Assembly (NCBI RefSeq): GCF_017301615.1
Contig: NZ_CP059066.1
Coordinates: forward strand, 2,492,888-2,556,887
Source: Koleobacter methoxysyntrophicus
GTDB taxonomy: Bacteria; Bacillota; Thermosediminibacteria; Koleobacterales; Koleobacteraceae
Reading direction: 5' to 3'
DNA: 64,000 nt
Shown here: positions 1-64,000 of the stretch, piece after piece
How positions within the stretch are numbered: position 1 is the stretch's first letter
Layout of the letters: the number at the start of each line of letters is the position of its first letter
Notes under the pieces: generated by a model
Seen by the model: only the letters and a program-made list of their open reading frames with translations
What the model was told of the DNA's origin: nothing
Databases searched by the model: none
Position numbers and translations under genes: made by a program

Positions 1-1
1 T

Positions 2-484
2 CCAAAAAATAATTTAAAGGAGCGGCAGTTTTATGCATTAAATGATATTGTTATAACAAAAGGTTCTTTTGCCCGGCTTATAAGACTGGAAACGTATGTT
101 GGCACAGAATATATAGAAACATATCCTGCTGATGGATTAATTATATCCAGCCCCACAGGTTCCACAGCTTATTCCCTGTCAGCCGGTGGTCCAATTGTAA
201 ACCCTAATTTAAATCTCCTGCTGATTACCCCTATATGTCCTCATTCTTTACACGCCCGCCCCCTTGTTATATCTGAACATGAAGAAGTAAAAGTAATTAT
301 AAGAGCAGATCATCAGGATATAATGCTTACTTTAGATGGACAGCAGGGCTTAAAACTTCAGCCGAATGAGGAGGTAATTGTGAGTAAAGCGGATTTTAAT
401 ACGAAACTAATAAGGCTTAAAAATAGAAGTTTTTATGAAATCTTAAGGGAAAAATTAGCTGAGGGGGGGCATAAGGAATTTTAA
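2..484 (+). CDS. nadK: NAD kinase, C-terminal part (5' end outside window)
   Basis: The open frame enters from the left edge and ends in TAA at 482-484, giving about 160 residues. It matches the C-terminal beta-sandwich half of NAD kinase, which phosphorylates NAD to NADP. The family signature GLIISSPTGSTAYSLSAGGP is present, followed by the usual 'HSLHARPLV' segment and a 'LDGQQG' strand. The N-terminal GGDG nucleotide-binding half lies outside the window. The order nadK-argR-recN-spoIVB-spo0A is typical of Clostridia, which supports the call. Nothing suggests the gene is damaged. Confidence 0.93.
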   Translation, partial: PKNNLKERQFYALNDIVITKGSFARLIRLETYVGTEYIETYPADGLIISSPTGSTAYSLSAGGPIVNPNLNLLLITPICPHSLHARPLVISEHEEVKVIIRADHQDIMLTLDGQQGLKLQPNEEVIVSKADFNTKLIRLKNRSFYEILREKLAEGGHKEF

Positions 485-520
485 ACAACCGAAATTTTGA
501 TACTTACCGGGGGGGACAAT

Positions 521-970
521 ATGAAAGCTAATAGGCATATAAAAATTTTGGAAATCATAGAAAGCAAACCTATTGAAACCCAGGAAGAATTAGCTGAAGA
601 GCTGAAAAAGCAGGGCTTTAATGTAACCCAGGCTACGGTTTCCCGAGATATAAAGGAATTGAGATTGATAAAAGTTTTAACAGAGAATAACAGATATAAA
701 TATGCTTTACCTGAAGTTCAGACAAATGCCGTTTCAGAAAAGTTAGTTAGAATGTTTAAGGAATCAATTACAGGTTTCGATTTTAGTGAAAATTTAATAG
801 TAATAAAGACTTTATCAGGAGCAGCAAATGCGGCTGCAGCTGCCATCGATGGGCTCCACTGGAAAGAAATAGTGGGAACTATAGCCGGGGATGATACTAT
901 TTTAGTGATTGCCAGATCAAAAGCGGTTGTAAAAGACCTTTTAGAGAGATTTAATAATCTTATGATGTAA
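521..970 (+). CDS. argR: Arginine repressor ArgR
   Basis: This encodes 149 residues, the usual ArgR length. The N-terminal winged helix carries the recognition segment '[17 protein letters not shown]'. The C-terminal domain has the arginine-binding/hexamerisation motif GTIAGDDT. In the family, arginine-bound hexamers bind ARG boxes and control arginine synthesis and breakdown. I chose the ATG at 521 because CCGGGGGGGA lies just upstream; an in-frame start at 497 has no ribosome binding site. recN follows after 16 bp, so the two are probably cotranscribed. The speE/speB and GNAT genes near 54-56 kb are possible targets, but I saw no clear ARG box there. Confidence 0.95.
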
Positions 971-986
971 AATAGGAGGGGTTAAT

Positions 987-2729
987 TTGCTCCTTGAGTT
1001 GAGTCTTAAAAATTTTACAATAATAGACAGCCTTAAAGTCGAATTCACTAACGGTCTCAATATCATTACAGGAGAAACGGGTGCAGGCAAATCTATAATA
1101 ATAGATGCTATAGGACTCCTTTTAGGTGACAGAGCAACGACTGAATATATAAAAACAGGAAAAGAAAAAGCAGAAATTCAAGGGATTTTCGATATTGGGA
1201 ACAATAAATATCTTAAAGATTTACTTGAACAATATGGTTTGGACGATGATGATAATGTTTTAATTCTATGTAGAGAAGTTTCCAGTGTAGGTAAAAATAT
1301 CTGCAGAGTAAATAATAAACCCGTTACCCTGGGAGTAATGAAAGAGATAGGTCAATATCTAGTGGATATTCATGGTCAACATGAACATCAATCTTTATTG
1401 AATTGGGAAAGACATATCGACCTGTTAGATTTATTTGGAGGCAGTGAAATACTTTCTCTTAGATATGAGTTCTCGAATATTTACAAAAAATACAAAGAGT
1501 TATATGGGAAACTGGTTGAATTGAAAGAGAAGGAAAAAGACAGGGAGCAAAGGCTTGATTTTCTGATATTTCAGGTTTCGGAAATTGAGCGCGCAAATAT
1601 TAAAATTAATGAAGAAGATGAGCTTCGCCAGGAAAAACAGATATTATCCAACTCAGAAAAACTATTCAAAGGCTCTGCTACTGCATATCAGATTCTTTAT
1701 CAAGGAGATAGTGAGAATCCTGCAGTTTATGATAAATTATCAAAAACTATCGAAGAATTAGAAGATATATGCAAAATCGATAACAGACTTCAAAATTCCT
1801 TAGATACTTTAAAAGAGGTATTTTATAAAATAGAAGATATATCAATAAATTTAAGAGATTACAGGGATTCAATAGAATTTAATCCAGAGCGCTTGGATGA
1901 AATAGAAGAGAGGATTAATCTTATCAACCAGCTGAAGAGAAAGTATGGAGGAAGTATTAAAGATATTTTAAATTACTATCAACAGGCAAAAACGGAAATA
2001 AATGAATTATCAAATATTAAAGAGAATAGTGAGAAATTAGCTTCAGAACTGAGATCTATAGAGCAGGATTTAGCAACACTTTCCATAAAGTTATCGAATA
2101 AACGAAAGAAAGCTGCTAAGATTCTTGAAGAGAATATAGCGAAGGAATTAGCGGAATTAAAAATGGAAAAATCGAAATTTAAAGTGGAATTTAATGTTAA
2201 AATAGACAATAAAAACGGTATAAATATAAATAATGAATCTCTAACGATTTCAAATAAAGGAATGGATATTGTTGAATTCCTGATTACTACAAATCCTGGA
2301 GAACCATTAAAACCTCTTTCGAAAATAGTTTCAGGTGGAGAAATGTCTAGAATAATGCTGGCATTGAAAACCATTCTTGCTAGAATTGATAATATACCTA
2401 CCCTTATTTTTGATGAGATTGATACAGGTATTGGTGGAAGTGCGGCTCAGGCTGTAGCTGAGAAATTATCTTATATTTCAAGGGAACATCAGGTTATTTG
2501 TGTAACCCATTTACCGCAAATAGCAAGTATGGCAGATAATCATTTCTACATAGAAAAGAGGATATTTGATGATGTTACAAAAACGCAGATAAAAAAGTTG
2601 GGAGAAAAGCAACGAATAAAAGAACTCGCGAGAATGTTAGGTGGTTCCAACTTTACTGACATAACCTTAAATCATGCAAAAGAGATGATTGAAACGGCAA
2701 AAGAAATAAAACAAAAAAAATTTATTTAA
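987..2729 (+). CDS. recN: DNA repair protein RecN
   Basis: This encodes a 580-residue SMC-like ATPase acting in recombinational double-strand break repair. Walker A is GETGAGKSIIIDAIGLLLG near residue 30. Two long helical arms fill the middle (about 150-380). The ABC signature is VSGGEMSRIMLALK near 450, followed by Walker B LIFDEIDTGIGG. The start is TTG at 987 with AGGAGGGG upstream. Length and domain order match full-length RecN. A hairpin terminator follows the stop codon. Confidence 0.96.
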   Translation: MLLELSLKNFTIIDSLKVEFTNGLNIITGETGAGKSIIIDAIGLLLGDRATTEYIKTGKEKAEIQGIFDIGNNKYLKDLLEQYGLDDDDNVLILCREVSSVGKNICRVNNKPVTLGVMKEIGQYLVDIHGQHEHQSLLNWERHIDLLDLFGGSEILSLRYEFSNIYKKYKELYGKLVELKEKEKDREQRLDFLIFQVSEIERANIKINEEDELRQEKQILSNSEKLFKGSATAYQILYQGDSENPAVYDKLSKTIEELEDICKIDNRLQNSLDTLKEVFYKIEDISINLRDYRDSIEFNPERLDEIEERINLINQLKRKYGGSIKDILNYYQQAKTEINELSNIKENSEKLASELRSIEQDLATLSIKLSNKRKKAAKILEENIAKELAELKMEKSKFKVEFNVKIDNKNGININNESLTISNKGMDIVEFLITTNPGEPLKPLSKIVSGGEMSRIMLALKTILARIDNIPTLIFDEIDTGIGGSAAQAVAEKLSYISREHQVICVTHLPQIASMADNHFYIEKRIFDDVTKTQIKKLGEKQRIKELARMLGGSNFTDITLNHAKEMIETAKEIKQKKFI

Positions 2730-2733
2730 CCAC

Positions 2734-2770
2734 AAGCCGGGTTTTATAAAAACCCGGCTTCAAATTTTGC
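2734..2770 (+). terminator. Intrinsic terminator after recN
   Basis: A 12-bp stem AAGCCGGGTTTT / AAAACCCGGCTT with a 3-nt loop begins 5 bp after the recN stop. A modest T-rich stretch follows. Confidence 0.8.
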
Positions 2771-2882
2771 AATTTGAGGTTTGATTTTTTTGTAAGAATA
2801 AAAATGCATAAAAAGGTTATCTTAAATGTTAGATGACTAAAAACGGGGGTGAATTAGAAAAAGTTAGGAGAGTGATATTCCC

Positions 2883-4205
2883 TTGAAGTTTAGCAAAGAA
2901 CGATTAAGATTAGGTTTTATAATTGTTTTATTGATACTAACAACTATTTTTTTATCTTTTTATGATAAAGTATTGAGTTTTCCTGAAGAACTTAAAGCTA
3001 TTGAGGGAAAAGAAAGGATTCTAGAGTTACAATTTCCTTTTAATGTTTCAGTTAGATCAGACAATGGAGATTTATTAATCAATGGTAATCATTTGAAAAA
3101 TAAATATATTGTTGTTAATCTGTCTGAACCGGTATCACTTAAATTTTTACAACAGGGAACAATAAATTTAGAACTCAAAATGCTTGGACTTATTCCATTA
3201 AAAAAAATTAAAGTAAATGTAATTCCCGAAATAAAAGTGGTACCTGGAGGTCATTCAATAGGGGTTAAATTAAGATCTGACGGCGTAATAGTCGTAGGAT
3301 ATTCCAATATAATCGGTCCTGATAGTAAAAAATACAGCCCGGGCCGAAGCAGTGGTATCCAATTAGGTGATACTATTGTTGAAATTAATAAAGAGAAAAT
3401 TCTGGGTGTAGAACATATGGCGGAAATAATTAATGAAACCAGTGGTTCGGAAGTTGAATTAAAAATAAAACGGAATTCAAAAATCTTTTCCATTAATGTA
3501 AAACCCATTTATAATAAACAGGAAGGGCTATATCAACTAGGTTTGTGGGTCAGGGATATTGCAGCAGGAGTAGGAACTCTTACGTTTTATGACCCAGAGA
3601 ATAAGGTTTATGGAGCCTTGGGCCACATTATTACAGATATTGATACCGGTAAACCAATAGAGATAAGTGAAGGGGAAATTATAAAGGCAAAAATTGCCGC
3701 TATAGAAAAGGGCGAAAGAAACAAACCGGGTGAAAAAAAGGGCGTTTTTGTTCAAGAAGACAAAATAATCGGTAATATACAAAAAAATACTTCTTATGGT
3801 ATTTTTGGTATTCTTAACCAAGAACTCAATAACCCATATTATCATCTGATTCCGGTAGGAATAATTTCTGAAGTACAGGAAGGGCCTGCCGAAATGTTGA
3901 CAGTAATAAAGGATGATAAAATTGAAAGATTCAATATAGAAATTTTGAAAGTTTTTCACCAGAAAAACCCTGATAATAAAGGAATGATTATCAAAATAAC
4001 AGATAAAAGATTAATTGATCAAACGGGAGGGATAGTACAGGGAATGAGTGGAAGTCCGATTATTCAAAAAGGAAAACTAGTTGGTGCTGTAACCCATGTT
4101 TTTGTTAATGACCCCACAAAAGGGTATGCGGTATTTGCTGAATGGATGGTTGGATTAGCGAAAGAATATAACGAAAATTCGAATAATACCGTAGTAAATT
4201 TCTAA
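2883..4205 (+). CDS. spoIVB: SpoIVB peptidase (S55 family)
   Basis: This encodes 440 residues. An N-terminal membrane anchor (about 10-27) is followed by a PDZ domain (about 120-200, with GIQLGDTIVEIN) and an S55 serine-protease domain. The serine motif GMSGSPII lies near residue 390. In Bacillus this forespore protease is secreted into the intermembrane space and starts pro-sigma-K processing by cleaving SpoIVFA. The start is TTG at 2883 with AGGAG upstream. The gene lies directly before spo0A, the classic order. No spoIVFA/spoIVFB pair is in this window. Confidence 0.95.
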   Translation: MKFSKERLRLGFIIVLLILTTIFLSFYDKVLSFPEELKAIEGKERILELQFPFNVSVRSDNGDLLINGNHLKNKYIVVNLSEPVSLKFLQQGTINLELKMLGLIPLKKIKVNVIPEIKVVPGGHSIGVKLRSDGVIVVGYSNIIGPDSKKYSPGRSSGIQLGDTIVEINKEKILGVEHMAEIINETSGSEVELKIKRNSKIFSINVKPIYNKQEGLYQLGLWVRDIAAGVGTLTFYDPENKVYGALGHIITDIDTGKPIEISEGEIIKAKIAAIEKGERNKPGEKKGVFVQEDKIIGNIQKNTSYGIFGILNQELNNPYYHLIPVGIISEVQEGPAEMLTVIKDDKIERFNIEILKVFHQKNPDNKGMIIKITDKRLIDQTGGIVQGMSGSPIIQKGKLVGAVTHVFVNDPTKGYAVFAEWMVGLAKEYNENSNNTVVNF

Positions 4206-4240
4206 TAAAAAAAATAATAAATAAATTTTGGCATTATAGG

Positions 4241-4266
4241 AGGATAATGTAAGGTTATTGTCGAAT
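4241..4266 (+). promoter_or_regulatory. Candidate sigma-H promoter with overlapping 0A box, upstream of spo0A
   Basis: AGGATAA at 4241-4247 and CGAAT at 4262-4266, 14 bp apart, fit the Bacillus sigma-H pattern (AGGAWWT...RGAAT). A perfect 0A box, TGTCGAA, lies at 4259-4265 and overlaps the -10 element. Bacillus spo0A is transcribed from a sigma-H promoter and is autoregulated, so this placement makes sense. The same layout occurs before spoIIAA. This is inference from motif matches. Confidence 0.6.
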
Positions 4267-4309
4267 AAAATTATTGTAAAAAAAGTTATTTTAAAAAGGG
4301 GGGTCAATT

Positions 4310-5098
4310 ATGGATAAAAAAATAAAGGTTATTATTGCGGATGATAACGAAGATTTTAGTGCTCTTTTAGAAGAATTTTTAGAGCAACATGAGGACTTAG
4401 AAGTACTAGCCAAGGCTTCTAATGGTAAAGAATTATTAGATTTACTAGAGGAATATACCGCAGATATAATTATTCTTGATATAATTATGCCACATATAGA
4501 TGGTCTAGGGGTTTTAGAAAAAATGAAAAAAGAGAAAGAATATCCAAAAGTAGCAGTTTTATCAGCTGTAGGTCAGGATAAAATAACACAAAAAGCTGTG
4601 GCTTTAGGAGCAGATTATTATATCGTTAAACCATTTGATATGAATATCTTAGTTGAAAGGATTAGAGAATTGTGCAATAAGAAAGAAATTAACATTCCTG
4701 TTAAAAAAACAGTAACATTTCAAAATCCTATTTTGAATAAAAATCAATCTATAGAAATTGAGATAACAAATATAATCCACGAAATTGGTGTACCGGCTCA
4801 TATAAAAGGTTATTTTTATTTAAGAGAAGCCATAGGTATGGTAGTTAAAAATGTGGATCTCTTAGGTGCAGTTACCAAAGAATTATATCCAAACATTGCA
4901 AAAAAGTATAATACCACACCAAGTAGAGTCGAAAGGGCTATAAGACATGCTATTGAAATAGCCTGGAATAGAGGGTGTTTGGAGACAATAAATAACCTTT
5001 TCGGCTATACAATTCATTCTCAAAAGGGAAAACCAACCAATTCAGAATTTATCGCTATGGTGGCAGATAAACTAAGAATGGACTTGAAAGTAAGTTAA
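4310..5098 (+). CDS. spo0A: Sporulation master regulator Spo0A
   Basis: This encodes 262 residues. The N-terminal receiver domain (1-125) has acidic D11/D12, phospho-acceptor D57 in 'ILDIIMP' and the conserved Lys in 'VKPFD'. The C-terminal DNA-binding domain (about 150-262) contains the recognition helix '[21 protein letters not shown]', shared by Spo0A proteins that bind TGTCGAA boxes. The ATG is preceded by AAAGGGGGG. A terminator hairpin follows at once, so spo0A is probably monocistronic. Confidence 0.98.
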
Positions 5099-5134
5099 GG
5101 AAAACGTGCTTTAAAAAGCACGTTTTCCTTTTAT
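5099..5134 (+). terminator. Intrinsic terminator after spo0A
   Basis: A long stem GGAAAACGTGCTTT / AAAGCACGTTTTCC with a 2-nt loop starts right after the spo0A stop, followed by TTTTATAAAA. Confidence 0.85.
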
Positions 5135-5192
5135 AAAATAGTACTATTAGAAGAATAATATATAATAATAACATTTAATTAAGGTGAAAGCT

Positions 5193-6317
5193 ATGAATTG
5201 CATTGCTGGAAAGGTTAAATTAGACAAACGAACAAAAAAACTGGTAGAAAGATTAGAATCCGGTGATATAGCAGTTATTGATCACCAAGATTTAGATGAA
5301 TTAGCTGCTGAATCTTTGGTAAGCAAAAAGGTGAAAGCAGTAATTAATACAAAAAAATTTATTTCAGGGAAGTACCCCACATTGGGTCCGGGTGTTCTTC
5401 TTGAGGCTGGGATTTTTCTTCTTGAAATAGAGGATAATAGAATTTTCTCTACTCTAAAAGATGGGGATAGAATAAAAATAAAGGGAACAAAGGTGTTTTA
5501 CGGTAACAAAAAAGTTGGAGAAGGGACAATAATTGACAACAGGATATTTCAATCAAAGCTTGAACTTGCTAAAAATAATATAACTGCTGAATTAGATAAA
5601 TTTATAGAAAATACAATGGAATATATACAAAAAGAAAAAAATATTTTTTTGTGGAATTTAGATATACCAAAAACCAAGACAGTAATAAGAAATAAGCACG
5701 TATTAATAGTCGTCAGAGGAAAAAATTATAAAAAGGATTTATATACAATTAGGTCATATATACATGAAGTAAAGCCCGTTTTAATTGGTGTAGATGGTGG
5801 GGGAGACGCATTACTGGAATTTGGGTTAAAACCAGATATAATTATTGGAGATATGGATAGTGTCAGTGACCGATGTTTACAATCTGGTGCTGAAATCATT
5901 GTTCACGCATATTCAAATGGAGAAGCTCCGGGATTGCAGAGGGTTAAGAATTTGGGTTTAGAATACAGAATATTTCCTGTTCCAGGAACTAGTGAAGATA
6001 TTGCTATGTTGCTAGCATTTGAGCGGGGAGCCGATTTAATAGTAGCGGTTGGTTCGCACTCAAATTTGGTCGATTTCTTAGAAAAAGGTAGACAGGGTAT
6101 GGCAAGCACTTTTTTGGTCAGATTGAAAGTCGGGTCAATTCTTGTAGATGCTAAAGGAGTAAGTAAACTTTATTGCAATAACTTTAAAAGTCGTTATATT
6201 ATTGCGATCTTTCTTTCCTCACTTTTACCAATAATAATAATCGGGATATCCTCCTTACAGGTGAGATATTTTTTTAAACTGCTGAGTTTAAAATTTAAGT
6301 TGATGATGGGATTATAG
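5193..6317 (+). CDS. steA: SteA-like cytokinetic ring protein
   Basis: This encodes about 374 residues. It has a region related to the thiamin pyrophosphokinase catalytic fold, seen in 'GVDGGGDALLEFGLKPD' and 'IIGDMDSVSD', then a conserved 'GSHSNLVDFLEKGRQGMAST' block. One hydrophobic segment lies near the C-terminus ('YIIAIFLSSLLPIIIIGI'). In Corynebacterium, SteA works with SteB at the division site to control peptidoglycan cleavage. I chose ATG 5193 because AAGGTGA sits 7 bp upstream; a GTG at 5184 is inside that site. The next gene encodes a SteB-like protein, so the pair is conserved here. Confidence 0.82.
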   Translation: MNCIAGKVKLDKRTKKLVERLESGDIAVIDHQDLDELAAESLVSKKVKAVINTKKFISGKYPTLGPGVLLEAGIFLLEIEDNRIFSTLKDGDRIKIKGTKVFYGNKKVGEGTIIDNRIFQSKLELAKNNITAELDKFIENTMEYIQKEKNIFLWNLDIPKTKTVIRNKHVLIVVRGKNYKKDLYTIRSYIHEVKPVLIGVDGGGDALLEFGLKPDIIIGDMDSVSDRCLQSGAEIIVHAYSNGEAPGLQRVKNLGLEYRIFPVPGTSEDIAMLLAFERGADLIVAVGSHSNLVDFLEKGRQGMASTFLVRLKVGSILVDAKGVSKLYCNNFKSRYIIAIFLSSLLPIIIIGISSLQVRYFFKLLSLKFKLMMGL

Positions 6318-6329
6318 GAGGTTTTTTAA

Positions 6330-7193
6330 TTGCCGATTAATGATAAATTTTATATAGTTTCAATAATTACTATATTTTTGACGTTAGGAATAGGTATATT
6401 TATTGGAGTAACCATAACAGACAATGATGTAATTAACGAGGAACAAAAGGAATTTATAGATAAACTAGAATTAGATTTTATAAATCTTCGTGAGACAAAT
6501 AGAAAATCCATGCAAGAAATAATTAAATTAAGGAGACAAATTAATTCTATAGAACACTTTTTGAAGAATTTCTCTGAGCAAATTTTAGGAGATAGATTAT
6601 TAGGGAAAAAAATCGCTCTTATTGAAACCAATAAACATAACATTTCTGAAGAAATAAAGGCAATTTTAGAGATGTCAGGGGCTGAAGTTATAGGAATAAT
6701 TGATATATTACCAGGTTTAAGCTCAGGAATATTATCGCATACTGAAAAAAACAGTATTGAGAATTCTAAGGTTGATGATAAGATTTCTCTTGTTATTGGT
6801 CAACTCCTAGAAGGCCTTTTCTATCCGGATGGAAACAAGAATATCCTTCAGCTTTTTCAAAAAGAAAATCTTTTAACAGTAATAGGAAATTTCCCTCAGA
6901 AACCTGATTATGTAATATTAATAGGGGGGGCTTCAAAAGAAGAGGATTATAAGGTTACAATGATTGACTTGCCTATCATAAATAAACTAAAAGCAGATAA
7001 AGTTAATGTTATTGGGGCTGAACCTTCGACATGCAATTTAAGTTATATTACTGAATATAAACAGGCTAACTTAACCACAGTTGATAATATAGAATCTATT
7101 TTAGGTCAAATCTCCTTAGTACTGGTCATTGAACAGGGTATTAAAGGTAATTTTGGAATTAAAGATTCTTCTGAAAGGTTATTGCCATATTAA
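6330..7193 (+). CDS. SteB/MctB-like membrane protein ('copper transporter' family)
   Basis: This encodes 287 residues: one N-terminal transmembrane helix (about 8-28), a coiled coil (about 35-80), then a soluble alpha/beta domain that would face outward. This layout matches the DUF3186/MctB family, labelled 'copper transporter' in databases and including SteB. The start is TTG at 6330 with TAGGAGG upstream. It begins 12 bp after steA. I infer that it is the SteA partner in division rather than a copper channel: one membrane span is too few for a channel and no Cys/His metal motif is evident. Confidence 0.7.
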   Translation: MPINDKFYIVSIITIFLTLGIGIFIGVTITDNDVINEEQKEFIDKLELDFINLRETNRKSMQEIIKLRRQINSIEHFLKNFSEQILGDRLLGKKIALIETNKHNISEEIKAILEMSGAEVIGIIDILPGLSSGILSHTEKNSIENSKVDDKISLVIGQLLEGLFYPDGNKNILQLFQKENLLTVIGNFPQKPDYVILIGGASKEEDYKVTMIDLPIINKLKADKVNVIGAEPSTCNLSYITEYKQANLTTVDNIESILGQISLVLVIEQGIKGNFGIKDSSERLLPY

Positions 7194-7213
7194 TCTAAGC
7201 CGAGGTGTAGGAA

Positions 7214-8050
7214 ATGTTGAATTTTTATGTATTCTTCATATCCCTTATCATTACCAAGGGCCTTATGCCATTATATATAAAGCTTCTTAATAATGAAAAA
7301 AATAAAAAAAGAAATTATAATGGTCATTATATTATTAGCAGCGGTGGAATTATCTTTTTTTTTAATCTTTCATTCATTATAGCCCTTCAACTAATATATA
7401 TGAAGACACATCTTACAAAGGAAATTGCAATACTATCCCTTTACGGATTAGCTACGATAACCTTTATAGGTTTTATTGATGATATATGGGGAAAAAATGA
7501 TTCAAAAGGCCTTTCCGGGCATATATCGAATTTTGTAGGAGGAAATCTTACAACAGGATTTTTAAAAGCCGTTTTTGGCTTTTTAATATCTGCGGTTATA
7601 AGTTTTTATATCAGTAATAGCAAGGTGGATTATCTTACTAATATATTACTTATCTCCTTAATGATGAACTTTTTCAATTTAATGGATTTAAGACCGGGAA
7701 GAGCTTGTAAAGTCTTTTTGTTTTTTTCTATTTTTTTTGTTTTTATTTTTTATTCCACAGAATACAGCTTTTTAATTTTAACTACATTAGGCATATTATT
7801 GGCTTATATACCTATGGATTTATCGGAAAAGGTAATGTTAGGTGATGCAGGATCTAATTTGTTGGGTTTTATTGCAGGATTGAGTCTGGCTTTGGCTGTC
7901 GAAACCTTTAAAAAAATACCGATAATTTTTGCTTTAGTGCTGATACATATATTAGCGGAAAGATTATCTATTTCAACTCTAATAGAAAAAAATGCTTTTC
8001 TTAGATTTTTAGATTTATTAGGTAGAAATGGAAAGGAGGAAAAAAACTAA
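7214..8050 (+). CDS. MraY/WecA-like phospho-glycosyltransferase (GT4 family)
   Basis: This encodes 278 residues with about eight to nine hydrophobic helices. Conserved acidic motifs of the polyprenyl-phosphate N-acetylhexosamine-1-phosphate transferase family are visible: 'GFIDDIWGK' (cytoplasmic DD), 'NLMDLRPGRA' and 'MLGDAGSNLLGF'. It is shorter than MraY (about 320) and lies away from a dcw cluster, so it is not the main MraY. It follows the steA/steB pair, which suggests envelope glycan synthesis tied to division. The sugar substrate cannot be read from the sequence. Confidence 0.75.
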   Translation: MLNFYVFFISLIITKGLMPLYIKLLNNEKNKKRNYNGHYIISSGGIIFFFNLSFIIALQLIYMKTHLTKEIAILSLYGLATITFIGFIDDIWGKNDSKGLSGHISNFVGGNLTTGFLKAVFGFLISAVISFYISNSKVDYLTNILLISLMMNFFNLMDLRPGRACKVFLFFSIFFVFIFYSTEYSFLILTTLGILLAYIPMDLSEKVMLGDAGSNLLGFIAGLSLALAVETFKKIPIIFALVLIHILAERLSISTLIEKNAFLRFLDLLGRNGKEEKN

Positions 8051-8096
8051 TTTTTAGAGAAATATATAAACTGGGCTAAAAAGGAGGGTGGGGTAT

Positions 8097-9833
8097 ATGT
8101 ATAACAGCATTAGCAAATGGGAAATGGAGGTTATTTTAAATTCAATATATAATGGAATTATTGCAATAAATAATAAAGGAATTATTACAATATTTAATAA
8201 GGCTGCAGAGAAGATATTAAATATAAAGGCTGAAGATGCCCGTGGGAAATATATCAAAGATATAGTTCCCAATACCCGACTCCATATTATTCTCAAAACG
8301 CGGACAGCGGAAATTGATCAGCAGCAGATAGTTGGTAATACTACTATAATAACCAGCAGAATTCCAATAATCGATGGAGACGGAAATCTAATTGGGGCTG
8401 TTGCTATTTTTAGGGATATATCAGAATTAAAGAAATTAGCCAATGAATTAACCAATTTAAGAGAAATAGAGAGTATGCTCAAAGCAATAATCAACTCTAC
8501 TCAGGATGCTATATCTGTGGTTGATGAACATGGGAAGGGAATTCTGGTTAATCCTGCATATACCAGGTTAACCGGTTTAACTGAAAAGGATGTAATAGGT
8601 AAACCTGCTACAGTAGATATCGCAGAAGGTGAAAGCATGCATATGCAGGTATTAAGAACAGGAAAACCCGTTTGGGGTGTTGCCATGAAAGTTGGGCCAA
8701 ATAAAAAAGAAGTAGTAGTTAATGTAGCCCCCATAATGGTAGATGGAAAATTAAAAGGAAGTGTAGGGGTTATCCATGATATTTCGGAAATAAAACGCTT
8801 GAATGATGAGTTGGATAAAGCAAAAAAACTCATAAGGCATTTAGAAGCTAAATATACCTTTGATGATATTATAGGTGAAAGTGAAATCATGCAAACAATT
8901 ATTGAACATGCTAAAAAGATTGCGGATACACCGGCAACGGTTCTTTTGAGAGGAGAAAGCGGGACCGGAAAAGAACTTTTTGCTCATGCTATTCATAATC
9001 AAAGCAAAAGAAGACACAACCAATTTATAAGGGTAAACTGTGCAGCCCTATCTGATCCTCTGCTTGAAAGCGAATTATTCGGATATATTGAAGGGGCCTT
9101 TACGGGAGCGAAAAAAGGGGGCAAAAAAGGACTGTTTGAACAGGCAAACGGGGGAACTATATTTTTAGATGAAATCGGTGAAATAAAACATAACCTTCAA
9201 ACTAAATTATTGCGGGTATTACAGGAGAAAGAGATAGTTAGGGTTGGAGATACTAGAACTATTGAAGTTGATGTTAGAATAATAGCAGCAACTAATGTAG
9301 ATTTAGAGGAAGCTGTAAAGTCTGGAAAATTCCGAGAAGACCTGTATTATAGATTGAATGTCCTACCCCTTTATATACCACCTCTTAGAAAGAGAAAAGA
9401 AGATATCCCTCTTCTGGTAGAGCATCTAATAAGAAAATATAATCAAGAATACGGACGTTCAGTTGAAAAGATATCCGAAGAAGCATTAAAGATACTGGTA
9501 GAATATAATTGGCCGGGTAATGTTAGGGAGTTGGAAAATATTATTAGTAGAGCTATGATTAATATGAAATATGTAGAAAATGTTATCCAGGAAAAACACT
9601 TACCCATTCTCGAAAATAATAAATATTTCCTGAATGATGAATTTGGTGAAAAAAGCGTTCTAACCGATGATAATTACGTTTATAAAACATTAAAAGAGAT
9701 TATTGAAGATAAAGAAAAGGAGATAATAAAACATATACTAAAGAAAACAGGTGGTAATAAGACAGAAGCTGCTAAAAAACTAGGAATTGCTATAAGGAGT
9801 CTTTATTATAAATTAGAGAAATATGAATTGTAG
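8097..9833 (+). CDS. Sigma-54-dependent PAS-domain transcriptional activator (BkdR-like)
   Basis: This encodes about 578 residues. Two PAS domains (about 10-120 and 130-230) lead into an AAA+ sigma-54 interaction domain (about 255-490) with Walker A 'GESGTGKELFA', the sigma-54 contact motif GAFTGA and Walker B 'GGTIFLDEIGE'. A Fis-type helix-turn-helix ends the protein ('KTEAAKKLGIAIRSLYYKLEK'). I chose ATG 8097, after AAGGAGGG; GTG 8088 lies within that site. The next transcription unit (ptb-bcd-buk-vor) has a -24/-12 promoter, so this is very probably its activator, as BkdR is for bkd in Bacillus. The PAS ligand is unknown. Confidence 0.88.
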   Translation: MYNSISKWEMEVILNSIYNGIIAINNKGIITIFNKAAEKILNIKAEDARGKYIKDIVPNTRLHIILKTRTAEIDQQQIVGNTTIITSRIPIIDGDGNLIGAVAIFRDISELKKLANELTNLREIESMLKAIINSTQDAISVVDEHGKGILVNPAYTRLTGLTEKDVIGKPATVDIAEGESMHMQVLRTGKPVWGVAMKVGPNKKEVVVNVAPIMVDGKLKGSVGVIHDISEIKRLNDELDKAKKLIRHLEAKYTFDDIIGESEIMQTIIEHAKKIADTPATVLLRGESGTGKELFAHAIHNQSKRRHNQFIRVNCAALSDPLLESELFGYIEGAFTGAKKGGKKGLFEQANGGTIFLDEIGEIKHNLQTKLLRVLQEKEIVRVGDTRTIEVDVRIIAATNVDLEEAVKSGKFREDLYYRLNVLPLYIPPLRKRKEDIPLLVEHLIRKYNQEYGRSVEKISEEALKILVEYNWPGNVRELENIISRAMINMKYVENVIQEKHLPILENNKYFLNDEFGEKSVLTDDNYVYKTLKEIIEDKEKEIIKHILKKTGGNKTEAAKKLGIAIRSLYYKLEKYEL

Positions 9834-9862
9834 AAAAATGCAAAAATATGTCTGCAAAAAAA

Positions 9863-9874
9863 TGCATATACGCA
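9863..9874 (+). promoter_or_regulatory. Possible upstream activator site for the sigma-54 promoter
   Basis: TGCATATACGCA is an imperfect 12-bp palindrome (10 of 12 positions) about 65 bp before the -24 element. TGCAAAAA occurs twice just upstream (9839-9860). Fis-type activators bind such dyads. This is inference only. Confidence 0.3.
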
Positions 9875-9896
9875 AATATTTACACATATTTATTTA

Positions 9897-9925
9897 CACA
9901 CTAAGGCCATTAGTGTGATTTTTTT
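9897..9925 (+). terminator. Intrinsic terminator after the sigma-54 activator gene
   Basis: A 7-bp stem CACACTA / TAGTGTG with a 7-nt loop is followed by ATTTTTTT. It separates the activator from the catabolic operon. Confidence 0.75.
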
Positions 9926-9935
9926 ATGTTTTTTT

Positions 9936-9953
9936 TGGGCATATTTTTTGCAT
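9936..9953 (+). promoter_or_regulatory. Sigma-54 (-24/-12) promoter of the branched-chain catabolic operon
   Basis: GG at 9938-9939 and GC at 9950-9951 are exactly 10 bp apart, inside GGGCATATTTTTTGCAT. This fits the TGGCAC-N5-TTGCA consensus except for the first T and the C after GGCA. It lies 136 bp before ptb and just downstream of the sigma-54 activator gene, matching the SigL-controlled bkd operon of Bacillus. Confidence 0.72.
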
Positions 9954-10088
9954 TTATACTAATTTGAAAATTAAGAATAAGATTAATGGAATTCACTATA
10001 TTTAATTTGTTGGTAAGTCTCATAGTAGATTTTCTATCAATTTTTTTAAAAAATTTTTTTTAAAAAAAAGGGGGGGGGTATAGATTAT

Positions 10089-11030
10089 ATGAATGTTAGC
10101 AGTTTCAAAGATATTCTTAGATATGTTCAACAGAATAAACCTAAAAAGATTGCTATTGCTGCAGCTCAAGATACTGATGTATTAGAGGCTGTAATTAAAG
10201 CTAAAAACTTAGGCATTGCGGAAGCGATCCTTGTGGGCGATTGGAAGAAGATAAAGGAGATACTGCACTTATTGGAAATTAAAAAAGATATTTTTCAAGT
10301 TATCGATATAAAGGGTACGAAAGAAGCTGCCCAAAAAGCTGTATCCCTTGTCAGAAATATGGAAGCGGATATATTAATGAAAGGTTTGATACCAACATCG
10401 GAACTTCTAAAAGCTGTTTTGGACAAAGAAAACGGATTAAGGGGGAATAATTTATTAAGTCATGTTGCCGTCTTTGAGTTTGAGCAATATAATAGACTTT
10501 TCATTTTATCCGATGCAGCCATGAATATTGCACCTAATTTAGAGGAAAAAAGACAGATTATTGAAAATGCTGTTTTTGTTGCCAGAGCTATCGGTATAGA
10601 GCTGCCAAAAGTTGCAGTTTTATCTGCTGTCGAATTAGTTAATCCTGCTATAAATTCCACCTTAGATGCTGCTAATTTGTCGAAGATGGCAGAAAGGGGA
10701 CAGATTAAAAATGCAATTATCGATGGTCCTCTAGCCTTGGATAATGCGGTTTCAGAAAAGGCTGCCGCTCACAAAGGTATACACAGCCCTGTTGCCGGAA
10801 AAGCAGATGTACTGATAGTACCTAATATCGAAGCGGGAAATGTACTCTATAAATCCTTTGTATATTTTGCTCATGCTAAGAGTGCAGGTATTCTTGCAGG
10901 GGCAAAGGCTCCTGTTGTCCTTACATCAAGGTCAGATTCAGCTGAAACTAAAATCAATTCTATATCATTGAGTATCTTAATGTCAAACTTAAATGGTAGT
11001 GTCAAACAAATAATGAAAAATGATAATTAA
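10089..11030 (+). CDS. ptb: Phosphate butyryltransferase / branched acyltransferase
   Basis: This encodes 313 residues of the phosphate acetyl/butyryltransferase family, which exchanges CoA for phosphate on butyryl-CoA or branched acyl-CoA. Family segments include 'LMKGLIPTSELLKAVLD', 'ILSDAAMNIAPNLEEK', and a C-terminal 'GKADVLIVPNIEAGN' block. The ribosome binding site is a run of nine G after eight A. With bcd, buk and vor, it most likely acts on isobutyryl-, isovaleryl- and 2-methylbutyryl-CoA from branched-chain amino acids. The bcd gene follows after 44 bp. Confidence 0.93.
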   Translation: MNVSSFKDILRYVQQNKPKKIAIAAAQDTDVLEAVIKAKNLGIAEAILVGDWKKIKEILHLLEIKKDIFQVIDIKGTKEAAQKAVSLVRNMEADILMKGLIPTSELLKAVLDKENGLRGNNLLSHVAVFEFEQYNRLFILSDAAMNIAPNLEEKRQIIENAVFVARAIGIELPKVAVLSAVELVNPAINSTLDAANLSKMAERGQIKNAIIDGPLALDNAVSEKAAAHKGIHSPVAGKADVLIVPNIEAGNVLYKSFVYFAHAKSAGILAGAKAPVVLTSRSDSAETKINSISLSILMSNLNGSVKQIMKNDN

Positions 11031-11074
11031 AGGTTATAGGCAAAAAAAGAGTATAGAATTAGGAGGGGTAAAAA

Positions 11075-12139
11075 ATGGAAATATTTAAGTATATGGAGGA
11101 TTATGATTATGAACAGTTGGTTTTTTGTCATGACTCCGTATCAGGTCTAAAGGCTATAATAGCCATTCATGATACCACCTTAGGACCGGCCCTAGGGGGT
11201 ACAAGGATGTGGACATATAGTACAGAAGATGAAGCAATAATTGATGCATTGAGATTAGCAAGGGGAATGACATATAAAAATGCTGCAATGGGGTTGAACC
11301 TCGGAGGAGGAAAAACCGTAATAATAGGAAATCCTAAAAAGGATAAAAGTGAGGAACTATTTAGAGCCTTTGGCCGGTATGTCCAAAGCCTTGGAGGAAG
11401 GTATATTACGGCCGAAGATGTAGGAATAACTGTTGACGATATGGAAATTGTTAAGCAGGAAACCGATTATGTTGTTGGCCTCAGAGGAAAAAGCGGAGAC
11501 CCATCTCCCGTAACTGCATATGGTGTATATCATGGAATGAAGGCCTGTGCTAGGGAAGTCTACGGAAATGAGTCACTAAAGGGGAAGGTCATAGCAGTTC
11601 AAGGGTTAGGGCATGTGGGGTCTGCCCTTTGTAAATTCCTGTATGATGAGGGTGCTAGGCTAATTGTAACGGATATTTTTGAAGAAAATGTCAAAAATGT
11701 GGTGAAGGAATTTGCAGCTGAATATGTTGAACCTGATAAAATATATGAAATAAAATGTAATATTTTTTCTCCGTGTGCCCTTGGTGCTGTTATAAACGAT
11801 ATTACGATACCAAAGCTCAAGTGTGATATAATAGCTGGCTCTGCCAACAACCAATTAAAAGAACCCAAACACGGTGATATTTTAATGCAAAAGGGTATTT
11901 TATATGCACCCGATTATGTAATTAATGGCGGTGGCGTCATTAATGTAGCCGAAGAGCTTACCGGATGTTATGAAAGGGAACGAGCACTTGCCAAAGTTTC
12001 TAAAATATATGATAAGATATTAAAAGTAATCGAAATATCAAAGAAGGAAAACATACCAACATATATTGCTGCTGATAGAATGGCCGAAGAACGAATTGAA
12101 AAGATGGGAAAAATTAGAAGTAATTATATAAGGAAATAA
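11075..12139 (+). CDS. bcd: Branched-chain amino acid (Leu/Val/Phe family) dehydrogenase
   Basis: This encodes 354 residues. The N-terminal catalytic domain has the glycine-rich '[12 protein letters not shown]' with its catalytic lysine. The C-terminal Rossmann domain has [20 protein letters not shown] for NAD. The length matches leucine dehydrogenase (about 360). The enzyme oxidatively deaminates Leu, Ile or Val to 2-keto acids, the substrates of the ferredoxin oxidoreductase encoded downstream. The ATG is preceded by TAGGAGGGG. It lies between ptb and buk as in the Bacillus bkd operon. Confidence 0.94.
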
Positions 12140-12234
12140 GTGTTTTAATTAATATTTTTTATATCTTACTATGGAGTTGTCTTAGTTTAAATACTGCTTT
12201 TTTCCTATTTTTTTCTTTAAAGGGGTTGATTTAG

Positions 12235-13311
12235 ATGCCCAAAACAATTCGTATATTAGCTATAAATCCAGGTTCAACTTCAACAAAAATTGCTTTGTTT
12301 CATAATGAAAAAGAAATCTTTCAAGAGACAATCCGCCACAGCCCTGCGGAACTAAAACCATACCCTAAAATAATCGACCAGTATATTTTCAGGAAAGAAA
12401 CAATTCTAAAAATATTGGATAAGAAGGAAATAAATGTAAGGAAATTAAATGCAGTTGTTGGAAGAGGCGGGTTGCTAAAACCTATATCTGGAGGAACCTA
12501 TATTGTAAATGAAAAGATGGTAAATGACCTAAAACAGGGGTTATATGGAGAACATGCATCCAATCTCGGAGGCCTTTTAGCATTTGAAATATCCAGAAAT
12601 TTAGATATTCCTGCCTTTATTGTAGATCCAGTAGTTGTAGATGAAATGGAGCCTATAGCGAAGATTTCGGGCACCCCGGAAATTGAAAGAAAAAGCATCT
12701 TCCATGCATTAAATCAAAAAGCCATGGCTAGAAGAGCCGCCGGTGATTTAGGCAAGAAATATGAGGAGATAAATGTGGTAGTAGTCCATCTAGGTGGTGG
12801 TATCTCAGTAGGTGCCCATAAAAAAGGGAAAGTTATTGATGTAAATAATGCATTAGATGGTGATGGGCCATTTTCTCCAGAAAGATCAGGGGGGCTGCCT
12901 TTTGGAGCTCTAATGAAAATGTGTTATAATGGGAAGTACTCCTATGATGAGCTTAGGAGGAAATTAATAGGAAGAGGTGGCTTAGTAGCATATTTAGGAA
13001 CGAATGATGGCAGGGAAGTAAAAAAACGCATAGATGCAGGGGATGAGCAGGCTGAACTGATCTACAAGGCTATGGCATACCAGGTCGGGAAAGAAATCGG
13101 TAGCCAGTGTGCAGTATTAAAAGGTGATATTGATGCTATAGTTTTAACAGGAGGCCTCGCCTATGATAATATGTTCATTGATTGGATTAAAGAGATGGTG
13201 AGTTTTATGGCCCCTGTAATGGTTTATCCTGGTGAAGATGAGTTACTAGCCCTGGCTCACGGTGCTTTAAGGGTTATCATAGGCGGAGAAAAAGCGAAAA
13301 CCTATGAATAA
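12235..13311 (+). CDS. buk: Butyrate kinase / branched-chain fatty acid kinase
   Basis: This encodes 358 residues of the acetate/butyrate kinase (ASKHA) fold. The phosphate-1 motif is '[17 protein letters not shown]', followed by '[13 protein letters not shown]' and adenosine motif '[10 protein letters not shown]'. It converts the acyl-phosphate made by Ptb to the free acid with ATP formation. The start is ATG 12235, after AAAGGGG. The 95-bp gap before it is AT-rich and shows no clear element. Confidence 0.94.
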
Positions 13312-13332
13312 AGAGGAAAGGGTTGAATTACA

Positions 13333-14007
13333 GTGTTTTCCACTAAAGATAAAATTATTTTCTGCGGCAATTTTGGCAGTGGAAAAACTGAAATTTCTAT
13401 CAATTATGTGCTGGAATTGGCTAAAAGGGGAGTTAAAGCAGCTCTAGTTGACCTGGATATTGTAAACCCTTTTTTTCGTTCAAGAGACGAAAAGTGCCTT
13501 CTTGAATCAAAAGGAGTCACCGTTATTTCTTCCAGTATTTTATCAAAAGGAGCTGACCTGCCTGCTCTATCACCTCATATATTAGGGCTCATCCAGGAAA
13601 AGAATTGTAAGGTAGTCTTCGATTTAGGCGGAGATGATATAGGCTCAAAGATTTTAGGCCGTTTTAAAAATGATTTAGAAGAGAACTATGAACTATTTTT
13701 TGTGATAAATGTATTTAGACCTTTTACCAATAACAAGGAAGGGATAATTCAATCCTTGTATAGCATCGAAAAGGCCTCAGGATTAAAGATCACAGGGTTA
13801 GTGAACAATTCAAATTTAGGAACAGAAAGTGACATAGGTCACCTAATTAAAGGTAAGGAATTGCTTAATCAAATAAAAGAAGAGCTAAATATAGAGATTA
13901 AGTTTCACTGTTTGAAAGAGGACCTGTTAGATTTAGTAAAAGGATATGATATTAAGGAACCTATTTTCCCTTTAAAACGCTATATGGTTCCTATATGGGA
14001 AAAATAA
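13333..14007 (+). CDS. P-loop ATPase of unknown role in the branched-chain operon
   Basis: This encodes 224 residues. A Walker A motif (FCGNFGSGKTEIS, about residues 9-21) and the 'ALVDLDIVNPFFRS' segment resemble MinD/CobQ-type deviant P-loop ATPases. The deviant second lysine is absent. No Fe-S cysteine motif or membrane helix is seen. It lies between buk (22 bp) and vorD (20 bp), so it is cotranscribed with a multi-subunit Fe-S/TPP enzyme. A role in assembling or regulating that complex is a guess. The start GTG at 13333 has a purine-rich AAAGGG upstream. Confidence 0.7.
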   Translation: MFSTKDKIIFCGNFGSGKTEISINYVLELAKRGVKAALVDLDIVNPFFRSRDEKCLLESKGVTVISSSILSKGADLPALSPHILGLIQEKNCKVVFDLGGDDIGSKILGRFKNDLEENYELFFVINVFRPFTNNKEGIIQSLYSIEKASGLKITGLVNNSNLGTESDIGHLIKGKELLNQIKEELNIEIKFHCLKEDLLDLVKGYDIKEPIFPLKRYMVPIWEK

Positions 14008-14027
14008 CGGAGATAGGAGGGAGACAT

Positions 14028-14234
14028 TTGGAAAAGGTAGTTTTTGATGTAGAAAGGTGTAAGGGTTGTGAGTTATGTACCAGGGTTTGTCCTGTAAATA
14101 TTGTAATAATGGATAAATCTAGAATAAACTCCCAGGGATTTCATCCAGCTGCAGTTGTTGACGAGGAGAAATGTATATCCTGCGGCAATTGTGCACGGAC
14201 ATGCCCTGACATAGTAATTTCTGTATATAAATAA
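14028..14234 (+). CDS. vorD: 2-oxoacid:ferredoxin oxidoreductase, delta (ferredoxin-like) subunit
   Basis: This encodes 68 residues with two 4Fe-4S motifs: CKGCELCTRVCPVN and CISCGNCARTCPD. Each is CX2CX2CX3CP. It carries electrons from the TPP subunit to ferredoxin. I chose TTG 14028 because TAGGAGGG precedes it; a longer in-frame start at 13995 overlaps the upstream gene and adds residues unlike the family. It is the first of four contiguous subunit genes. Confidence 0.92.
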   Translation: MEKVVFDVERCKGCELCTRVCPVNIVIMDKSRINSQGFHPAAVVDEEKCISCGNCARTCPDIVISVYK

Positions 14235-14253
14235 TCAAAAAGGAGGGGTTTCT

Positions 14254-15312
14254 GTGGAAAAGGTTTTAATGAAGGGCAATGAAGCTATAGGCGAAGCAGC
14301 TATAAGGGCTGGTTGCAAATGCTTTTTTGGGTATCCCATAACCCCCCAGAGCGAGTTACCGGCTTATTTAGCCAAGAAATTACCTAAAATAGAGGGCGGG
14401 GTATTTCTTCAGGCTGAGAGTGAGGTTGCGGCAATCAATATGGTTTATGGGGCTGCAGGAGCGGGAGCCAGAGTTATGACTTCTTCCTCAAGCCCGGGTA
14501 TTAGCCTAAAACAGGAAGGAATTTCATATATTGCAGGTGCCGAACTTCCTTGTGTGATTATAAATATTGTAAGGGGAGGACCAGGATTAGGAGATATACA
14601 GCCTGCCCAATCGGATTACTTTCAGGCTACAAAAGGCGGAGGTCATGGAGATTATAAATTAATCGTTTTAGCGCCTTCTTCCATCCAGGAAATTGCTGAT
14701 CTGGTTATGGATGCCTTTGATTTAGCCGATAGATATAGAAATCCCGTTATGGTTATGGGTGATGGGGCCCTAGGCCAAATGATGGAACCGGTTGCATTTA
14801 AGGAACCTTCTGCTGTCGAGTTACCTCCAAAGGACTGGGCTACTACGGGTATGAAGGGGAGAAAACCTAATTTAATAAATTCCCTATATTTAGATCCGGA
14901 AAAATTAGAAAAACATAATCTGAAACTTCAGGCAAAATATAAAGAAATCCAGGAAAAGGAAGTTCGATATGAAACCAAATATTGTGAAGATGCGGAGCTG
15001 GTTATTGTTGCTTACGGAACAACGGCACGGATTGCGGAAACTGCTATTAGGCAGGGGAGGGCTGAAGGAATAAAGGTTGGCCTTATAAGACCGATTACAT
15101 TATGGCCTTTCCCTACTAAACCTTTCGAAGAGGTAATCAATTCGGTAAAGCAATTTCTAACTATAGAAATGAATCTAGGACAAATGCTTGAGGATGTTAA
15201 ATTAGCTGTAAATGGAAGAAAACCTGTGCACTTTTACGGGCGGACGGGTGGAATGGTGCCAACACCAAGTGAAATATTGACACAAATCAAGAAACTGGCA
15301 GGGGGTGAATAA
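14254..15312 (+). CDS. vorA: 2-oxoacid:ferredoxin oxidoreductase, alpha subunit
   Basis: This encodes 352 residues. The N-terminus 'LMKGNEAIGEAAIRAGCKCF' and 'GYPITPQSELPAYLA' are the family's pyrimidine/substrate-binding signature. A C-terminal transketolase-C-like domain follows ('VIVAYGTTARIAETAI'). The start is GTG 14254, after AGGAGGGG. The next gene begins 3 bp after its stop. The linkage to bcd-ptb-buk favours 2-ketoisovalerate and related branched substrates over 2-oxoglutarate, but sequence alone cannot separate Vor from Kor. Confidence 0.9.
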   Translation: MEKVLMKGNEAIGEAAIRAGCKCFFGYPITPQSELPAYLAKKLPKIEGGVFLQAESEVAAINMVYGAAGAGARVMTSSSSPGISLKQEGISYIAGAELPCVIINIVRGGPGLGDIQPAQSDYFQATKGGGHGDYKLIVLAPSSIQEIADLVMDAFDLADRYRNPVMVMGDGALGQMMEPVAFKEPSAVELPPKDWATTGMKGRKPNLINSLYLDPEKLEKHNLKLQAKYKEIQEKEVRYETKYCEDAELVIVAYGTTARIAETAIRQGRAEGIKVGLIRPITLWPFPTKPFEEVINSVKQFLTIEMNLGQMLEDVKLAVNGRKPVHFYGRTGGMVPTPSEILTQIKKLAGGE

Positions 15313-15315
15313 ACA

Positions 15316-16071
15316 ATGGAAAATAGAAAGGTAATTTTCGAAAGACCCCGCTCAATGACAGAAGCAAGGACCCATTATTGCCCCGGATGTACCCATGGAA
15401 TCATCCACAGGTTGATAGCAGAAACAATCGATGAATTGGATATACAAGACAAGGTTATCGGAATTGCACCTGTAGGTTGTTCAGTGCTGGCGTACAATTA
15501 TTTCAATTTTGATATGCAACAAGCTGCCCACGGGAGAGCTCCGGCCGTTGCCACGGGAATAAAACGTGTTCTTCCCGATAATATCGTGTTTTCGTATCAG
15601 GGAGACGGAGACCTTGCTTCAATAGGTACAGCTGAGATCGTCCATGCAGCAGCCAGGGGTGAAAATATTACCGTAATTTTCATTAATAATGCAATTTACG
15701 GTATGACAGGAGGACAAATGGCCCCAACATCTTTAGTTGGCCAAAAGACTCAAACATCCCCTTATGGTAGAGATGCAAAGCTTGCCGGTTATCCTATTAA
15801 GATGTGTGAAATGTTATCAGCCCTTAATGGGCCTGCCTATTTGGCTCGGGTATCTGTTCACGATGTCAAGAATATCAACAAAGCGAAAAGGGCGATTAAA
15901 ACGGCTTTTGAAACCCAAATGAAGAATAAAGGTTTTTCGCTGGTTGAAGTGCTATCTTCATGTCCTACAAACTGGGGAATGCACCCAATAGAAGCCCTAA
16001 AGTGGTTGGAAGAAAACATGATCCCTTATTATCCTTTAGGTGAATACAAGACCCTAGAGGAGGTGAAGTAA
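15316..16071 (+). CDS. vorB: 2-oxoacid:ferredoxin oxidoreductase, beta (TPP-binding) subunit
   Basis: This encodes 251 residues. The thiamin diphosphate motif starts at [17 protein letters not shown] and ends in '[13 protein letters not shown]'. The conserved N-terminal '[14 protein letters not shown]' supplies cysteines for a 4Fe-4S cluster. The enzyme decarboxylates 2-keto acids to acyl-CoA and reduces ferredoxin. The gene abuts vorC directly (TAA then ATG). Confidence 0.92.
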
Positions 16072-16608
16072 ATGCACTTTGAGATAATTATGGCAGGGTT
16101 CGGAGGCCAAGGGATAATGTTAATGGGGCAGCTGTTAGCATATGCGGGAATGTTGGAAGGGAAGGAAGTATCGTGGCTGCCATCATATGGCCCTGAGATG
16201 AGAGGCGGAACGGCTAACTGTACCGTTATAGTCTCAACAGATAAGGTTGGTTCTCCCATCGTATCTAAGCCAAATGTAATAATTGTAATGAATAGACCAT
16301 CTCTAGATAAATTTGAACCTGTAGTTCGGGAAAACGGTTTACTAATATATAATTCTTCCCTTATAGACAGGAGACCTAAAAGAAATGACCTTCAGTTAAT
16401 AGCTGTACCGGCTAATGAAATAGCCAATGAACTGGGAAATAGCAAAATTGCTAATATGGTTGCTCTTGGAGCATTTATTGGAAAAACCAAAGCTGTTAAC
16501 ATTGAATCTGTTATAGAATCCCTTAAAAAGGTGTTATCACCGGAAAAGAGTGATTTAATTGCTTTAAATAAACAAGCCCTTGAAAAAGGCAAAACTTTAG
16601 TTGAGTAA
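16072..16608 (+). CDS. vorC: 2-oxoacid:ferredoxin oxidoreductase, gamma subunit
   Basis: This encodes 178 residues. The signature 'MAGFGGQGIMLMGQLLAYA' followed by 'WLPSYGPEMRGGTANC' is diagnostic for the gamma domain of pyruvate/2-oxoacid ferredoxin oxidoreductases, which helps bind CoA. It is the last gene of the operon and is followed by a strong terminator. Confidence 0.92.
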   Translation: MHFEIIMAGFGGQGIMLMGQLLAYAGMLEGKEVSWLPSYGPEMRGGTANCTVIVSTDKVGSPIVSKPNVIIVMNRPSLDKFEPVVRENGLLIYNSSLIDRRPKRNDLQLIAVPANEIANELGNSKIANMVALGAFIGKTKAVNIESVIESLKKVLSPEKSDLIALNKQALEKGKTLVE

Positions 16609-16610
16609 AA

Positions 16611-16645
16611 AGGACTGCGGGCGGTGTTCCGCAGTCTTTTTTTAA
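16611..16645 (+). terminator. Intrinsic terminator of the ptb-bcd-buk-vor operon
   Basis: The stem AGGACTGCGG / CCGCAGTCTT encloses a short GC-containing loop and is followed by TTTTT. It marks the end of a roughly 6.7-kb unit that begins at the sigma-54 promoter. Confidence 0.85.
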
Positions 16646-16749
16646 ATTTATAATAAAGCTCAATAATAAATTAAAATGCGGATATCATAATAAATGTTTA
16701 ATAAAAAATTATCGAACCGAAATCAGCTGAAGAAGGGGATTTGATAAAA

Positions 16750-17835
16750 ATGATAGATATAAAAAAAGGAACAGTTATCGAGATTAAAGAGATCCGGGAT
16801 GGTGTAGAGGAAATTCTGGTTGATATTGATGGTATCAAAGAGAAAGCTATAAATTATATAAACCTTACCGGAAGGATTAAAAAAGGGGATATCGTTTACT
16901 TGAACACAACGGCAGGAAATTTGAAGTTAGGCACAGGAGGATATCATTTTGTAATGATAAACTGCAATAAAAATTCTATAACTTCGGATAAAGAAGGCCA
17001 CATCATGAAAATGAGGTATACCCCTTTTCAAATAAAGTGCTTCTGTGTTGAGGAACAACAAAGCCCATACCATAATATGTTCTTAAATGATTTAGATCTT
17101 GATGGTTTGCCTGTAATTATATGTGAACTGCATAGCATGGTACCATGTGCTGCTGCTTCCGTTAAAATAAATACAGGCAATAACGTAAAAATTGCTTATA
17201 TAATGACTGATGGAGGTTGTTTACCCATTAGCTTCAGCAAGTTAGTAGATTGTCTGAAAAAAAGTAATTTAATAGATTATACAATAACTATCGGTCATGC
17301 ATTTGGAGGAGATTATGAAGCTGTAAATATATACACCGGCCTAATAGCGGCAAAATATGTAATAGAAAGCGATATTGTAATAACTGCTATGGGGCCGGGA
17401 ATAGTAGGGACAGGCACAAAATATGGTTTTACAGGAATAGAACAGGGAGAAATAATAAATGCTGTAGGAATTCTTAAAGGTATACCCATCGCTATTCCGA
17501 GAATTAGCTTTTCCGATAAAAGGGATAGACATATAGGGGTTAGTCATCATACATTAACTATTTTAAAGAAAATAGCCCTGTTACCTGCCATAGTACCTTT
17601 ACACAGATACTCTTCCGAAAAACTCGATTTGATTTTGAGTCAATTTAGAAAAGAGGAGATTTTAAACAAACATAGAATTAGAATTAAAGATGGCTGGCCG
17701 GGGGTAACATATGTCAAGAATATTGATTTTTTGCAAGTCACTACTATGGGCCGAAGTATAAACGATGATCCTGAATTTTTTTTAACAAGTAGTGCTGCAG
17801 GTATTGTCGCATCGGAATTTTTAAAAAGCAAGTAA
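16750..17835 (+). CDS. DUF3866 family protein
   Basis: This encodes about 361 residues with no membrane helix. An N-terminal beta-rich part (1-80) precedes a glycine-rich alpha/beta region ('GHAFGGDYEAVNIYTGL', 'AMGPGIVGTGTKYGFTGIE', 'RISFSDKRDRHIGVSHHT'). I recognise the family (DUF3866, found in Clostridia and Actinobacteria) but know no function. I chose ATG 16750 since AGAAGGGGA precedes it; a TTG at 16741 lies too close. It sits just before the nudF-spoIIM region, with a small minus-strand gene in the gap. Confidence 0.7.
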   Translation: MIDIKKGTVIEIKEIRDGVEEILVDIDGIKEKAINYINLTGRIKKGDIVYLNTTAGNLKLGTGGYHFVMINCNKNSITSDKEGHIMKMRYTPFQIKCFCVEEQQSPYHNMFLNDLDLDGLPVIICELHSMVPCAAASVKINTGNNVKIAYIMTDGGCLPISFSKLVDCLKKSNLIDYTITIGHAFGGDYEAVNIYTGLIAAKYVIESDIVITAMGPGIVGTGTKYGFTGIEQGEIINAVGILKGIPIAIPRISFSDKRDRHIGVSHHTLTILKKIALLPAIVPLHRYSSEKLDLILSQFRKEEILNKHRIRIKDGWPGVTYVKNIDFLQVTTMGRSINDDPEFFLTSSAAGIVASEFLKSK

Positions 17836-17844
17836 TTTCTTGAT

Positions 17845-17982
17845 TTACTTTTCCCTACAAAAATATAAATCGATAAATTCTTTAATGGTTTCACATTCTT
17901 CTTTTTTTAGTTTAAGATATTTTAAGATTTCTTTGGGTTTACCAATTAAGAAAAGCTTATTTTTACAAACTATTTGGTACAT
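17845..17982 (-). CDS. mciZ: MciZ-like small protein (candidate FtsZ inhibitor), 45 aa
   Basis: The minus strand has an ATG at 17982, with GAGGTGA 6 bp upstream, and a 45-residue frame ending in TAA at 17845. The peptide 'KLFLIGKPKEILKYLKL' then 'ECETIKEFIDLYF' aligns well with B. subtilis MciZ as I recall it (VVLVGKAWEIRAKLKEYG ... YVKDWIS). MciZ is a sporulation peptide that caps FtsZ filaments. In B. subtilis mciZ is next to nudF, and nudF is the next gene here. Both similarity and synteny support the call. An overlapping 94-residue plus-strand frame here looks spurious. Confidence 0.66.
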   Translation of the reverse strand: MYQIVCKNKLFLIGKPKEILKYLKLKKEECETIKEFIDLYFCREK

Positions 17983-18223
17983 AATATTTCACCTCGTCTT
18001 GTTTTATAGTTCCCTAAATTTTTCTAAAGAAGCTTCCCGGGAGCTGAAATCAGAACATCTAATACTGAAGCGAAATAAAAACGGTATCAAGTATTTTCAA
18101 CAATACTACTTTATTTTATTCTAATAAAGCAAAAAAGATGTATGATTAAAGTAAAAAAAGTTTTCACAAAACAGAACTAATAATTAAATTCAGTTCTTAC
18201 TGATATAAGGAGGAATTTTTAAA

Positions 18224-18772
18224 ATGGAATTAGAAGAAAAGACCCTAATGGCAAAACAGATATTTAAAGGAAAAATTATTAATGTTAGAGTTGATGATGT
18301 TATTCTTCCGGACGGAAGAACTGCAACAAGGGAAATAGTGGAACATTCGGGAGCAGTTGCTATTATTCCTTTGACTTATGAAAATAATATTATATTTGTT
18401 CAACAATACCGGAAACCGGTTGAAGAAGAGATTTTGGAAATTCCTGCAGGTAAACTGGAAGAAGGTGAAAATCCATTTAAGTGTGCCGAAAGGGAATTAA
18501 AAGAAGAAACAGGATATGTAGCAGATAATATAAACTATATAACAAAATTCTATAGCAGTCCGGGGTTTTCTAATGAAGTCATTCATTTATTTTTAGCAAG
18601 AGATATCAGAGAGGTAGAAGTTGGAGGCACCCCTGAACCCGACGAATTTTTGCGAATAAAAAAAGTACATATAAAAGATGCCTTTGAAATGGTTTTAGCA
18701 GGAGAAATAAAAGATGGGAAAACCATTATCGGAGTGCTAATAGCTGAAGCATTACTTAACAAAAAGGATTGA
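18224..18772 (+). CDS. nudF: ADP-ribose pyrophosphatase (Nudix)
   Basis: This encodes 182 residues. The Nudix box is complete: GKLEEGENPFKCAERELKEE then TGYV. The preceding 'QQYRKPVEEEILEIPAGKLE' and following 'YSSPGFSNEVIHLFLA' mark the ADP-ribose pyrophosphatase subgroup, which hydrolyses ADP-ribose to AMP and ribose 5-phosphate. The ATG follows AAGGAGGAA. The stop lies 6 bp before the next gene. Confidence 0.92.
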   Translation: MELEEKTLMAKQIFKGKIINVRVDDVILPDGRTATREIVEHSGAVAIIPLTYENNIIFVQQYRKPVEEEILEIPAGKLEEGENPFKCAERELKEETGYVADNINYITKFYSSPGFSNEVIHLFLARDIREVEVGGTPEPDEFLRIKKVHIKDAFEMVLAGEIKDGKTIIGVLIAEALLNKKD

Positions 18773-18778
18773 GATACA

Positions 18779-19954
18779 ATGAAACAATATTTTTCAGATT
18801 TACATATTCATATTGGTAGAGCAAAAGGATTACCCGTAAAGATTACTGGTGCCAAAAATCTGACTTTTAAAAACATTGTGGAAGAATCAATTACAAGAAA
18901 AGGTCTTGACATAATAGGTATAATCGATTCAGGCTCTCCTCTTGTTTTACAAGAAATAAACGAAATGCTTGAAAAGGGCGAACTAGAAGAGCTCAGGGAT
19001 GGGGGTCTTTTGTACAAGGATAAGATTACAGTTATTCTGGGCTCTGAAGTGGAAACAATTGAAGATGGAGGAGGGAGAGCCCATTCCCTCTGTTATTTCC
19101 CTTATTTAGAACAAATGAGAATATTTTCAAAAGAAATGACACACTATATCAAAAATATCAATTTAAGTTCTCAATTATGTTATATGAATGCGAGGACCTT
19201 GTTGTCGATTGTTGAAAAAATAGGTGGAATTTTGATTCCTGCACATGCTTTTACTCCTCATAAAAGTTTTTATGGTAGTGTTTGCAATCGGTTAAGCGAA
19301 ATATTTCCAGAAGACATGTTTAAAAAGATACCGGCCATCGAATTGGGTTTAAGTGCAGACTCAGATTTTGCATCGAGGATATTTGAGCTAAAAGAGAAGG
19401 CCTTTTTAAGTAATTCAGATGCCCATTCACTTTCAAAAATAGCAAGGGAATATAATATATTTAGAATGAAGTCTCCAACTTTTAGAGAATTAGTCTTAGC
19501 AATGAAAAGAGAAAATGGCAGGGAAATAAAAGCAAATTATGGTCTGGACCCACGCCTTGGGAAATATCACCGGACAAGATGTATGGAATGCAGTTATGTG
19601 TCGAAAGAAGAACCTCCTGTCTTAATATGTCCTAAATGTGGTGGGGAAAACGTAGTGTTAGGGGTTTTGGATAGAATTACTATAATACAGGATAGTCCTG
19701 ATGGGTTGCCTGAACGAAAAAACAGCTATTTTTATCAGATTCCTTTAGAATTTATACCAAATATAGGGCCTAAAACAATAAGAATCTTATTAGACAATTT
19801 TGGCTCAGAAATGAATATTCTTCATAAGGTATCGGAACGAGAACTGGAAAAGGTTTTAGGAAGGAGTTTAGCGGAGAAAATAGTATATGCTAGAGAAGGA
19901 AAATTGGACATCATTCCCGGAGGAGGAGGAATCTATGGTAAGATAAGTATTTAA
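18779..19954 (+). CDS. Endonuclease Q family protein (PHP domain)
   Basis: This encodes 391 residues. The PHP metal-binding start is 'SDLHIHIGRAKGLP', with further acidic/His motifs 'GSEVETIEDGGGRAHSL', 'PAHAFTPHKSFYGS' and 'NSDAHSL'. A zinc-ribbon pair CMEC / CPKC lies near 265-290, and a C-terminal helix-hairpin-helix-like segment contains 'IPNIGPKTIRILLDNFGSE'. This order matches EndoQ, which cuts 5' of deaminated bases in archaea; bacterial members are little studied. It is cotranscribed with nudF. Confidence 0.82.
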   Translation: MKQYFSDLHIHIGRAKGLPVKITGAKNLTFKNIVEESITRKGLDIIGIIDSGSPLVLQEINEMLEKGELEELRDGGLLYKDKITVILGSEVETIEDGGGRAHSLCYFPYLEQMRIFSKEMTHYIKNINLSSQLCYMNARTLLSIVEKIGGILIPAHAFTPHKSFYGSVCNRLSEIFPEDMFKKIPAIELGLSADSDFASRIFELKEKAFLSNSDAHSLSKIAREYNIFRMKSPTFRELVLAMKRENGREIKANYGLDPRLGKYHRTRCMECSYVSKEEPPVLICPKCGGENVVLGVLDRITIIQDSPDGLPERKNSYFYQIPLEFIPNIGPKTIRILLDNFGSEMNILHKVSERELEKVLGRSLAEKIVYAREGKLDIIPGGGGIYGKISI

Positions 19955-20027
19955 AATTATAGTTGGTATAATACCCATCTCCCCAGCATAAGATTTTTTA
20001 GAAAACTATTATTTGGGAGTGGGATAA

Positions 20028-20657
20028 TTGTTGACCAAACTAAGACGATCCTTTTTTGATTATATAAAGGAAAATCTTTTTTTATATTTTATCGCAATAT
20101 TAATATTGGTTGTCGGAATTGTATCGGGTAGTATTTCTGTAAAGGCTTTGAATGTTCAACAGAAGGACAATCTTATTAATTATATAAATCTATTTTTTCA
20201 AAAGGTAGATATTAATGCCTTAAATAGTAAATTGGTATTGAAGTATTCAATTTTAAATAATTTAAAGCTTGTAAGCTTGATTTGGGTTTTGGGGTTGACA
20301 ATAATCGGTATTCCTTTCGTTATGTTGATTTTATTTATAAAAGGATTCATTTTAGGTTTTACAGTAGGTTTTTTGATTGATGAACTTGGATTTACAGGAA
20401 TATTATTTTCAACTATTTCATTATTTCCTCAAAACATTATAATAATTCCTTCCATCGTTATAATCGGAGTTTCAGCACTATCTTTTTCTTTAATACTTTT
20501 AAAAAACAAGAGAGGGGCAGAAAAATATAGTATAATTCAACAGGTTACAGGTTATACAATATTAGTTTCTTTAATGGCATTAATTATTATATTAGGGTGT
20601 TTTATTGAAGCATACATAAGCCCGGTTTTTATGAAAATGATGCTTCCCTATATATAA
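20028..20657 (+). CDS. spoIIM: Stage II sporulation protein M
   Basis: This encodes 209 residues with about five transmembrane helices. The family pattern is an N-terminal 'YIKENLFLYFIAILILVVGIVSG', a central 'LILFIKGFILGFTVGFL' and 'LFPQNIIIIPSIVIIG'. SpoIIM works with SpoIID and SpoIIP in septal peptidoglycan thinning and engulfment. The start is TTG 20028 after GGGAGTGGG. nudF-endoQ-spoIIM-xerD is the usual neighbourhood. Confidence 0.9.
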   Translation: MLTKLRRSFFDYIKENLFLYFIAILILVVGIVSGSISVKALNVQQKDNLINYINLFFQKVDINALNSKLVLKYSILNNLKLVSLIWVLGLTIIGIPFVMLILFIKGFILGFTVGFLIDELGFTGILFSTISLFPQNIIIIPSIVIIGVSALSFSLILLKNKRGAEKYSIIQQVTGYTILVSLMALIIILGCFIEAYISPVFMKMMLPYI

Positions 20658-20828
20658 AGCCATAGGACTCCCGAATCTCATATGCATGAATATATACAGA
20701 TAAGGAAATTCTATAAAAATAGAAATTTTTATTCCTTTTGCGAAAAATGACTTTTTTGAAAGGAATTTTTGAAAATTTGTGGAATAAGTAAGTAATGCAT
20801 CTACACTGTGAAAAGGGAATGAAAAAGC

Positions 20829-21716
20829 ATGTTACAGCTGGTAAATGAATTTTTAACTTTCCTGCAGGTTGAAAAGGGATTATCAAAGAATACTTTAGAT
20901 TCATATGGGAGAGATTTAAAAAAATACATAGAATTTTTAAAAAGTCAAAAAATCCTAAGTTTTTCTGAAACTAATAGAACTATTATAATTTCATATTTTC
21001 TGCAGCTACAGAAAAAAGGCCATGCCAGTTCTACGATTTCGAGAAACTTAGCTTCCATTAGATCTTTTTATCAATTCCTGGTAAGGGAACGGTATCTTGA
21101 TAAAGACCCCACAATTAATTTAGAATCCCCGAAACTTGAAAAAAGATTGCCTAAAGTTCTATCTATAAAAGAAGTGGATTTATTGCTTGAACAGCCAGAT
21201 ATAAAAAAACCCCTAGGCTTAAGAGATAAAGCTATGTTAGAATTATTGTATGCTACGGGGATAAGGGTCACAGAACTAATAACCTTGGATATCACAGATG
21301 TAGAGTTGGATATGGGTTACATAAAATGTTTAGGTAAAGGTTCAAAGGAGAGGATTGTACCTATAGGTTCTGAAGCCGTAAAATTTTTAGAACAGTACAT
21401 ATTAACTGAAAGGAAAAAATTAATTAAAAAAAGAGAAGAAAAGGCTTTATTTGTAAATCATCACGGTTATCGGTTAACTAGACAGGGTTTTTGGAAGATT
21501 ATAAAGAGGTATGCAAAGAGAGCTAAAATAAATAAACAGATTACCCCTCATACTTTAAGACATTCCTTTGCAACTCATTTATTGGAAAATGGCGCTGATT
21601 TAAGATCTGTACAAGAACTTTTAGGTCATGCCGATATTTCCACGACCCAAATATATACCCATATCACTAAAAAACGATTAAGAGAAGTATACTCTAAAAC
21701 TCATCCAAGGGCTTAA
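20829..21716 (+). CDS. xerD: Site-specific tyrosine recombinase XerD
   Basis: This encodes 295 residues, full length for XerD. An N-terminal SAM-like core-binding domain (1-90) precedes the catalytic domain. Catalytic residues are visible in 'YATGIRVTELITL' (Arg I), 'HTLRHSFATHLLENG' (His-x-x-Arg), 'LGHADISTTQIYTH' (His, and the Tyr nucleophile). XerC/XerD resolve chromosome dimers at dif. The start is ATG 20829 with AAAAGGGAA upstream. The 171-bp gap before it contains a hairpin of TTCTAT / ATAGAA with flanking T-rich sequence that may end spoIIM. Confidence 0.94.
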   Translation: MLQLVNEFLTFLQVEKGLSKNTLDSYGRDLKKYIEFLKSQKILSFSETNRTIIISYFLQLQKKGHASSTISRNLASIRSFYQFLVRERYLDKDPTINLESPKLEKRLPKVLSIKEVDLLLEQPDIKKPLGLRDKAMLELLYATGIRVTELITLDITDVELDMGYIKCLGKGSKERIVPIGSEAVKFLEQYILTERKKLIKKREEKALFVNHHGYRLTRQGFWKIIKRYAKRAKINKQITPHTLRHSFATHLLENGADLRSVQELLGHADISTTQIYTHITKKRLREVYSKTHPRA

Positions 21717-21766
21717 CCTGGAAATTTATTTTAAAAGAAGGTATATCGAAGAGAGGAAGGCAGTAG

Positions 21767-22951
21767 ATGATTACGAGAATAATTCTTTTAGTTCTAGATA
21801 GTGTTGGAATAGGGGAATTGCCTGATGCAGAAAAATATGGAGATAAAGGAAGCAATACTTTAAAAAATATAGCAGAAGCTGTCGGTGGAATTGACCTTCC
21901 CAATTTAGGCAGACTAGGGTTAGGAAAAATCGAAAAGATAAAAGGTATTACCCCTGAAAAAAAACCTCTGGCATGTTTCGGAAAAATGATGGAAAGGTCC
22001 GCAGGTAAGGATACTACTACAGGCCATTGGGAAATAGCAGGGATTATATCAGAAAAACCCTTTCCTACATACCCTAAAGGATTTCCTGATGACCTTATTG
22101 CTGAATTTGAAAATCAAATAGGGATGAGGGTATTAGGCAATAAAGCGGCATCAGGAACCGAAATAATAGAAGAACTAGGGCCATTACATATAGAAACCGG
22201 CTTTCCGATAGTATATACTTCAGCTGATAGTGTGTTCCAGATTGCAGCCCATGAAGATGTAATCCCCGTAGCCAAACTTTATGAAATTTGTGAAATAGCC
22301 AGAAAACTCTTAAAAGGCCCCCATGCAGTAGGGAGGGTCATTGCAAGGCCTTTTATAGGAAAGCCTGGGGCCTTCAAAAGGACTGATAGAAGAAGAGATT
22401 TTTCACTAAGCCCTCCAGAACCAACAGTTTTGGATATGGCTTTTAAAAAAAATTTAGAAGTAGTCGGGATTGGTAAAATTCAGGATATCTTTAATGGCCA
22501 GGGAATATCAAAAACTATACATACTCATAATAATATGGATGGAGTCGATAAAACAATATCGGAAATAGAGAGGGATTTTAAGGGTATAATATTTACAAAT
22601 TTAGTAGACTTTGATATGCTTTACGGTCATAGGAATGATCCGGTAGGATATGCAAAAGCTCTAGAGGAGTTCGATAAAAGATTGCCTGAAACATTAAAAA
22701 AACTGAAGCCATATGACCTATTTATAATTACTGCTGACCACGGGTGTGATCCTACTACTTCGAGTACCGACCATTCTAGGGAATATACCCCTTTGCTGGT
22801 TTATAACTTAAATATGGAAGCTGGTATTAATCTCGGCACAAGAGAATCCTTCGCAGATGTAGCAGCAACGATAGCTGATTTTTTACATCTTGGTACAGTA
22901 CCAACAGGAAAGAGTTTTAAAAAGGAAGTCCTTAAGAGTTTTAGAAAATAG
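21767..22951 (+). CDS. deoB: Phosphopentomutase
   Basis: This encodes 394 residues of the alkaline phosphatase superfamily. Metal and nucleophile motifs include '[15 protein letters not shown]', '[13 protein letters not shown]' (Thr nucleophile region) and '[12 protein letters not shown]'. It interconverts ribose 1-phosphate and ribose 5-phosphate in nucleoside salvage. The ATG follows GAGAGGAAGG. punA starts 14 bp after the stop, so the two form a salvage pair. Confidence 0.95.
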
Positions 22952-22965
22952 AAAGGGGAGAGAAA

Positions 22966-23787
22966 ATGGTTTTAAAAGAAAAAATTGCAGCTTCCAGTTC
23001 ATACATAAACCAATTCAGTAAAGGGCCTGTAGACATTGGAATAATATTGGGTTCAGGCCTTGGGGCTTTTGCTGATATTATTGAAGACAAATATATAATA
23101 CCTTACACTGATATACCGAACTTTCCTGTTTCTACCGTTAAAGGTCATGCTGGCAGGTTAATTATAGGAAGCCTTAAAGGCAAAAGGATACTGGTTATGC
23201 AGGGTAGGTTCCATTATTATGAGGGATATACCATGGACCTGGTTACCTTCCCTGTCAAAGTTATGAAACAACTCGGCGTCAAAGTTCTAATAATTACCAA
23301 TGCTGCAGGAGGATTAAATCCAGATTTCAATCAGGGAGATTTAATGCTAATAACAGACCATATTAATTTTATGGGGGCCAATCCCCTTATCGGGCCGAAT
23401 GATGAAGAATTAGGTCCGCGGTTTCCTGATATGTATGAGGCTTATGATAGAGAACTCATACATCTAGCTGAGGAAATTGGCAATCAAAAAGGTATTTTTT
23501 TAAGGAAAGGAGTATATATAGCTGTAACAGGCCCGAGTTATGAAACTCCGGCAGAGATAAAAATGTTAAGATTATTAGGAGCGGACTGTGTAGGAATGTC
23601 AACGGTTCCAGAAGTAATTGTAGCCAGGCACCAGGGATTAAGGGTTTTAGGTATTTCATGCATAACAAATGTCCCTATAAATAGAATGGGCCATACCGAT
23701 CATAACCAGGTAGTCGAGACAGCTTACAAAACGGGGCCGTTATTTAAGGATCTGTTAATAGGAATTATAGAAAAGGTACAAATTTAA
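22966..23787 (+). CDS. punA: Purine-nucleoside phosphorylase
   Basis: This encodes 273 residues of the trimeric PNP family. Motifs include 'GIILGSGLGAFADII', 'GRFHYYEGYTMDLVTFPVK', 'ITNAAGGLNPDFNQGDLM' and the specificity segment 'GISCITNVPINRMG', where Asn favours 6-oxopurines. It releases purine bases from nucleosides, giving ribose 1-phosphate for DeoB. The ATG is preceded by AAAGGGGAG. Confidence 0.94.
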   Translation: MVLKEKIAASSSYINQFSKGPVDIGIILGSGLGAFADIIEDKYIIPYTDIPNFPVSTVKGHAGRLIIGSLKGKRILVMQGRFHYYEGYTMDLVTFPVKVMKQLGVKVLIITNAAGGLNPDFNQGDLMLITDHINFMGANPLIGPNDEELGPRFPDMYEAYDRELIHLAEEIGNQKGIFLRKGVYIAVTGPSYETPAEIKMLRLLGADCVGMSTVPEVIVARHQGLRVLGISCITNVPINRMGHTDHNQVVETAYKTGPLFKDLLIGIIEKVQI

Positions 23788-23810
23788 GTTATCCTTTTTT
23801 AATTATGAAT

Positions 23811-23857
23811 AACATTCCTCCTTTAGGGAAACTCTATTATCAGAAGGAGGAATGTTT
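23811..23857 (+). promoter_or_regulatory. Perfect 13-bp inverted repeat: punA terminator that also covers the dacF ribosome binding site
   Basis: AACATTCCTCCTT (23811-23823) pairs perfectly with AAGGAGGAATGTT (23844-23856), then TTT and the dacF ATG at 23860. The right arm contains the dacF Shine-Dalgarno AAGGAGG. The element can act as a terminator for deoB-punA and, in read-through RNA, would hide the dacF ribosome binding site. Confidence 0.6.
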
Positions 23858-23859
23858 TT

Positions 23860-25029
23860 ATGATAAAATTAAAGCAAAAGATTACTATAATCCTGCTGAT
23901 AATACTAATGACAATGGTTATAGCACCCCCTCTCCTTAATGCAGAGGAACAAATTAATATTAAAGCAAAGTCGGCATTGCTTATGGATGCATCAACCGGT
24001 CAGATTCTATTTGAAAAAAATTCAGCGGAAAAATTACCTCCTGCAAGCATTACAAAAATAATGACCATTCTTTTAATTATGGAAGCACTGCAGAATGGAG
24101 ATATTTCTCTTAAAGATAAAGTAAATATAAGCGAAAATGCTTGGAAAATGGGTGGATCTCAGGTATTTCTGGGAATAGGAGAGGAACAGACCGTTGAAAC
24201 ACTGCTTAAGTCAATTGTAATAGCTTCAGGGAATGACGCTAGTGTTGCATTAGCCGAACATCTCATGGGCAGTGAAAAGGCTTTTGTTAACCGCATGAAT
24301 GAAAGAGCAAAACAACTAGGCATGTTTAACACTAATTTTATGAATTGCCATGGCCTCCATGACGAAAACCATTATTCCACAGCATACGATATTGCCGTAA
24401 TGACAAGGGAATTAATAAAGCATGACAAGGTCTTTGAGTGGTCCACAGTAAAACTGGATTATCTGGAACATACCGACAAAGATAGACCGGCAACCATGCT
24501 TGCAAATACCAATAAACTCATAAGATGGTATGAAGGGGCCGATGGTTTAAAGACTGGTTCTCACTCTCAGGCGTTGTATTGCATTTCAGCCACCGCGAAA
24601 AGAGGTAATCTTCGTTTAATTTCGGTAATATTGGGTGCCCCTGATTCTAATTCACGATTTATGGAAGCAGCGAAACTCTTGGATTTTGGTTTTGAAAATT
24701 ACGATAGCATACCCATAATCGGAAAATGGGAAAAAGCAGGTGAGGTGGTTGTTGAAAAAGGAATAGAGTCTAATGTAAATCTTATAGCTGAAAGGGAATT
24801 AAATGTTTTAATAAAAAAAGGCAGAAAAGAAGAAATACAGAAGGAGATTCAAATACCTGAGAAAGTAACTGCTCCAATTAAAAAGGGTCAAAGCTTGGGG
24901 AAATTGATTATCTATAGCAGCGGCAATAAAGTAGATGAAGTAAATCTTATAGCAGAAAAGGATATTAATAGGGCTAATCTCTTGTTCATCACCAAAAAAC
25001 TCTTTATAAATTTATTAAAATACTTTTAA
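23860..25029 (+). CDS. dacF: D-alanyl-D-alanine carboxypeptidase DacF
   Basis: This encodes 389 residues. A signal peptide (about 1-28, 'ILLIILMTMVIAPPLLNA') precedes a serine carboxypeptidase domain with SITK (SxxK), SGN ('ASGNDASVALAE') and KTG ('GLKTGSHSQA'). A C-terminal beta-rich domain and an amphipathic tail complete the penicillin-binding protein 5 layout. DacF trims stem peptides during spore cortex formation. It lies right before spoIIAA as in Bacillus. Its start is covered by an inverted repeat. Confidence 0.93.
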   Translation: MIKLKQKITIILLIILMTMVIAPPLLNAEEQINIKAKSALLMDASTGQILFEKNSAEKLPPASITKIMTILLIMEALQNGDISLKDKVNISENAWKMGGSQVFLGIGEEQTVETLLKSIVIASGNDASVALAEHLMGSEKAFVNRMNERAKQLGMFNTNFMNCHGLHDENHYSTAYDIAVMTRELIKHDKVFEWSTVKLDYLEHTDKDRPATMLANTNKLIRWYEGADGLKTGSHSQALYCISATAKRGNLRLISVILGAPDSNSRFMEAAKLLDFGFENYDSIPIIGKWEKAGEVVVEKGIESNVNLIAERELNVLIKKGRKEEIQKEIQIPEKVTAPIKKGQSLGKLIIYSSGNKVDEVNLIAEKDINRANLLFITKKLFINLLKYF

Positions 25030-25032
25030 CTC

Positions 25033-25060
25033 AAACGCACTTAGGTGCGTTTTTTAATTT
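25033..25060 (+). terminator. Intrinsic terminator after dacF
   Basis: ACGCAC / GTGCGT with a 4-nt loop is followed by TTTTTTAATTTTTTA. It separates dacF from the spoIIA operon. Confidence 0.8.
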
Positions 25061-25072
25061 TTTATTTATAGA

Positions 25073-25098
25073 AGGAAAATACATAATTATTGTAGAAT
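25073..25098 (+). promoter_or_regulatory. Candidate sigma-H promoter with near-consensus 0A box, upstream of spoIIAA
   Basis: AGGAAAA at 25073-25079 and AGAAT at 25094-25098 are 14 bp apart, fitting sigma-H. TGTAGAA at 25091-25097 differs from a 0A box by one base and overlaps the -10. The arrangement is nearly superimposable on that before spo0A. The Bacillus spoIIA operon is a known sigma-H, Spo0A-activated operon. Confidence 0.6.
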
Positions 25099-25124
25099 AT
25101 TTTACCAAAAAAGGGGGGAAGCAT

Positions 25125-25469
25125 GTGGAAATTAATATAAAGAATTACGGAAAAACCTTATATATTGCCATTAAAGGTGAATTAGATCATCATAATTCCG
25201 AAAATGTTAGAAGCTTAATAAGAGAGGAAATGTTAAAAGCCCCGATTATAAATCTCCTTTTTGATTTTAATGACCTGGCGTTTATGGATAGTTCGGGAGT
25301 GGGTATGATTTTAGGGAGATATAACGAAATCAAAAATAATGGCGGGAAAATAGGGGTAACCAATGTTGGGCCTCAGGTTAAACGAATTATAGAAATATCG
25401 GGACTTAAAAAAGTGATGAAGACCTTTAGGTCAGTTAAAGATGCTATAAAAGAATTCGAGGGGGTTTGA
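25125..25469 (+). CDS. spoIIAA: Anti-sigma F factor antagonist SpoIIAA
   Basis: This encodes 114 residues of the STAS fold. The phosphorylatable serine is S57 in 'FMDSSGVGMILGRY', matching B. subtilis Ser58. Unphosphorylated SpoIIAA binds SpoIIAB and frees sigma F in the forespore. The start is GTG 25125 after AAAGGGGGGAA. It is the first gene of the three-gene spoIIA operon. Confidence 0.97.
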   Translation: MEINIKNYGKTLYIAIKGELDHHNSENVRSLIREEMLKAPIINLLFDFNDLAFMDSSGVGMILGRYNEIKNNGGKIGVTNVGPQVKRIIEISGLKKVMKTFRSVKDAIKEFEGV

Positions 25470-25474
25470 GCTAA

Positions 25475-25906
25475 ATGATAATAAAGAACGAAATGAAATT
25501 AGAATTTCCAAGCAGGTCTCAAAACGAAGCCTTTGCAAGAATTACTGTTGCAGCTTTTGCATCACAACTCGACCCGAATCTTGAGGAATTAGCCGATATA
25601 AAAACTGCCGTTTCAGAAGCAGTAACAAATTCCATTATTCATGGGTATCCAAATGAAATCGGCCCTATAAAAATAATAGCAAGATTATTTGAACAGGGAA
25701 TAGAAATTATAATTGAAGATAATGGCAAAGGAATAGAAGATATTGAACAGGCAAGGCAACCATTATATACGTCAAAACCAGAGTTAGAACGCTCCGGAAT
25801 GGGATTTACGGTTATGGAAAGTTTTATGGATCTATTAGAAGTTGAATCAGAACCTGGAAAGGGGACAAAGGTAAGAATGATAAAATATTTTAAAAGTCAG
25901 GGGTAG
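25475..25906 (+). CDS. spoIIAB: Anti-sigma F factor SpoIIAB
   Basis: This encodes 143 residues of the GHKL kinase/ATPase fold. The N box is '[15 protein letters not shown]', the G1 box '[11 protein letters not shown]' and the G2 region '[14 protein letters not shown]'. It holds sigma F inactive and phosphorylates SpoIIAA. It begins 5 bp after spoIIAA. Confidence 0.97.
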
Positions 25907-25911
25907 ATAAA

Positions 25912-26640
25912 GTGAAAATGGAAAATACTATTCAACTTCTGAAAAGAGCCCAAAGGGGAGATAAAACTGCTAGAAATATGGTCATCCAGGCTAATATGGG
26001 ACTAATATGGAATGTAGTAAGGAGATTCGAATCTAGAGGCTATGAAAAAGACGAACTTTTTCAGATCGGTTGTATTGGTCTAATAAAAGCTATAGATAAT
26101 TTTGATTTTAATTATAAAGTGAAATTCTCAACATATGCGGTACCTATGATAGTAGGAGAAATAAGACGCTTTTTAAGAGATGATAACCCCATTAGAGTAA
26201 GCAGATCAGTAAAAGAAATAGCATCTAAAATTATAAAATTCAAAGAGGAGCTCCTTAAAGAAAAGGGAAGAGAACCAACTATTAATGAAATTGCTGAAAA
26301 ATTGGGAGTTGAACTAGAAGAAGTAATTTTAGCCTTAGAGTCTTCCCAAAAAATATCTTCTCTAGATGAAGTAGTTTATCAAGATGACGGTTCCCCTATA
26401 TATGCAATAGATAAAATATCTGATGAGAATAAAGAAATAGGTTGGGTAGAAAAGATAGTGCTTAAGGATGCTTTAAGGAAGCTAAGCCCCAGGGAGCGTA
26501 AAATTATCTTTTTTAGGTATTTTAAGGATAAAACCCAAACGGAAATTGCAGAAATACTAGGGATATCACAGGTTCAGGTATCAAGAATCGAAAAAAAGAT
26601 TATAGAAAAAATAAAAAAGGAATTTTTATCAGAAGCATAA
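25912..26640 (+). CDS. sigF: RNA polymerase sporulation sigma factor SigF
   Basis: This encodes 242 residues with regions 2 ('ELFQIGCIGLIKAIDNFD', 'FSTYAVPMIVGEIRRFLRDD'), 3 and 4 ('QTEIAEILGISQVQVSRIEK'). It is the first forespore-specific sigma factor. The start is GTG 25912; a second start, ATG 25918, is also possible. The coding sequence is intact, but an insertion sequence begins 12 bp after the stop and has separated the gene from its terminator. Confidence 0.97.
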   Translation: MKMENTIQLLKRAQRGDKTARNMVIQANMGLIWNVVRRFESRGYEKDELFQIGCIGLIKAIDNFDFNYKVKFSTYAVPMIVGEIRRFLRDDNPIRVSRSVKEIASKIIKFKEELLKEKGREPTINEIAEKLGVELEEVILALESSQKISSLDEVVYQDDGSPIYAIDKISDENKEIGWVEKIVLKDALRKLSPRERKIIFFRYFKDKTQTEIAEILGISQVQVSRIEKKIIEKIKKEFLSEA

Positions 26641-26651
26641 AAGATGGGATT
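26618..26651 (+). repeat. Left 34-bp target-site duplication of the insertion sequence
   Basis: These 34 bases, running from the last codons of sigF through AAAAGATGGGATT, are repeated exactly at 28540-28573 on the other side of the element. The sigF stop codon lies inside the repeat. Confidence 0.9.
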
Positions 26652-28539
26652 CCCAACTTTGACACTTCATCTGCCGTAAACCCTGATAAAATGGGCATAT
26701 TTCGAACTAAATTTGTACATTTTAGGACTACAAAATAGCCCTTTGAATGTTAAAGGGTAAACTCTTCTACGGGAATCACATTTTTCAGGGGTTTGATTCG
26801 CAGGACACGAAGAATCTTACTGCTCAGGTCTGTACCTTTGGTCTTGATGAAAAACCTCTTCTGCTCAATCTCAACCTCAGCAAAGTTCATGGAATTCAAA
26901 GCTTCACGAATCTTATCCGGGGAGGCCGTCTCACCAGCTTTTTTCAGTTTGAATTCCAATGTTCTTTCCAGCAGGAAGGCCAAAAAGCAAATTAAGAAGT
27001 GCCCTTTAATCCTCGGTTCGGTCCAATGAAAAATAGGCCTGACCTCCAGAGTACTTTTCATGATCCGGAACGATTCTTCGATCTTCCACAAGGTATGATA
27101 GGCTTCCAGCGCATCCTGGGGTTTTATGTCCTGCTCATTGGTCTGGATACCGTAGTAGCCGTCAAACCGTTCATCTCTGGCTATGGCTTCTTGGTCTAGA
27201 TACCAGACCTCTTCGCCGGAATTTTTGAGGTATTTTTTGCCACCGCGTTTGTTGCTGGCCGTAATCTTGGATTGATCTTTTAAAAGCAGTTCGGCCTTTT
27301 GAATGAGCCTTTCTCGATCTTTTTGGTCTTTTCTGGCTCTTTTAGACGAATATGTAATGATAAGTTTTTCTTTTAGTTCGCAGGTCTTACCGTCTTGTTT
27401 GAATCTGTTAATGTGGTCTATTACTTTGTAGAGTACCTTTTCGTCTTGATCTGAACTTAATTCGATATAACCTTCTGGGTCAAAGACCTGTTCCTCTATC
27501 TTTCTGCCCATGTTCTTGAACCGTGCGGCAAAGATGTAGCTGTAGTTTCTATCGACGATCCTTTTCAGGTTCAGCTTGCTGTTTATACCCCTGTCAGCTA
27601 CTATGATGACCCTGCGAATACCAAAACGCTTCTCTAGTTTCTCAAGTGCCGTATCCAGGGTCTTGCCGTCAAAGGTGTTGCCGGGAAACAGTTCATAGCC
27701 GATAGGTCGGCCTTCACAGTCAACCAAGAGACCCAATACTACCTGGACTTCATTGAACTTCCCGTCTTTGCTGAAACCGAAATCTCTCAGTGTATCCGCT
27801 TTGACGCTCTCGAAGGAAAAGGTGGTTACATCATAAAATACTACGTCTACCTGCATATTGAAGAGGTTTCGGTTTTTATGAAACATTAATTCTTCTATTT
27901 GCTCTTTCTGGATATGGATGATGTCTAGTGCACGGTACAGGTGGTGTAATTCTACGTTCGGCAGCTGCACATAATACCCTTGGTTGGCATAAGTGGCTAA
28001 CTTGCTCTTCGGCTGTAAAAGATGCTGGATGACCATGAGAAAACAGGCATTGCTCAAGTTAAACTGGGTCTTCCCTTTTTCTTTTATCCGGGTCAGTATC
28101 TTATCAAGTTCAAACACCTCCCAGATTTTTCTGTAGACGAGGTAGCCCCAGTTTACTATCCTTGCATCGGAAAAGCTTTCTAGGTCAATGACTTTCTTTG
28201 CCTTGGAAAGCTCTAACAGCCTCATTCCAAGACGCTGGAAGCTGGGGTTGTTCTCTATCTCGTCTAATCGACCCAGATTCAGAAGCACCCTATGTTTTAC
28301 GTTTTTGCCCTCTCGATAGGATTCTACAAGCTGTGCGTATTTGTATTTTCCTGATTGGGTAATTTTGATGAACATAGGTATATTATACCACTATATGGCT
28401 TTGTAGTCAATTACATCTGGAATATTTATTATGAAATATTGCCACTACATTTTTTAGAGCTTAAAATATAATATGCCCATTTTTCAAGGGTTCCAAGCCC
28501 TTAATTCGAAAAAAATCGCTCGCAACTGTCAAACTCGGG
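26652..28539 (-). mobile_element. IS1634-like insertion sequence, 1,888 bp
   Basis: The ends are imperfect inverted repeats: CCCAACTTTGACACTT on the left and CCCGAGTTTGACAGTT read inward from the right. A stronger subterminal pair lies about 30-50 bp inside each end, sharing AAAATGGGCATATT (26688-26701 and 28470-28483, reverse complement). One transposase gene on the minus strand fills the element. The long 34-bp direct repeat outside fits the IS1634 family, known for unusually long, variable target duplications. By eye the interior is more GC-rich than its surroundings, a sign of transfer. Confidence 0.9.
26750..28375 (-). CDS. IS1634-family DDE transposase
   Basis: This encodes 541 residues with an uninterrupted frame. 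Candidate catalytic residues are D in 'VVFYDVTTFSFES', D in 'VIIVADRGINSK' and E in 'WKIEESFRIMKSTLEVRPI', the last matching the YREK-type C1 signature of the IS4-like supergroup. The N-terminal part ('KVIDLESFSD', 'YLVYRKIWEVFELDKIL') is typical of IS1634. The frame is full length with both ends present, so the copy may still be active. It is convergent with sigF. Confidence 0.92.
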   Translation of the reverse strand: MFIKITQSGKYKYAQLVESYREGKNVKHRVLLNLGRLDEIENNPSFQRLGMRLLELSKAKKVIDLESFSDARIVNWGYLVYRKIWEVFELDKILTRIKEKGKTQFNLSNACFLMVIQHLLQPKSKLATYANQGYYVQLPNVELHHLYRALDIIHIQKEQIEELMFHKNRNLFNMQVDVVFYDVTTFSFESVKADTLRDFGFSKDGKFNEVQVVLGLLVDCEGRPIGYELFPGNTFDGKTLDTALEKLEKRFGIRRVIIVADRGINSKLNLKRIVDRNYSYIFAARFKNMGRKIEEQVFDPEGYIELSSDQDEKVLYKVIDHINRFKQDGKTCELKEKLIITYSSKRARKDQKDRERLIQKAELLLKDQSKITASNKRGGKKYLKNSGEEVWYLDQEAIARDERFDGYYGIQTNEQDIKPQDALEAYHTLWKIEESFRIMKSTLEVRPIFHWTEPRIKGHFLICFLAFLLERTLEFKLKKAGETASPDKIREALNSMNFAEVEIEQKRFFIKTKGTDLSSKILRVLRIKPLKNVIPVEEFTL

Positions 28540-28573
28540 AGGAATTTTTATCAGAAGCATAAAAGATGGGATT
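28540..28573 (+). repeat. Right 34-bp target-site duplication of the insertion sequence
   Basis: This is an exact copy of 26618-26651. It contains a duplicate of the sigF 3' end and the left arm of the original sigF terminator. Confidence 0.9.
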
Positions 28574-28591
28574 ACCATCTTTTATTTTTTT
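28561..28591 (+). terminator. Original sigF operon terminator, now displaced beyond the insertion sequence
   Basis: AAAAGATGG / CCATCTTTT with a 5-nt loop is followed by ATTTTTTTT. It directly followed sigF before the insertion and is now about 1.9 kb away. Confidence 0.85.
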
Positions 28592-28640
28592 TGAATTAAA
28601 TATTTTGTTTTTGCAAATAATAAACAATGAGGTGAAAAAA

Positions 28641-28802
28641 ATGATAAGGTTAATTAAATCGCCAGGTATAACCTTTATATTTATCGTGATAATGTTGATA
28701 ACCGGTATGCTGTTTTGGTATTTATTTCAAAGTAATACAGGAGATAACCCCCCTCTGAGGGCAAAATTGGTTAATAATAAATACATTTCTTTATTTCTTT
28801 AA
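28641..28802 (+). CDS. Small single-span membrane protein, 53 aa
   Basis: The ATG at 28641 follows GAGGTGAAAAAA. The 53-residue product has one transmembrane helix (about 9-31, 'GITFIFIVIMLITGMLFWYLF') and a short polar tail. No family is recognised. It lies between the sigF terminator and dodecin, where small sporulation membrane proteins are common, but no function can be assigned. Confidence 0.5.
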   Translation: MIRLIKSPGITFIFIVIMLITGMLFWYLFQSNTGDNPPLRAKLVNNKYISLFL

Positions 28803-28830
28803 AAGAATCATACAAAAAGGAGGAAATAGA

Positions 28831-29037
28831 ATGACTGTAAAAGTAGTTGAATTAGTAGGGGAATCCGATAAAAGCTGGGAAGATGCTGTTCAAAAAGCTG
28901 TTGCCGATGCTTCTAAAACAATTGAAAACATAGTAGGGGTGGAAGTCCTGAATAATACTGCAACGGTAGAAAACGGCAAAATTGTTCAATACAAATCAAA
29001 TATCCATGTAGCTTTTCAGGTAGATGATAAAAGATAA
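28831..29037 (+). CDS. Dodecin (flavin-binding)
   Basis: This encodes 68 residues, the exact dodecin length. 'VVELVGESDKSWEDAVQKAV', 'ASKTIENIVGVEVLN' and 'YKSNIHVAFQVDD' match the small beta-alpha-beta-beta fold that forms dodecamers storing or buffering flavin (or CoA). The key Trp stacking on the flavin ('KSWEDA') is present; the Gln facing it is in 'FQVDD'. The ATG follows AAAGGAGGAAA. A terminator follows. Confidence 0.92.
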   Translation: MTVKVVELVGESDKSWEDAVQKAVADASKTIENIVGVEVLNNTATVENGKIVQYKSNIHVAFQVDDKR

Positions 29038-29045
29038 AATTAAAT

Positions 29046-29070
29046 GAGCACCCTATGGGTGCTTTCACTT
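29046..29070 (+). terminator. Intrinsic terminator after dodecin gene
   Basis: AGCACCC / GGGTGCT with a 3-nt loop is followed by TTCACTTTAGGTTTT. The T-run is weak. Confidence 0.6.
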
Positions 29071-29197
29071 TAGGTTTTGTATAAAATCTTTACGGTAATG
29101 TAATTGTCTTTTCAGAAATCATAGCGAATATTTTAAAATTTAGGAAAATGATACAAATAGACTTTTTTATTTGAATTTGTTTAAGGGGAGGTTTAAG

Positions 29198-30187
29198 ATG
29201 CCACAAACAGTAGGTATCCCTAGGGGTCTTTTATTTTACAACTATTTCCCTTTGTGGGAGACTTTCTTTGAAGAATTAGGTTGTCGGGTTATAATCTCTG
29301 AGAAAACAACAAAGGATATTTTAAATTCAGGAATTGAAGTTACAGTAGATGATGCATGTTTGCCTATAAAAATCTACCATGGACATATAAGGCATTTAGT
29401 AAACCAAAACGTGGATTATATTTATGTGCCCAGGCTCGTAAGTGTTTTTAGAAAGGAATATATATGCCCGAAATTTTCGGGTTTACCTGATATGATAAAA
29501 AGCAATGTTAAAAATTTACCTCGTATCATTTCTCCAGATATCGATTGGAGTAATGGAAAGGTCAAATTAATGAATACTGTTCTATCAATTGGGAAAATAT
29601 TTTCCCGTGACCCTTTAAAGGTATGGCTTGCATATAAAAAAGGGTATAGGCAATATAAACAATACAAGTCCTTCCTTCAACAGGGATTTTCGCCCGAAGA
29701 AGCTGTTGATATTATTCGAAATAAAACTTCAGCTAATGATGTTATTCAGGGCAAACAAAAGAAAAGGGAATATAAGGTCCTTCTGTTAGGCCATCCGTAT
29801 AACCTTTATGATTCATTTATTAATATGGATATTATCCATAAATTAAAAAAAATGGGATGCGCTGTTTTGACACCTGAATTATTATCCGGAGAAATTATTG
29901 AAAATTATAACAAAACTTTACCCAAAAAAATATTCTGGACTATGGAAAAAAGATTGGTTGGAAATACATTGTATTATTTAGAAGAAAAGAAGATTGATGG
30001 TATTATTTATTTAGTGTCCTTCGGATGTGGGCCCGATTCTCTGGTAGGTGAACTGGTTGGGAGATGGGTTAAGAAAAAAGGGAGAATTCCTTTTATGCTT
30101 ATAACAATAGATGAGCATACCGGAGAAGCAGGTTTTAATACAAGACTGGAAGCCTTTGTTGATATGATTGAGAGGTGTAAAAAATGA
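29198..30187 (+). CDS. Acyl-CoA dehydratase activase-related protein (DUF2229-like)
   Basis: This encodes about 329 residues. The N-terminus 'VGIPRGLLFYNYFPLWETFF' and the 'VDDACLPIKIYHGHI' cysteine segment are typical of DUF2229 proteins linked to 2-hydroxyacyl-CoA dehydratase activators. 'SFGCGPDSLVGEL' and 'TIDEHTGEAGFNTRLEAF' follow. I chose ATG 29198, after AAGGGGAGG. It overlaps the next gene by 4 bp and belongs to a three-gene set with an HgdC-like ATPase. No genuine dehydratase gene is nearby, so the partner is unknown. Confidence 0.82.
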   Translation: MPQTVGIPRGLLFYNYFPLWETFFEELGCRVIISEKTTKDILNSGIEVTVDDACLPIKIYHGHIRHLVNQNVDYIYVPRLVSVFRKEYICPKFSGLPDMIKSNVKNLPRIISPDIDWSNGKVKLMNTVLSIGKIFSRDPLKVWLAYKKGYRQYKQYKSFLQQGFSPEEAVDIIRNKTSANDVIQGKQKKREYKVLLLGHPYNLYDSFINMDIIHKLKKMGCAVLTPELLSGEIIENYNKTLPKKIFWTMEKRLVGNTLYYLEEKKIDGIIYLVSFGCGPDSLVGELVGRWVKKKGRIPFMLITIDEHTGEAGFNTRLEAFVDMIERCKK

Positions 30188-31299
30188 AAATAACCTTTCC
30201 GCACATGGGAAATCTTTATATAATATTAGCAGCTTTTTTTGAAAACCTTGGTATAGATTTTATTGTTCCGCCGCCTATAACCAAAAAAACAATAGAGCTG
30301 GGTGCAATGTATTCACCAGAATTTGCTTGTTTTCCATTAAAGATTAATGTGGGGAATTTTATCGAAGCCCTTGAAATGGGAGCCGATACTATAATAATGG
30401 CAGGAGGGATAGGCCCCTGTCGTTTCGGATACTATGCTCAGGTAGAAAAAGAAATTTTAACAGACCTGGGATACAAATGTAATATGGTCGTTTTGGAACC
30501 CCCAAAAGGAAATCTTAAAGAAGTATTGTTTCAGATATACAAATTACTGCAAGGTAAGGACCTAAACAACATAATCAAAGCAGCAAAAATAGCATGGTTG
30601 AAAGCAAAAGCCCTAGAAGAAATAGAAAAAGAGGTGTTTTTCTATAGGGCTAGAGAAAAAGTAAAAGGAATGACTACAAAATTATATAGAAAGGCCTTAA
30701 GGATAATTCATGAAACAAAGGAAATTGACAGTATTAAAAGTAGCATAGAAAGAATAAATAAGGAATTCAAGAGGATAGAACTAAAAAAAGATCATGATCC
30801 TCTGAGAATAGGCCTTGTGGGTGAAATATACACATTGCTAGAACCATCTTCAAATATGAATATCGAAGAAACCTTAGGGGAATTAGGAGCAGAAGTAGAA
30901 AAATCTATAAGATTAACAGAATGGACAAATACAAACCTGATCTTGGATATGCTGAGAATTAAAGGGGAGTTAAAGTGCAGAACAGCAGCAAAACCGTATT
31001 TAAATTACTTTGTTGGGGGCCACGGCCTTGAGAGTGTGGGAGAAACGGTACTCTATGCAAATTCAGGGGTTGATGGAGTAATACATCTTGCACCTTTTAC
31101 ATGTATGCCGGAAATTGTTGCACAAAGTATTCTGCCCCGGGTGAGCAAAGAAAAAAACATTCCGGTAATAACGATGATGCTTGATGAACATTCAGCTGAA
31201 GCTGGTTTTAGAACAAGAATTGAGGCATTTGTTGATTTGCTGGAGAAAAAAAGGGAGGAAAAGCTGTATGATGAACAGAAACTTCTTTCTTGGGATTGA
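30184..31299 (+). CDS. Acyl-CoA dehydratase activase-related protein (second subunit)
   Basis: This encodes 371 residues related to the previous product and to HgdB-type subunits. Shared motifs include 'YSPEFACFPLKINVGNFIEA', 'MAGGIGPCRFGYYAQ' and 'LAPFTCMPEIVAQSI', then 'MLDEHSAEAGFRTRIEAF', which repeats the end of the preceding protein. The conserved cysteines suggest a 4Fe-4S cluster. It overlaps both neighbours, implying translational coupling. Confidence 0.82.
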   Translation: MKITFPHMGNLYIILAAFFENLGIDFIVPPPITKKTIELGAMYSPEFACFPLKINVGNFIEALEMGADTIIMAGGIGPCRFGYYAQVEKEILTDLGYKCNMVVLEPPKGNLKEVLFQIYKLLQGKDLNNIIKAAKIAWLKAKALEEIEKEVFFYRAREKVKGMTTKLYRKALRIIHETKEIDSIKSSIERINKEFKRIELKKDHDPLRIGLVGEIYTLLEPSSNMNIEETLGELGAEVEKSIRLTEWTNTNLILDMLRIKGELKCRTAAKPYLNYFVGGHGLESVGETVLYANSGVDGVIHLAPFTCMPEIVAQSILPRVSKEKNIPVITMMLDEHSAEAGFRTRIEAFVDLLEKKREEKLYDEQKLLSWD

Positions 31300-32266
31300 T
31301 GTAGGTTCAGTGAGCACAAATTTAGTTCTTATTGATAGCCATACTAATATAATTAAAAAAATTTACCTAAGAACTATGGGAAAACCGATAGATGCCATTC
31401 AAAATGGTTTAAGGGACCTGCGAAAGGATATTGAACAGGACATAACTATAGCCGGTGTCGGAACTACAGGTAGCGGTCGGAGCCTTGCCGATACAATTGT
31501 CGGGGCTGATGTCGTGAAAAATGAGATTACAGCTCATTCAATAGCGAGTTTATCAGTTGTTCCTGACGTTCAGACAGTTATTGAAATTGGTGGTCAAGAC
31601 CCGAAGATTATAATTATACGAAACGGTATTGTAACGGATTTTGCCATGAACACTGTCTGTGCAGCCGGGACAGGTTCTTTTTTAGATAGACAATCATCAA
31701 GGCTTAATATTTCCATTGAAGAATTCGGAAATCATGCACTGAAGTCAAAAAATCACGTAAGAATTGCAGGTCGGTGTGCGGTATTTGCAGAATCAGATAT
31801 GATTCACAAGCAGCAAATGGGGCATAGGGTGGAAGATATAATATGGGGATTATGCAAAGCACTTGTCAGAAACTATATAAATAATGTAGCTAAAGGGAAG
31901 GAAATAAAAGGGCCCATTGTATTTCAGGGAGGGGTTGCAGCTAATAAAGGAATAAAAGCTGCCTTTGAAGAATATTTAAAATGCAAGGTAATTGTACCTG
32001 AACACTACGATGTAATGGGGGCATTAGGAGCGGCTATTCTGGCCAAAGAAAAAATTGAAAGGTCTAGAAGATACAGAAGTAACTTTTATGGATTTGATAA
32101 CATCTGCACGGGTTGTTATAACACCTCAAGTTTTGAGTGTACCGGATGCAGTAATCTATGTGAAGTTATAAAAATAGAACTTAACGGTGAAATTTTAGCA
32201 AGATGGGGAGATAGATGTGGTAAATGGAAGCTCCTGAATCATTCCGGTAAAATCTCAAATATGTAA
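31268..32266 (+). CDS. HgdC/BadF-type activator ATPase
   Basis: This encodes 332 residues of the ASKHA fold ('FLGIDVGSVSTNLVLIDS', 'IEIGGQDPKIIII'). The two cluster-binding cysteines of the dimeric activator are in 'TVCAAGTGSFLDRQ' and 'AGRCAVFAESD'. Such proteins use ATP to inject one electron into 2-hydroxyacyl-CoA dehydratases or related enzymes. An extra C-terminal cysteine group (CTGC ... CTGCSNLC ... C) is present. I chose ATG 31268, after GGGAGGAAAA, overlapping the upstream gene by 32 bp. Confidence 0.85.
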   Translation: MMNRNFFLGIDVGSVSTNLVLIDSHTNIIKKIYLRTMGKPIDAIQNGLRDLRKDIEQDITIAGVGTTGSGRSLADTIVGADVVKNEITAHSIASLSVVPDVQTVIEIGGQDPKIIIIRNGIVTDFAMNTVCAAGTGSFLDRQSSRLNISIEEFGNHALKSKNHVRIAGRCAVFAESDMIHKQQMGHRVEDIIWGLCKALVRNYINNVAKGKEIKGPIVFQGGVAANKGIKAAFEEYLKCKVIVPEHYDVMGALGAAILAKEKIERSRRYRSNFYGFDNICTGCYNTSSFECTGCSNLCEVIKIELNGEILARWGDRCGKWKLLNHSGKISNM

Positions 32267-32297
32267 TTTTCAAAATAGTAAATTTTCTAAAATACCC

Positions 32298-32326
32298 TTG
32301 ACATAACTTAAGTCATATGGTATTAT
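32298..32326 (+). promoter_or_regulatory. Sigma-A promoter of the lysine riboswitch/lysA unit
   Basis: TTGACA at 32298-32303 and TATTAT at 32321-32326 have a 17-bp spacer. This is nearly consensus and lies 41 bp before the riboswitch. Confidence 0.85.
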
Positions 32327-32366
32327 AAAAAAAATTTAATATTAATGCCTCATCTCTTAAATGAGG

Positions 32367-32623
32367 TGAGGTAGAGGCGCGATTAACAAAGAGTATTTTT
32401 GGTTAGGGAGGGAAGCCCAATGATCCAAAAAGAAAGGTGTTGTCGCCGAAGTGTAAATGATGATTCCCCATCATTTATGCTGGGCCTATATCGAAGAGGT
32501 ATAGGACTGTCACCAGGGATTTTGCCCTGAATTCCTGGTGGAGCGCTATCTCACTAATAGGGTAGAGGGGGGGTATTTGTGTCGTTTTTTAAACGACTAG
32601 CAAATACTTGTTAGTCGTTTTTT
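32367..32623 (+). ncRNA. Lysine riboswitch (L box) with expression platform
   Basis: The aptamer spans 32367-32553. P1 pairs TGAGGTAG (32367-32374) with CTATCTCA (32546-32553). Conserved L-box sequences are visible: GAGGTAGAGGCGC, AAGAGTA, GGGAGGGAAG, AAGGTGTTGTCGCCGAAG and GGAGCGCTATC. Downstream, GTATTTG (32573) with GTCGTTT can pair with AAACGAC and CAAATAC (32601-32607) as an antiterminator; the competing terminator is at 32591-32623. Lysine binding should favour the terminator and switch off lysA, as known for this class. Confidence 0.95.
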
Positions 32624-32624
32624 G
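32591..32624 (+). terminator. Riboswitch-controlled terminator before lysA
   Basis: AAACGACTA / TAGTCGTTT with a 12-nt loop, then TTTTTT. Its left arm is shared with the antiterminator, giving two mutually exclusive hairpins. Confidence 0.88.
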
Positions 32625-32665
32625 CTTTCTAAAAATTGGAAATTAATGGAAGGAGATGATGGCTC

Positions 32666-34003
32666 ATGGAATTTCCAGGAACTATGAAAATAAATGAAAA
32701 AAATCACCTTGAAATCGGTGGCTGCGATTGTGTTGAACTGGCTAAAACATTCGGGACTCCTCTTTTTGTTATGGATGAAACACTCATAAGGCAAAACTGC
32801 CGTTCATATATTAATAGCCTTGAAAAACATTATCAAAACAGTGAAGTTATCTATGCTAGTAAGGCTTTTAGTTCACTAGCATTATATAAAATTATCGAAG
32901 AAGAAGGATTAGGCTTGGATGTGGTATCAGGCGGAGAAATCTTTATGGCACTAGAGGCTGGGTTTCCACCTGAAAAAATATATTTTCACGGTAATAATAA
33001 ATCTTATGATGAACTGAAGTTGGCTTTAGAATCGGGTATAACAAAAATAATTGTAGATAATTTTTTGGAATTGGATATGCTGAATGAATTATGCAGAGAG
33101 ATGCATAAAAATGTAAATATTCTGCTGAGAATAACTCCCGGTATCGAGGCTCATACTCATCACTATATAAGAACAGGTCAAATCGATTCGAAATTTGGAT
33201 TTCCTCTCGAAAACGGTCAGGGCTTTTTGGCCGTTGAAAAGGTTTTAAAAATGAAGAGGTTTCGTTTTGCAGGCCTTCACTGTCACATAGGTTCTCAAAT
33301 ATTTGATAAAGAACCTTTTGAACACACTGTTTCAACAATGATGGATTTTATAAGGCAAATAAAAGACAGATATAATACAGATGTAAAGGTTCTGAATTTG
33401 GGTGGAGGGTTTGGTATAAAGTATATAGATACTGATAAACCCAGACATGTAGAAGATTATATAGAAGCTATCACTAAAAAAGTAAATTTTTATAGTAAAA
33501 AATACAATTTAGTTCCACCTAAAATCATGTTAGAACCTGGAAGGGCCATTGTAGGGGATGCCTGCATAACCCTTTATACAATTGGTGCAATTAAAGACAT
33601 TCCGGGAATCAGGAAGTATGTAAGTGTAGATGGGGGTATGACTGATAATATAAGACCTGCTCTATATCAAGCAAAATATCATGCTATGATTGCTAATAAC
33701 TGTAAAGCAGAAAAGAAAGAGCTTGTATCTATAGCAGGGAAATGTTGTGAATCAGGAGATATGCTTATTTGGGATATTGAATTACCCAAGGTTTCACCCG
33801 GGGATTATCTAGCTGTTTTTTCTACCGGAGCTTATCATTATTCTATGTCGAGCAACTATAACAAAATACCGCGGCCTGCTGTAGTGCTTGTAAGTGAAGG
33901 ACAGGCAGAGATAATTATAAAAAGGGAAACCTATAAGGACTTAGTAAAAAATGACGTTATTCCAAAAAGGTTAAAAAACAAATCAACTTACTTAGCCCTG
34001 TAA
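32666..34003 (+). CDS. lysA: Diaminopimelate decarboxylase
   Basis: This encodes 445 residues of the fold-type-III PLP decarboxylases. PLP lysine is in 'VIYASKAFSS', with 'GLHCHIGSQIF', 'LNLGGGFGIKY', 'EPGRAIVGDAC' and active-site Cys in 'AGKCCESGDML'. It converts meso-diaminopimelate to lysine. The preceding lysine riboswitch confirms the assignment. The ATG at 32666 has AAGGAG 10 bp upstream. No other lysine genes lie nearby; lysA is a single-gene unit closed by a terminator. Confidence 0.97.
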   Translation: MEFPGTMKINEKNHLEIGGCDCVELAKTFGTPLFVMDETLIRQNCRSYINSLEKHYQNSEVIYASKAFSSLALYKIIEEEGLGLDVVSGGEIFMALEAGFPPEKIYFHGNNKSYDELKLALESGITKIIVDNFLELDMLNELCREMHKNVNILLRITPGIEAHTHHYIRTGQIDSKFGFPLENGQGFLAVEKVLKMKRFRFAGLHCHIGSQIFDKEPFEHTVSTMMDFIRQIKDRYNTDVKVLNLGGGFGIKYIDTDKPRHVEDYIEAITKKVNFYSKKYNLVPPKIMLEPGRAIVGDACITLYTIGAIKDIPGIRKYVSVDGGMTDNIRPALYQAKYHAMIANNCKAEKKELVSIAGKCCESGDMLIWDIELPKVSPGDYLAVFSTGAYHYSMSSNYNKIPRPAVVLVSEGQAEIIIKRETYKDLVKNDVIPKRLKNKSTYLAL

Positions 34004-34016
34004 AACCCTCCTATAT

Positions 34017-34045
34017 AAGTGCGCTTTAAAGAGCGCACTTTTTTA
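34017..34045 (+). terminator. Intrinsic terminator after lysA
   Basis: AAGTGCGCT / AGCGCACTT with a short loop is followed by TTTTTATT. Confidence 0.85.
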
Positions 34046-34058
34046 TTGATTTATATTG

Positions 34059-34067
34059 TGCTATAAT
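34059..34067 (+). promoter_or_regulatory. Extended -10 promoter candidate
   Basis: TGCTATAAT has a perfect TATAAT with a TGN extension, 50 bp before the next gene. No good -35 element is seen, which is compatible with an extended -10 promoter. Confidence 0.5.
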
Positions 34068-34116
34068 ATTCATGTAATCAGCCCGAGGTACCCATTCTTA
34101 TGCTAGGGGGAAAAAA

Positions 34117-36780
34117 ATGGATATTATTACTAGCCATACAAATTTAGACTTCGACGGATTAGCTTCAATGATTGCAGCCCATAAGATTTATCCTAATGGG
34201 AATATGTATTTTAGCGGCAGTTTAAACAAAAATGTTAAAGAATTTATGGCCTTACACAGGGATTCTTTTATTATAAAAAATCCTTCGGGATTAAATTTAA
34301 GTAAAATAAACAAATTAATTATTGTAGATACTCAAAGCCCAGAACGCTTAGGAAAATTCGAAAAATGTGTTTTAAATAATGATATAAAATTGATAATCTT
34401 TGATCATCATACGGCTCTATATAATAATTCAAACAAACTTCCTTTTAAAACATATTTAAAAATAACAGAGCCCCTAGGGGCAACTACAACTATCTTTGTG
34501 GAAAAGATAAGAAAAAAAGGGATTTCAATCACTCCCCTTGAAGCAACTGTTTTTGCCCTTGGTATTTACGAGGATACAGGTTCATTAACATTCGAGAGCA
34601 CTACTTCCAGGGATGTAAAAGCCGTTGCTTACCTGCTAGAAAAAGGCGCTAATCTCAATTTTATATCAAATTTTTTAAGTAAGCCCCTTAAAGAGAATCA
34701 AAGAAGGTTATTTGAGAAACTTATCATGGAGAGAGAGTACTTAAACCTTAACGGTGTAAAGATAATGATTTCGAGAACTGAACTTAAGGAATACATAGGT
34801 GGGCTTAGTTTGATTGCTAACAGACTTAAAGAAATCGATGATGCTCAGATAATAATTCTTATTGTTAGAATGGGAGATAAAATTTATATTACGGCAAGGA
34901 GTGAAGGCGATCTTATAGATTTAAACAACCTGCTTAAAAATTATAATGGTGGCGGTCATATAAGAGCTGCTTCCGGGATTTTAAGAAATAAAAATATACA
35001 ACAGGTGAAACAGCAGTTGTTAAGAGATATAAAAATCAATTTGAAATCATTGAAAACTGCTGCTGACATTATGTCTTCCCCTGTTAAAGCTATTTCTCCC
35101 GAAACGACTATCACTGAAGCTAATAAGATTTTATTACGATATGGTCATACAGGCCTACCTATAACCGAAAACGGTAAAATTGTTGGGATTATTTCTAGAA
35201 GAGATATAGAAAAGGCCAAACATTACGGTTTAGGTCATGCACCTGTAAAGGGGTTTATGTCACGAAATGTAGTCACGATTACACCCGATACCGTTCTTCC
35301 TGAAATACAGCACCTTATGATAGCAAATAATATCGGCAGGTTACCCGTAATTGAAAAGGGAAAGTTAGTTGGAATAGTAACAAGGACGGATATTTTAAAG
35401 CAGTTACATAGAACTTATTCATATGAAAGTGAAAACAGTAAAACGAATTTCTCCTTAGATAGCAGGAACCAGACCGGAAAAAATTTAAAGAAACTTATTG
35501 AAAGTAACTTTCCTAAAGAGATAAAAGAAATAATAATGCATGGTTCTAATTTGGCTGATAAGTTAGGTTATCGAATTTTTTTGGTAGGCGGAATTGTTCG
35601 CGACTTAATTCTCAATATAAACAATTACGATATAGATCTGGTAATTGAAGGTGATGGTCTGGAATTTGCCAGGGAATTAAATGAAATTTTGAATGGGGAA
35701 ATAAACACCTATGATCAATTTAAAACAGCCAGTATTGTTACTAAAGATGGTATTAAAATAGATATCGCAACTGCCCGTAGGGAATTTTATGAATTTCCTG
35801 CAGCCCTTCCTCAAGTTGAACAAAGTTCTATTAAATTCGACCTTTATAGGAGAGATTTTACTATCAATACCCTTGCAATCTCTCTCAATAGGGATACTTT
35901 TGGTATTTTACTGGACTTCTTCGGGGGAGAAAAAGATATAATTGACAGGAAAATTAAGATACTTTACAATTTGAGTTTTATTGAAGACCCGATCCGCATA
36001 TTTCGAGCTGTAAGATTTAAGCACAGACTCGGTTTTAAAATTGATGATAATACATGGGAACTTGCTCGAAATGCAGTTAAATCAGATGTAATGCATGAGA
36101 TAAGTTTTCAACGAATAAAAGAAGAATTATACATTATATTTGATGAAGTAAATACTGTAGACATATTAAATGATTTAAAAAAACTTGGGATATTAAAAGA
36201 GATATTTCCGGAAATCTCTTCATGGGATAAGGTATTTTCCATGATAGCTCAATGCAAGAAGGGAATTGAGTGGTATAAAAGTATTTCGAAAACCTCAGAA
36301 AAATTAAATAACCGATTTTTATATTCTATTATTTTTTGTTATTTATCTGAATCTGATGAAGATTTATATAAAAAATTCGGTTTATCCAAAAACCAGAGGG
36401 AAATCATAAGATTTATTCGTATAAAGGGGAGAGAGATTATTGGAAAAGTTACACAGGACGATATAAAACCCTTTGAGCTTTTTAGTTTGTTAAAGGATAT
36501 ACCGGATGAAGGGTTGATTTTCCTTACAATACTTTCTAAGAAAAAAAGGCAAATGAAAAACAGAGTAAAACAATTTATAACAGAATTAAGGTCTATCAGG
36601 ATATATATAACCGGAAAAGATCTTGAAGAATTAGGAGTCAAACCCGGTCCCCTTTATAAAGAGATAATTAATAAGATTTACAGGGAGAAAATAAACGGGA
36701 AAATTAAGACTAGGGAAGAAGAACTTGAGTTGCTGAGGGTTATGATAAAAGAAAAAAGAGAGGATGAAGAAATTGTTTAA
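34117..36780 (+). CDS. DHH phosphoesterase - CBS pair - tRNA nucleotidyltransferase/poly(A) polymerase fusion
   Basis: This encodes 887 residues in three parts. An N-terminal DHH/DHHA1 phosphoesterase (1-310) has 'TSHTNLDFDGLASM', 'IIFDHHTALY' and 'GGGHIRAASG'. Two CBS domains (315-430) follow: 'ADIMSSPVKAISPETTI', 'FMSRNVVTITPDTVLPEI'. A class II nucleotidyltransferase (455-887) has 'FLVGGIVRDLILNINNYDID', 'TARREFYEFPAALPQVEQ' and 'DPIRIFRAVRFKHRLGF'. Fusions of this kind exist in several anaerobes; some add A to tRNA 3' ends. Whether this one adds A, CC or poly(A) cannot be told from sequence. Confidence 0.9.
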   Translation: MDIITSHTNLDFDGLASMIAAHKIYPNGNMYFSGSLNKNVKEFMALHRDSFIIKNPSGLNLSKINKLIIVDTQSPERLGKFEKCVLNNDIKLIIFDHHTALYNNSNKLPFKTYLKITEPLGATTTIFVEKIRKKGISITPLEATVFALGIYEDTGSLTFESTTSRDVKAVAYLLEKGANLNFISNFLSKPLKENQRRLFEKLIMEREYLNLNGVKIMISRTELKEYIGGLSLIANRLKEIDDAQIIILIVRMGDKIYITARSEGDLIDLNNLLKNYNGGGHIRAASGILRNKNIQQVKQQLLRDIKINLKSLKTAADIMSSPVKAISPETTITEANKILLRYGHTGLPITENGKIVGIISRRDIEKAKHYGLGHAPVKGFMSRNVVTITPDTVLPEIQHLMIANNIGRLPVIEKGKLVGIVTRTDILKQLHRTYSYESENSKTNFSLDSRNQTGKNLKKLIESNFPKEIKEIIMHGSNLADKLGYRIFLVGGIVRDLILNINNYDIDLVIEGDGLEFARELNEILNGEINTYDQFKTASIVTKDGIKIDIATARREFYEFPAALPQVEQSSIKFDLYRRDFTINTLAISLNRDTFGILLDFFGGEKDIIDRKIKILYNLSFIEDPIRIFRAVRFKHRLGFKIDDNTWELARNAVKSDVMHEISFQRIKEELYIIFDEVNTVDILNDLKKLGILKEIFPEISSWDKVFSMIAQCKKGIEWYKSISKTSEKLNNRFLYSIIFCYLSESDEDLYKKFGLSKNQREIIRFIRIKGREIIGKVTQDDIKPFELFSLLKDIPDEGLIFLTILSKKKRQMKNRVKQFITELRSIRIYITGKDLEELGVKPGPLYKEIINKIYREKINGKIKTREEELELLRVMIKEKREDEEIV

Positions 36781-37399
36781 TTTTTTGAGTTCTGATATGA
36801 TCTATAGGATTCCGGCATTGCTAATAGCTATAACCATTCATGAATATTCTCATGCCAGGGTAGCAGATTCCCTGGGAGACCCTACTCCACGCTGGAATGG
36901 CCGGCTAACCCTAAATCCCATTGCCCACCTTGATCCGATAGGATTACTGATGTTGTGGCTCGTTAAGTTCGGTTGGGCCAGACCGGTTCCTGTTAATCCC
37001 AGATATTTTAAAGACCCCAAAAAGGGTATGGTTCTGGTTTCACTGGCAGGCCCTCTATCTAATGCTTTTGTAGCCTTTATTACTATGTTAGTAATAAAAT
37101 TAAGATTAATAACTTTCGGAAGTCTTTTATACCAAATTTTAATCTTGCTATTATCATATAATGTAGTTTTAGCTGTTTTTAATTTAATACCCATTCCTCC
37201 CTTGGATGGTTCTAAGATCTTATCAGGATTTCTTCCGAATAAATATAGTTACGAGTTTTCAAAACTGGAGATATATGGTCCTATTCTGTTGATCCTCTTA
37301 ATATACACGGGTATACACAGATATATTTTATGGCCATTAGTAGACCTGTTGTATTTGACCCTAAATGTTATTACTGATATTATCTTAAATATTATATAA
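36764..37399 (+). CDS. Site-2 protease family (M50) membrane peptidase
   Basis: This encodes 211 residues with about five transmembrane helices. The zinc motif HExxH is in 'AITIHEYSHARVADSLGD', with the family 'RLTLNPIAHLDPIG' and second metal motif 'NLIPIPPLDGSKI'. Members cleave membrane-embedded substrates, but the substrate here is unknown. It overlaps the preceding gene by 17 bp. The ATG at 36764 abuts its purine-rich site; the TTG at 36773 is an alternative with better spacing. scpA follows. Confidence 0.88.
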   Translation: MKKLFNFLSSDMIYRIPALLIAITIHEYSHARVADSLGDPTPRWNGRLTLNPIAHLDPIGLLMLWLVKFGWARPVPVNPRYFKDPKKGMVLVSLAGPLSNAFVAFITMLVIKLRLITFGSLLYQILILLLSYNVVLAVFNLIPIPPLDGSKILSGFLPNKYSYEFSKLEIYGPILLILLIYTGIHRYILWPLVDLLYLTLNVITDIILNII

Positions 37400-37439
37400 A
37401 ACCAACCTTATATATTTTTTTGAATTAAGGTGGTTTGCA

Positions 37440-38201
37440 ATGTCATATAATATAAAAATAAATAATTTTGAGGGCCCGTTTGATTTGTTATTTCATCTAA
37501 TCGAAAAAGAAGAAATGGATATTTATGATATCCCCATTTCACAGATAACTATTCAGTATCTTGAACATATAAAAAAAATGGAGACTTTAGATCTAGAAAT
37601 TGCAAGCGAATTTCTGTTAATGGCCGCTACTCTACTGGAGATAAAATCAAAAATGCTTTTACCTAAACCTGAAAAGATTAACAAACAGGCTGATTCCCTG
37701 GAAGTGGAAGACCCTAGAGCTCAACTGGTTCAACGCCTTTTAGAATATAAAAAATTCAAGGAATTGGCTTTTGAACTGAAACAAAGAGAAAAAAAACAAG
37801 AAGGAATATATTATAGAAAGCATTATCTAGAAGAATACTATGATTTAAAAAATTATCCCATCAAGGATTTATCAGTAAATGACCTGATTAAATCATTGGA
37901 AAAGGTATTAAGCAAAGAGCATGAAGAACAGTCATATCATAAAGTGGCTAAAGAACGTATTTCAATAAAAGATAAGATGGTTCAATTATATAAGAAATTA
38001 ATTATAGTTAAAAAACTAGTTTTCAATAAATTGTTTTCGCAAACAGCCTCTAAATTAGAGGTTATTGTGACCTTCCTTGCTGTCTTAGAGCTCGCTAAAT
38101 TACGAAAGGTAATAATTGTACAGAAAAAAATATTTGATAATATTTTTATATATAAAAACGATTCAATAAATGAAAAACTTAATAAAGGAGAGGGGTTATG
38201 A
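37440..38201 (+). CDS. scpA: Segregation and condensation protein A
   Basis: This encodes 253 residues of the kleisin family. 'NFEGPFDLLFHLIEKEEMDI' at the N-terminus binds the SMC neck, 'FLLMAATLLEIKSKMLLP' follows, and the C-terminal winged helix ('VTFLAVLELAKLRKV') binds the other SMC head. It forms the SMC-ScpAB condensin. It overlaps scpB by 4 bp. Confidence 0.95.
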   Translation: MSYNIKINNFEGPFDLLFHLIEKEEMDIYDIPISQITIQYLEHIKKMETLDLEIASEFLLMAATLLEIKSKMLLPKPEKINKQADSLEVEDPRAQLVQRLLEYKKFKELAFELKQREKKQEGIYYRKHYLEEYYDLKNYPIKDLSVNDLIKSLEKVLSKEHEEQSYHKVAKERISIKDKMVQLYKKLIIVKKLVFNKLFSQTASKLEVIVTFLAVLELAKLRKVIIVQKKIFDNIFIYKNDSINEKLNKGEGL

Positions 38202-38713
38202 AAGAAAAAAAGGTTCTTGCTGCTTTAGAAGCCCTTCTGTTCATAACAACCGAACCATTACCTTTAAAAAAAATATCACAAATTTTAGAGTTAAATGAGG
38301 AACAGGTAAAAGAAGCTATATTATTTTTAAAATCAGAATACCAAAAAAACAATTCAAGAGGTATACAAATTACAGAAGTGGCTGGAGGATTTAGACTTTC
38401 CACAAAACCCGAAGTAAAAAAATATATAGAGAAATTATATGGTGATAAAAGGGATTCTTCCCTTTCCCAGGCAGCTTTAGAGACCCTTGCAATAGTAATA
38501 TATAAACAGCCCATACCTAGAGCCAGTATCGAAGCCATAAGGGGTGTAAATTCAGAAAGCGCCTTAAAAACCCTTTTAGAAAGAGAGTTAATTAAGGAAG
38601 TTGGTAGGATGGATGCTCCTGGAAAACCTATTTTATATGGGACTACAAAGAAATGTTTGGAATATCTAGGTCTCAACTCGTTAGAAGACCTCCCACAATT
38701 TGAGCAATCTTAA
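38198..38713 (+). CDS. scpB: Segregation and condensation protein B
   Basis: This encodes 171 residues. Two winged-helix domains are seen: 'LEALLFITTEPLPLKKISQI' at the N-terminus, and 'LSQAALETLAIVIYKQPI' followed by 'LLERELIKEVGRMDAPGKP' at the C-terminus. ScpB dimers bind ScpA in the SMC complex. The ATG follows AAGGAGAGGGG and is coupled to scpA. Confidence 0.95.
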   Translation: MKEKKVLAALEALLFITTEPLPLKKISQILELNEEQVKEAILFLKSEYQKNNSRGIQITEVAGGFRLSTKPEVKKYIEKLYGDKRDSSLSQAALETLAIVIYKQPIPRASIEAIRGVNSESALKTLLERELIKEVGRMDAPGKPILYGTTKKCLEYLGLNSLEDLPQFEQS

Positions 38714-38718
38714 GGAGA

Positions 38719-38758
38719 AATAATACGCTGTTTTAAGGCGTATTATTTTGATTTTTTG
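38719..38758 (+). terminator. Intrinsic terminator after scpB
   Basis: AATAATACGC / GCGTATTATT with a 9-nt loop is followed by TTGATTTTTT. Confidence 0.82.
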
Positions 38759-38808
38759 AGAGATAATAAAATCGAACTTTATATTAAAAATAGGGAAGGG
38801 GGACGAAG

Positions 38809-39432
38809 ATAATCAGATCAATTTATATTTTTATTTCTCTTCCTTTGTTTTTTATTATATTGATACATATTCCTGTAGAAATTTGCCTGCATTACCATAA
38901 AAAAGGTATAGATGAAGAATTGAATGTTAGGTTTAATATTTTATGGAATTTAATCAAGTTAAAAATAGATTTGCCTTATATAATTTCTAAAGTTAGAAAA
39001 TTTATGCCTTACTTTGCCCTAAAAGCAGAACTTGAAGAAGGGGACACTGGGAAGGTTATAAAAAAAAGAAAATTTAAATGGAGCTTGAAAAAGCTCTTAA
39101 AACATACTGTTAAAATAGCAAAAGTTTTAAGGAGAGCAAATTATGTAATTAGGTCAATTCGGTGCAAGAATTTTTCAATAAAAGCAGAATTGGCCGGAGA
39201 AGATGCTGCAACCATTGGAATAATTACAGGGATACTCTGGGCCATGTACGGTTTAATTATTATTCCTGTTATGTCAAAGATATATTTTGCAAATACACAA
39301 CCAGAAATAAGCATTATACCTAAATTCAATCACGAGAAGTTTTTTACAATAGAACTCGACTGTATATTTACCCTAAAAATAGGTCATATTATCATTATAG
39401 GGCTACTTTTTTATCAAAATTTAAGGGAGTGA
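38809..39432 (+). CDS. DUF2953 membrane protein, probably with a non-AUG start
   Basis: The frame matches DUF2953: an N-terminal transmembrane helix, a basic segment ('RKFKWSLKKLLKHTVKIAKV'), 'IRCKNFSIKAELAGEDAATI' and a C-terminal hydrophobic end. These proteins usually precede gerW/ytfJ in spore-formers, as here. A strong site GGGAAGGGGGA (38793-38803) is followed 5 bp later by ATA ATC AGA; no ATG, GTG or TTG is near it. The first standard start, TTG 38845, has no ribosome binding site and would shorten the helix. I therefore place the start at ATA 38809 with caution. The function is unknown. Confidence 0.65.
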   Translation: MIRSIYIFISLPLFFIILIHIPVEICLHYHKKGIDEELNVRFNILWNLIKLKIDLPYIISKVRKFMPYFALKAELEEGDTGKVIKKRKFKWSLKKLLKHTVKIAKVLRRANYVIRSIRCKNFSIKAELAGEDAATIGIITGILWAMYGLIIIPVMSKIYFANTQPEISIIPKFNHEKFFTIELDCIFTLKIGHIIIIGLLFYQNLRE

Positions 39433-39440
39433 CGACTGAT

Positions 39441-39836
39441 ATGAGCGATCATCCAATCCAGGGCTTAATGAAAACTGCTATGGAAAGCATTAAAGAAATG
39501 GTTGATGTAAATACTATTGTTGGGGATGCTGTGGAAACCCCGGATGGAAGCGTAATTATTCCTGTTTCAAGGGTAACTTTCGGTTTTGCTGCAGGGGGTG
39601 CAGAATATGAAATTAATAACGGAGCAAAGGAAAACCTGCCCTTTGGAGGAGGAAGCGGTGCAGGTGTTACCCTTCAACCGGTTGCCTTTGTAGTAGTTGG
39701 TCAAGGGCAGATTAGGTTGTTGGCAACTCAACAAAACACTGCCATTGAACGAATAATTGATATTGTACCCCAGCTTATGGATAAAATAAATAATATGATA
39801 TGTAAAGAAAAACGAGATAATCAATTGAACCATTGA
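39441..39836 (+). CDS. ytfJ: GerW family sporulation protein (YtfJ)
   Basis: This encodes 131 residues. 'HPIQGLMKTAMESIKEMVDV', 'GDAVETPDGSVIIPVSRVTF' and 'LPFGGGSGAGVTLQPVAFV' match the family. GerW in Bacillus is a spore protein needed for proper germination with alanine. I chose ATG 39441 because AAGGGAG lies 11 bp upstream; the GTG at 39429 is within it. The upstream DUF2953 gene ends inside this ribosome binding region. Confidence 0.92.
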   Translation: MSDHPIQGLMKTAMESIKEMVDVNTIVGDAVETPDGSVIIPVSRVTFGFAAGGAEYEINNGAKENLPFGGGSGAGVTLQPVAFVVVGQGQIRLLATQQNTAIERIIDIVPQLMDKINNMICKEKRDNQLNH

Positions 39837-39862
39837 GTGGGAAAAACCCACTTTTTTTATTT
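39836..39862 (+). terminator. Intrinsic terminator after gerW/ytfJ
   Basis: AGTGGG / CCCACT with a 5-A loop is followed by TTTTTTTATTTT. The stem starts within the stop codon. Confidence 0.85.
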
Positions 39863-39932
39863 TAAATTGAAGGGGAAAATTATTACTTTATAGAAGGATA
39901 TAAAAGATATTTCAAGAAAGGGGTTAGGAGAT

Positions 39933-40340
39933 ATGGAAATAAAAAAAGCAGTTGAATTGATATGGAATAACAGGAAATACGTAACTATGGATCCTAAAGA
40001 GGCTATAAGCCATTTAAATGAGGAAGTCGCTGAATCTTTGAAAGCCCTTATGAAAGGCGATGAGGACAAAGCAAAGAGAGAATTAGAGGATGCTCTATCC
40101 TGCTTATTGATTGCTTTTAAGGTAATGAATATGGATATTGAAGAAGCAATCATGAAACAAATAGAACAAATGAAAAAAAGACATGAACGGTTAATGATTG
40201 TTAAATCAGATAAAGTCGAAATATATGTAAACGGAATATTAAAAGGCGGATGGTCAATCTGGGGCAAGGAAGATATAAAAGAGGCAGAAAAAATAGCAAA
40301 AGAATTCGGATGTAAACTTATTAATAAAAAGAACGAATAA
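39933..40340 (+). CDS. MazG-like nucleotide pyrophosphohydrolase domain protein
   Basis: This encodes 135 residues. The helical core has the MazG-type metal motif: 'HLNEEVAESLKALMKGD' (ExxE) and 'KRELEDALSCLLIAFKV' (ExxD). A basic C-terminal extension (about 90-135) is not part of the usual core. Such all-alpha enzymes hydrolyse NTPs or modified nucleotides to monophosphates; the substrate here is unknown. The ATG follows AAAGGGGTTAGGAG. Confidence 0.75.
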   Translation: MEIKKAVELIWNNRKYVTMDPKEAISHLNEEVAESLKALMKGDEDKAKRELEDALSCLLIAFKVMNMDIEEAIMKQIEQMKKRHERLMIVKSDKVEIYVNGILKGGWSIWGKEDIKEAEKIAKEFGCKLINKKNE

Positions 40341-40391
40341 ATGAACATCAGGCACTAACATATATAATATATATTAATATAAATTTCCAGT

Positions 40392-40515
40392 ATCCCTCCT
40401 TCACTTAAAGAAAATAATAAAAATAACAGTCGCTTCGGGAGTTACCATTAATTTAACTGGATTTACCGTATTAGTCAAATAATTAAATTATAGACTGAAA
40501 ACTTAAAGGAGGGAT
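40392..40515 (+). promoter_or_regulatory. Leader with a 10-nt anti-Shine-Dalgarno match before the second DacF-type gene
   Basis: ATCCCTCCTT (40392-40401) is perfectly complementary to AAGGAGGGAT (40506-40515), which is the ribosome binding site of the next gene. About 100 nt lie between the arms. The whole 178-bp intergenic region has no gene; the minus strand has a Shine-Dalgarno-like string but no start codon near it. This is a candidate translational control element. Confidence 0.4.
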
Positions 40516-40518
40516 TAT

Positions 40519-41670
40519 GTGAAATTTAAGAGAGTAATTATATTTATTATACTATACCTTTTTATTTTTAATAGGTCGACATGGGGAGCAAATCCACCCA
40601 ATATTGGTGCAAAAGCCGGAATCTTAATGGATGTAAACTCATGCCGGGTTCTTTATAAAAAGAATATATACGAAAAAAGACCGATGGCCAGCACCACAAA
40701 AATTATGACAGCTATTATAGCCCTGGAAAATGGGGATTTAGATGAAATTATTACTATTAGTAAAAAGGCTGCTTCAACTGAAGGCTCATCTATATGGCTT
40801 GAACCCGGAGAAAGGCTGACACTGGAAGAACTATTATATGGATTAATGTTAAATTCAGGGAATGATGCTGCTGTAGCGATTGCTGAACATATCGGGGGAT
40901 CGGTAGAAGGTTTTTCAAAACTAATGAACAATAAAGCAAGAGAGATCGGGGCAATTAATACTAATTTTACAAACCCCCATGGTCTACCCGATGATAGACA
41001 TTATACTACTGTATTTGACCTTGCATTGATAGCAAGATATGCCCTAACAAATCCTGATTTTAAGAAAATAGTAAGTACCCAAAAAAAAACTATTACTTGG
41101 TACGGGAAAGAATGGGATAGACAATTATATAACAAAAATAAGCTTTTATGGCAATTTGAAGGAGCCGATGGTATTAAAACCGGGTATACAAGAAAAGCGG
41201 GCAGGTGTCTAGTTGCTTCTGCAACCAGGAATCATTGGCAATTGCTATCTGTAGTCCTCGCTTCACCTTCTATTTTTGATGAATCAAAAGCCTTGTTAGA
41301 ATATGGTTTTAATAATTATACCCCTGTCCAAATAATCAATAAGGAGAAGTCTGTAAAAACTGTTAAAGTTAAAGATGGAACCGATGATACCTTATGGGCA
41401 TTTTCCAAGCGAGATATAATCATTCCTTTGAGTGAAACTGAAAAAGATGAAATTTTGACTTTAGTTGAAACCCCTGACTATATAATAGCTCCGATTAAGG
41501 AAGGGCAGGTCATCGGTCAAATAAAAGTGATGTTAAACGGTGAAATACTGGGAATTGCACCCCTTGTTGCCCAAAAGGATATATTTAAAAAAAAGAAATT
41601 CTTCGATTTTAAATTTGATATATTTAGAAAAACTATAAATAACCTGATTAAACAGAACGCTATGTATTAG
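40519..41670 (+). CDS. D-alanyl-D-alanine carboxypeptidase (DacF/DacB type)
   Basis: This encodes 383 residues. A signal peptide (about 1-23) precedes SxxK 'STTKIMT', SGN 'LNSGNDAAVAIAE' and KTG 'DGIKTGYTRKAG'. The C-terminal beta domain ends in an amphipathic helix. It is a paralogue of the dacF product encoded at 23860. Its place after ytfJ suggests a sporulation or cortex role, as for DacB in Bacillus, but this is inference. The start is GTG 40519. Confidence 0.9.
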   Translation: MKFKRVIIFIILYLFIFNRSTWGANPPNIGAKAGILMDVNSCRVLYKKNIYEKRPMASTTKIMTAIIALENGDLDEIITISKKAASTEGSSIWLEPGERLTLEELLYGLMLNSGNDAAVAIAEHIGGSVEGFSKLMNNKAREIGAINTNFTNPHGLPDDRHYTTVFDLALIARYALTNPDFKKIVSTQKKTITWYGKEWDRQLYNKNKLLWQFEGADGIKTGYTRKAGRCLVASATRNHWQLLSVVLASPSIFDESKALLEYGFNNYTPVQIINKEKSVKTVKVKDGTDDTLWAFSKRDIIIPLSETEKDEILTLVETPDYIIAPIKEGQVIGQIKVMLNGEILGIAPLVAQKDIFKKKKFFDFKFDIFRKTINNLIKQNAMY

Positions 41671-41690
41671 GGTTCTGTTTAATTTTAAAT
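41648..41690 (+). terminator. Intrinsic terminator overlapping the end of the carboxypeptidase gene
   Basis: TTAAACAGAAC / GTTCTGTTTAA encloses a 13-nt loop containing the stop codon and is followed by TTTTAAATTTAAATTT. Confidence 0.7.
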
Positions 41691-41760
41691 TTAAATTTAA
41701 AATTAAAAAATGCAAAAAGAAAGAAGGATTTTTAAAATAAATGTAGAATAATAATATTAG

Positions 41761-41775
41761 CTCATCAATGATGAG
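41761..41775 (+). promoter_or_regulatory. 15-bp dyad (candidate operator), copy 1
   Basis: CTCATCAATGATGAG is a perfect 6-bp inverted repeat with a 3-bp centre, 11 bp before the start of the first gene of the B12 cluster. It recurs as CTCATCTATGATGAG at 47180-47194. A role as operator for the regulator encoded at 46413 is inferred. Confidence 0.55.
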
Positions 41776-41786
41776 GAGGTGATTTT

Positions 41787-42224
41787 TTGGGTAGAGATCC
41801 TTATAAGATGAAAATGTTTGAAAAAGATCCGTATGCTAAAAAAACGGAAATTATCGGGGAATTAGTAGTGGTACTAGATGGTACTTTTGATAATAGGGGT
41901 TTAGAATTGATTATTCCTGCATCAAGATGCCTCCAGAGAAGTGAGATTCATGAGTTAATTTTAACAGATGAAGATTCTGGGCCCGGAAGTAAGGTTAATA
42001 AAATAGCCTATATAGGATTTTTCGAAGTTAAACAAGGTGGTGTAATACTAAAAGGAGATAAAGTCTTTATAGGGAATCAATATATTGGTGAAGTTACCGG
42101 ATATGACGAAACCCATATGCCCAATCATTTAAATATTGTTATTTTCGGTAAACCGAGGATTTCGGGTTTGGAAAGAGGTTTGGAGCTAAGAGATAAAGTA
42201 ATTATAAAAAAAGAAAAAGAATAA
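41787..42224 (+). CDS. Conserved protein of unknown function (DUF6917-like)
   Basis: This encodes 145 residues, soluble, beta-rich. Notable segments are 'IIGELVVVLDGTFDNRGLEL', 'SRCLQRSEIHELILTDEDSG', 'GDKVFIGNQYIGEVTGYDE' and 'PNHLNIVIFGKPRISGLERG'. I believe it belongs to the family labelled DUF6917 but cannot confirm this and know no function. The start is TTG 41787 after GGAGGTGAT. It is the first gene of the B12/PLP cluster, directly downstream of operator copy 1. This suggests a structural or substrate-handling role in that pathway. Confidence 0.6.
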   Translation: MGRDPYKMKMFEKDPYAKKTEIIGELVVVLDGTFDNRGLELIIPASRCLQRSEIHELILTDEDSGPGSKVNKIAYIGFFEVKQGGVILKGDKVFIGNQYIGEVTGYDETHMPNHLNIVIFGKPRISGLERGLELRDKVIIKKEKE

Positions 42225-42314
42225 TAAACGAATTAGATATGAGAATTAAACAATTTGCTGTGGAAAAAATATAGTTAGAAAATATTTTCAGCAGCAATGA
42301 AAGGGGGTGCTAAA

Positions 42315-42776
42315 ATGTCCTTTGAAAAAAAAATAAAAGAAATGGGTATTAATATACCAGAAGCTCCGAAACCTGTAGCAGCATACGTTTCCGCAGTTAA
42401 AATCGATAATTACATTTATACTGCCGGACAAATCCCTTTTGTAGACGGGGAGTTAAAATATAAAGGAAAACTAGGTAAAGACCTTTCAATAGAAGAGGGT
42501 TATGAAGCCGCAAAGATTTGTGCAATTAACTGTTTAGGTGCAATTAAATCTTTAATAGGCAGTCTTGATAATATAGAAAGGGTCGTTAAGGTTACCGGTT
42601 TTGTAAACAGTGCAGGAGGTTTTAACCAACAACCAAAGGTGGTGAATGGAGCTTCTGAATTTTTAGGTCAGGTTTTTGGTGAAACAGGCAGTCACGCCAG
42701 ATCGGCAGTAGGAGTTAATGAACTGCCTATGGATGCCGCCGTAGAAATTGAGATGATTGTAAAAGTAAAAGATTAA
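42315..42776 (+). CDS. Rid family (YjgF/RidA-like) enamine/imine deaminase
   Basis: This encodes 153 residues. 'IYTAGQIPFVDGELKYKGKL' and 'GSHARSAVGVNELPMDAAVE' match the longer Rid subfamily; the Arg (in HARSAV) and the final Glu (in VEIE) that bind the substrate carboxylate and activate water are kept. Rid proteins hydrolyse reactive imines released by PLP or flavin enzymes. Its place beside a PLP enzyme and FAD oxidoreductases suggests it clears or channels an imine made by them. I chose ATG 42315, after AAAGGGGG. Confidence 0.85.
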   Translation: MSFEKKIKEMGINIPEAPKPVAAYVSAVKIDNYIYTAGQIPFVDGELKYKGKLGKDLSIEEGYEAAKICAINCLGAIKSLIGSLDNIERVVKVTGFVNSAGGFNQQPKVVNGASEFLGQVFGETGSHARSAVGVNELPMDAAVEIEMIVKVKD

Positions 42777-42797
42777 TTTTTAAAGGAGGAGATTTTT

Positions 42798-44264
42798 ATG
42801 GCAAAGTTTAAATTAAAGTATCAAATGTATAAATCCTTACAAGAGAACATACCAAATATTTATGCTGAAGCTAGAAAAGCAGCAGAAGAACTAGGAATAC
42901 CGGCTGAATTAAAAGGCAAGTTTGGGTTAACGGGAGCTATTTCAGGTTGTCCTGCTCCTCTTAGGAAAGATATTCTCGAATACTCAGAAAAAGGTGGAAA
43001 AGAAGTTATACCCCTTGCGAAGCTTGTTGAGGAGATAAGGGGTCTTGTAAAGGAAGTATATGGCGATGAGTATGATGCTGCACCTGTTAACACATGCGAA
43101 GCAGGTTTGTGGGTTACCTTTGATACCCTTTTTACACCTCCGATGCAAGGTAGGGGTGACAACTATCAAGCAAGATATATAGCTTTATATGAAAAACATT
43201 TACACCATCAAGGAGGATATGGCAGACCTTTCCCACCAAGATTTAAGGATATTCTGGCAGATAGAGGGTCAACTGCGGGAGAGTTAGGTTTCTATGGTAA
43301 AAGACAGAACAATTTGAGTGTATATTACGCACCTTTAGAAGGAGCTTGTTACGATGTGCATGGAATCAAGTATCACCCGGTTCCCCTTTTAACAAAAGTA
43401 GATCCAGAAGCATCGGGTGAAAAAATCTCACTAATCGCAGAAAGGAACGCTACTATTTTGACGGGTATTACTTCTCTAGGCTATGATACACCGGGTTATG
43501 GATATGGAGTAAAGGATGAAGATGGAACACCTGTGATGCAGAAAATTTTAGCAAATATAGCAAAAGATTTTGATGTCCCCTATGTTGTAGATAATGCCTG
43601 GGGAGTTCCTTTTATAGGTCATGATATCAGAAAATCCGGGGCCGATGTAGTTATTTATAGCATGGATAAGGCCTCAGGTGCAACAACTAGCGGTTTGATT
43701 ATCGGCAAAGAGGAAGTAATGGTTCCCATTAGGAGAGCGTTAGGTATGCATGGTGACAGATGGGGAACAACAGCTTCCTATGGAAAGGCAGCATACGTAA
43801 CGCAGGACCCCGGTAAAGAAGCCTTATTGGGGCAAGTAGCTGCATTAAAAGCATTAAAAGATAAACCCGAAATATTAACTAAACCCGTTGATGACCTTTA
43901 TAAAATAGTAAAAGAAGAATTTGATCAAATTCATCCAAAAATTAAAGAAGGGCTAATAATCACAAAATCTTATAATTCAACGGCTGTTGAAGTTAACTAT
44001 GAAAATACATGGAAAAATGGAGAATTAGGATTCCCAATTTTCTCAATTGAAGATATGTATGCCGGAACAAATATACTCCAATCGGGAATGGGTCAAATGG
44101 GGGTCATTCCAACCATTGCTTATGATGCAAATATCTATATTTCACCCGGCCTTGGTACTACCGATGAAAATGGTCAATTGATTGAAGATAGGGCGCGTTA
44201 TTGTATAAAGGCTTTGGTAAAACTTATGGAAATTGTAGGAAAGTACAGCGGGTATCTAGATTAA
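42798..44264 (+). CDS. Fold-type-I PLP-dependent enzyme, substrate unknown
   Basis: This encodes 488 residues. The PLP pocket is visible: D265 in 'VPYVVDNAWGVPF' (pyridine N partner) and K291 in 'IYSMDKASGATTSG' (Schiff base). The long N-terminal part (1-200) is rich in Gly, His and Cys ('LTGAISGCPAPLRK', 'NTCEAGLWVTFDTLF', 'HHQGGYGRPFPPRF'). It does not look like a common aminotransferase, SelA, tryptophanase or Cys/Met lyase I can recall. It starts 21 bp after the Rid gene, with AAAGGAGGAG upstream, so the two are coupled. A lyase, racemase or aminotransferase role is possible. Confidence 0.72.
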   Translation: MAKFKLKYQMYKSLQENIPNIYAEARKAAEELGIPAELKGKFGLTGAISGCPAPLRKDILEYSEKGGKEVIPLAKLVEEIRGLVKEVYGDEYDAAPVNTCEAGLWVTFDTLFTPPMQGRGDNYQARYIALYEKHLHHQGGYGRPFPPRFKDILADRGSTAGELGFYGKRQNNLSVYYAPLEGACYDVHGIKYHPVPLLTKVDPEASGEKISLIAERNATILTGITSLGYDTPGYGYGVKDEDGTPVMQKILANIAKDFDVPYVVDNAWGVPFIGHDIRKSGADVVIYSMDKASGATTSGLIIGKEEVMVPIRRALGMHGDRWGTTASYGKAAYVTQDPGKEALLGQVAALKALKDKPEILTKPVDDLYKIVKEEFDQIHPKIKEGLIITKSYNSTAVEVNYENTWKNGELGFPIFSIEDMYAGTNILQSGMGQMGVIPTIAYDANIYISPGLGTTDENGQLIEDRARYCIKALVKLMEIVGKYSGYLD

Positions 44265-44407
44265 ATTAATCTAAATAAAAGGTGCAGCCGAAGCGATACT
44301 TAATAATTGAATGCTTATCGTATCTAGATCAAAGGGGGGATCCCTCCCCTTTAATTGTAAACTATACCCTAAAGGTTCAAAATAATATAAGGAGGTGCCT
44401 ATACAAG

Positions 44408-45688
44408 GTGGCAAAAGCAGTTGTTATCGGTGGCGGATGGTCGGGTTGTGCTGCCGCTCTCGCCTCAGCTAAGATGGGATGTGATGTGATTCTGCTAGAA
44501 AGGACTGATATGCTGCTTGGCACAGGGTTGGTTGGCGGGATAATGAGAAATAACGGAAGATTTACTGCTACTGAAGAAATGATTGCCATGGGCGGTGGAG
44601 AATTATTTGAAATCGCTGATTCAGTAGCAAGACATAAAAATATTGAATTCCCCGGTCATAAACATGCCACCCTTTATGATGTAGCTAAAATTGAACCTGC
44701 AGTTAAAAAGCTTTTAATTGACAGAGGAATCGATGTTCGTCTTATAACAAGGGCAAAGGATGTAAAAATGAACGGAAATAGAATCGTATCTGTATTAACT
44801 GATGAAGGAGATGAAATAGAAGGTGATATTTTTATAGAAACTACAGGGACGGCAGGGCCTATGGGTAACTGTTCGAAATATGGAAATGGATGTGCAATGT
44901 GTATAATTCGCTGCCCCAGTTATGGGCCAAGGGTCAGTATTGCAGCAAAAGCCGGAGTAAAAGAGTTGATGGCCAAAAAATCAGATGGTTCTGTTGGTGC
45001 AATGAGCGGATCCTGTAAATTATTGAAAGAATCCCTTTCCGATGATATTGTAGAAAAATTAAATACCAGGGGGGTAGCAGTTATCCCCATACCTCAAGAA
45101 TTGCAAAAAGCCGATGCTTTGAGTCAGAAAGCTTGTCAGCAGTATGCATTAAAAGAATTTGCCGAAAATGTTATTCTCCTTGATACTGGACATGCAAAAT
45201 TAATGAGTCCATATTATCCGTTAGACAAATTACGAAGGATTCCGGGATTTGAAAATGCCAGATACGAAGATCCCTATGCAGGAAACCTGGGGAATTCTAT
45301 GAGATACTTCTCTATTTCTCCCAGAAATAATAAACTTCAAACCGAAGGTGTTGACAACCTGTTATGTGCAGGGGAAAAAGCAGGTCCTCTGGTAGGTCAC
45401 ACTGAGGCGATTGTTACAGGCACCCTTGCCGGTTATAATGCAGCTAGATTGGCCTTTGGAAAAGAACCCGTGGAAATACCGGTTGAACTGGCAGTTGGTG
45501 ATGCGATTTCTCATGTTAGAGAACAGATGAACACCCCAGAGGGAATTGCTAAGAAATATACATTCTCCGGGTCAGTATATTTTGAAAGAATGAAGGAAAA
45601 GGGCTTATATACTACAGATATAAATGAAATAAAGAAACGAGTTGAAAAAGCCGGTATGACAAACTTCTTTGAAAAAAAATTCATTTAA
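44408..45688 (+). CDS. FAD-dependent oxidoreductase with Fe-S motif (copy A)
   Basis: This encodes about 426 residues. FAD binding is by 'VVIGGGWSGCAAALASAKMG' and 'LLERTDMLLGTGLVGGI' at the N-terminus and 'GEKAGPLVGHTEAIVTG' near the C-terminus. A central cysteine group, 'GNCSKYGNGCAMCIIRCPSY', suggests a 4Fe-4S cluster. The family resembles the FAD_oxidored group. A longer in-frame start at 44282 is rejected: GTG 44408 follows GGAGGTG. A paralogue with the same motifs is at 52109. It likely oxidises an amino or hydroxy acid of the pathway; the substrate is unknown. Confidence 0.8.
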   Translation: MAKAVVIGGGWSGCAAALASAKMGCDVILLERTDMLLGTGLVGGIMRNNGRFTATEEMIAMGGGELFEIADSVARHKNIEFPGHKHATLYDVAKIEPAVKKLLIDRGIDVRLITRAKDVKMNGNRIVSVLTDEGDEIEGDIFIETTGTAGPMGNCSKYGNGCAMCIIRCPSYGPRVSIAAKAGVKELMAKKSDGSVGAMSGSCKLLKESLSDDIVEKLNTRGVAVIPIPQELQKADALSQKACQQYALKEFAENVILLDTGHAKLMSPYYPLDKLRRIPGFENARYEDPYAGNLGNSMRYFSISPRNNKLQTEGVDNLLCAGEKAGPLVGHTEAIVTGTLAGYNAARLAFGKEPVEIPVELAVGDAISHVREQMNTPEGIAKKYTFSGSVYFERMKEKGLYTTDINEIKKRVEKAGMTNFFEKKFI

Positions 45689-45701
45689 AACCATAAAAAT
45701 G

Positions 45702-45728
45702 GGTAGTAGTTATCTACTACCTTTCTTT
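45702..45728 (+). terminator. Intrinsic terminator after FAD oxidoreductase copy A
   Basis: GGTAGTAG / CTACTACC with a 4-nt loop is followed by TTTCTTT. Confidence 0.75.
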
Positions 45729-45752
45729 AGGTTGTTCCAAATCTGACACTAT

Positions 45753-45799
45753 CTCCTTCATGCTTGAATAATATAAGATATATATCAAGTTTGAAGGAG
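45753..45799 (+). promoter_or_regulatory. Hairpin covering the ribosome binding site of the 45811 gene
   Basis: CTCCTTC (45753-45759) pairs with GAAGGAG (45793-45799) and CTTGA with TCAAG inside it, separated by 3-nt internal loops. The right arm is the Shine-Dalgarno sequence of the next gene. Confidence 0.45.
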
Positions 45800-45810
45800 G
45801 TATATTATAT

Positions 45811-46299
45811 ATGATCATAGAAAAACTATGGGATTGTAGGTGTTTAAATAAAGAAGAAAACTGTCCGTGTATCTTGGCCGTGCTTAATACTTGCCCTTAC
45901 TGCGATTTTTTAAAAGGCAATGAATTATGCAACTGTAATTGGGAAGGGTATTGCCCATTATTAAAATTAAAGTGGGAGGACATAAAAGACCTAAGCCGGG
46001 GTGATAACCGGCTTGAAATATTAAAAAAGGTATTCATCTCAAAAAATTGTCTAATGGTTGTCGTGAAAATACCCGAATTAAGTAATTTAGATATAAACCC
46101 TGGTAATTCTATAAATATTTATGGTGAAAAAGACGGCATGTTATATGAATTAAAGGGAATTGTTTTAAATTCTCTGGTACCGTACAGTACTATTGCAATA
46201 GGTTTTGACGTAAGCAATCCCAATAATAGAATTATTTTAGACAATTTTTGTATTAAATCTTTTAAAAAAAAGAACCTTAACTGGATAAAAATAGATTGA
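45811..46299 (+). CDS. Cysteine-rich, truncated PyrK-like protein (copy A)
   Basis: This encodes 162 residues. The N-terminal 60 residues hold ten cysteines ('CRCLNKEENCPCILAVLNTC', 'CNCNWEGYCPLL') in the same spacing as the 51139 product. The rest (70-160) resembles only the flavin-binding beta-barrel of that protein; the NAD-binding domain and the C-terminal 2Fe-2S motif are missing. There is no sign of a frameshift, so it may be a short electron carrier rather than a broken gene. It follows FAD oxidoreductase copy A. Confidence 0.65.
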   Translation: MIIEKLWDCRCLNKEENCPCILAVLNTCPYCDFLKGNELCNCNWEGYCPLLKLKWEDIKDLSRGDNRLEILKKVFISKNCLMVVVKIPELSNLDINPGNSINIYGEKDGMLYELKGIVLNSLVPYSTIAIGFDVSNPNNRIILDNFCIKSFKKKNLNWIKID

Positions 46300-46412
46300 G
46301 AATTTTTGAAAATGCAAAAAAATGCGATAAGAAAACCTTTTTTATATTAATATGATGTTATATAATATAAATAAATATCAAAAATAAAAATAGAATTACC
46401 AGGAGGAATCAA

Positions 46413-47156
46413 ATGGAACAATTAAAAGGGAATCAGGAATATTATACTTTAAAGATAATCGGGGATTCTTTATCACCCATTGGTTCAGGATTGATAAGTG
46501 AAGAATTAAAATCATTGGGATTCAATATTAGTGAAGCTACGGTTGGTAGAATTTTAAGGGAGCTAGATATAAAAGGTTACACTGAAAAGGTAGGATTCAG
46601 GGGGAGGATTTTGACCGAGAAGGGCAAAGAAAAGCTTAAGACTATAGAACAGGAAAACGAAATAAAGCAGTATGGTAATGAGTTTATCAATCTACTTAAA
46701 GTAAGCAGAAAAGATGAACTGCTGGATATTCTAGTTGCCCGTAGAGCTATTGAAAGGGAGTTGGCGAGATTAGCGGCCATAAATGCAAAAGAAGCTGACA
46801 TTGAGGCCTTAGAAAAAATCGTTCAATCCCACGAAAGACATTTTGAAAACTTCATTACAGGAGCAAAGGACGATGTAGATTTTCATAAATTGATTGCCAA
46901 AATGGCAAAAAACAGGATCTTAGATGCTGCAATGGATTTAATCAGGCAGCACGGACAGCTTTCACCGGTTTTAGGCTACATTAGGAAAGAAGTTAAGAGC
47001 ACTGTTGTCTCAGACCATAAGAAAATATTAGAAGCAATAGCAAAAAGAGACCCTGATAAGGCAGAAAGGGCTATGGTGAGACATATAGAAAATCTCATTC
47101 AAGACGTAAATAGATACTGGGAAATTGCTGAATCTTATAATGATAAAAACGTTTAA
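46413..47156 (+). CDS. Transcriptional regulator: NrpR/HTH_12-type winged helix + FCD domain
   Basis: This encodes 247 residues. The N-terminus (1-75) 'LKIIGDSLSPIGSGLISEEL' with 'ISEATVGRILRELDIKGYTE' resembles the winged helix of NrpR and RNase R-type regulators rather than a GntR helix. The C-terminal part (95-240), with 'LVARRAIERELARLAA', 'DVDFHKLIAKMAKNRIL' and 'VSDHKKILEAIAKRDPDKAE', is an FCD ligand domain with its metal-binding Asp/His residues. It is the likely regulator of the surrounding cluster and a candidate binder of the CTCATC dyads at 41761 and 47180. Confidence 0.78.
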   Translation: MEQLKGNQEYYTLKIIGDSLSPIGSGLISEELKSLGFNISEATVGRILRELDIKGYTEKVGFRGRILTEKGKEKLKTIEQENEIKQYGNEFINLLKVSRKDELLDILVARRAIERELARLAAINAKEADIEALEKIVQSHERHFENFITGAKDDVDFHKLIAKMAKNRILDAAMDLIRQHGQLSPVLGYIRKEVKSTVVSDHKKILEAIAKRDPDKAERAMVRHIENLIQDVNRYWEIAESYNDKNV

Positions 47157-47179
47157 ACATATTTTTTTAATACGTTCTA

Positions 47180-47194
47180 CTCATCTATGATGAG
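47180..47194 (+). promoter_or_regulatory. 15-bp dyad (candidate operator), copy 2
   Basis: CTCATCTATGATGAG differs from copy 1 (41761) only at one central base. It lies between the regulator gene and the mutase genes, 18 bp before the latter. Confidence 0.55.
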
Positions 47195-47212
47195 CAAAGG
47201 AGGGATAAAATT

Positions 47213-47458
47213 ATGAAAGATATATTGGAGAAGGTATTAGATGCTATTGATATGGAAACCTTTTTAATATGCAGAGATGAAGATGAAGGCAAGGGTTTGA
47301 TGCTTAAGTTAATGGAACAGTTGGGGTTTAAAGATACAAATATAGTTTTTATCGAACACAACGGTCCCGGGGCAAGGATTAGAGCCAGAGGATATATATA
47401 TAAACCCGGTGATAGTTATGGCTGGCTTAAAACAGATGAAGGGAGGAACGGCCAGTGA
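47213..47458 (+). CDS. Small subunit of a cobalamin-dependent aminomutase-like enzyme
   Basis: This encodes 81 residues. 'EGKGLMLKLMEQLGFKDTNI' and 'GPGARIRARGYIY' resemble the small alpha/beta dimerisation domain that precedes the B12 domain in OraE and KamE (pattern: helix, 'KKMGL..', then 'G.R....G.V'). Here that domain is a separate polypeptide. It overlaps the large subunit by 4 bp, so the two are translationally coupled. It is not similar to OraS. The assignment is inference from weak similarity and context. Confidence 0.55.
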   Translation: MKDILEKVLDAIDMETFLICRDEDEGKGLMLKLMEQLGFKDTNIVFIEHNGPGARIRARGYIYKPGDSYGWLKTDEGRNGQ

Positions 47459-49266
47459 AGAAAAAGGTTTTATTAGTACCTCTTGATCCCGTTCATGACA
47501 TTGGTCTTAAAATGATCAAGAGAGGCCTCGAAGAAGCAGGCCATAATGTGATTTTATTGCCACCTGATTATTCGCTGGAAGAAATAATTAACAGGATAAT
47601 CGAAACCAGGGTAGATACAGTTTTGATAAGCAGAACCCTCGGCTATGGAGTTGCAGAACTATTAGGCAGGTTTATAGACTTGGCTGATGCTGCAGGATTA
47701 AGGGACAAGGTAACCTTTGGAATCGGCGGTATGGCAATTACTCCAGAGCTGGCTGCTGAATTGGGTTTTGATGCTGGATTTGGGCCGGGAACTACAGTAG
47801 AAGAAGCCGTTGCCTTTGTAGAAGGAAGGGAATATGTCCCCGATAAGCAGCGTAATAAAAAGATTAAAAAAGACATGACCCAAAACTATGATTACAATTA
47901 CAAAAATGCAAGGATAGCTGAGTTACTAAATAAAATATCCCAGCAGATCCTGCACTGGGGAGAAGATAAAACATCTCCCGGAATTTTGAGGGCCCATATT
48001 AGGGAAAGAATATTGAACTCCCGTGATGAAAAAGAAGTTAAAGAATTAAAGCAGGAATATATGTCTTTTTGTGATGAGGCAGTTAAAAGTTTTTATTCAA
48101 AAGGGGAACTTAACAGCAAGACACGTTCTTTAACTCAAAGGGAAGTAAAAGCCCTAGAAGAATATGTAAAAGATGTTGAAGAACGAATGACCCTTAATAT
48201 AATTCAAAAAACAGAAAAAAACCCTTTGATATTCATTCAGTATGGAACAGGTTGCCCGTTTATGGATATAGCCCATATTAAACTTGCTGAGTCATGGGGA
48301 GCTGATGGGGTTGTCCACTTTGACCCTTCATGGGGAGCAAGAACAGAAGGCTTTTATGAGGGTTTTTTAAGCCATGAAGAGGACGGCTCGGTTATTACTT
48401 ATGAAAATCTCTCTAAAATAAAAGAATGTTTAAACAGGAATATCCTCTGGCAAGTGCGAGCTCACAGGGGAGTAAATACCCCGGAAACAGTAGTGCTTGC
48501 CGGTAACGCCGGAGCAGATTTAACGAAAATAAATATAGTTTATGGTTCTTTAGGGGGGGGGACTGATCCTGCCCGATTGACCATTGATGCTCTGGAAGCT
48601 ATAAAAATAGCAGCTAAATATAATCTACCTTTTGATGTGGTTACCAATGAAGAATTAAGCGGTGTTCCATCATACAAAGCCTTTGCCGGCATGCTTATTG
48701 TAGCTAACCTAGCCTTAGTTTTGGGAGCAAAACCTATTTTACAGCCATTATTCTGTTATTCACCCGAGGTTATGATCGGACGTCAAATGGAAGATAATTA
48801 TATTGATTTTAATGCAGCAAAAATTTATGCGTTGAGAAGTATAATTAATGCACCCATTTGGCCAGGAGCACCTATAGGGTTTTTAACCCATACTGAAGAT
48901 AGGGTTCAATCTTCGGTAACAACGGCGTTACATGCCGGTTTAGCTTCATCATTAAAGGTAGATGCCATTTCAATAGCATCTTCTGATGAAGCTTTTTCAG
49001 GGGGGCCTATAACAGGGGCATCAAGAATTGACACATTGAGAGCTACCCAGGAAGTTTTTAGATTCTTCGGTCATGCGGAAATTTCTCCGACAAACAAAGC
49101 CCAGGAATGGGCTGACGAATTGGTCGAAAGGATAGAAAAGGTATTAGTAGACGTTCTAAATAGAGGTGATTTTGTTCAGGCCTTATATGACGGTATTCTT
49201 GGCAATAGAGAAGAGGGGGCTTATCCTGGAAGGGCTGGTAGGAATACAATAATAAGAAAAAAATAG
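47455..49266 (+). CDS. Cobalamin-dependent aminomutase-like large subunit with N-terminal B12 domain
   Basis: This encodes 603 residues. The B12 domain (1-130) has D11-x-H14-x-x-G17, then S59, then GG at 91-92: the base-off/His-on pattern. 'DAGFGPGTT' recalls OraE. A helical linker (135-240) leads to a barrel (240-570) with 'SWGADGVVHFDPSWGARTEG', 'GSLGGGTDPARLTIDALEAI' and 'SSDEAFSGGPITGASRIDTL', aligning with the OraE/KamD barrel. In OraE the B12 domain is C-terminal. The PLP-binding lysine 11 residues after the B12 histidine in OraE/KamE is L25 here; K19 and K22 are nearby. The substrate is unknown. The start is GTG 47455. Confidence 0.72.
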   Translation: MKKKVLLVPLDPVHDIGLKMIKRGLEEAGHNVILLPPDYSLEEIINRIIETRVDTVLISRTLGYGVAELLGRFIDLADAAGLRDKVTFGIGGMAITPELAAELGFDAGFGPGTTVEEAVAFVEGREYVPDKQRNKKIKKDMTQNYDYNYKNARIAELLNKISQQILHWGEDKTSPGILRAHIRERILNSRDEKEVKELKQEYMSFCDEAVKSFYSKGELNSKTRSLTQREVKALEEYVKDVEERMTLNIIQKTEKNPLIFIQYGTGCPFMDIAHIKLAESWGADGVVHFDPSWGARTEGFYEGFLSHEEDGSVITYENLSKIKECLNRNILWQVRAHRGVNTPETVVLAGNAGADLTKINIVYGSLGGGTDPARLTIDALEAIKIAAKYNLPFDVVTNEELSGVPSYKAFAGMLIVANLALVLGAKPILQPLFCYSPEVMIGRQMEDNYIDFNAAKIYALRSIINAPIWPGAPIGFLTHTEDRVQSSVTTALHAGLASSLKVDAISIASSDEAFSGGPITGASRIDTLRATQEVFRFFGHAEISPTNKAQEWADELVERIEKVLVDVLNRGDFVQALYDGILGNREEGAYPGRAGRNTIIRKK

Positions 49267-49277
49267 GTGAAGAGACA

Positions 49278-50345
49278 ATGGTAAAAATTATTGGAATTGC
49301 AGGAACTGCAAAAAATACCGGTAAAACCACTACTACCACGGCTTTAATAGAAGAAATAAATAAAAGGGGTATGAATATCGGTATAACCAGTATCGGTTAT
49401 GATGGGGAAGAAATAGACAATGTTACAGGCTTGCCGAAACCGAGGATTAGGTTAAGGCAGGGTACTTTAGTGGCTATTTCTGAAAAATGTTTGAAAACAA
49501 GCAGTGCTGAAATTAAAATAATTGAAAAAACCAACCTTATTACACCCCTAGGTAAAATAATTGTCGGTAAAATCGTAGAGGATGGGCTGGTAGTGCTAGC
49601 AGGGCCAAATAAATCCAGGGATCTGAAAACAATAAACTGTATTTTAAAAGAAAAAAACTGCAATTTTATTATTGTTGATGGGGCTCTTAATAGATTGGCT
49701 CCCATGGTAGAAACTCATGGGATTATCCTTGCCACCGGTGCTGCCAGAAATCATGATATAAACTTACTGGCACGGGAGACAAAGGCAATAATAAATATCT
49801 TTGAATTAAACAAAATAGATAAAGCATTAAAAGATGTTAAATCTATCGTATTGCAAACCCGCAATAAGGGTATTAAGAGACTGAATTCCACTTCACTTAT
49901 AACTAAGGAAACAGCATCAGAAATCATCAATTATTATAATCAAACTGATAAAGTCGAATTTGTATATATTCCCGGAATAGTATCTGCAGAAATTCTTGAA
50001 GAGTTCATTGATAAAACAGCAAAAATTATTAGAGGCACAACAATAGTTTTAACAGACCCAATAAAACTTCTGGTTAGCGGTAATCCAATTCACATTAATA
50101 ATTTGATTGAAAAAGTCAGAACCCTAGGGGGCGATTTTGCTGTTACTAAAAATATTCCGGTTTTATGTGTTACCATAAACCCCTTTTATCCGGCCTATCG
50201 ATTTAATCATGAGACGTATTTTCCCGATTATGTTGATGCCGACATGTTAAAAAGAACAATGGAGAAATATATTGACATCCCTGTGATTAATGTTGTAAAA
50301 GAAGGTGCAGAAAAAATATTTAGTATTATTAAACAAGGAGGATAA
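49278..50345 (+). CDS. P-loop protein, probable mutase reactivase (KamB-like)
   Basis: This encodes 355 residues. Walker A is 'GIAGTAKNTGKTTTTTAL' near residue 10. 'NFIIVDGALNRLAPMVETHG' is a Walker B-like region. The C-terminal half is alpha/beta with no clear motif. As I recall, lysine 5,6-aminomutase needs an ATP-dependent reactivase (KamB with KamC) to remove damaged cobalamin; this protein resembles the KamB type. No KamC-like (MutS-like) partner is seen here. It begins 11 bp after the mutase gene. Confidence 0.65.
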   Translation: MVKIIGIAGTAKNTGKTTTTTALIEEINKRGMNIGITSIGYDGEEIDNVTGLPKPRIRLRQGTLVAISEKCLKTSSAEIKIIEKTNLITPLGKIIVGKIVEDGLVVLAGPNKSRDLKTINCILKEKNCNFIIVDGALNRLAPMVETHGIILATGAARNHDINLLARETKAIINIFELNKIDKALKDVKSIVLQTRNKGIKRLNSTSLITKETASEIINYYNQTDKVEFVYIPGIVSAEILEEFIDKTAKIIRGTTIVLTDPIKLLVSGNPIHINNLIEKVRTLGGDFAVTKNIPVLCVTINPFYPAYRFNHETYFPDYVDADMLKRTMEKYIDIPVINVVKEGAEKIFSIIKQGG

Positions 50346-50347
50346 TT

Positions 50348-51037
50348 ATGGAAACCATTGCAATAATCGGGACCGGTAGGATGGGAAGTTTAATAGCCAG
50401 AAAAATTAAAGATAAATACAGAATTTTACTGGTAGATAAAGATATAAGACGGTGTGGTAATTTAGCTAAGGATATCCATTCTATCGCTACAGGGAATTTA
50501 GAAGTGATTAAAGATGCCGATTATATTATTTTAGCATTACCCGATAGAGTTATTCGAGATATCTTACCAAATATTAATTCCTTTTTAAAGGGCCATCAAA
50601 TTGTAATAAATATTTCAACTTCTACAATGAAAAAAGACTTGCTGGATAAAATTAATTATAGACAAAACCTGATTAGTGTCAAGATAATCGGTCATTATGA
50701 AGAAATAAATTTGGGAGAAATACCACTAATAATAATCGAAGAAACTGCAAAAGATGAAATTAAAACAAAAATGATCGAGATATTTTCAAATATCGGTATT
50801 GTTTTATTCGGAAAAGAAGAAGATGTAGAAAAAGTAAATACCATTGCAGGGGAAGAAGCTATAAAAGCAGCGATAAATATAAAAAAAAGACTAATGGAAC
50901 AGAACATTAAGCAAGAGTATTGGAGTATTGCTATAAGAAATGTAGCTTCAGGGACCATGAAAGCCTTTTCATCAGGTGATATCGGGCCTTTTGCAAAAAG
51001 AGTGGTAGAAGAATTAGAGAAAAAAAATAGCTTATAA
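50348..51037 (+). CDS. NAD(P)-binding Rossmann protein (ProC/TyrA-like)
   Basis: This encodes 229 residues. The dinucleotide motif is 'IAIIGTGRMGSLIARKIKDK', followed by 'ADYIILALPDRVIRDILPNI'. The C-terminal helical part (150-229) is short. It resembles the pyrroline-5-carboxylate reductase/6-phosphogluconate dehydrogenase superfamily. In the cluster it could reduce an imine or oxidise an amino-acid intermediate. It starts 2 bp after the reactivase gene and is the last gene before a terminator. Confidence 0.7.
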   Translation: METIAIIGTGRMGSLIARKIKDKYRILLVDKDIRRCGNLAKDIHSIATGNLEVIKDADYIILALPDRVIRDILPNINSFLKGHQIVINISTSTMKKDLLDKINYRQNLISVKIIGHYEEINLGEIPLIIIEETAKDEIKTKMIEIFSNIGIVLFGKEEDVEKVNTIAGEEAIKAAINIKKRLMEQNIKQEYWSIAIRNVASGTMKAFSSGDIGPFAKRVVEELEKKNSL

Positions 51038-51045
51038 AATCAAAG

Positions 51046-51070
51046 AAAGAGGGGACATTCCCCTCTTTTT
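51046..51070 (+). terminator. Intrinsic terminator after the mutase operon
   Basis: AAGAGGGGA / TCCCCTCTT with a 3-4-nt loop is followed by TTTC. Confidence 0.8.
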
Positions 51071-51138
51071 CACATTGTATTATTAAATATCATAAAATAA
51101 ATATATATTACCATTAAAATAGAGGGGAATGAAGTTCG

Positions 51139-52116
51139 ATGCTGCTTAATATTAAATGCATAGATGTCGGAACAAACTACTGCCCGTGTTATCTGGCGGA
51201 AATAGGCAATTGCCTGGTATGTTCTCATTTAAACGGGAAAGGGTGCGGAGATTGCAACTGGCAGGGGATATGTATTATGAATGATTTCTACTGGAATGGT
51301 AAAAGATCCGCGGAAGGACGAACAATCATAAGGACTGAAGAAGTATCAAAGAAGTTGATAGCAGATAATCTACTTTTATTGTCTGCCCAAATCCCTTCTC
51401 ATAAAGTAAAAGACTTTGTTCACCCCGGAACTTTTGTTTTTATAAAAAATGATAGTTTTCCAGACTTCTATGATGTTCCTACTTCAGTGATGGATGTTGA
51501 TGAAAAAAAACATATTCTACATTTTGCAATACAAATAGTCGGTCCCAAAACAAAAGCCCTATTAAAAGAAGAAAAGAAGATAACAATTAGGGGACCGTAC
51601 TGGAACGGAATATACGGAATAGAACATATAAAAACTCTAGAAAACGGCTACGTATTGATTATTACAAGGGGAATTTGTCAGGCTTCCGCTTTGCTCTTAA
51701 TAAAAAAACTGATTAATAACGATAATAAAGTTAAGGTATATATAGATCCGGGAAGTTTAGGAAGAATCTTCATAGGGGATTCCTTAAAAGAACTCGGTAT
51801 AACCGCTATAAAAACAGATATTACGAAAAAGGAAAAATTAAACGAAATCAAATCGGATATAGAAAATCAACCTTTCGACCTTATATACAGCGGTGGTGGA
51901 GACTTGCAGCATCTAATTATATTTAAAATAATAAAAGAAACGAAAAAAGAAGTACCCCTTATTGCAAGCAATAACAATCAAATATATTGCGGTGAAGGGA
52001 TTTGCGGAAGCTGTGCTGTGGAAAACTCTAAAGAAACCCATAGAGAAAGAATTTATTTGTGTAAGGCTCAGTTTGATTATACTACTTATGTGCAAAGGGG
52101 GTTTTATAATGGCTAA
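51139..52116 (+). CDS. Cysteine-rich PyrK-like FAD/NAD oxidoreductase (copy B)
   Basis: This encodes 325 residues. An N-terminal cysteine module (1-55: 'NYCPCYLAEIGNCLVC', 'CGDCNWQGIC') precedes a ferredoxin-reductase-like flavin barrel, an NAD domain, and a C-terminal 2Fe-2S motif 'CGEGICGSCAV' with a last Cys in 'YLCKAQF', as in PyrK. It could pass electrons between NAD(H) and the FAD oxidoreductase encoded next, with which it overlaps by 8 bp. The N-terminal module is shared only with the 45811 product in this window. Confidence 0.78.
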   Translation: MLLNIKCIDVGTNYCPCYLAEIGNCLVCSHLNGKGCGDCNWQGICIMNDFYWNGKRSAEGRTIIRTEEVSKKLIADNLLLLSAQIPSHKVKDFVHPGTFVFIKNDSFPDFYDVPTSVMDVDEKKHILHFAIQIVGPKTKALLKEEKKITIRGPYWNGIYGIEHIKTLENGYVLIITRGICQASALLLIKKLINNDNKVKVYIDPGSLGRIFIGDSLKELGITAIKTDITKKEKLNEIKSDIENQPFDLIYSGGGDLQHLIIFKIIKETKKEVPLIASNNNQIYCGEGICGSCAVENSKETHRERIYLCKAQFDYTTYVQRGFYNG

Positions 52117-53380
52117 GGTGATTATTATCGGGGGAGGTTGGGCCGGATGTGCTGCAGCAATTACGGCAATAAAAAATAAGGCAGAGGTAGTATTAATTGA
52201 AAAAACCGATATGTTATTAGGTTGTGGCCTTGTTGGGGGAATTATGAGAAATAACGGGAGGTTCACTGCCACAGAGGAAGCGATTATAATGGGAGCAGGA
52301 GAACTATTTGAACTAGCAGATTCATTATCCCGACACAAGAATATAGATTTTCCCGGGCATTCGCATGCCAGCCTTTATGATGTTTTAAAAATTGAACCTA
52401 CAGTTAGAAACTTATTGGTTAAAAAGGGAGTAAATATATTATTTGAAACCAGGGCAGTAGATGTAGAAATGGATAAAAACAAGATAACAGGGATTCTTAT
52501 ATCCGATGATAGGCTGATAAAAGGAGATGTATTTATTGAAACCACCGGTTCTTCAGGCCCTATGGGGAATTGTTTAAAATACGGCAATGGATGTGCTATG
52601 TGCATCCAGAGGTGTCCCGCATACGGCCCAAGGGTCAGTATTAGCGAGAAAGCCGGGGGTAAGGACGTGATAGGGAAAAGAAGTTCAGATAGTTTTGGAG
52701 CGATGAGCGGTTCCTGTAAACTCAATAAAGATTCCCTGGGTGAAGAGATACGAAATAAATTAAACAAAGAAGGGGTAGTTATAATACCTTTAGATAAAAA
52801 GAACATAAACAAGCAAAAGCTATCAATGAAAGTGTGTCAACAATATGCCATTAATGAGTATGCAGAAAATCTAATTCTTTTGGATACAGGGCATGCGAAA
52901 TTAATGACTTCATACCATTCCTTAGCTGCATTAAGGAATATTAAGGGTTTTGAAAATGTTAGATATGAAGACCCTTATGCGGGAAGCAAAGGAAATTCCA
53001 TCAGGTATATGTCTATGGCATTAAGGGATAATACCATGAAAGTTGATGGTATCCCAAACCTCTTCTGTGCAGGTGAAAAATCAGGCCCCTTTGTGGGTCA
53101 TACCGAAGCTATTGTAACAGGTTCACTTGCCGGGTATAATAGTATTAGGTACCTGTACGGGGAAAAAACCCTGGAATTACCCAGGACAACTGCAATAGGA
53201 GATATCATAGCATATGTAAATGAACAGATGCGAACAGATAGTGGTTTATGTAACAGATATACCTTTGCAGGAGCTTTATATTTTGAAAGAATGAAGAAAT
53301 TGAATTTATATACTACCAATTTAGACGTGATAAAAGATAGGGTTTATAAAGAAGGCTTAATCGATGTTTTTATGTGTTAA
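52109..53380 (+). CDS. FAD-dependent oxidoreductase with Fe-S motif (copy B)
   Basis: This encodes 423 residues, closely similar throughout to copy A at 44408: 'VIIIGGGWAGCAAAITAIKN', 'DMLLGCGLVGGIMRNNGRFT', 'CLKYGNGCAMCIQRCPAYGP' and 'GAMSGSCKL' are shared almost unchanged. The frame extends upstream to 51962, but ATG 52109 has AAAGGGGG before it and matches the start of copy A. It is coupled to the PyrK-like gene, so the pair probably forms one complex. Confidence 0.82.
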   Translation: MAKVIIIGGGWAGCAAAITAIKNKAEVVLIEKTDMLLGCGLVGGIMRNNGRFTATEEAIIMGAGELFELADSLSRHKNIDFPGHSHASLYDVLKIEPTVRNLLVKKGVNILFETRAVDVEMDKNKITGILISDDRLIKGDVFIETTGSSGPMGNCLKYGNGCAMCIQRCPAYGPRVSISEKAGGKDVIGKRSSDSFGAMSGSCKLNKDSLGEEIRNKLNKEGVVIIPLDKKNINKQKLSMKVCQQYAINEYAENLILLDTGHAKLMTSYHSLAALRNIKGFENVRYEDPYAGSKGNSIRYMSMALRDNTMKVDGIPNLFCAGEKSGPFVGHTEAIVTGSLAGYNSIRYLYGEKTLELPRTTAIGDIIAYVNEQMRTDSGLCNRYTFAGALYFERMKKLNLYTTNLDVIKDRVYKEGLIDVFMC

Positions 53381-53397
53381 TCAGGAGGAGGTTTAAT

Positions 53398-54117
53398 TTG
53401 AAAATAAGGATACAAAAGTTTCTATCCAGGGCAGGGGTAGCGTCCCGAAGAAAAGCTGAAGAATTGATTAAACATGGGCGGGTTAAAGTTAACGGCAAAA
53501 TTATAGAAAGCATGGGAGTTAAAATCGATCCTGAAAACGATGAAATCAAAGTGGATAATAGAATCGTAAAAGGTAATCAGAAAAAAATTTATATTATGTT
53601 AAACAAACCGAAGGGATACATTTCTTCTGTCTCTGATCCCTTTAACCGCCCTACTGTAATCGATTTGATTGATATAGATAATAAAGATGGCCTGCATCCC
53701 GTAGGGAGATTAGATTACGATAGCGAAGGTCTGCTTCTTCTTACCAATGATGGAGAGCTTACATTTAAATTAACACATCCCAAATATGAAATAAATAAGA
53801 CATATATTGTCGAGGTTAAAGGAATACCTCCTTCTCAAAAAATGCATATGCTTAGTAAAGGCATTAAATTAGAGGATGGTTTGATAACTAAGCCCGCTAA
53901 GGTTAAAATAAAAGAACTCAAGAACAATAATGCTGTCCTAGAATTTATAATCCACGAAGGCAAAAAAAGACAAATAAGAAGGATGTGTAAGGCTATAGGC
54001 CATCCTGTAATTAAATTGAAACGGACAAAAATTGGGAATCTCGCTCTGAAAAATTTAAACACAGGTAAATGGAGATTTTTGAATGAAGAAGAAATACAAT
54101 ATTTGAAAAACATTTAA
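53398..54117 (+). CDS. rluB: Pseudouridine synthase (RluB/RsuA family)
   Basis: This encodes 239 residues. An S4 RNA-binding domain (1-60, 'RIQKFLSRAGVASRRKAEEL') precedes the catalytic domain with 'LHPVGRLDYDSEGLLLLTND' (catalytic Asp) and 'EGKKRQIRRMCKAIGHPV'. It modifies U in 23S or 16S rRNA. I chose TTG 53398, after AGGAGGAGG. It marks the return to housekeeping genes after the B12 cluster. Confidence 0.92.
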   Translation: MKIRIQKFLSRAGVASRRKAEELIKHGRVKVNGKIIESMGVKIDPENDEIKVDNRIVKGNQKKIYIMLNKPKGYISSVSDPFNRPTVIDLIDIDNKDGLHPVGRLDYDSEGLLLLTNDGELTFKLTHPKYEINKTYIVEVKGIPPSQKMHMLSKGIKLEDGLITKPAKVKIKELKNNNAVLEFIIHEGKKRQIRRMCKAIGHPVIKLKRTKIGNLALKNLNTGKWRFLNEEEIQYLKNI

Positions 54118-54210
54118 CAATGAGGCAGGAATACAATTTTTTTTATAGAAGAGATATATAGAAAAAAATATGAATTTTACTTATATCAATCATCATGGGG
54201 GAAAAGCAGT

Positions 54211-54678
54211 ATGATCATTTTTCGTCCTGCAAAACCGGGTGAATTTAATAATATTCTGCATGTATTAAAAGAAACAAGCGTTTCTACAAATAATATAAAC
54301 AGCCCTTTTAACACTTTTATTGTTTTGGAGGATAATAGTAAAATAATAGGTGTTGCGGGTATAGAAATATATAGGGATATTGGAGTATTAAATTCCGTTG
54401 CAATTTTACCTGCTTATAGGGGTCAGCAACTCGGGAGTGGAATCGTAAAATCAGTCTTAAATTTTGCTGACAGAAGGAATGTTAAAAAAATATATTTATC
54501 TACCGAAAAGGAAGAAGCCTTTTTTAAAAAATTAGGATTCAAAACAATAGATAAGCAGGAAATAGATGAAAGATGCAGTGAATCCACTTTTTTAAAGAAC
54601 TGCAGTCAAAAGGCTAAAATTATGCTTTTAAACCTGGTAGGATATTTTGATAAACCGTGTTCTCACGCAAACACCTGA
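54211..54678 (+). CDS. GNAT family N-acetyltransferase (ArgA-like)
   Basis: This encodes 155 residues. The acetyl-CoA motif A is 'LNSVAILPAYRGQQLGSGIV', with 'KIYLSTEKEEAFFKKLGFKT' after it. The pattern resembles N-acetylglutamate synthase-like GNAT proteins. A 30-residue tail ('CSQKAKIMLLNLVGYF') is extra. The acceptor substrate is not known. The ATG follows GGGGAAAAG. A terminator follows. Confidence 0.8.
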   Translation: MIIFRPAKPGEFNNILHVLKETSVSTNNINSPFNTFIVLEDNSKIIGVAGIEIYRDIGVLNSVAILPAYRGQQLGSGIVKSVLNFADRRNVKKIYLSTEKEEAFFKKLGFKTIDKQEIDERCSESTFLKNCSQKAKIMLLNLVGYFDKPCSHANT

Positions 54679-54700
54679 TTTCGGGGTGTTTTATTTTTAT
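54669..54700 (+). terminator. Intrinsic terminator after the GNAT gene
   Basis: AAACACC / GGTGTTT with a 9-nt loop is followed by TATTTTTAT. The stem begins inside the last codons. Confidence 0.75.
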
Positions 54701-54724
54701 ATAACATTTCTAATCATACATGAT

Positions 54725-54752
54725 TTGATTTTAGAGTTTTTTCTGGTATAAT
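54725..54752 (+). promoter_or_regulatory. Sigma-A promoter upstream of speE
   Basis: TTGATT (54725-54730) and TATAAT (54747-54752) have a 16-bp spacer, 44 bp before the speE start. Confidence 0.7.
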
Positions 54753-54796
54753 TCTATCTATGATTATTAAAATAATAAATCTAGGAGGTTTTTAAT

Positions 54797-55630
54797 ATGC
54801 TGGATCTATGGTTCACAGAAAAACAGACAAAAAATGTTAATTTTACCTGCAGGATTGCAAGGACTCTTCATACCGAAACAAGTAAATTTCAAAATATAGC
54901 AGTATTAGAAACCGAAGAATTTGGTAAGATGCTTGTATTAGATGGAACCGTTCAAACAACGGTAGAGGACGAATTTATTTACCATGAAATGATAACTCAT
55001 ATACCTCTATATACCCATCCTAATCCTAAAATGGTTCTCGTAATTGGTGGGGGAGATGGAGGAACCATAAGAGAGATCTTAAAGCACCCATCTGTTGAAT
55101 TAGTTGTATTAGTAGAAATAGATGAAAGGGTTGTTGAGGTCTCAAAGATGTTTTTACCCGAAATCAGTTCAGCCCTTAATGATAAAAGGGTAAGAGTTAA
55201 TATAAACGACGGGATCGAGTATGTTAAAAATTTGGAATCTAATAATTATGATGTTATTATAGTAGATTCAACAGACCCGGTAGGCCCTGCTGAAGGGTTA
55301 TTTACTTTGGATTTCTACAAACATGTATTTAAAAGCTTAACAGATGATGGAATTTTAATAGCTCAAACGGAATCCCCTTTTTTTAACAGAAGTCTAATAA
55401 AAAGGGTTTACAAAAACATCAGTACCATATTCCCTATCGCAAAACTATTCCTAGCTAATATCCCAACATACCCGAGTGGGTTATGGAGTTTCACTATAGG
55501 GTCAAAAAAATATGACCCTGTATCTACAAATCTTCAGGACAAATATGATATAGATTGTAAGTATTACACCAAGGAACTTCATCGTTCATGTTTTGTTCTC
55601 CCAAAATTTGTGCAGGAACTATTAAAATAA
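54797..55630 (+). CDS. speE: Spermidine synthase (polyamine aminopropyltransferase)
   Basis: This encodes 277 residues. 'LVIGGGDGGTIREILKHPSV' (decarboxylated SAM binding), 'VVLVEIDERVVEVSKMFLPE', 'IIVDSTDPVGPAEGLF' (catalytic Asp) are present. It transfers an aminopropyl group to putrescine. The ATG follows TAGGAGGTTT. speB follows after 23 bp. Confidence 0.95.
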   Translation: MLDLWFTEKQTKNVNFTCRIARTLHTETSKFQNIAVLETEEFGKMLVLDGTVQTTVEDEFIYHEMITHIPLYTHPNPKMVLVIGGGDGGTIREILKHPSVELVVLVEIDERVVEVSKMFLPEISSALNDKRVRVNINDGIEYVKNLESNNYDVIIVDSTDPVGPAEGLFTLDFYKHVFKSLTDDGILIAQTESPFFNRSLIKRVYKNISTIFPIAKLFLANIPTYPSGLWSFTIGSKKYDPVSTNLQDKYDIDCKYYTKELHRSCFVLPKFVQELLK

Positions 55631-55653
55631 CGAAAACGGGGGAATTAAAATAT

Positions 55654-56514
55654 ATGTTAAAAAAGTTTATCTGTTGTAAAAAGGGCTTTATAGGTTGCTC
55701 TGATTCATATAAAGATAGCAAGGTAGTCATAATAGGGGCTCCTATGGATTTAACAGTAAGCTTTAGACCGGGGGCACGAATGGGACCATCAAAAATTCGA
55801 GAAGTTTCTTATGGGCTAGAAGAATTCAGTATGTATTCGATGGATTCACTAAATAACAAAAGTTATTACGATGCAGGAGACTTAGAACTGCCTTTGGGAA
55901 ATGTAATAGAGAGCATGAAAACTATAAAAGAAGCATCAAACTGTATTTTGGAAAATGGCAAAATACCCTTTTTTATTGGGGGCGAACATTTAATTAGTCT
56001 GCCCGTAATCGAAGCAGTATCACAAAAATATAAAGACCTGGTTGTAATTCACTTTGATGCCCATGCTGACTTAAGAAAGGATTTTATGGGAGAAAAATAC
56101 TCCCATGCTACCGTTATGAGAAGGGTAGCCGAGCTTATAGGGGGAAAAAATATTTACCAGTTCGGAATCAGATCGAGTACTGAGGATGAATTACATTATG
56201 CCAGAGAAAATACAAATTTCTATCCCTTTTCTTTTATGGGTCATATAAAGGAAGTATTTAAGGAACTAAAACAAAAACCGATATACGTTTCTCTTGATAT
56301 AGATGTTGTTGACCCGGCTTATGCTCCTGGAACAGGAACCCCGGAACCAGGCGGATGTACAGCGGCTGAAATATTAGAAGTAACATTACTTCTCGGAGAT
56401 TTAAATATAGTAGGTATGGATTTAGTAGAAGTATCTCCTATGTTCGACCTTTCGGAAAGGACATCCCTTTTAGCGGCAAAGGTCATTAGAGAAATGCTCA
56501 TCCGCATGGGATAA
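55654..56514 (+). CDS. speB: Agmatinase
   Basis: This encodes 286 residues of the ureohydrolase family. Mn ligands are in 'IGGEHLISLPV', 'VIHFDAHADLRKDFMG' and 'SLDIDVVDPAYAPGTGTPEP'. It converts agmatine to putrescine and urea, feeding SpeE. I chose ATG 55654, after GGGGGAA; a longer in-frame start overlaps speE. No speA is seen in this window. Confidence 0.93.
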   Translation: MLKKFICCKKGFIGCSDSYKDSKVVIIGAPMDLTVSFRPGARMGPSKIREVSYGLEEFSMYSMDSLNNKSYYDAGDLELPLGNVIESMKTIKEASNCILENGKIPFFIGGEHLISLPVIEAVSQKYKDLVVIHFDAHADLRKDFMGEKYSHATVMRRVAELIGGKNIYQFGIRSSTEDELHYARENTNFYPFSFMGHIKEVFKELKQKPIYVSLDIDVVDPAYAPGTGTPEPGGCTAAEILEVTLLLGDLNIVGMDLVEVSPMFDLSERTSLLAAKVIREMLIRMG

Positions 56515-56539
56515 CAAGGTTGTTAAAGGGGGATTTACG

Positions 56540-57133
56540 ATGTCTGTCAGATTAAAAAGAGCTCTTGATTTTGCAAAGGATATAGTAAAAGGAGTTATAG
56601 AAGACGGAGATATTGTTGTAGATTGCACAGCAGGAAACGGTAAAGATACCCTCTTTTTAGCTGAATTGGTAGGAACCAGGGGTAAGGTTTATGCCTTTGA
56701 TATTCAGAATGTAGCTATAGAAAATACCCGAAAGGCCCTTATCGATAAAGGGTTTATAGATAGGGTAACTCTTATCTGTGACGGTCACGAACATATTTTA
56801 AAATACGTAAGGGATAAGATAACTTGTGCTGTATTTAATTTAGGATATTTGCCAGGTGGAAACCGCAATATTATAACGGTCCCTGATAAAGTAATTAAAG
56901 CAATAAAAAGCTGTCTTGAGCTTTTACTCCCGGGAGGGATAATTTCAATCGTGTCATATACGGGTCATCCGGGAGGAAAAGAGGAATTGGAAGCCATTAT
57001 TCAGTTTTTAAAGACATTAGATCAAAAAAAATATGCAGTAGCTAATTACAGGTTTTTAAATCAAAAAAATGATCCACCTCAACTTATAATTATCGAAAAG
57101 GGACGAGGTGAGAGAAATTGGCAGCAATATTAA
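56540..57133 (+). CDS. Class I SAM methyltransferase (YtqB-like, tRNA/rRNA type)
   Basis: This encodes 197 residues. SAM motif I is 'DIVVDCTAGNGKDTLFLAEL', with 'GKVYAFDIQNVAIENTRKAL', 'AVFNLGYLPGGNRNIITVPD' (NLGYLPGG, the family mark) and 'GGIISIVSYTGHPGGKEEL'. YtqB-type enzymes (TrmM in some work) modify tRNA. It overlaps the next gene by 16 bp. Confidence 0.85.
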   Translation: MSVRLKRALDFAKDIVKGVIEDGDIVVDCTAGNGKDTLFLAELVGTRGKVYAFDIQNVAIENTRKALIDKGFIDRVTLICDGHEHILKYVRDKITCAVFNLGYLPGGNRNIITVPDKVIKAIKSCLELLLPGGIISIVSYTGHPGGKEELEAIIQFLKTLDQKKYAVANYRFLNQKNDPPQLIIIEKGRGERNWQQY

Positions 57134-58398
57134 ATATAGATAATATAGTTTTTAGATATGGTTCCCATGACATTTTGAAGGAAATAAGTTTAAATATTAG
57201 CAAAGGAGATTTCGTAGGGATTTTAGGGCCAAATGGCTCCGGCAAAACCACATTATTAAAAACCATAACACGGGTTTGCAGACCTGTAAAAGGAATAATC
57301 TTAATTGATAATAAAGATATATACGGTTATTCTATCAAAGAATTCGCTCAAAAGATAGCGTTTGTTCCCCAGGACACTAGTATTAATTTTGATTTTACGG
57401 TGGAAGACATAATACTCATGGGAAGAAATCCATATTTAAAGCCTTTAAAAAGAGAAAATATCGAAGATTACCGTGTAGTTATGCGGTCTATGGAATTGAC
57501 AGATACCCTCAAATTTAAGGATAAAAAGATTACACAGCTTAGTGGTGGTGAGATGCAGAGAGTGCTTATAGCACGGGCTCTTGCTCAGGAGCCGGAAATA
57601 TTGATTCTCGATGAGCCAACTTCCCATCTTGATATAAATTATAAATTTGAAATTTTAGAGCTATTGAAGATTATGAATATGAAAGGAAATATTACAGTAA
57701 TAATTGCCCTTCATGATATTAATTTAGCTTCTTTATACTGCAAGAAAATAATTCTGTTGAAAGACGGTAGAATTTTTGCAGCCGGGATTCCGGAAGAGGT
57801 TGTAAGCAGCAAAAATCTAGAAATAGTTTTTAAAGTAAAGGCAAATATATATAAACATCCGGTAACAGGTAAACCATATGCAACCTTTTTGTATGAGAAT
57901 GAAATAGAAGATTTAAAGAAGATTTCAAATAACAGACGCTTAAAAATCCATGTTATAGGCGGAGGTGGTCAGGCCTCTTTATTATTAAGGGATTTACATA
58001 AAAAAGGATATACTCTAACTGCCGGTGTGCTGAATATCGGAGACTCTGATTGGAAAACGGCCAAACAACTTAAGATTCAGGTTATAGAAGAATCGCCTTT
58101 TGCACCTATATCATATAAAAGTTATCAGGAGAATATAGAACTTATGAAATCAGCAGATTTGGTAGTGCTGGGGAATATTCCTTTCGGTTACGGAAATATA
58201 GCTAATTTAGAAGGGCTTTTGATGGTGATGGATTGCGGTAAAAAAGCATATATAATCAAAGGTGATCCCGTTACCGCAAGGGACTATACCGGAGGTAGAG
58301 GCCAACAAATCTATGAGGGCATTTTAAAAAAAGGGGCAATATTGGTAAATGATTATACTGAACTGGATTGCTATATAAAGGAAGAATTCTTCAAATAG
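57118..58398 (+). CDS. ABC transporter ATP-binding protein (FecE/BtuD type) with extra C-terminal domain
   Basis: This encodes 426 residues. The first 255 are a complete metal-chelate/cobalamin-type ABC ATPase: Walker A 'LGPNGSGKTTLLKTI', Q-loop 'AFVPQDTSINFDF', signature 'QLSGGEMQRVLIARAL', Walker B 'ILILDEPTSHLD'. Residues 275-426 form a separate domain with a Gly-rich start 'IHVIGGGGQASLLLRDL' and 'GDPVTARDYTGGRGQQIYEG'. No permease or binding protein gene is adjacent. A corrinoid or siderophore role is a guess. The start is TTG 57118. Confidence 0.8.
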   Translation: MAAILNIDNIVFRYGSHDILKEISLNISKGDFVGILGPNGSGKTTLLKTITRVCRPVKGIILIDNKDIYGYSIKEFAQKIAFVPQDTSINFDFTVEDIILMGRNPYLKPLKRENIEDYRVVMRSMELTDTLKFKDKKITQLSGGEMQRVLIARALAQEPEILILDEPTSHLDINYKFEILELLKIMNMKGNITVIIALHDINLASLYCKKIILLKDGRIFAAGIPEEVVSSKNLEIVFKVKANIYKHPVTGKPYATFLYENEIEDLKKISNNRRLKIHVIGGGGQASLLLRDLHKKGYTLTAGVLNIGDSDWKTAKQLKIQVIEESPFAPISYKSYQENIELMKSADLVVLGNIPFGYGNIANLEGLLMVMDCGKKAYIIKGDPVTARDYTGGRGQQIYEGILKKGAILVNDYTELDCYIKEEFFK

Positions 58399-58414
58399 CG
58401 GAGGGCATCTATAA

Positions 58415-59665
58415 ATGAAAAAGGCTATAGCTGTAATTGGTGGAGGTGCTGCAGGAATGATTGCAGCAGGACGGGGGGCAGAATTAGGAGCTGAAGTGCA
58501 TCTGTTTGAGAGAAACGGTATATTAGGGAAAAAATTACTGATTTCAGGTAAAGGTCGGTGCAATTTAACCAATAACTCAGATATAGAAGAAATTATTTCT
58601 AACCTACCGGGAAATGGTTCCTTTTTATACAGTTCTTTATACAAGTTTTCGAATAAGGATTTAATAAATTTTTTTAATTCCTTAGGCCTGAAAACAAAAG
58701 TCGAGAGGGGACAGCGTGTTTTTCCGAAAACTGATAAATCTTCTCATGTTGTAAAGGCTCTTGAAGCTTATATGAGAAAAAATGGGGTTGATGTACACCT
58801 AGGTCAAAGGGTTAAAGATATTTTAATAAATAGAGGAGAGGTTTCCGGTATTAGATTGTTTAGCGGCCAAATTTTAACATTTACAAAAGTAATTTTAGCT
58901 ACCGGTGGTTTATCATATCCTCAAACGGGTTCTAGTGGGGACGGATACCATATTGCAGAGAAGCTAGGCCATACGATTATTCCGCTAAAGCCATCTTTAG
59001 TTCCTCTTTGTACTGAAGAAGACTGGGTTAAACGACTACAGGGTTTAACATTAAAAAACACTCTTGTTTCGGCCTATTACAAGAATAAAAAAATTAGTGA
59101 AGAATTTGGAGAACTTCTATTTACTCATTTCGGAGTTTCAGGCCCTGTTATATTAACCATGAGCCGGGAGATTGTAAAATATTTAAGCAAAGGTAAAGTT
59201 AATTTAAAAATAAATCTAAAACCCGCTCTAACATGGGAGCAGCTGGATAACAGACTTCAAAGAGATTTCGCAAAATATTCACGCAAATTATTCAAAAATG
59301 GATTGAATGATTTATTACCTTTAAAACTTATACCTGTTATAATACAATTGTCCAATATTCCTTCCGAAAAACCTATAAATCAAATAACAAAAGAAGAGAG
59401 AAGGGCTTTACTAGAAACTTTAATGAATCTGCCATTAACTATAATTAAACATAGACCCATTGAAGAAGCAATAGTAACAATGGGCGGTATCTCAACAAAA
59501 GAAATAGATCCAAATACCCTTGAATCAAAAATAATTAAAGGGCTTTACTTTGCCGGTGAAATTATCGATATTGATGGTTTTACCGGAGGATATAATCTCC
59601 AAGCAGCATTTTCAACCGGCTATGCTGCTGGTACGGCCAGCGCATCTGAAATTGTTAATGAATAA
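58415..59665 (+). CDS. HI0933/BaiN-type NAD(P)/FAD-dependent oxidoreductase
   Basis: This encodes 416 residues. FAD motif 'IAVIGGGAAGMIAAGRGAEL', 'LLISGKGRCNLTNNSDI' (family mark), 'VILATGGLSYPQTGSSGDGY' and 'GLYFAGEIIDIDGFTGGYNL' are all present. It is a conserved flavoprotein family next to cmk/plsC in many Clostridia; BaiN is a bile-acid member, but the usual substrate is not settled. The ATG follows GCGGAGGG. Confidence 0.88.
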   Translation: MKKAIAVIGGGAAGMIAAGRGAELGAEVHLFERNGILGKKLLISGKGRCNLTNNSDIEEIISNLPGNGSFLYSSLYKFSNKDLINFFNSLGLKTKVERGQRVFPKTDKSSHVVKALEAYMRKNGVDVHLGQRVKDILINRGEVSGIRLFSGQILTFTKVILATGGLSYPQTGSSGDGYHIAEKLGHTIIPLKPSLVPLCTEEDWVKRLQGLTLKNTLVSAYYKNKKISEEFGELLFTHFGVSGPVILTMSREIVKYLSKGKVNLKINLKPALTWEQLDNRLQRDFAKYSRKLFKNGLNDLLPLKLIPVIIQLSNIPSEKPINQITKEERRALLETLMNLPLTIIKHRPIEEAIVTMGGISTKEIDPNTLESKIIKGLYFAGEIIDIDGFTGGYNLQAAFSTGYAAGTASASEIVNE

Positions 59666-59693
59666 GTTTAAATAATAAGTAGGGAGGAATATT

Positions 59694-60059
59694 ATGGTTA
59701 TTCGAGGAGTAAGGGGTGCTATAACGGTTAAGGAAAATTCATCAGAGGAAATAGTAGAAAAAACCAGAATACTTTTGGAAAAGATGGTACAAGCCAATAA
59801 TATTAAATTTCACGATATCTCGGCAATCTTCTTCTCTATGACCCCAGATTTAAATGCTGCTTTTCCTGCTCAAGCAGCAAGACATATGGGTATGAATTTA
59901 GTACCGTTAATGTGTTTTCAGGAGATTCCGGTTCCAGACGCATTAAGTAAATGCATAAGAATCCTATTGCTTTTTAATACAGACAAAACTATTGAAGAAA
60001 TAAATCATATTTATCTAGAAGGTGCTAAAATCTTGCGTCCAGATTTGCAACCCAGGTAG
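59694..60059 (+). CDS. aroH: Chorismate mutase, AroH type
   Basis: This encodes 121 residues. 'VIRGVRGAITVKENSSEEIV', 'ISAIFFSMTPDLNAAFPAQA' and 'VPLMCFQEIPVPDALSKCIR' match the monofunctional trimeric AroH enzyme (chorismate to prephenate). The ATG follows GTAGGGAGGAA. The last codons form part of a palindrome. Confidence 0.93.
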   Translation: MVIRGVRGAITVKENSSEEIVEKTRILLEKMVQANNIKFHDISAIFFSMTPDLNAAFPAQAARHMGMNLVPLMCFQEIPVPDALSKCIRILLLFNTDKTIEEINHIYLEGAKILRPDLQPR

Positions 60060-60070
60060 AAACCTGGGTT
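60049..60070 (+). repeat. Palindrome overlapping the aroH stop codon
   Basis: AACCCAGG / CCTGGGTT with a 6-nt loop containing the TAG stop. No T-run follows, so it is a weak terminator candidate or an mRNA 3'-end stabiliser. Confidence 0.5.
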
Positions 60071-60180
60071 AGTATCTGAATAACGTTCTTAAAGTAAAAA
60101 AGAGGAAACCACGGTGTTTTGGCGAATTATTATAAACAATTTATAAAATGGATTTGATTAAATGGGAGGCATCGTATTGT

Positions 60181-60828
60181 ATGAATATTGCTATTGATGG
60201 TCCCGCAGGAGCCGGTAAAAGTACTATTGCTAAAATTCTGGCAGAAAAGTTGGGCATGAACTATATAGATACCGGTGCTATGTATAGGGCAATAACTCTA
60301 AAGGCAATTGAAAACAATATCGACTTTAACGATGTATCTTCATTAATTAATCTTGTCAATAATACAGATATTAAAATATCTAATGGCAGAATATACCTGG
60401 ACAGCAAAGATGTAACAGATAAAATAAGGACCCCACTTGTTAGTCAGAAGGTATCGAAAATTGCTGCAATTTCTGAAATAAGGGAAAAAATGATATGTCT
60501 TCAGAGGGAATTGGCTGAAAATGGCAATGTGATTATGGATGGTAGGGACATAGGTACAGTTGTGCTGCCCAATGCCTCTTTAAAGTTTTTCATAACTGCA
60601 ACCGTTGAGGAAAGGGCAAAAAGACGTTTCTTAGAATTGAAGGCAAAGGGGTATGATGTTAATTATGATAATATCAAGAAAGAAATACTATCAAGGGACG
60701 AACAAGATATGAAGCGTAAAATTTCCCCTTTAAAGCTGGCAGAAGATGCAATAGTAATTGATACATCAAATAAAGAAATAGAAGAAATAATTCAAGAGAT
60801 ACTACAACAGCATATCACCAGGAGGTAA
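60181..60828 (+). CDS. cmk: Cytidylate kinase
   Basis: This encodes 215 residues. The P-loop is 'IAIDGPAGAGKSTIAKILAE', followed by 'YIDTGAMYRAITLKA', 'VIMDGRDIGTVVLPNA' and the lid 'RAKRRFLELKAKGYD'. It phosphorylates CMP and dCMP. I chose ATG 60181, since GGGAGG lies 11 bp upstream and the motif starts at once; 60148 is rejected. Confidence 0.96.
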   Translation: MNIAIDGPAGAGKSTIAKILAEKLGMNYIDTGAMYRAITLKAIENNIDFNDVSSLINLVNNTDIKISNGRIYLDSKDVTDKIRTPLVSQKVSKIAAISEIREKMICLQRELAENGNVIMDGRDIGTVVLPNASLKFFITATVEERAKRRFLELKAKGYDVNYDNIKKEILSRDEQDMKRKISPLKLAEDAIVIDTSNKEIEEIIQEILQQHITRR

Positions 60829-60833
60829 CCGAA

Positions 60834-61412
60834 ATGTTATATACAATCGGCAAAATTCTTTTTAGTATTATTTTTTCTCTATTGTTTAAGTGGGAAATAA
60901 CCGGTGCGGAAAACATCCCTGATAAAGGGCCTTTGATAATCTGCTCAAATCATATAAGCTGGTGGGATCCCCCATTGGTTGGTTGCAGTATAAAAAGAAG
61001 GATATATTTTATGGCAAAAGAGGAGCTTTTCAAAAATCCGATATTGGGGTATATATTAAAAGCAGTGGGGGCATTTCCTATAAAAAGGGGAGAAGCTGAT
61101 AGAAAAGCTATCAGGAAATCACTGGAGATTTTAGAGCAGGCAAAAGTTTTAGGCCTCTTCCCAGAAGGCACAAGAAGCAAGACAGGTGAACTACAAAAAC
61201 CGGAGCCAGGAGTTGCATTAATAGCTCTAAAATCAAATGCCCAGATTTTGCCTGTGGCAATTAAGGGCCCATATAAACTTTTTAAACCAGTCAAGGTTAT
61301 AGTAGGTAAGCCATATAGATTAAGTTATAGCGGAGGAAAGTTAACAACTCAGATCCTACAACAATATAGTAAACAGATAATGGAAAAAATAAAATTGTTA
61401 CTGGGAACTTGA
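60834..61412 (+). CDS. plsC: 1-acyl-sn-glycerol-3-phosphate acyltransferase
   Basis: This encodes 192 residues. The acyltransferase block NHISWWDPP has the NHxxxxD catalytic pattern; 'GAFPIKRGEADRKAI' and 'GLFPEGTRSKTG' follow. One N-terminal hydrophobic segment anchors it. It makes phosphatidic acid. It starts 5 bp after cmk, as in many Firmicutes. The 240-bp gap downstream, before ispH, is AT-rich and shows no clear feature. Confidence 0.93.
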   Translation: MLYTIGKILFSIIFSLLFKWEITGAENIPDKGPLIICSNHISWWDPPLVGCSIKRRIYFMAKEELFKNPILGYILKAVGAFPIKRGEADRKAIRKSLEILEQAKVLGLFPEGTRSKTGELQKPEPGVALIALKSNAQILPVAIKGPYKLFKPVKVIVGKPYRLSYSGGKLTTQILQQYSKQIMEKIKLLLGT

Positions 61413-61651
61413 AAGCAAAATATTTTTTAAAATATAAGAAGGAATTATAAATACAAATAGCGAATGGTTATTTAATATAGGTTTCTGCTTTTTGCAAATT
61501 CTAAACAACTAGTTGCTCTAATTTCCCCGTAAGATTTTCCTATTATATTGAAAAGCCTCTAATAAAGGTATGGAAAACTACAATTAGTTTCATACTAATA
61601 GTGGAAACGAAGTTTATTTTTAACTCGGAAAGGGTAAAAGGGGGGGAATTT

Positions 61652-63721
61652 TTGAATTTAATCTTAGCAGAACATGCTGGTTTCTGTTTTGGGGTGAAAA
61701 GGGCTTTAAATCTCTTAGAAGGAGCTTTAAACCAAAAAAAACCGATTTATACATTAGGGCCCCTCATCCATAATCCCCAGGTTGTTGAATATTTTAAAAA
61801 ACGCGGGGTAAAGGTTGTTGAAAATTTAAGCCAGATAAATAAACAGAATGCTGTTATTGTTTTTCGGACCCATGGAGTTAGCCCTGAAATCTTTTCAGAA
61901 GCCCGAGAAAGAGGGCTATCAATTATAGATGCAACATGTCCGTTTGTAAAAAGAGTCCAGAAAAAAGCAAGACAACTACTAAGACAAGGTTACCAGGTTA
62001 TAATTGTAGGTGATCCACTTCATCCGGAAGTTCAGGCTATTAACAGCTGGTGTGAAAATAAAGCTAAAATAGTAAATAATCAAGCAGATTTAAACAACCT
62101 TCATTTTTGCGATAAATTAGGAGTAGTATCCCAAACAACCACAAATAAAGATATATGGGCAAAAATTGTTGAAGATTTAAAACAAAAGTTCCCAGAGGCT
62201 AAGACCTTTAACACTATTTGCAATGCAACTAGTCAGCGGCAAAAAGCAGCAAAGGAGTTGGCATCTGCAGTCGATTTGATGATTGTTATAGGAGGATATA
62301 ATAGTTCAAATACCCGAAAACTTGCGGAGCTTTGCAAGAATATAGGAACAAAAACTTATCACATTGAAGAAGCAAAAGAATTAGACCCTGCATGGCTCAA
62401 AAAAGCAAAAAATGTAGGAATTACTGCGGGTGCTTCAACCCCTGATTGGATAATAAAGGAGGTAATAAGCAAAATGAAAGAGATTTCTGAAAAAGACCTT
62501 ATGGAGCACGAAACTCCTCAAGGAGGAGAAAATTTAAATAAGGAGGAAGCTGTTACAGGCCAAAACCAGGATTTAAAAGAAAAGTATGAAGAAACTTTTG
62601 TTACGCTTAAACCGGGTGAAGTCATAACAGGAACAGTAGTACAGGTAAATGAAAATGAAGTAATGGTAAATGTGGGTTATAAATCAGATGGTATAATTCC
62701 CCTTCACGAATTATCCGCCGAAAGTTTTGCCTCACCTGAAGAAATTGTAAAGAACGGCGATAAAATTGATGTCTATGTTTTAAAGATAGAAGATAAAGAG
62801 GGCAATTTAATACTATCTAAAAAAAGGGCAGATATTAAAAAGGCTTGGGATGAAATAGAAAATATATATCAAAACAAAGATGAAATAGAAGCGGAAGTGA
62901 CAGAACAAGTAAAAGGCGGTCTACTAGCAAATGTAAAAGGTTTAAGAGGCTTTATTCCAGCATCTCACGTTGCCCTGCATTATGTTCCTGACCTTGGTGA
63001 ATATATTGGGAAAAAATTGAAATTTAAGATAATAGAAGTAGATAAAAAGAAAAATAGAATAATACTATCCCATAAAATCGTAATGGAAGAAGAACAGGAA
63101 AGGAAGAGAAAAGAAACATGGGAAAGTATTAAGGAAGGTCAAATTATTAAAGGAAAAGTTCAGCGTTTAACGGATTTTGGAGCCTTTGTTGATGTTGGCG
63201 GAGTAGATGGATTAATTCATATATCCGAATTGTCATGGGGTGTTGTAAAAGAAGGAGATGAAATAGAGGTTAAGGTCCTCGGTGTTGATAGAGAGCGAGG
63301 TAGAATATCCTTAGGCCTTAAACAAATATTGCCTGATCCATGGGAAAATATAGAAGAGAAATACAAGATTGGTACAATTATTACCGGAAAAGTTGTTAAA
63401 TTGGTGAATTTTGGAGCTTTTGTTGAAGTAGAACCGGGGGTTGAAGGTTTGGTTCATATTTCGCAGATATCCCGCGAACATATAGCAAAACCTGAAGATG
63501 TGCTGGCTGTTGGCCAGGAAATCAAAGCAAAGATACTGGATATAACTCCTGAGGAACATAAAATGAGTTTAAGTATTAGAGAAGCAGAAGGTAGCGACTA
63601 TAATAGAAAACAAAACGAAACTGCAATCAACTCCGAAAAAAATGAGAGAAGCGGTGTTACTATTGGAGAAATGTTTGGAGATCTATTTGAAGAAACCCAA
63701 AAGGGTTTCCAGGAAGATTAA
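61652..63721 (+). CDS. ispH: Fusion of IspH (HMBPP reductase) and ribosomal protein S1
   Basis: This encodes 689 residues. IspH (1-285) has its three cluster cysteines in 'EHAGFCFGVKRAL', 'IDATCPFVKRVQKKA' and 'TICNATSQRQKAAKEL', plus 'FRTHGVSPEIF'. It makes IPP/DMAPP in the MEP pathway. Four S1 domains follow (about 320-660), for example 'GEVITGTVVQVNENEVMVNV', 'GKVQRLTDFGAFVDVGGVDG' and 'GKVVKLVNFGAFVEVEPGVE'. This fusion is common in Clostridia. I chose TTG 61652, after AAAGGGGGGGA; ATG 61601 adds 17 unrelated residues. Confidence 0.95.
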   Translation: MNLILAEHAGFCFGVKRALNLLEGALNQKKPIYTLGPLIHNPQVVEYFKKRGVKVVENLSQINKQNAVIVFRTHGVSPEIFSEARERGLSIIDATCPFVKRVQKKARQLLRQGYQVIIVGDPLHPEVQAINSWCENKAKIVNNQADLNNLHFCDKLGVVSQTTTNKDIWAKIVEDLKQKFPEAKTFNTICNATSQRQKAAKELASAVDLMIVIGGYNSSNTRKLAELCKNIGTKTYHIEEAKELDPAWLKKAKNVGITAGASTPDWIIKEVISKMKEISEKDLMEHETPQGGENLNKEEAVTGQNQDLKEKYEETFVTLKPGEVITGTVVQVNENEVMVNVGYKSDGIIPLHELSAESFASPEEIVKNGDKIDVYVLKIEDKEGNLILSKKRADIKKAWDEIENIYQNKDEIEAEVTEQVKGGLLANVKGLRGFIPASHVALHYVPDLGEYIGKKLKFKIIEVDKKKNRIILSHKIVMEEEQERKRKETWESIKEGQIIKGKVQRLTDFGAFVDVGGVDGLIHISELSWGVVKEGDEIEVKVLGVDRERGRISLGLKQILPDPWENIEEKYKIGTIITGKVVKLVNFGAFVEVEPGVEGLVHISQISREHIAKPEDVLAVGQEIKAKILDITPEEHKMSLSIREAEGSDYNRKQNETAINSEKNERSGVTIGEMFGDLFEETQKGFQED

Positions 63722-63750
63722 AAAGGGAGACGTTTCTCCCTTTTTATTTT
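63721..63750 (+). terminator. Intrinsic terminator after ispH-rpsA
   Basis: AAAAGGGAGA / TCTCCCTTTT with a 4-nt loop is followed by TATTTT. Confidence 0.85.
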
Positions 63751-63767
63751 AGGGGGGTATAAATAGA

Positions 63768-64000
63768 TTGGAAAAAAGAAAGCAAAGAAAATTGCAGCAT
63801 TTAGATCTATTTATTAAATTATTTGATAATAATAGACCGGATGTTTTTCAAAATTATAGTTTTGTTCACAATAGCCTTCCAGAATTATCTTTGTCTGATA
63901 TAGATTTAGGAACTTCCCTTTTTAATAATAAATTAAAAATTAATTCTCCTTTTATAATTAATGCGATAACGGGGGGAATAGAACAGGGGAAAGAAATAAA
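63768..64000 (+). CDS. fni: Type 2 isopentenyl-diphosphate delta-isomerase, N-terminal part (runs off the window)
   Basis: The frame starts with TTG 63768 after AGGGGGG and is open to the right edge (77 codons). 'RKQRKLQHLDLFIKLFDN', 'YSFVHNSLPELSLSDID' and 'SPFIINAITGGIEQGKEI' match the FMN-dependent Fni/IDI-2 family, which interconverts IPP and DMAPP. Its place after ispH makes sense. The catalytic part lies outside the window. Confidence 0.88.
   Translation, partial: MEKRKQRKLQHLDLFIKLFDNNRPDVFQNYSFVHNSLPELSLSDIDLGTSLFNNKLKINSPFIINAITGGIEQGKEI

Follow-up and report, generated by a model that had tools for sequence, protein, structure and literature searches.

A conserved, putative AdoCbl-mutase module, probably for amino-acid metabolism, in Koleobacter methoxysyntrophicus

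There are few rearrangements that depend on AdoCbl, and nearly every known example defines an entire fermentation route; the routes for ornithine and lysine employ PLP/B12 aminomutases together with reactivases. Does the cobalamin mutase encoded in a gene cluster of Koleobacter methoxysyntrophicus serve one of these two routes, or a different one? The window analysed here is a stretch of 64,000 nucleotides (NZ_CP059066.1, positions 2,492,888-2,556,887, forward strand). The cluster occupies window positions 41761-53380 between DacF upstream and RluB downstream, a placement shared by close relatives. The initial annotation had described ten genes between housekeeping flanks; flanks, gene order, strand and motifs were confirmed, while the number of genes is 12, all on the plus strand, the DUF6917 gene having been left out. 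At a probability of roughly 60%, the locus is a conserved, undescribed AdoCbl-mutase module for amino-acid metabolism, most likely breakdown. No description of the mutase family was found in the open-access literature searched.

The first gene (41787..42224) encodes a DUF6917 protein of 145 aa (PF21891, 165.8 bits, cut-off 27), a core component for which no relative was found among solved structures. It is followed by a Rid family imine/enamine deaminase of 159 aa (42297..42776; PF14588, 79.2 vs 35 bits; PF01042, 69.7 vs 27.3 bits), which scores 57 bits against a TIGR00004 cut-off of 106 and therefore lies outside the classical RidA subfamily, and by a fold-type-I PLP enzyme of 488 aa (42798..44264), also core, which stays below every curated family cut-off. 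FAD1 (44282..45688; PF01134, 129 vs 22.1 bits) is a GidA-like FAD oxidoreductase whose true start is probably near 44405. Next to it are a short PyrK-like Cys-rich electron-transfer protein of 162 aa (45811..46299; NF004470, E 2.7e-13), aligning to positions 13-138 of 330 of that model only, and an FCD-family transcriptional regulator of 247 aa (46413..47156; PF07729, 87.4 vs 24.3 bits; PF08461, 53.8 vs 21.4 bits). The small mutase subunit S81 (81 aa; 47213..47458) is encoded directly upstream of the core enzyme B12mut (603 aa; 47455..49266; PF02310, 59.7 vs 32.1 bits), the two reading frames overlapping by 4 bases. Then follow a KamB-like P-loop protein of 355 aa (49278..50345; NF052386, 249 vs 210 bits) and three accessory genes for a small P5CR/F420-oxidoreductase-like NAD(P)-binding protein of 229 aa (50348..51037; PF03807, 42.1 vs 21.6 bits), a full-length PyrK-like FAD/NAD electron-transfer protein of 325 aa (51139..52116; NF004470, 336.6 vs 313 bits) and a second GidA-like FAD oxidoreductase, FAD2 (52109..53380; 60% identical to FAD1, start taken at MAKVIIIGG). 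The Rid deaminase, the reactivase-like protein and the cluster's own regulator, all named in the initial annotation, were thus borne out by curated models. As to its two FAD/Fe-S oxidoreductases with PyrK-like partners, the FAD assignment holds, one PyrK partner is short, and Fe-S is suggested solely by the conserved Cys pattern CxxCxxxC. No riboswitch pointing to a substrate was detected near the cluster in the window and 14 relatives. A lysine riboswitch in the window is located upstream of a LysA-like gene.

The split cobalamin mutase recognized earlier corresponds to S81 and B12mut. B12mut consists of a B12-binding domain (residues 1-125) and a subsequent aminomutase-type TIM barrel; D11 and H14, in the spacing D-x-x-H-x-x-G, are invariant in 109 of 109 sequences. 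Profile comparison of its Rossmann domain with KamE yields an E-value of 6.6e-21, and the barrel aligns with KamD over 428 columns (hhalign, E 6.5e-6, probability 85%). The best match in a Foldseek structure search is lysine 5,6-aminomutase, 1xrs_A (E 4.1e-16); 3kp0_A is matched with E 2.7e-10. By profile and structure comparison B12mut is a member of the lysine 5,6-/ornithine 4,5-aminomutase (LAM/OAM) superfamily with a different domain order. S81 matches no curated family, aligns to the N-terminus of KamE (hhalign, E 2.2e-5, probability 76%) and probably corresponds to the dimerisation domain in the beta subunit of lysine 5,6-aminomutase. Two long frames (702 and 653 aa, loci L098 and L099) were considered as natural S81-B12mut fusions and rejected, their N-termini being unlike S81.

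Conservation of the genes was followed in a phylum sample of 300 genomes and in a survey of 80 loci (79 named). A full-length mutase occurs in 28 of the 300 genomes (about 9%). DUF6917 is found in these 28 and no others, the PLP enzyme in these 28 and one more, G050; the hypergeometric p-values, which take no account of relatedness, are about 1e-39 and 1e-38. A KamB-like protein is found somewhere in all 28 mutase genomes, and of 20 genomes examined starting from their loci, 19 contain the PLP enzyme as well. The core set comprises S81, B12mut, PLP enzyme, DUF6917, KamB-like reactivase and usually Rid; in the 79 named loci, whose gene order is shuffled, it extends over Bacillota, Thermotogota, Atribacteria, Treponema and Ca. 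Adiutrix. S81 lies directly upstream of B12mut in 68 of the 80 loci; the KamB-like gene is present in 62, FAD1 (counted together with its paralogue) in 54, the FCD regulator in 51 and the Rid gene in 39. In Thermotogota the PLP enzyme is encoded in the same operon as the module, and a different Rid subfamily (33% identical) takes the place of the window Rid. Because the module recurs in Thermotogota and Atribacteria amid different neighbourhoods, it is a functional unit. Paenibacillus sp. P25 carries DUF6917, S81 and B12mut and lacks both PLP enzyme and KamB, and at L181 and L183 the PLP enzyme adjoins Rid even though no mutase is present.

The co-inherited B12-dependent module proposed in the initial annotation is therefore real in its core, since the genes co-occur, while its members do not all belong to it to the same degree: the small NAD(P)-binding protein (8 of 80 loci only) and the full-length PyrK/FAD2 pair (6 of 80) are lineage-specific additions. 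Loci L083, L084 and L114-L129 carry locally a regulator, S81, the mutase and the PLP enzyme and nothing more, so that the redox genes are non-obligatory neighbours. FAD1 was rejected as a module-specific marker, its family being present in 91 of the 300 genomes and widespread without the mutase.

The initial annotation had further drawn an analogy to PLP/B12 aminomutases, and this part was not supported. The PLP contacts of a known aminomutase are R184, G187-Q188-S189, S238, R268, Y263 and an Asn at O3' (PMC3958899). In profile alignments at about 21% identity, the Schiff-base lysine of the LAM/OAM Rossmann loop (K144 beta / K629) is absent from all 109 sequences of the B12mut family; compared with KamE the loop lacks 8 residues, and its length is identical, with no insertion, in 109/109. 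In nearly all 109, R184 is replaced by D, G187-Q188-S189 by W-G-A, S238 by R and R268 by A or G, and Y263 and the O3' Asn are the only contacts retained. As far as alignment can tell, the canonical PLP site is lost. With the lysine loop deleted and the phosphate contacts replaced, the mutase would therefore be either PLP-free or equipped with a relocated PLP site.

Along the first of these lines, S81 and B12mut would together form one mutase with the same three domains as lysine 5,6-aminomutase in another order, the dimerisation piece standing alone as S81 and the Rossmann domain being fused in front of the barrel in B12mut. AdoCbl would be bound with His14 as the lower ligand, and the 5'-deoxyadenosyl radical would rearrange the substrate with no external aldimine on PLP; the substrate may be held directly by R296, R335, H337, R338, D290 and N398-E399-E400, the invariant replacements of the PLP pocket. 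The KamB-like protein, probably the reactivase of the mutase to judge from its sequence, would restore its activity. It is a paralogue, as the LAM-linked KamB elsewhere in the genome scores 397.6 bits. KamC (MutS-like ATPase) is not encoded in the cluster, and 22 of the 28 mutase genomes are without KamC over the cut-off (6 with). The rearranged amino acid would pass to the PLP enzyme, probably for elimination or cleavage to an enamine or imine to be hydrolysed by Rid, as suggested by the nearest fold relatives of the PLP enzyme and its pairing with Rid. D265 and K291 are invariant in this enzyme, and its AlphaFold model (pLDDT 84.7) finds weak matches only among solved structures, the best in Foldseek being SelA, Cap15, SepCysS and SHMT (TM about 0.5). 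FAD1 and its PyrK-like partner would carry electrons from an oxidative step, and DUF6917 would be an obligate part of the module.

The second line, a relocated site, would mean that the enzyme depends on both PLP and AdoCbl and is an aminomutase of a further diamino acid; K358, situated on a barrel strand, would then form the Schiff base, and the Gly-rich loop 364-369 would bind the phosphate. The superfamily and fold are common to LAM and OAM, the PLP-stacking Y363 is kept in 109/109 sequences and the O3'-contact N398 in 108/109, K358 and G369 are invariant, and N360 is kept in 105/109; against this stand the deleted lysine loop and the replaced phosphate contacts, and we know of no precedent in the aminomutase family for moving both the PLP lysine and the phosphate site. 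Such a rebuilt enzyme is conceivable, if rather unlikely.

The partners (Rid, PLP enzyme, racemase and dehydrogenase) suggest that the substrate is an amino acid, and the catabolic direction is likewise drawn from them only. A DapF-like epimerase gene, absent from the window, occurs in every Thermotogota operon examined, and some of these operons include a DAP-dehydrogenase-like gene; both hint at a D-configured or diaminopimelate-like amino acid, the best present substrate lead. In the GNPH motif of the Thermotogota DapF-like protein the N of biosynthetic DapF is replaced by V, and the epimerase may act on a substrate other than diaminopimelate. The most far-reaching formulation is offered tentatively, as a possibility well short of an even chance: the aminomutase superfamily would have a third branch, a PLP-free AdoCbl radical mutase whose substrate is a D-configured or dicarboxylic amino acid (e.g. 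diaminopimelate-related, from the cell wall) and whose product feeds a new PLP ammonia-lyase.

A biosynthetic module, in which the mutase would supply an uncommon amino acid, for example a building block of the wall or of a secondary metabolite, would run in the opposite direction. Minimal units free of redox genes lie beside the mre/PBP2/RodA wall-elongation genes in several Peptococcaceae, the module of the Heliobacteria has the same neighbours, and the window cluster is situated behind DacF. These wall-gene neighbourhoods are, however, housekeeping loci found without the module too. The module has its own regulator and often a permease-like gene (c8, 24 of 80 loci, matched to no transporter family) or TRAP/Opp importers, and its Rid, DAO and FAD partners are typical of catabolism. 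Synthesis is thus improbable.

Still less credible is the view that B12mut is the usual aminomutase of lysine or ornithine and that its standard pathway genes lie elsewhere. A likeness of its B12 domain to these families is reflected in 50.8 bits with NF052385 and 41.3 bits with NF040743, yet the cut-offs are 280 and 800, and the alpha-subunit model PF09043 has no match to B12mut. The same genome encodes at separate loci OraE with Ord/OrtA/OrtB (OAM route, about 523 kb) and KamD/KamE with KamB/KamC/Kdd/Kce, both pathways complete or nearly so; Ord/OrtA/OrtB and Kdd/Kce are absent within the cluster, and 14 of the 28 mutase genomes have neither aminomutase. Known LAM/OAM identity is refuted at the sequence level by the sub-cut-off scores and the separate true copies, in agreement with the original view that the cluster serves neither route. 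A chance neighbourhood of unrelated genes, compatible with the lineage-specific PyrK/FAD2 pair and NAD(P) protein, is rejected as practically negligible by the genome-wide co-occurrence of mutase, DUF6917 and PLP enzyme and by recurrence in different synteny. Co-occurrence and distinctness from LAM/OAM had been set beforehand as the points on which the module could fall, and on both it held.

Returning to the preferred reading, the mutase almost always travels with the PLP enzyme and DUF6917, and the module therefore probably marks an unknown amino-acid route. The mutase family, present in about 9% of the sampled Bacillota genomes and linked to an unassigned PLP enzyme and a domain of unknown function, points to a route that current annotation lacks, and through its strict companionship with the mutase DUF6917 is for the first time placed in a functional context. 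If mutase, ammonia-lyase and DUF6917 do act as outlined above, they would constitute a new anaerobic amino-acid degradation pathway across several phyla, and a barrel working without PLP would allow the reason for the aminomutases' need of this cofactor to be tested on a natural example.

Among known systems, D-amino-acid catabolic operons (DAO-type dehydrogenase, Rid and YheO-like-PAS regulator) resemble the Thermotogota and Atribacteria versions of the module, which have a YheO-like-PAS regulator and Rid and in some cases a DAO-type oxidase accompanied by Fe-S subunits; in the window these parts are absent or different, and to our knowledge none of these operons includes a B12 mutase. SelA/DgaE-like enzymes (D-glucosaminate-6-phosphate ammonia-lyase, Cap15) share with the PLP enzyme fold type I and a weak similarity around the PLP lysine, whereas 34.8 bits against a DgaE/SelA-like cut-off of 385 and the low TM value place the window enzyme in a separate unnamed family. 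Glutamate mutase is a PLP-free AdoCbl mutase in which Arg binds the carboxylates directly, ammonia loss coming next; likeness to it and the methylaspartate pathway lies in the working model only, since only the B12-binding subunit scores and the barrel of B12mut matches LAM/OAM, not glutamate mutase E. OraSE shares with B12mut the superfamily, the C-terminal barrel motif and the conserved Asn (N226/N398), but B12mut has its Rossmann domain in front of the barrel and OraE has it behind, and the cluster is without OraS, Ord and OrtAB. KamDE differs in domain order and subunit partition, in having the lysine loop for PLP and the majority of phosphate contacts that B12mut has lost, and in its company of KamC, Kdd and Kce, which the cluster lacks; it is nevertheless the best structural match, with TIM barrel and Rossmann B12 domain recovered in B12mut, the dimerisation piece probably represented by S81, and a KamB-like protein encoded beside B12mut.

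The cluster lies at 41787-53380 of the window (G000:C1:2492888-2556887, from a genome that forms one contig of 3.10 Mb) and consists of twelve genes, all on one strand, with DacF and RluB on either side. Their order is DUF6917, Rid, PLP enzyme, FAD1, short PyrK-like protein, FCD regulator, S81 (81-aa probable small mutase subunit), B12mut (fused B12-binding Rossmann and TIM-barrel protein, here the mutase), KamB-like protein, small NAD(P) protein, full-length PyrK-like protein and FAD2, where FAD1 and FAD2 are GidA-like oxidoreductases. The initial annotation described the cluster correctly overall, apart from its gene count and the DUF6917 gene, which was overlooked. The short PyrK-like protein (162 aa, 45811-46299), from which the C-terminal part of its family is absent, adjoins FAD1, and the full-length one adjoins FAD2. 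Elsewhere in the window a lysine riboswitch (RF00168, 135.3 bits) at 32364-32556 immediately precedes a diaminopimelate-decarboxylase-like gene (32666-34003) and apparently represents ordinary lysine control.

The best 79 distinct loci from a genome-contig search include Tepidanaerobacter, Sporomusa, Heliobacterium, Desulfosporosinus, Desulfotomaculum, Paenibacillus, Atribacteria, Thermotogota, Treponema and Ca. Adiutrix. With the window included, S81 and the PLP enzyme each occur in 68 of 80 loci, the KamB-like protein in 62, DUF6917 in 55, FAD1/2 in 54, the regulator in 51, Rid in 39 and the permease-like family c8 (about 460 aa) in 24, many loci ending at contig ends. Gene order is variable; the minimal local unit is regulator-S81-mutase-PLP enzyme, and the NAD, PyrK and FAD2 genes are lineage-specific additions. 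No transporter family scored above cut-off for the c8 protein that accompanies the module (24 loci, among them L069:7241-8626), although a single member is weakly similar to CitMHS. The module adjoins the mre/PBP2/RodA wall-elongation operon in Peptococcaceae (L114, L116, L124, L129) and Heliobacteria (L094, L101, L128).

A sample of 300 genomes from across the phylum contains 28 with a full-length mutase (48-78% identity). They represent 25 genera and many families, and for several of them there are sister genomes devoid of mutase, PLP enzyme and DUF6917 alike. The DUF6917 genome set is exactly these 28, and the PLP enzyme is present in all 28 and one further genome; the hypergeometric odds of co-occurrence with the mutase are about 1e-39 and 1e-38, relatedness being ignored. 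Members of the FAD1 family are encoded by 91 of the 300, among them 27 of the 28. A KamB-like protein is encoded somewhere in all 28 and in eight of nine others, the PLP enzyme was located in 19 of the 20 genomes examined via their loci, and local gaps are mostly filled by copies elsewhere in the same genome. Paenibacillus sp. P25 (L135) stands out as the only clear exception: it retains DUF6917, S81 and the mutase; PLP enzyme and KamB-like protein were both looked for in this genome and neither was found. The cluster genes form one unit. The B12-mutase module is real and conserved, and no description of it was found in the open-access literature searched.

The initial annotation also proposed that the cluster would be a route different from ornithine and lysine fermentation, and this is borne out: the same genome encodes Ord, OrtA, OrtB, OraE and Or-4 near 523 kb (L190, G000:C1 516000-531000) and Kdd, KamB, KamC, KamD, KamE and Kce around 1.0 Mb (L191, G000:C1 996500-1011500), with most of these proteins tested and scoring above their curated cut-offs. 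The present mutase is the third in the genome, alongside these fermentation loci. The KamD/OraE family has zero matches in 14 of the 28 mutase genomes and KamC is absent above its cut-off from 22, and the module therefore stands alone.

The PLP enzyme, with invariant D265 and K291, is of fold type I in the predicted structure. Its best structural matches are SelA, Cap15, SepCysS and SHMT (TM about 0.5), with no close relatives, and its sequence is weakly similar to DgaE and methionine-gamma-lyase-type enzymes. Paralogues are encoded apart from the mutase amid catabolic genes at L181, L182 and L183 (genomes G258 and G282), two of which, the mutase-free L181 and L183, adjoin Rid. Because of these relatives and the paralogues next to Rid, an elimination releasing an enamine or imine is suggested as the putative reaction.

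A search for a riboswitch near the cluster gave no helpful substrate hint. The Thermotogota loci examined have the order YheO-PAS regulator, Rid, DUF6917, PLP enzyme, FAD1, permease-like protein, DapF-like epimerase, S81, mutase and KamB-like protein, with small variations and with Rid and DUF6917 frames uncalled in three loci. Further genes in some of these loci encode a diaminopimelate-dehydrogenase-like protein (296.8 vs 180.6 bits), a DAO-type oxidase together with Fe-S partners, and a TRAP importer. Atribacteria loci share many of these elements, and one Atribacteria carrier has a separate biosynthetic DapF inside its lysine operon. The catalytic motifs of the module DapF-like proteins are intact, whereas GVPH replaces the GNPH of biosynthetic DapF in the same alignment, which may reflect a separate epimerase specificity. 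GVPH-type proteins were seen at Thermotogota L130, L134 and L202-L207, and also at L108 and L136. These loci therefore offer a lead to a D-configured or diaminopimelate-like amino acid, one that stops short of diaminopimelate itself.

Pfam detects only the B12 domain in the mutase. The predicted structure (mean pLDDT 84.5) best matches lysine 5,6-aminomutase (LAM) alpha (E 4.1e-16), followed by ornithine 4,5-aminomutase. In profile comparisons the barrel matches KamD (E 6.5e-6, 428 columns), the Rossmann domain KamE (E 6.6e-21) and S81 the KamE N-terminal domain (E 2.2e-5); thus all three LAM domains have counterparts, that of S81 being weaker. LAM carries its PLP on K144 of the Rossmann domain, with R184, G187-Q188-S189, S238, Y263, R268 and N299 as further contacts (PMC3958899). 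In the new family the lysine-bearing loop is deleted, with identical loop length in 109 of 109 sequences, the phosphate-binding residues are replaced by D, W-G-A and A/G, and S238 by an invariant Arg. The only PLP contacts kept are Y363 (= Y263) and N398 (= O3' Asn, via the OraE alignment), while R296, R335, H337, R338, K358, E399 and E400 are invariant or near-invariant in the pocket. Judged from these residues, the mutase, like glutamate mutase, probably binds its substrate directly by carboxylate-binding residues and dispenses with PLP; a less likely reading is a PLP site relocated to K358 and a Gly-rich loop. Within a known enzyme superfamily the mutase represents a new branch with a new architecture, S81 being separate from a fused Rossmann-barrel protein, whereas LAM pairs a barrel subunit with a dimerisation-Rossmann subunit.

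Follow-up and report, generated by a model that had tools for sequence, protein, structure and literature searches.

A mutase-like protein with a B12 domain ahead of a KamD-like barrel and no PLP-anchoring lysine, in a conserved operon of Koleobacter methoxysyntrophicus

Coupled mutase and small-subunit genes

The window, by which we mean the whole 64,000-nucleotide stretch of Koleobacter methoxysyntrophicus DNA analysed here (contig NZ_CP059066.1), carries a gene for a B12 mutase-like protein directly behind a small ORF and ahead of a gene for a KamB-like protein (Table 1). The stop codon of the small ORF overlaps the start codon of the mutase gene (GTGA), an AGGAGG lies upstream, and the two genes are translationally coupled. 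The earlier note on this DNA left out the small ORF, which is part of the system; of 109 loci, 103 have a homologue of it next to the mutase gene and in the same orientation.

Table 1. Features at the mutase locus, with positions in the window and the basis of each assignment; fractions are the number of loci with the neighbour among 80 named loci.
Feature	Position	Strand	Basis
DUF6917 protein	41787..42224	+	44/80 loci
RidA-type imine deaminase	42297..42776	+	35/80 loci
Separate fold-type-I PLP enzyme with its own lysine, K291	42798..44264	+	61/80 loci
FAD-dependent oxidoreductase (GidA-like)	44282..45688	+	47/80 loci
FCD-domain regulator	46413..47156	+	43/80 loci
Small subunit, 81 aa, stand-alone KamE N-terminal-domain-like	47213..47458	+	Translation, fold, profile, synteny
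B12 mutase-like protein, 603 aa	47455..49266	+	GTG start; ORF, coordinates and strand confirmed
B12-binding Rossmann domain (residues 1–125)	47455..47829	+	Pfam, 1y80 fold match, conservation
Codon of L25, at the OraE/KamE PLP lysine position	47527..47529	+	H14+11
Helical region (residues 148–245), equivalent of the KamD N-terminal helices	47896..48189	+	Secondary structure; residues 148–603 against KamD 10–503
KamD-like TIM barrel (residues 250–545)	48202..49089	+	Fold match, conservation
D290, replacing KamD PLP-phosphate Arg184	48322..48324	+	Three alignment modes; D in 91/91
R338, probably replacing KamD Ser238	48466..48468	+	Profile alignment and one of three MAFFT modes
K358 (OraE His182 position) to Y363 (KamD Tyr263 position)	48526..48543	+	Both 91/91
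KamB-like reactivase (lysine 5,6-aminomutase reactivase subunit family)	49278..50345	+	NF052386, 249.1 bits, cut-off 210; 55/80 loci

Related genomes yielded 28 more full-length homologues of the mutase, with about 50–78% identity, and 80 loci were kept from a GTDB genome scan, some of them the same as these 28. The 80 loci span Thermoanaerobacterales, Tepidanaerobacter, Sporomusa, Desulfosporosinus, Heliobacterium, Ca. Formimonas, Halobacteroidaceae, Atribacteria, Thermotogota, Verrucomicrobia, Delongbacteria and Anaerolineae. Of the 109 family members collected, 91 are distinct, and residue counts were made on the 91. A PF09043 hit in genome G067 was rejected as a relative because it proved to be a chemoreceptor, and a tblastn search of the plasmid collection gave hits to the B12 domain only. 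No description of the mutase family was found in the open literature, to which the search was confined.

Residues 5–119 of the mutase match the Pfam B12-binding family (59.7 bits; cut-off 32.1), and residues 1–125 match corrinoid domains, the best being 1y80 with a Z-score of 17.9 over 120 residues. The structural model was built with AlphaFold2 on a 29-row alignment; it is cofactor-free, with a mean pLDDT of 83 and several barrel loops at low confidence. Its residues 148–603 superpose on residues 10–503 of KamD from lysine 5,6-aminomutase with Z 30.6 (rmsd 3.4–3.8 over 390–392 residues), the best match among solved structures, and the C-terminal tail to residue 603 matches KamD too. For the barrel, GlmE of glutamate mutase ranks second (Z 25.1 and 24.8), with OraE at 24.1. 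The barrel profile matched KamD at 89% over 406 columns, a modest result with one-against-one E-values, and GlmE at an uninformative hhalign probability of 0.3%. The NCBIfam models Lys_5_6_beta and ornith_mutase_E scored the mutase at 50.8 bits (cut-off 280) and 41.3 bits (cut-off 800), respectively. The glutamate mutase E family (PF06368), searched against the mutase's own genome, gave a list of hits from which the mutase gene was absent; several genomes hold a PF06368 gene and the mutase gene together. Invariant stretches of the barrel are QYGTGCP, HFDPxW, WxVRxHRG, K358/Y363, GTDPxR and DE512.

The best fold matches of the small-ORF model (pLDDT 88) are to the N-terminal domain of KamE (1xrs_B with Z 8.3 and an rmsd of 1.3 over 51 residues, 8t0v_D with Z 8.9), along with residues 510–587 of OraE (Z 7.9); the next unrelated chain scores 6.7. 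Its Foldseek E-values are weak (0.01), and its profile matches KamE N-terminal domains at 90% over the matching stretch. Across 49 sequences D10, D13, E15, R57, R59, Y69 and W71 are invariant.

The earlier note had placed the B12 domain at the N-terminus and an OraE/KamD-like barrel at the C-terminus, the reverse of OraE, and this order holds in all 91 distinct relatives. Relative to OraE the domains are rightly called permuted. Seen in full, KamE and KamD have been split and re-fused: the KamE N-terminal domain forms an ORF of its own, and the B12 domain of KamE is fused in front of KamD. Because the upstream 81-residue ORF folds like the KamE N-terminal domain, ORFs 47213–47458 and 47455–49266 between them contain the full domain set of lysine 5,6-aminomutase. 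An N-terminal B12 domain has a precedent among B12 mutases in the fused isobutyryl-CoA mutase IcmF, in which the barrel is likewise C-terminal; IcmF differs in having a G-protein domain between the two and a CoA-binding barrel, and it gives only a weak fold match with the mutase.

B12 helix and PLP site

The B12 motif of the mutase reads D11-P12-V13-H14-D15-I16-G17 (47485–47505), followed by S59 and G91-G92. The residues are those given in the earlier note, but the spacing D11xH14 is not, as the Asp stands at His-3 rather than at His-2 as in DxHxxG. DPVHD is invariant in the 91 sequences (family form DPVHD(I/V/A)(G/A)), and so are the His and the GG pair; the Ser is present in 82 and the Gly is missing in six. 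Since the motif is DxxHxxG and these six relatives lack the Gly, cofactor binding could differ.

OraE and KamE hold PLP through a lysine 11 residues after the motif His, as the earlier note stated, and Lys stands at this position in 13 of 13 OraE and 9 of 9 KamE sequences from the related genomes. In the mutase this position is L25, as had been noted, and the column holds L in 88 relatives, M, V or F in three and K in none. With lysine in 0/91 here and in 22/22 OraE and KamE sequences, its absence is a trait of the family and not a matter of chance. K19 and K22 lie where the earlier note put them. K22 was rejected as a PLP lysine because K is found in only 46 of the 91 (otherwise R 19, N 11, A 10), and 32 relatives have no lysine at all in residues 21–29. 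K19 is a less likely PLP lysine although it is invariant, as it occupies the position of the Lys in GlmS and methylmalonyl-CoA mutase, enzymes without PLP. Along the helix the residues follow the short pattern HxxGxK...L, as they do in these non-PLP B12 enzymes.

Changes extend to the barrel. In KamD, the PLP phosphate is contacted by Arg184, Gly187-Gln188-Ser189 and Arg268, Ser238 faces the ring nitrogen, Asn299 the phenol oxygen, and Tyr263 stacks on the ring (PMC3958899). All of these contacts are invariant in 24 of 24 KamD sequences, and in the mutase family only the stacking Tyr263 is kept, as Y363. In three MAFFT modes and a profile alignment, Arg184 is replaced by an invariant Asp (D290) and Arg268 by Gly or Ala at residue 368. 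The GQS loop is not kept: the three MAFFT modes place WGA there, and in the profile alignment nine residues are deleted between the conserved anchors GAD and TEGF. The Ser238 position is less sure: the profile alignment and a single MAFFT mode put R338 (91/91) there, and the other two modes leave a gap. K358 lies five residues N-terminal of Y363, where OraE has His182, a ligand of the substrate carboxylate (PMC3958899). It is one of few near-invariant barrel lysines (K358 91/91, K408 90/91); the invariant charged barrel residues are R335, H337, R338, K358, R374, D290, E400, D511 and E512. C434, opposite KamD Glu341, was set aside because the OraE alignment is inconsistent there.

Judged by these alignments, the loss of the cofactor site goes beyond the lysine: most of the PLP pocket is changed, and the charge is reversed at the phosphate site. 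This lends good support to the suggestion of the earlier note that PLP is not bound in the OraE/KamE manner, the lysine being missing in every relative and most barrel contacts gone. A conserved lysine in an equivalent place, or the standard OraE order, was looked for in the 91 distinct relatives, and neither was found.

By fold and subunits, the mutase and its small subunit are a sister of KamDE and OraSE. With lysine 5,6-aminomutase (1xrs, 8t0v, 9q1a) the system shares full-length KamD helices and barrel, the KamE N-terminal domain, a KamE-type B12 domain with DAGFGPGT, and a KamB gene; it differs in the fusion of the B12 domain ahead of KamD, the KamE N-terminal domain as an ORF of its own, the missing PLP lysine, the replaced PLP-phosphate residues and the DxxHxxG motif. 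D-ornithine 4,5-aminomutase OraS/OraE (3kow, 3kp0, 3kp1) has the same barrel fold, a B12 domain, the conserved Tyr and a counterpart of the small ORF in OraE 510–587, but the mutase reverses its domain order and has neither an equivalent of Lys629 nor the RTxGQS motif. Because the lysine and the PLP-phosphate site are both absent, the mutase is not to be filed as KamDE or OraSE. Glutamate mutase GlmE/GlmS resembles it in barrel fold (Z 25), in the standard B12-helix spacing without the lysine insert and in having no PLP, and differs in a barrel without profile-level similarity, in the mutase domains lying on one chain and in the extra KamE-like subunit.

Conserved operon

The operon with the mutase pair is conserved over many lineages. 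The fold-type-I PLP enzyme is the commonest neighbour beside the small subunit, and its conservation is equally strong (57–84% identity); K291 is invariant, and likeness to SelA/Cys-Met enzymes is found only around that lysine. The proposal in the earlier note that the mutase might borrow PLP chemistry from its neighbour gained no positive support: the neighbour has its own lysine, nothing points to a site shared by the two, and the stretch covered around the Atribacteria locus L078 has an unrelated PLP lyase family instead. For DUF6917, a family of unknown function on which no paper was found in the open literature, its regular place in the operon gives a first pathway context. About 25 loci include a permease of ~460 aa (e.g. 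L105:2246-3634) without a Pfam or NCBIfam match, which may carry the substrate of the pathway; L105 and L099 each have two permease copies flanking the operon. An Rfam scan of the window from 40 to 56 kb gave no match, and no cobalamin riboswitch was seen there.

Further FAD-related genes lie nearby. A second GidA-like FAD oxidoreductase is encoded at 51962–53380, so that this gene and the one at 44282–45688 flank the mutase; both are also present in L037, L038, L040, L042 and L066, among other loci that have one only. A 325-residue ORF (51139–52116) matches a DHOD-like FAD/NAD protein family in full, and a 162-residue ORF (45811–46299), which matches only the first part of that family, looks like a truncated duplicate.

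Proposed chemistry and pathway

Our preferred reading, held with moderate confidence, is that the pair serves amino-acid catabolism as an AdoCbl radical mutase or eliminase with aminomutase architecture, which has lost PLP and would hold its substrate directly. We infer the use of AdoCbl from the KamD/KamE ancestry and the KamB gene, and PLP independence, reaction type and kind of substrate are likewise inferred. In the proposed mechanism, the 5'-deoxyadenosyl radical would abstract hydrogen from a substrate, acidic or an amino acid, that the nine invariant charged residues listed above hold directly in the barrel, and a carbon-skeleton shift, or an elimination or 1,2-shift, would follow without PLP. 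The KamB-like protein would renew damaged cofactor, and the separate PLP enzyme and RidA would then receive the product and release ammonia. The radical chemistry on an amino acid is thus probably different from that of lysine 5,6-aminomutase, and the different rearrangement considered in the earlier note is plausible.

The main rival is that the protein is a PLP/B12 aminomutase after all, with PLP anchored to K358 or K408 of the barrel and the PLP phosphate bound by R335, R338 and R374. The near-invariance of both lysines, the retention of Y363 and the place of K358 five residues before this stacking Tyr, at the substrate-contacting His of OraE, would suit such a site. We nevertheless consider it unlikely: the canonical phosphate Arg is an invariant Asp, neither Arg268 nor the GQS loop is conserved, and a role in carboxylate binding suits K358 at least equally well. 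Rather less probable is a specific form of the preferred reading, a glutamate-mutase-like carbon-skeleton mutase of an amino dicarboxylic acid. The rank of GlmE as second-best barrel match, a B12-helix spacing like that of GlmS and unlike that of KamE, and the many invariant arginines point this way; against it stand the negligible GlmE profile probability, the failure of PF06368 to find the mutase gene in its own genome, a KamE-like partner ORF without counterpart in GlmES, and the several genomes that have both genes. That the protein is a corrinoid protein for methyl transfer or regulation, without radical chemistry, appears improbable; its B12 domain does resemble the corrinoid methyltransfer proteins 1y80, MtgC and MttC, and the motif Asp is shifted, but the KamD-type barrel, the KamE-type partner and the KamB gene favour AdoCbl radical chemistry. 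Finally, the frequency and conservation of the neighbouring PLP enzyme could suggest that it supplies an external aldimine or other PLP adduct on which the mutase acts, but this is very improbable given the lost PLP-phosphate site of the barrel, the D-cysteine-desulfhydrase-family PLP enzyme found in its place in the stretch covered at L078 and the fact that operon partners usually have a pathway in common, not a cofactor, and no precedent for it is known.

Both known B12/PLP aminomutases are considered to require PLP as the carrier of the migrating nitrogen. A widespread sister family with all of their domains but no PLP site offers nature's own comparison, both for the contribution of PLP and for the way a B12 domain is positioned without a lysine tether. 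The family points to an undescribed amino-acid degradation pathway common to Clostridia, Negativicutes, Heliobacteria, Atribacteria, Thermotogota, Verrucomicrobia and Anaerolineae.

As to the substrate of the proposed PLP-independent radical mutase, we tentatively suggest diaminopimelate or a related diamino acid, a rather unlikely reading in which the mutase would open its catabolism by rearranging the seven-carbon skeleton, and PLP lyases would then cut the rearranged skeleton into small oxo acids, for instance 2-oxobutyrate. This suggestion is based on a diaminopimelate dehydrogenase and epimerase immediately in front of the pair at L078 and L096, on an epimerase in L097 and a dehydrogenase in L111, and on a decarboxylase after the pair in Verrucomicrobia together with the methylcitrate-cycle genes of L112. 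The Thermotogota locus L096 encodes, in order, a racemase-family protein, a sarcosine-oxidase-alpha-like protein, an FAD oxidoreductase, the permease, diaminopimelate dehydrogenase (296.8 bits, cut-off 180.6), diaminopimelate epimerase (241.5 bits, cut-off 114.7), the small subunit, the mutase and KamB. The order in L078 is the D-cysteine-desulfhydrase-family lyase, homologues of the dehydrogenase and epimerase, the small subunit, the mutase and KamB. Repeated in the operon in two phyla, the dehydrogenase–epimerase pair is less likely to be there by chance than a single neighbour. The epimerase near the mutase pair is the sole copy in the L096 and L097 genomes and may also serve lysine synthesis, and LysA (diaminopimelate decarboxylase), which lies directly 3' of the mutase in Verrucomicrobia, may be a bystander. 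In the Verrucomicrobia contig L112 (148–7741), genes for PrpB, PrpC, PrpD and an AceE-like E1, which scores well under the AceE cut-off, lie ahead of those for the PLP enzyme and the small subunit. This PrpBCD context was seen in one contig, the other Verrucomicrobia contigs ending too early, and its methylcitrate-cycle genes hint at 2-oxobutyrate and propionyl-CoA as products.
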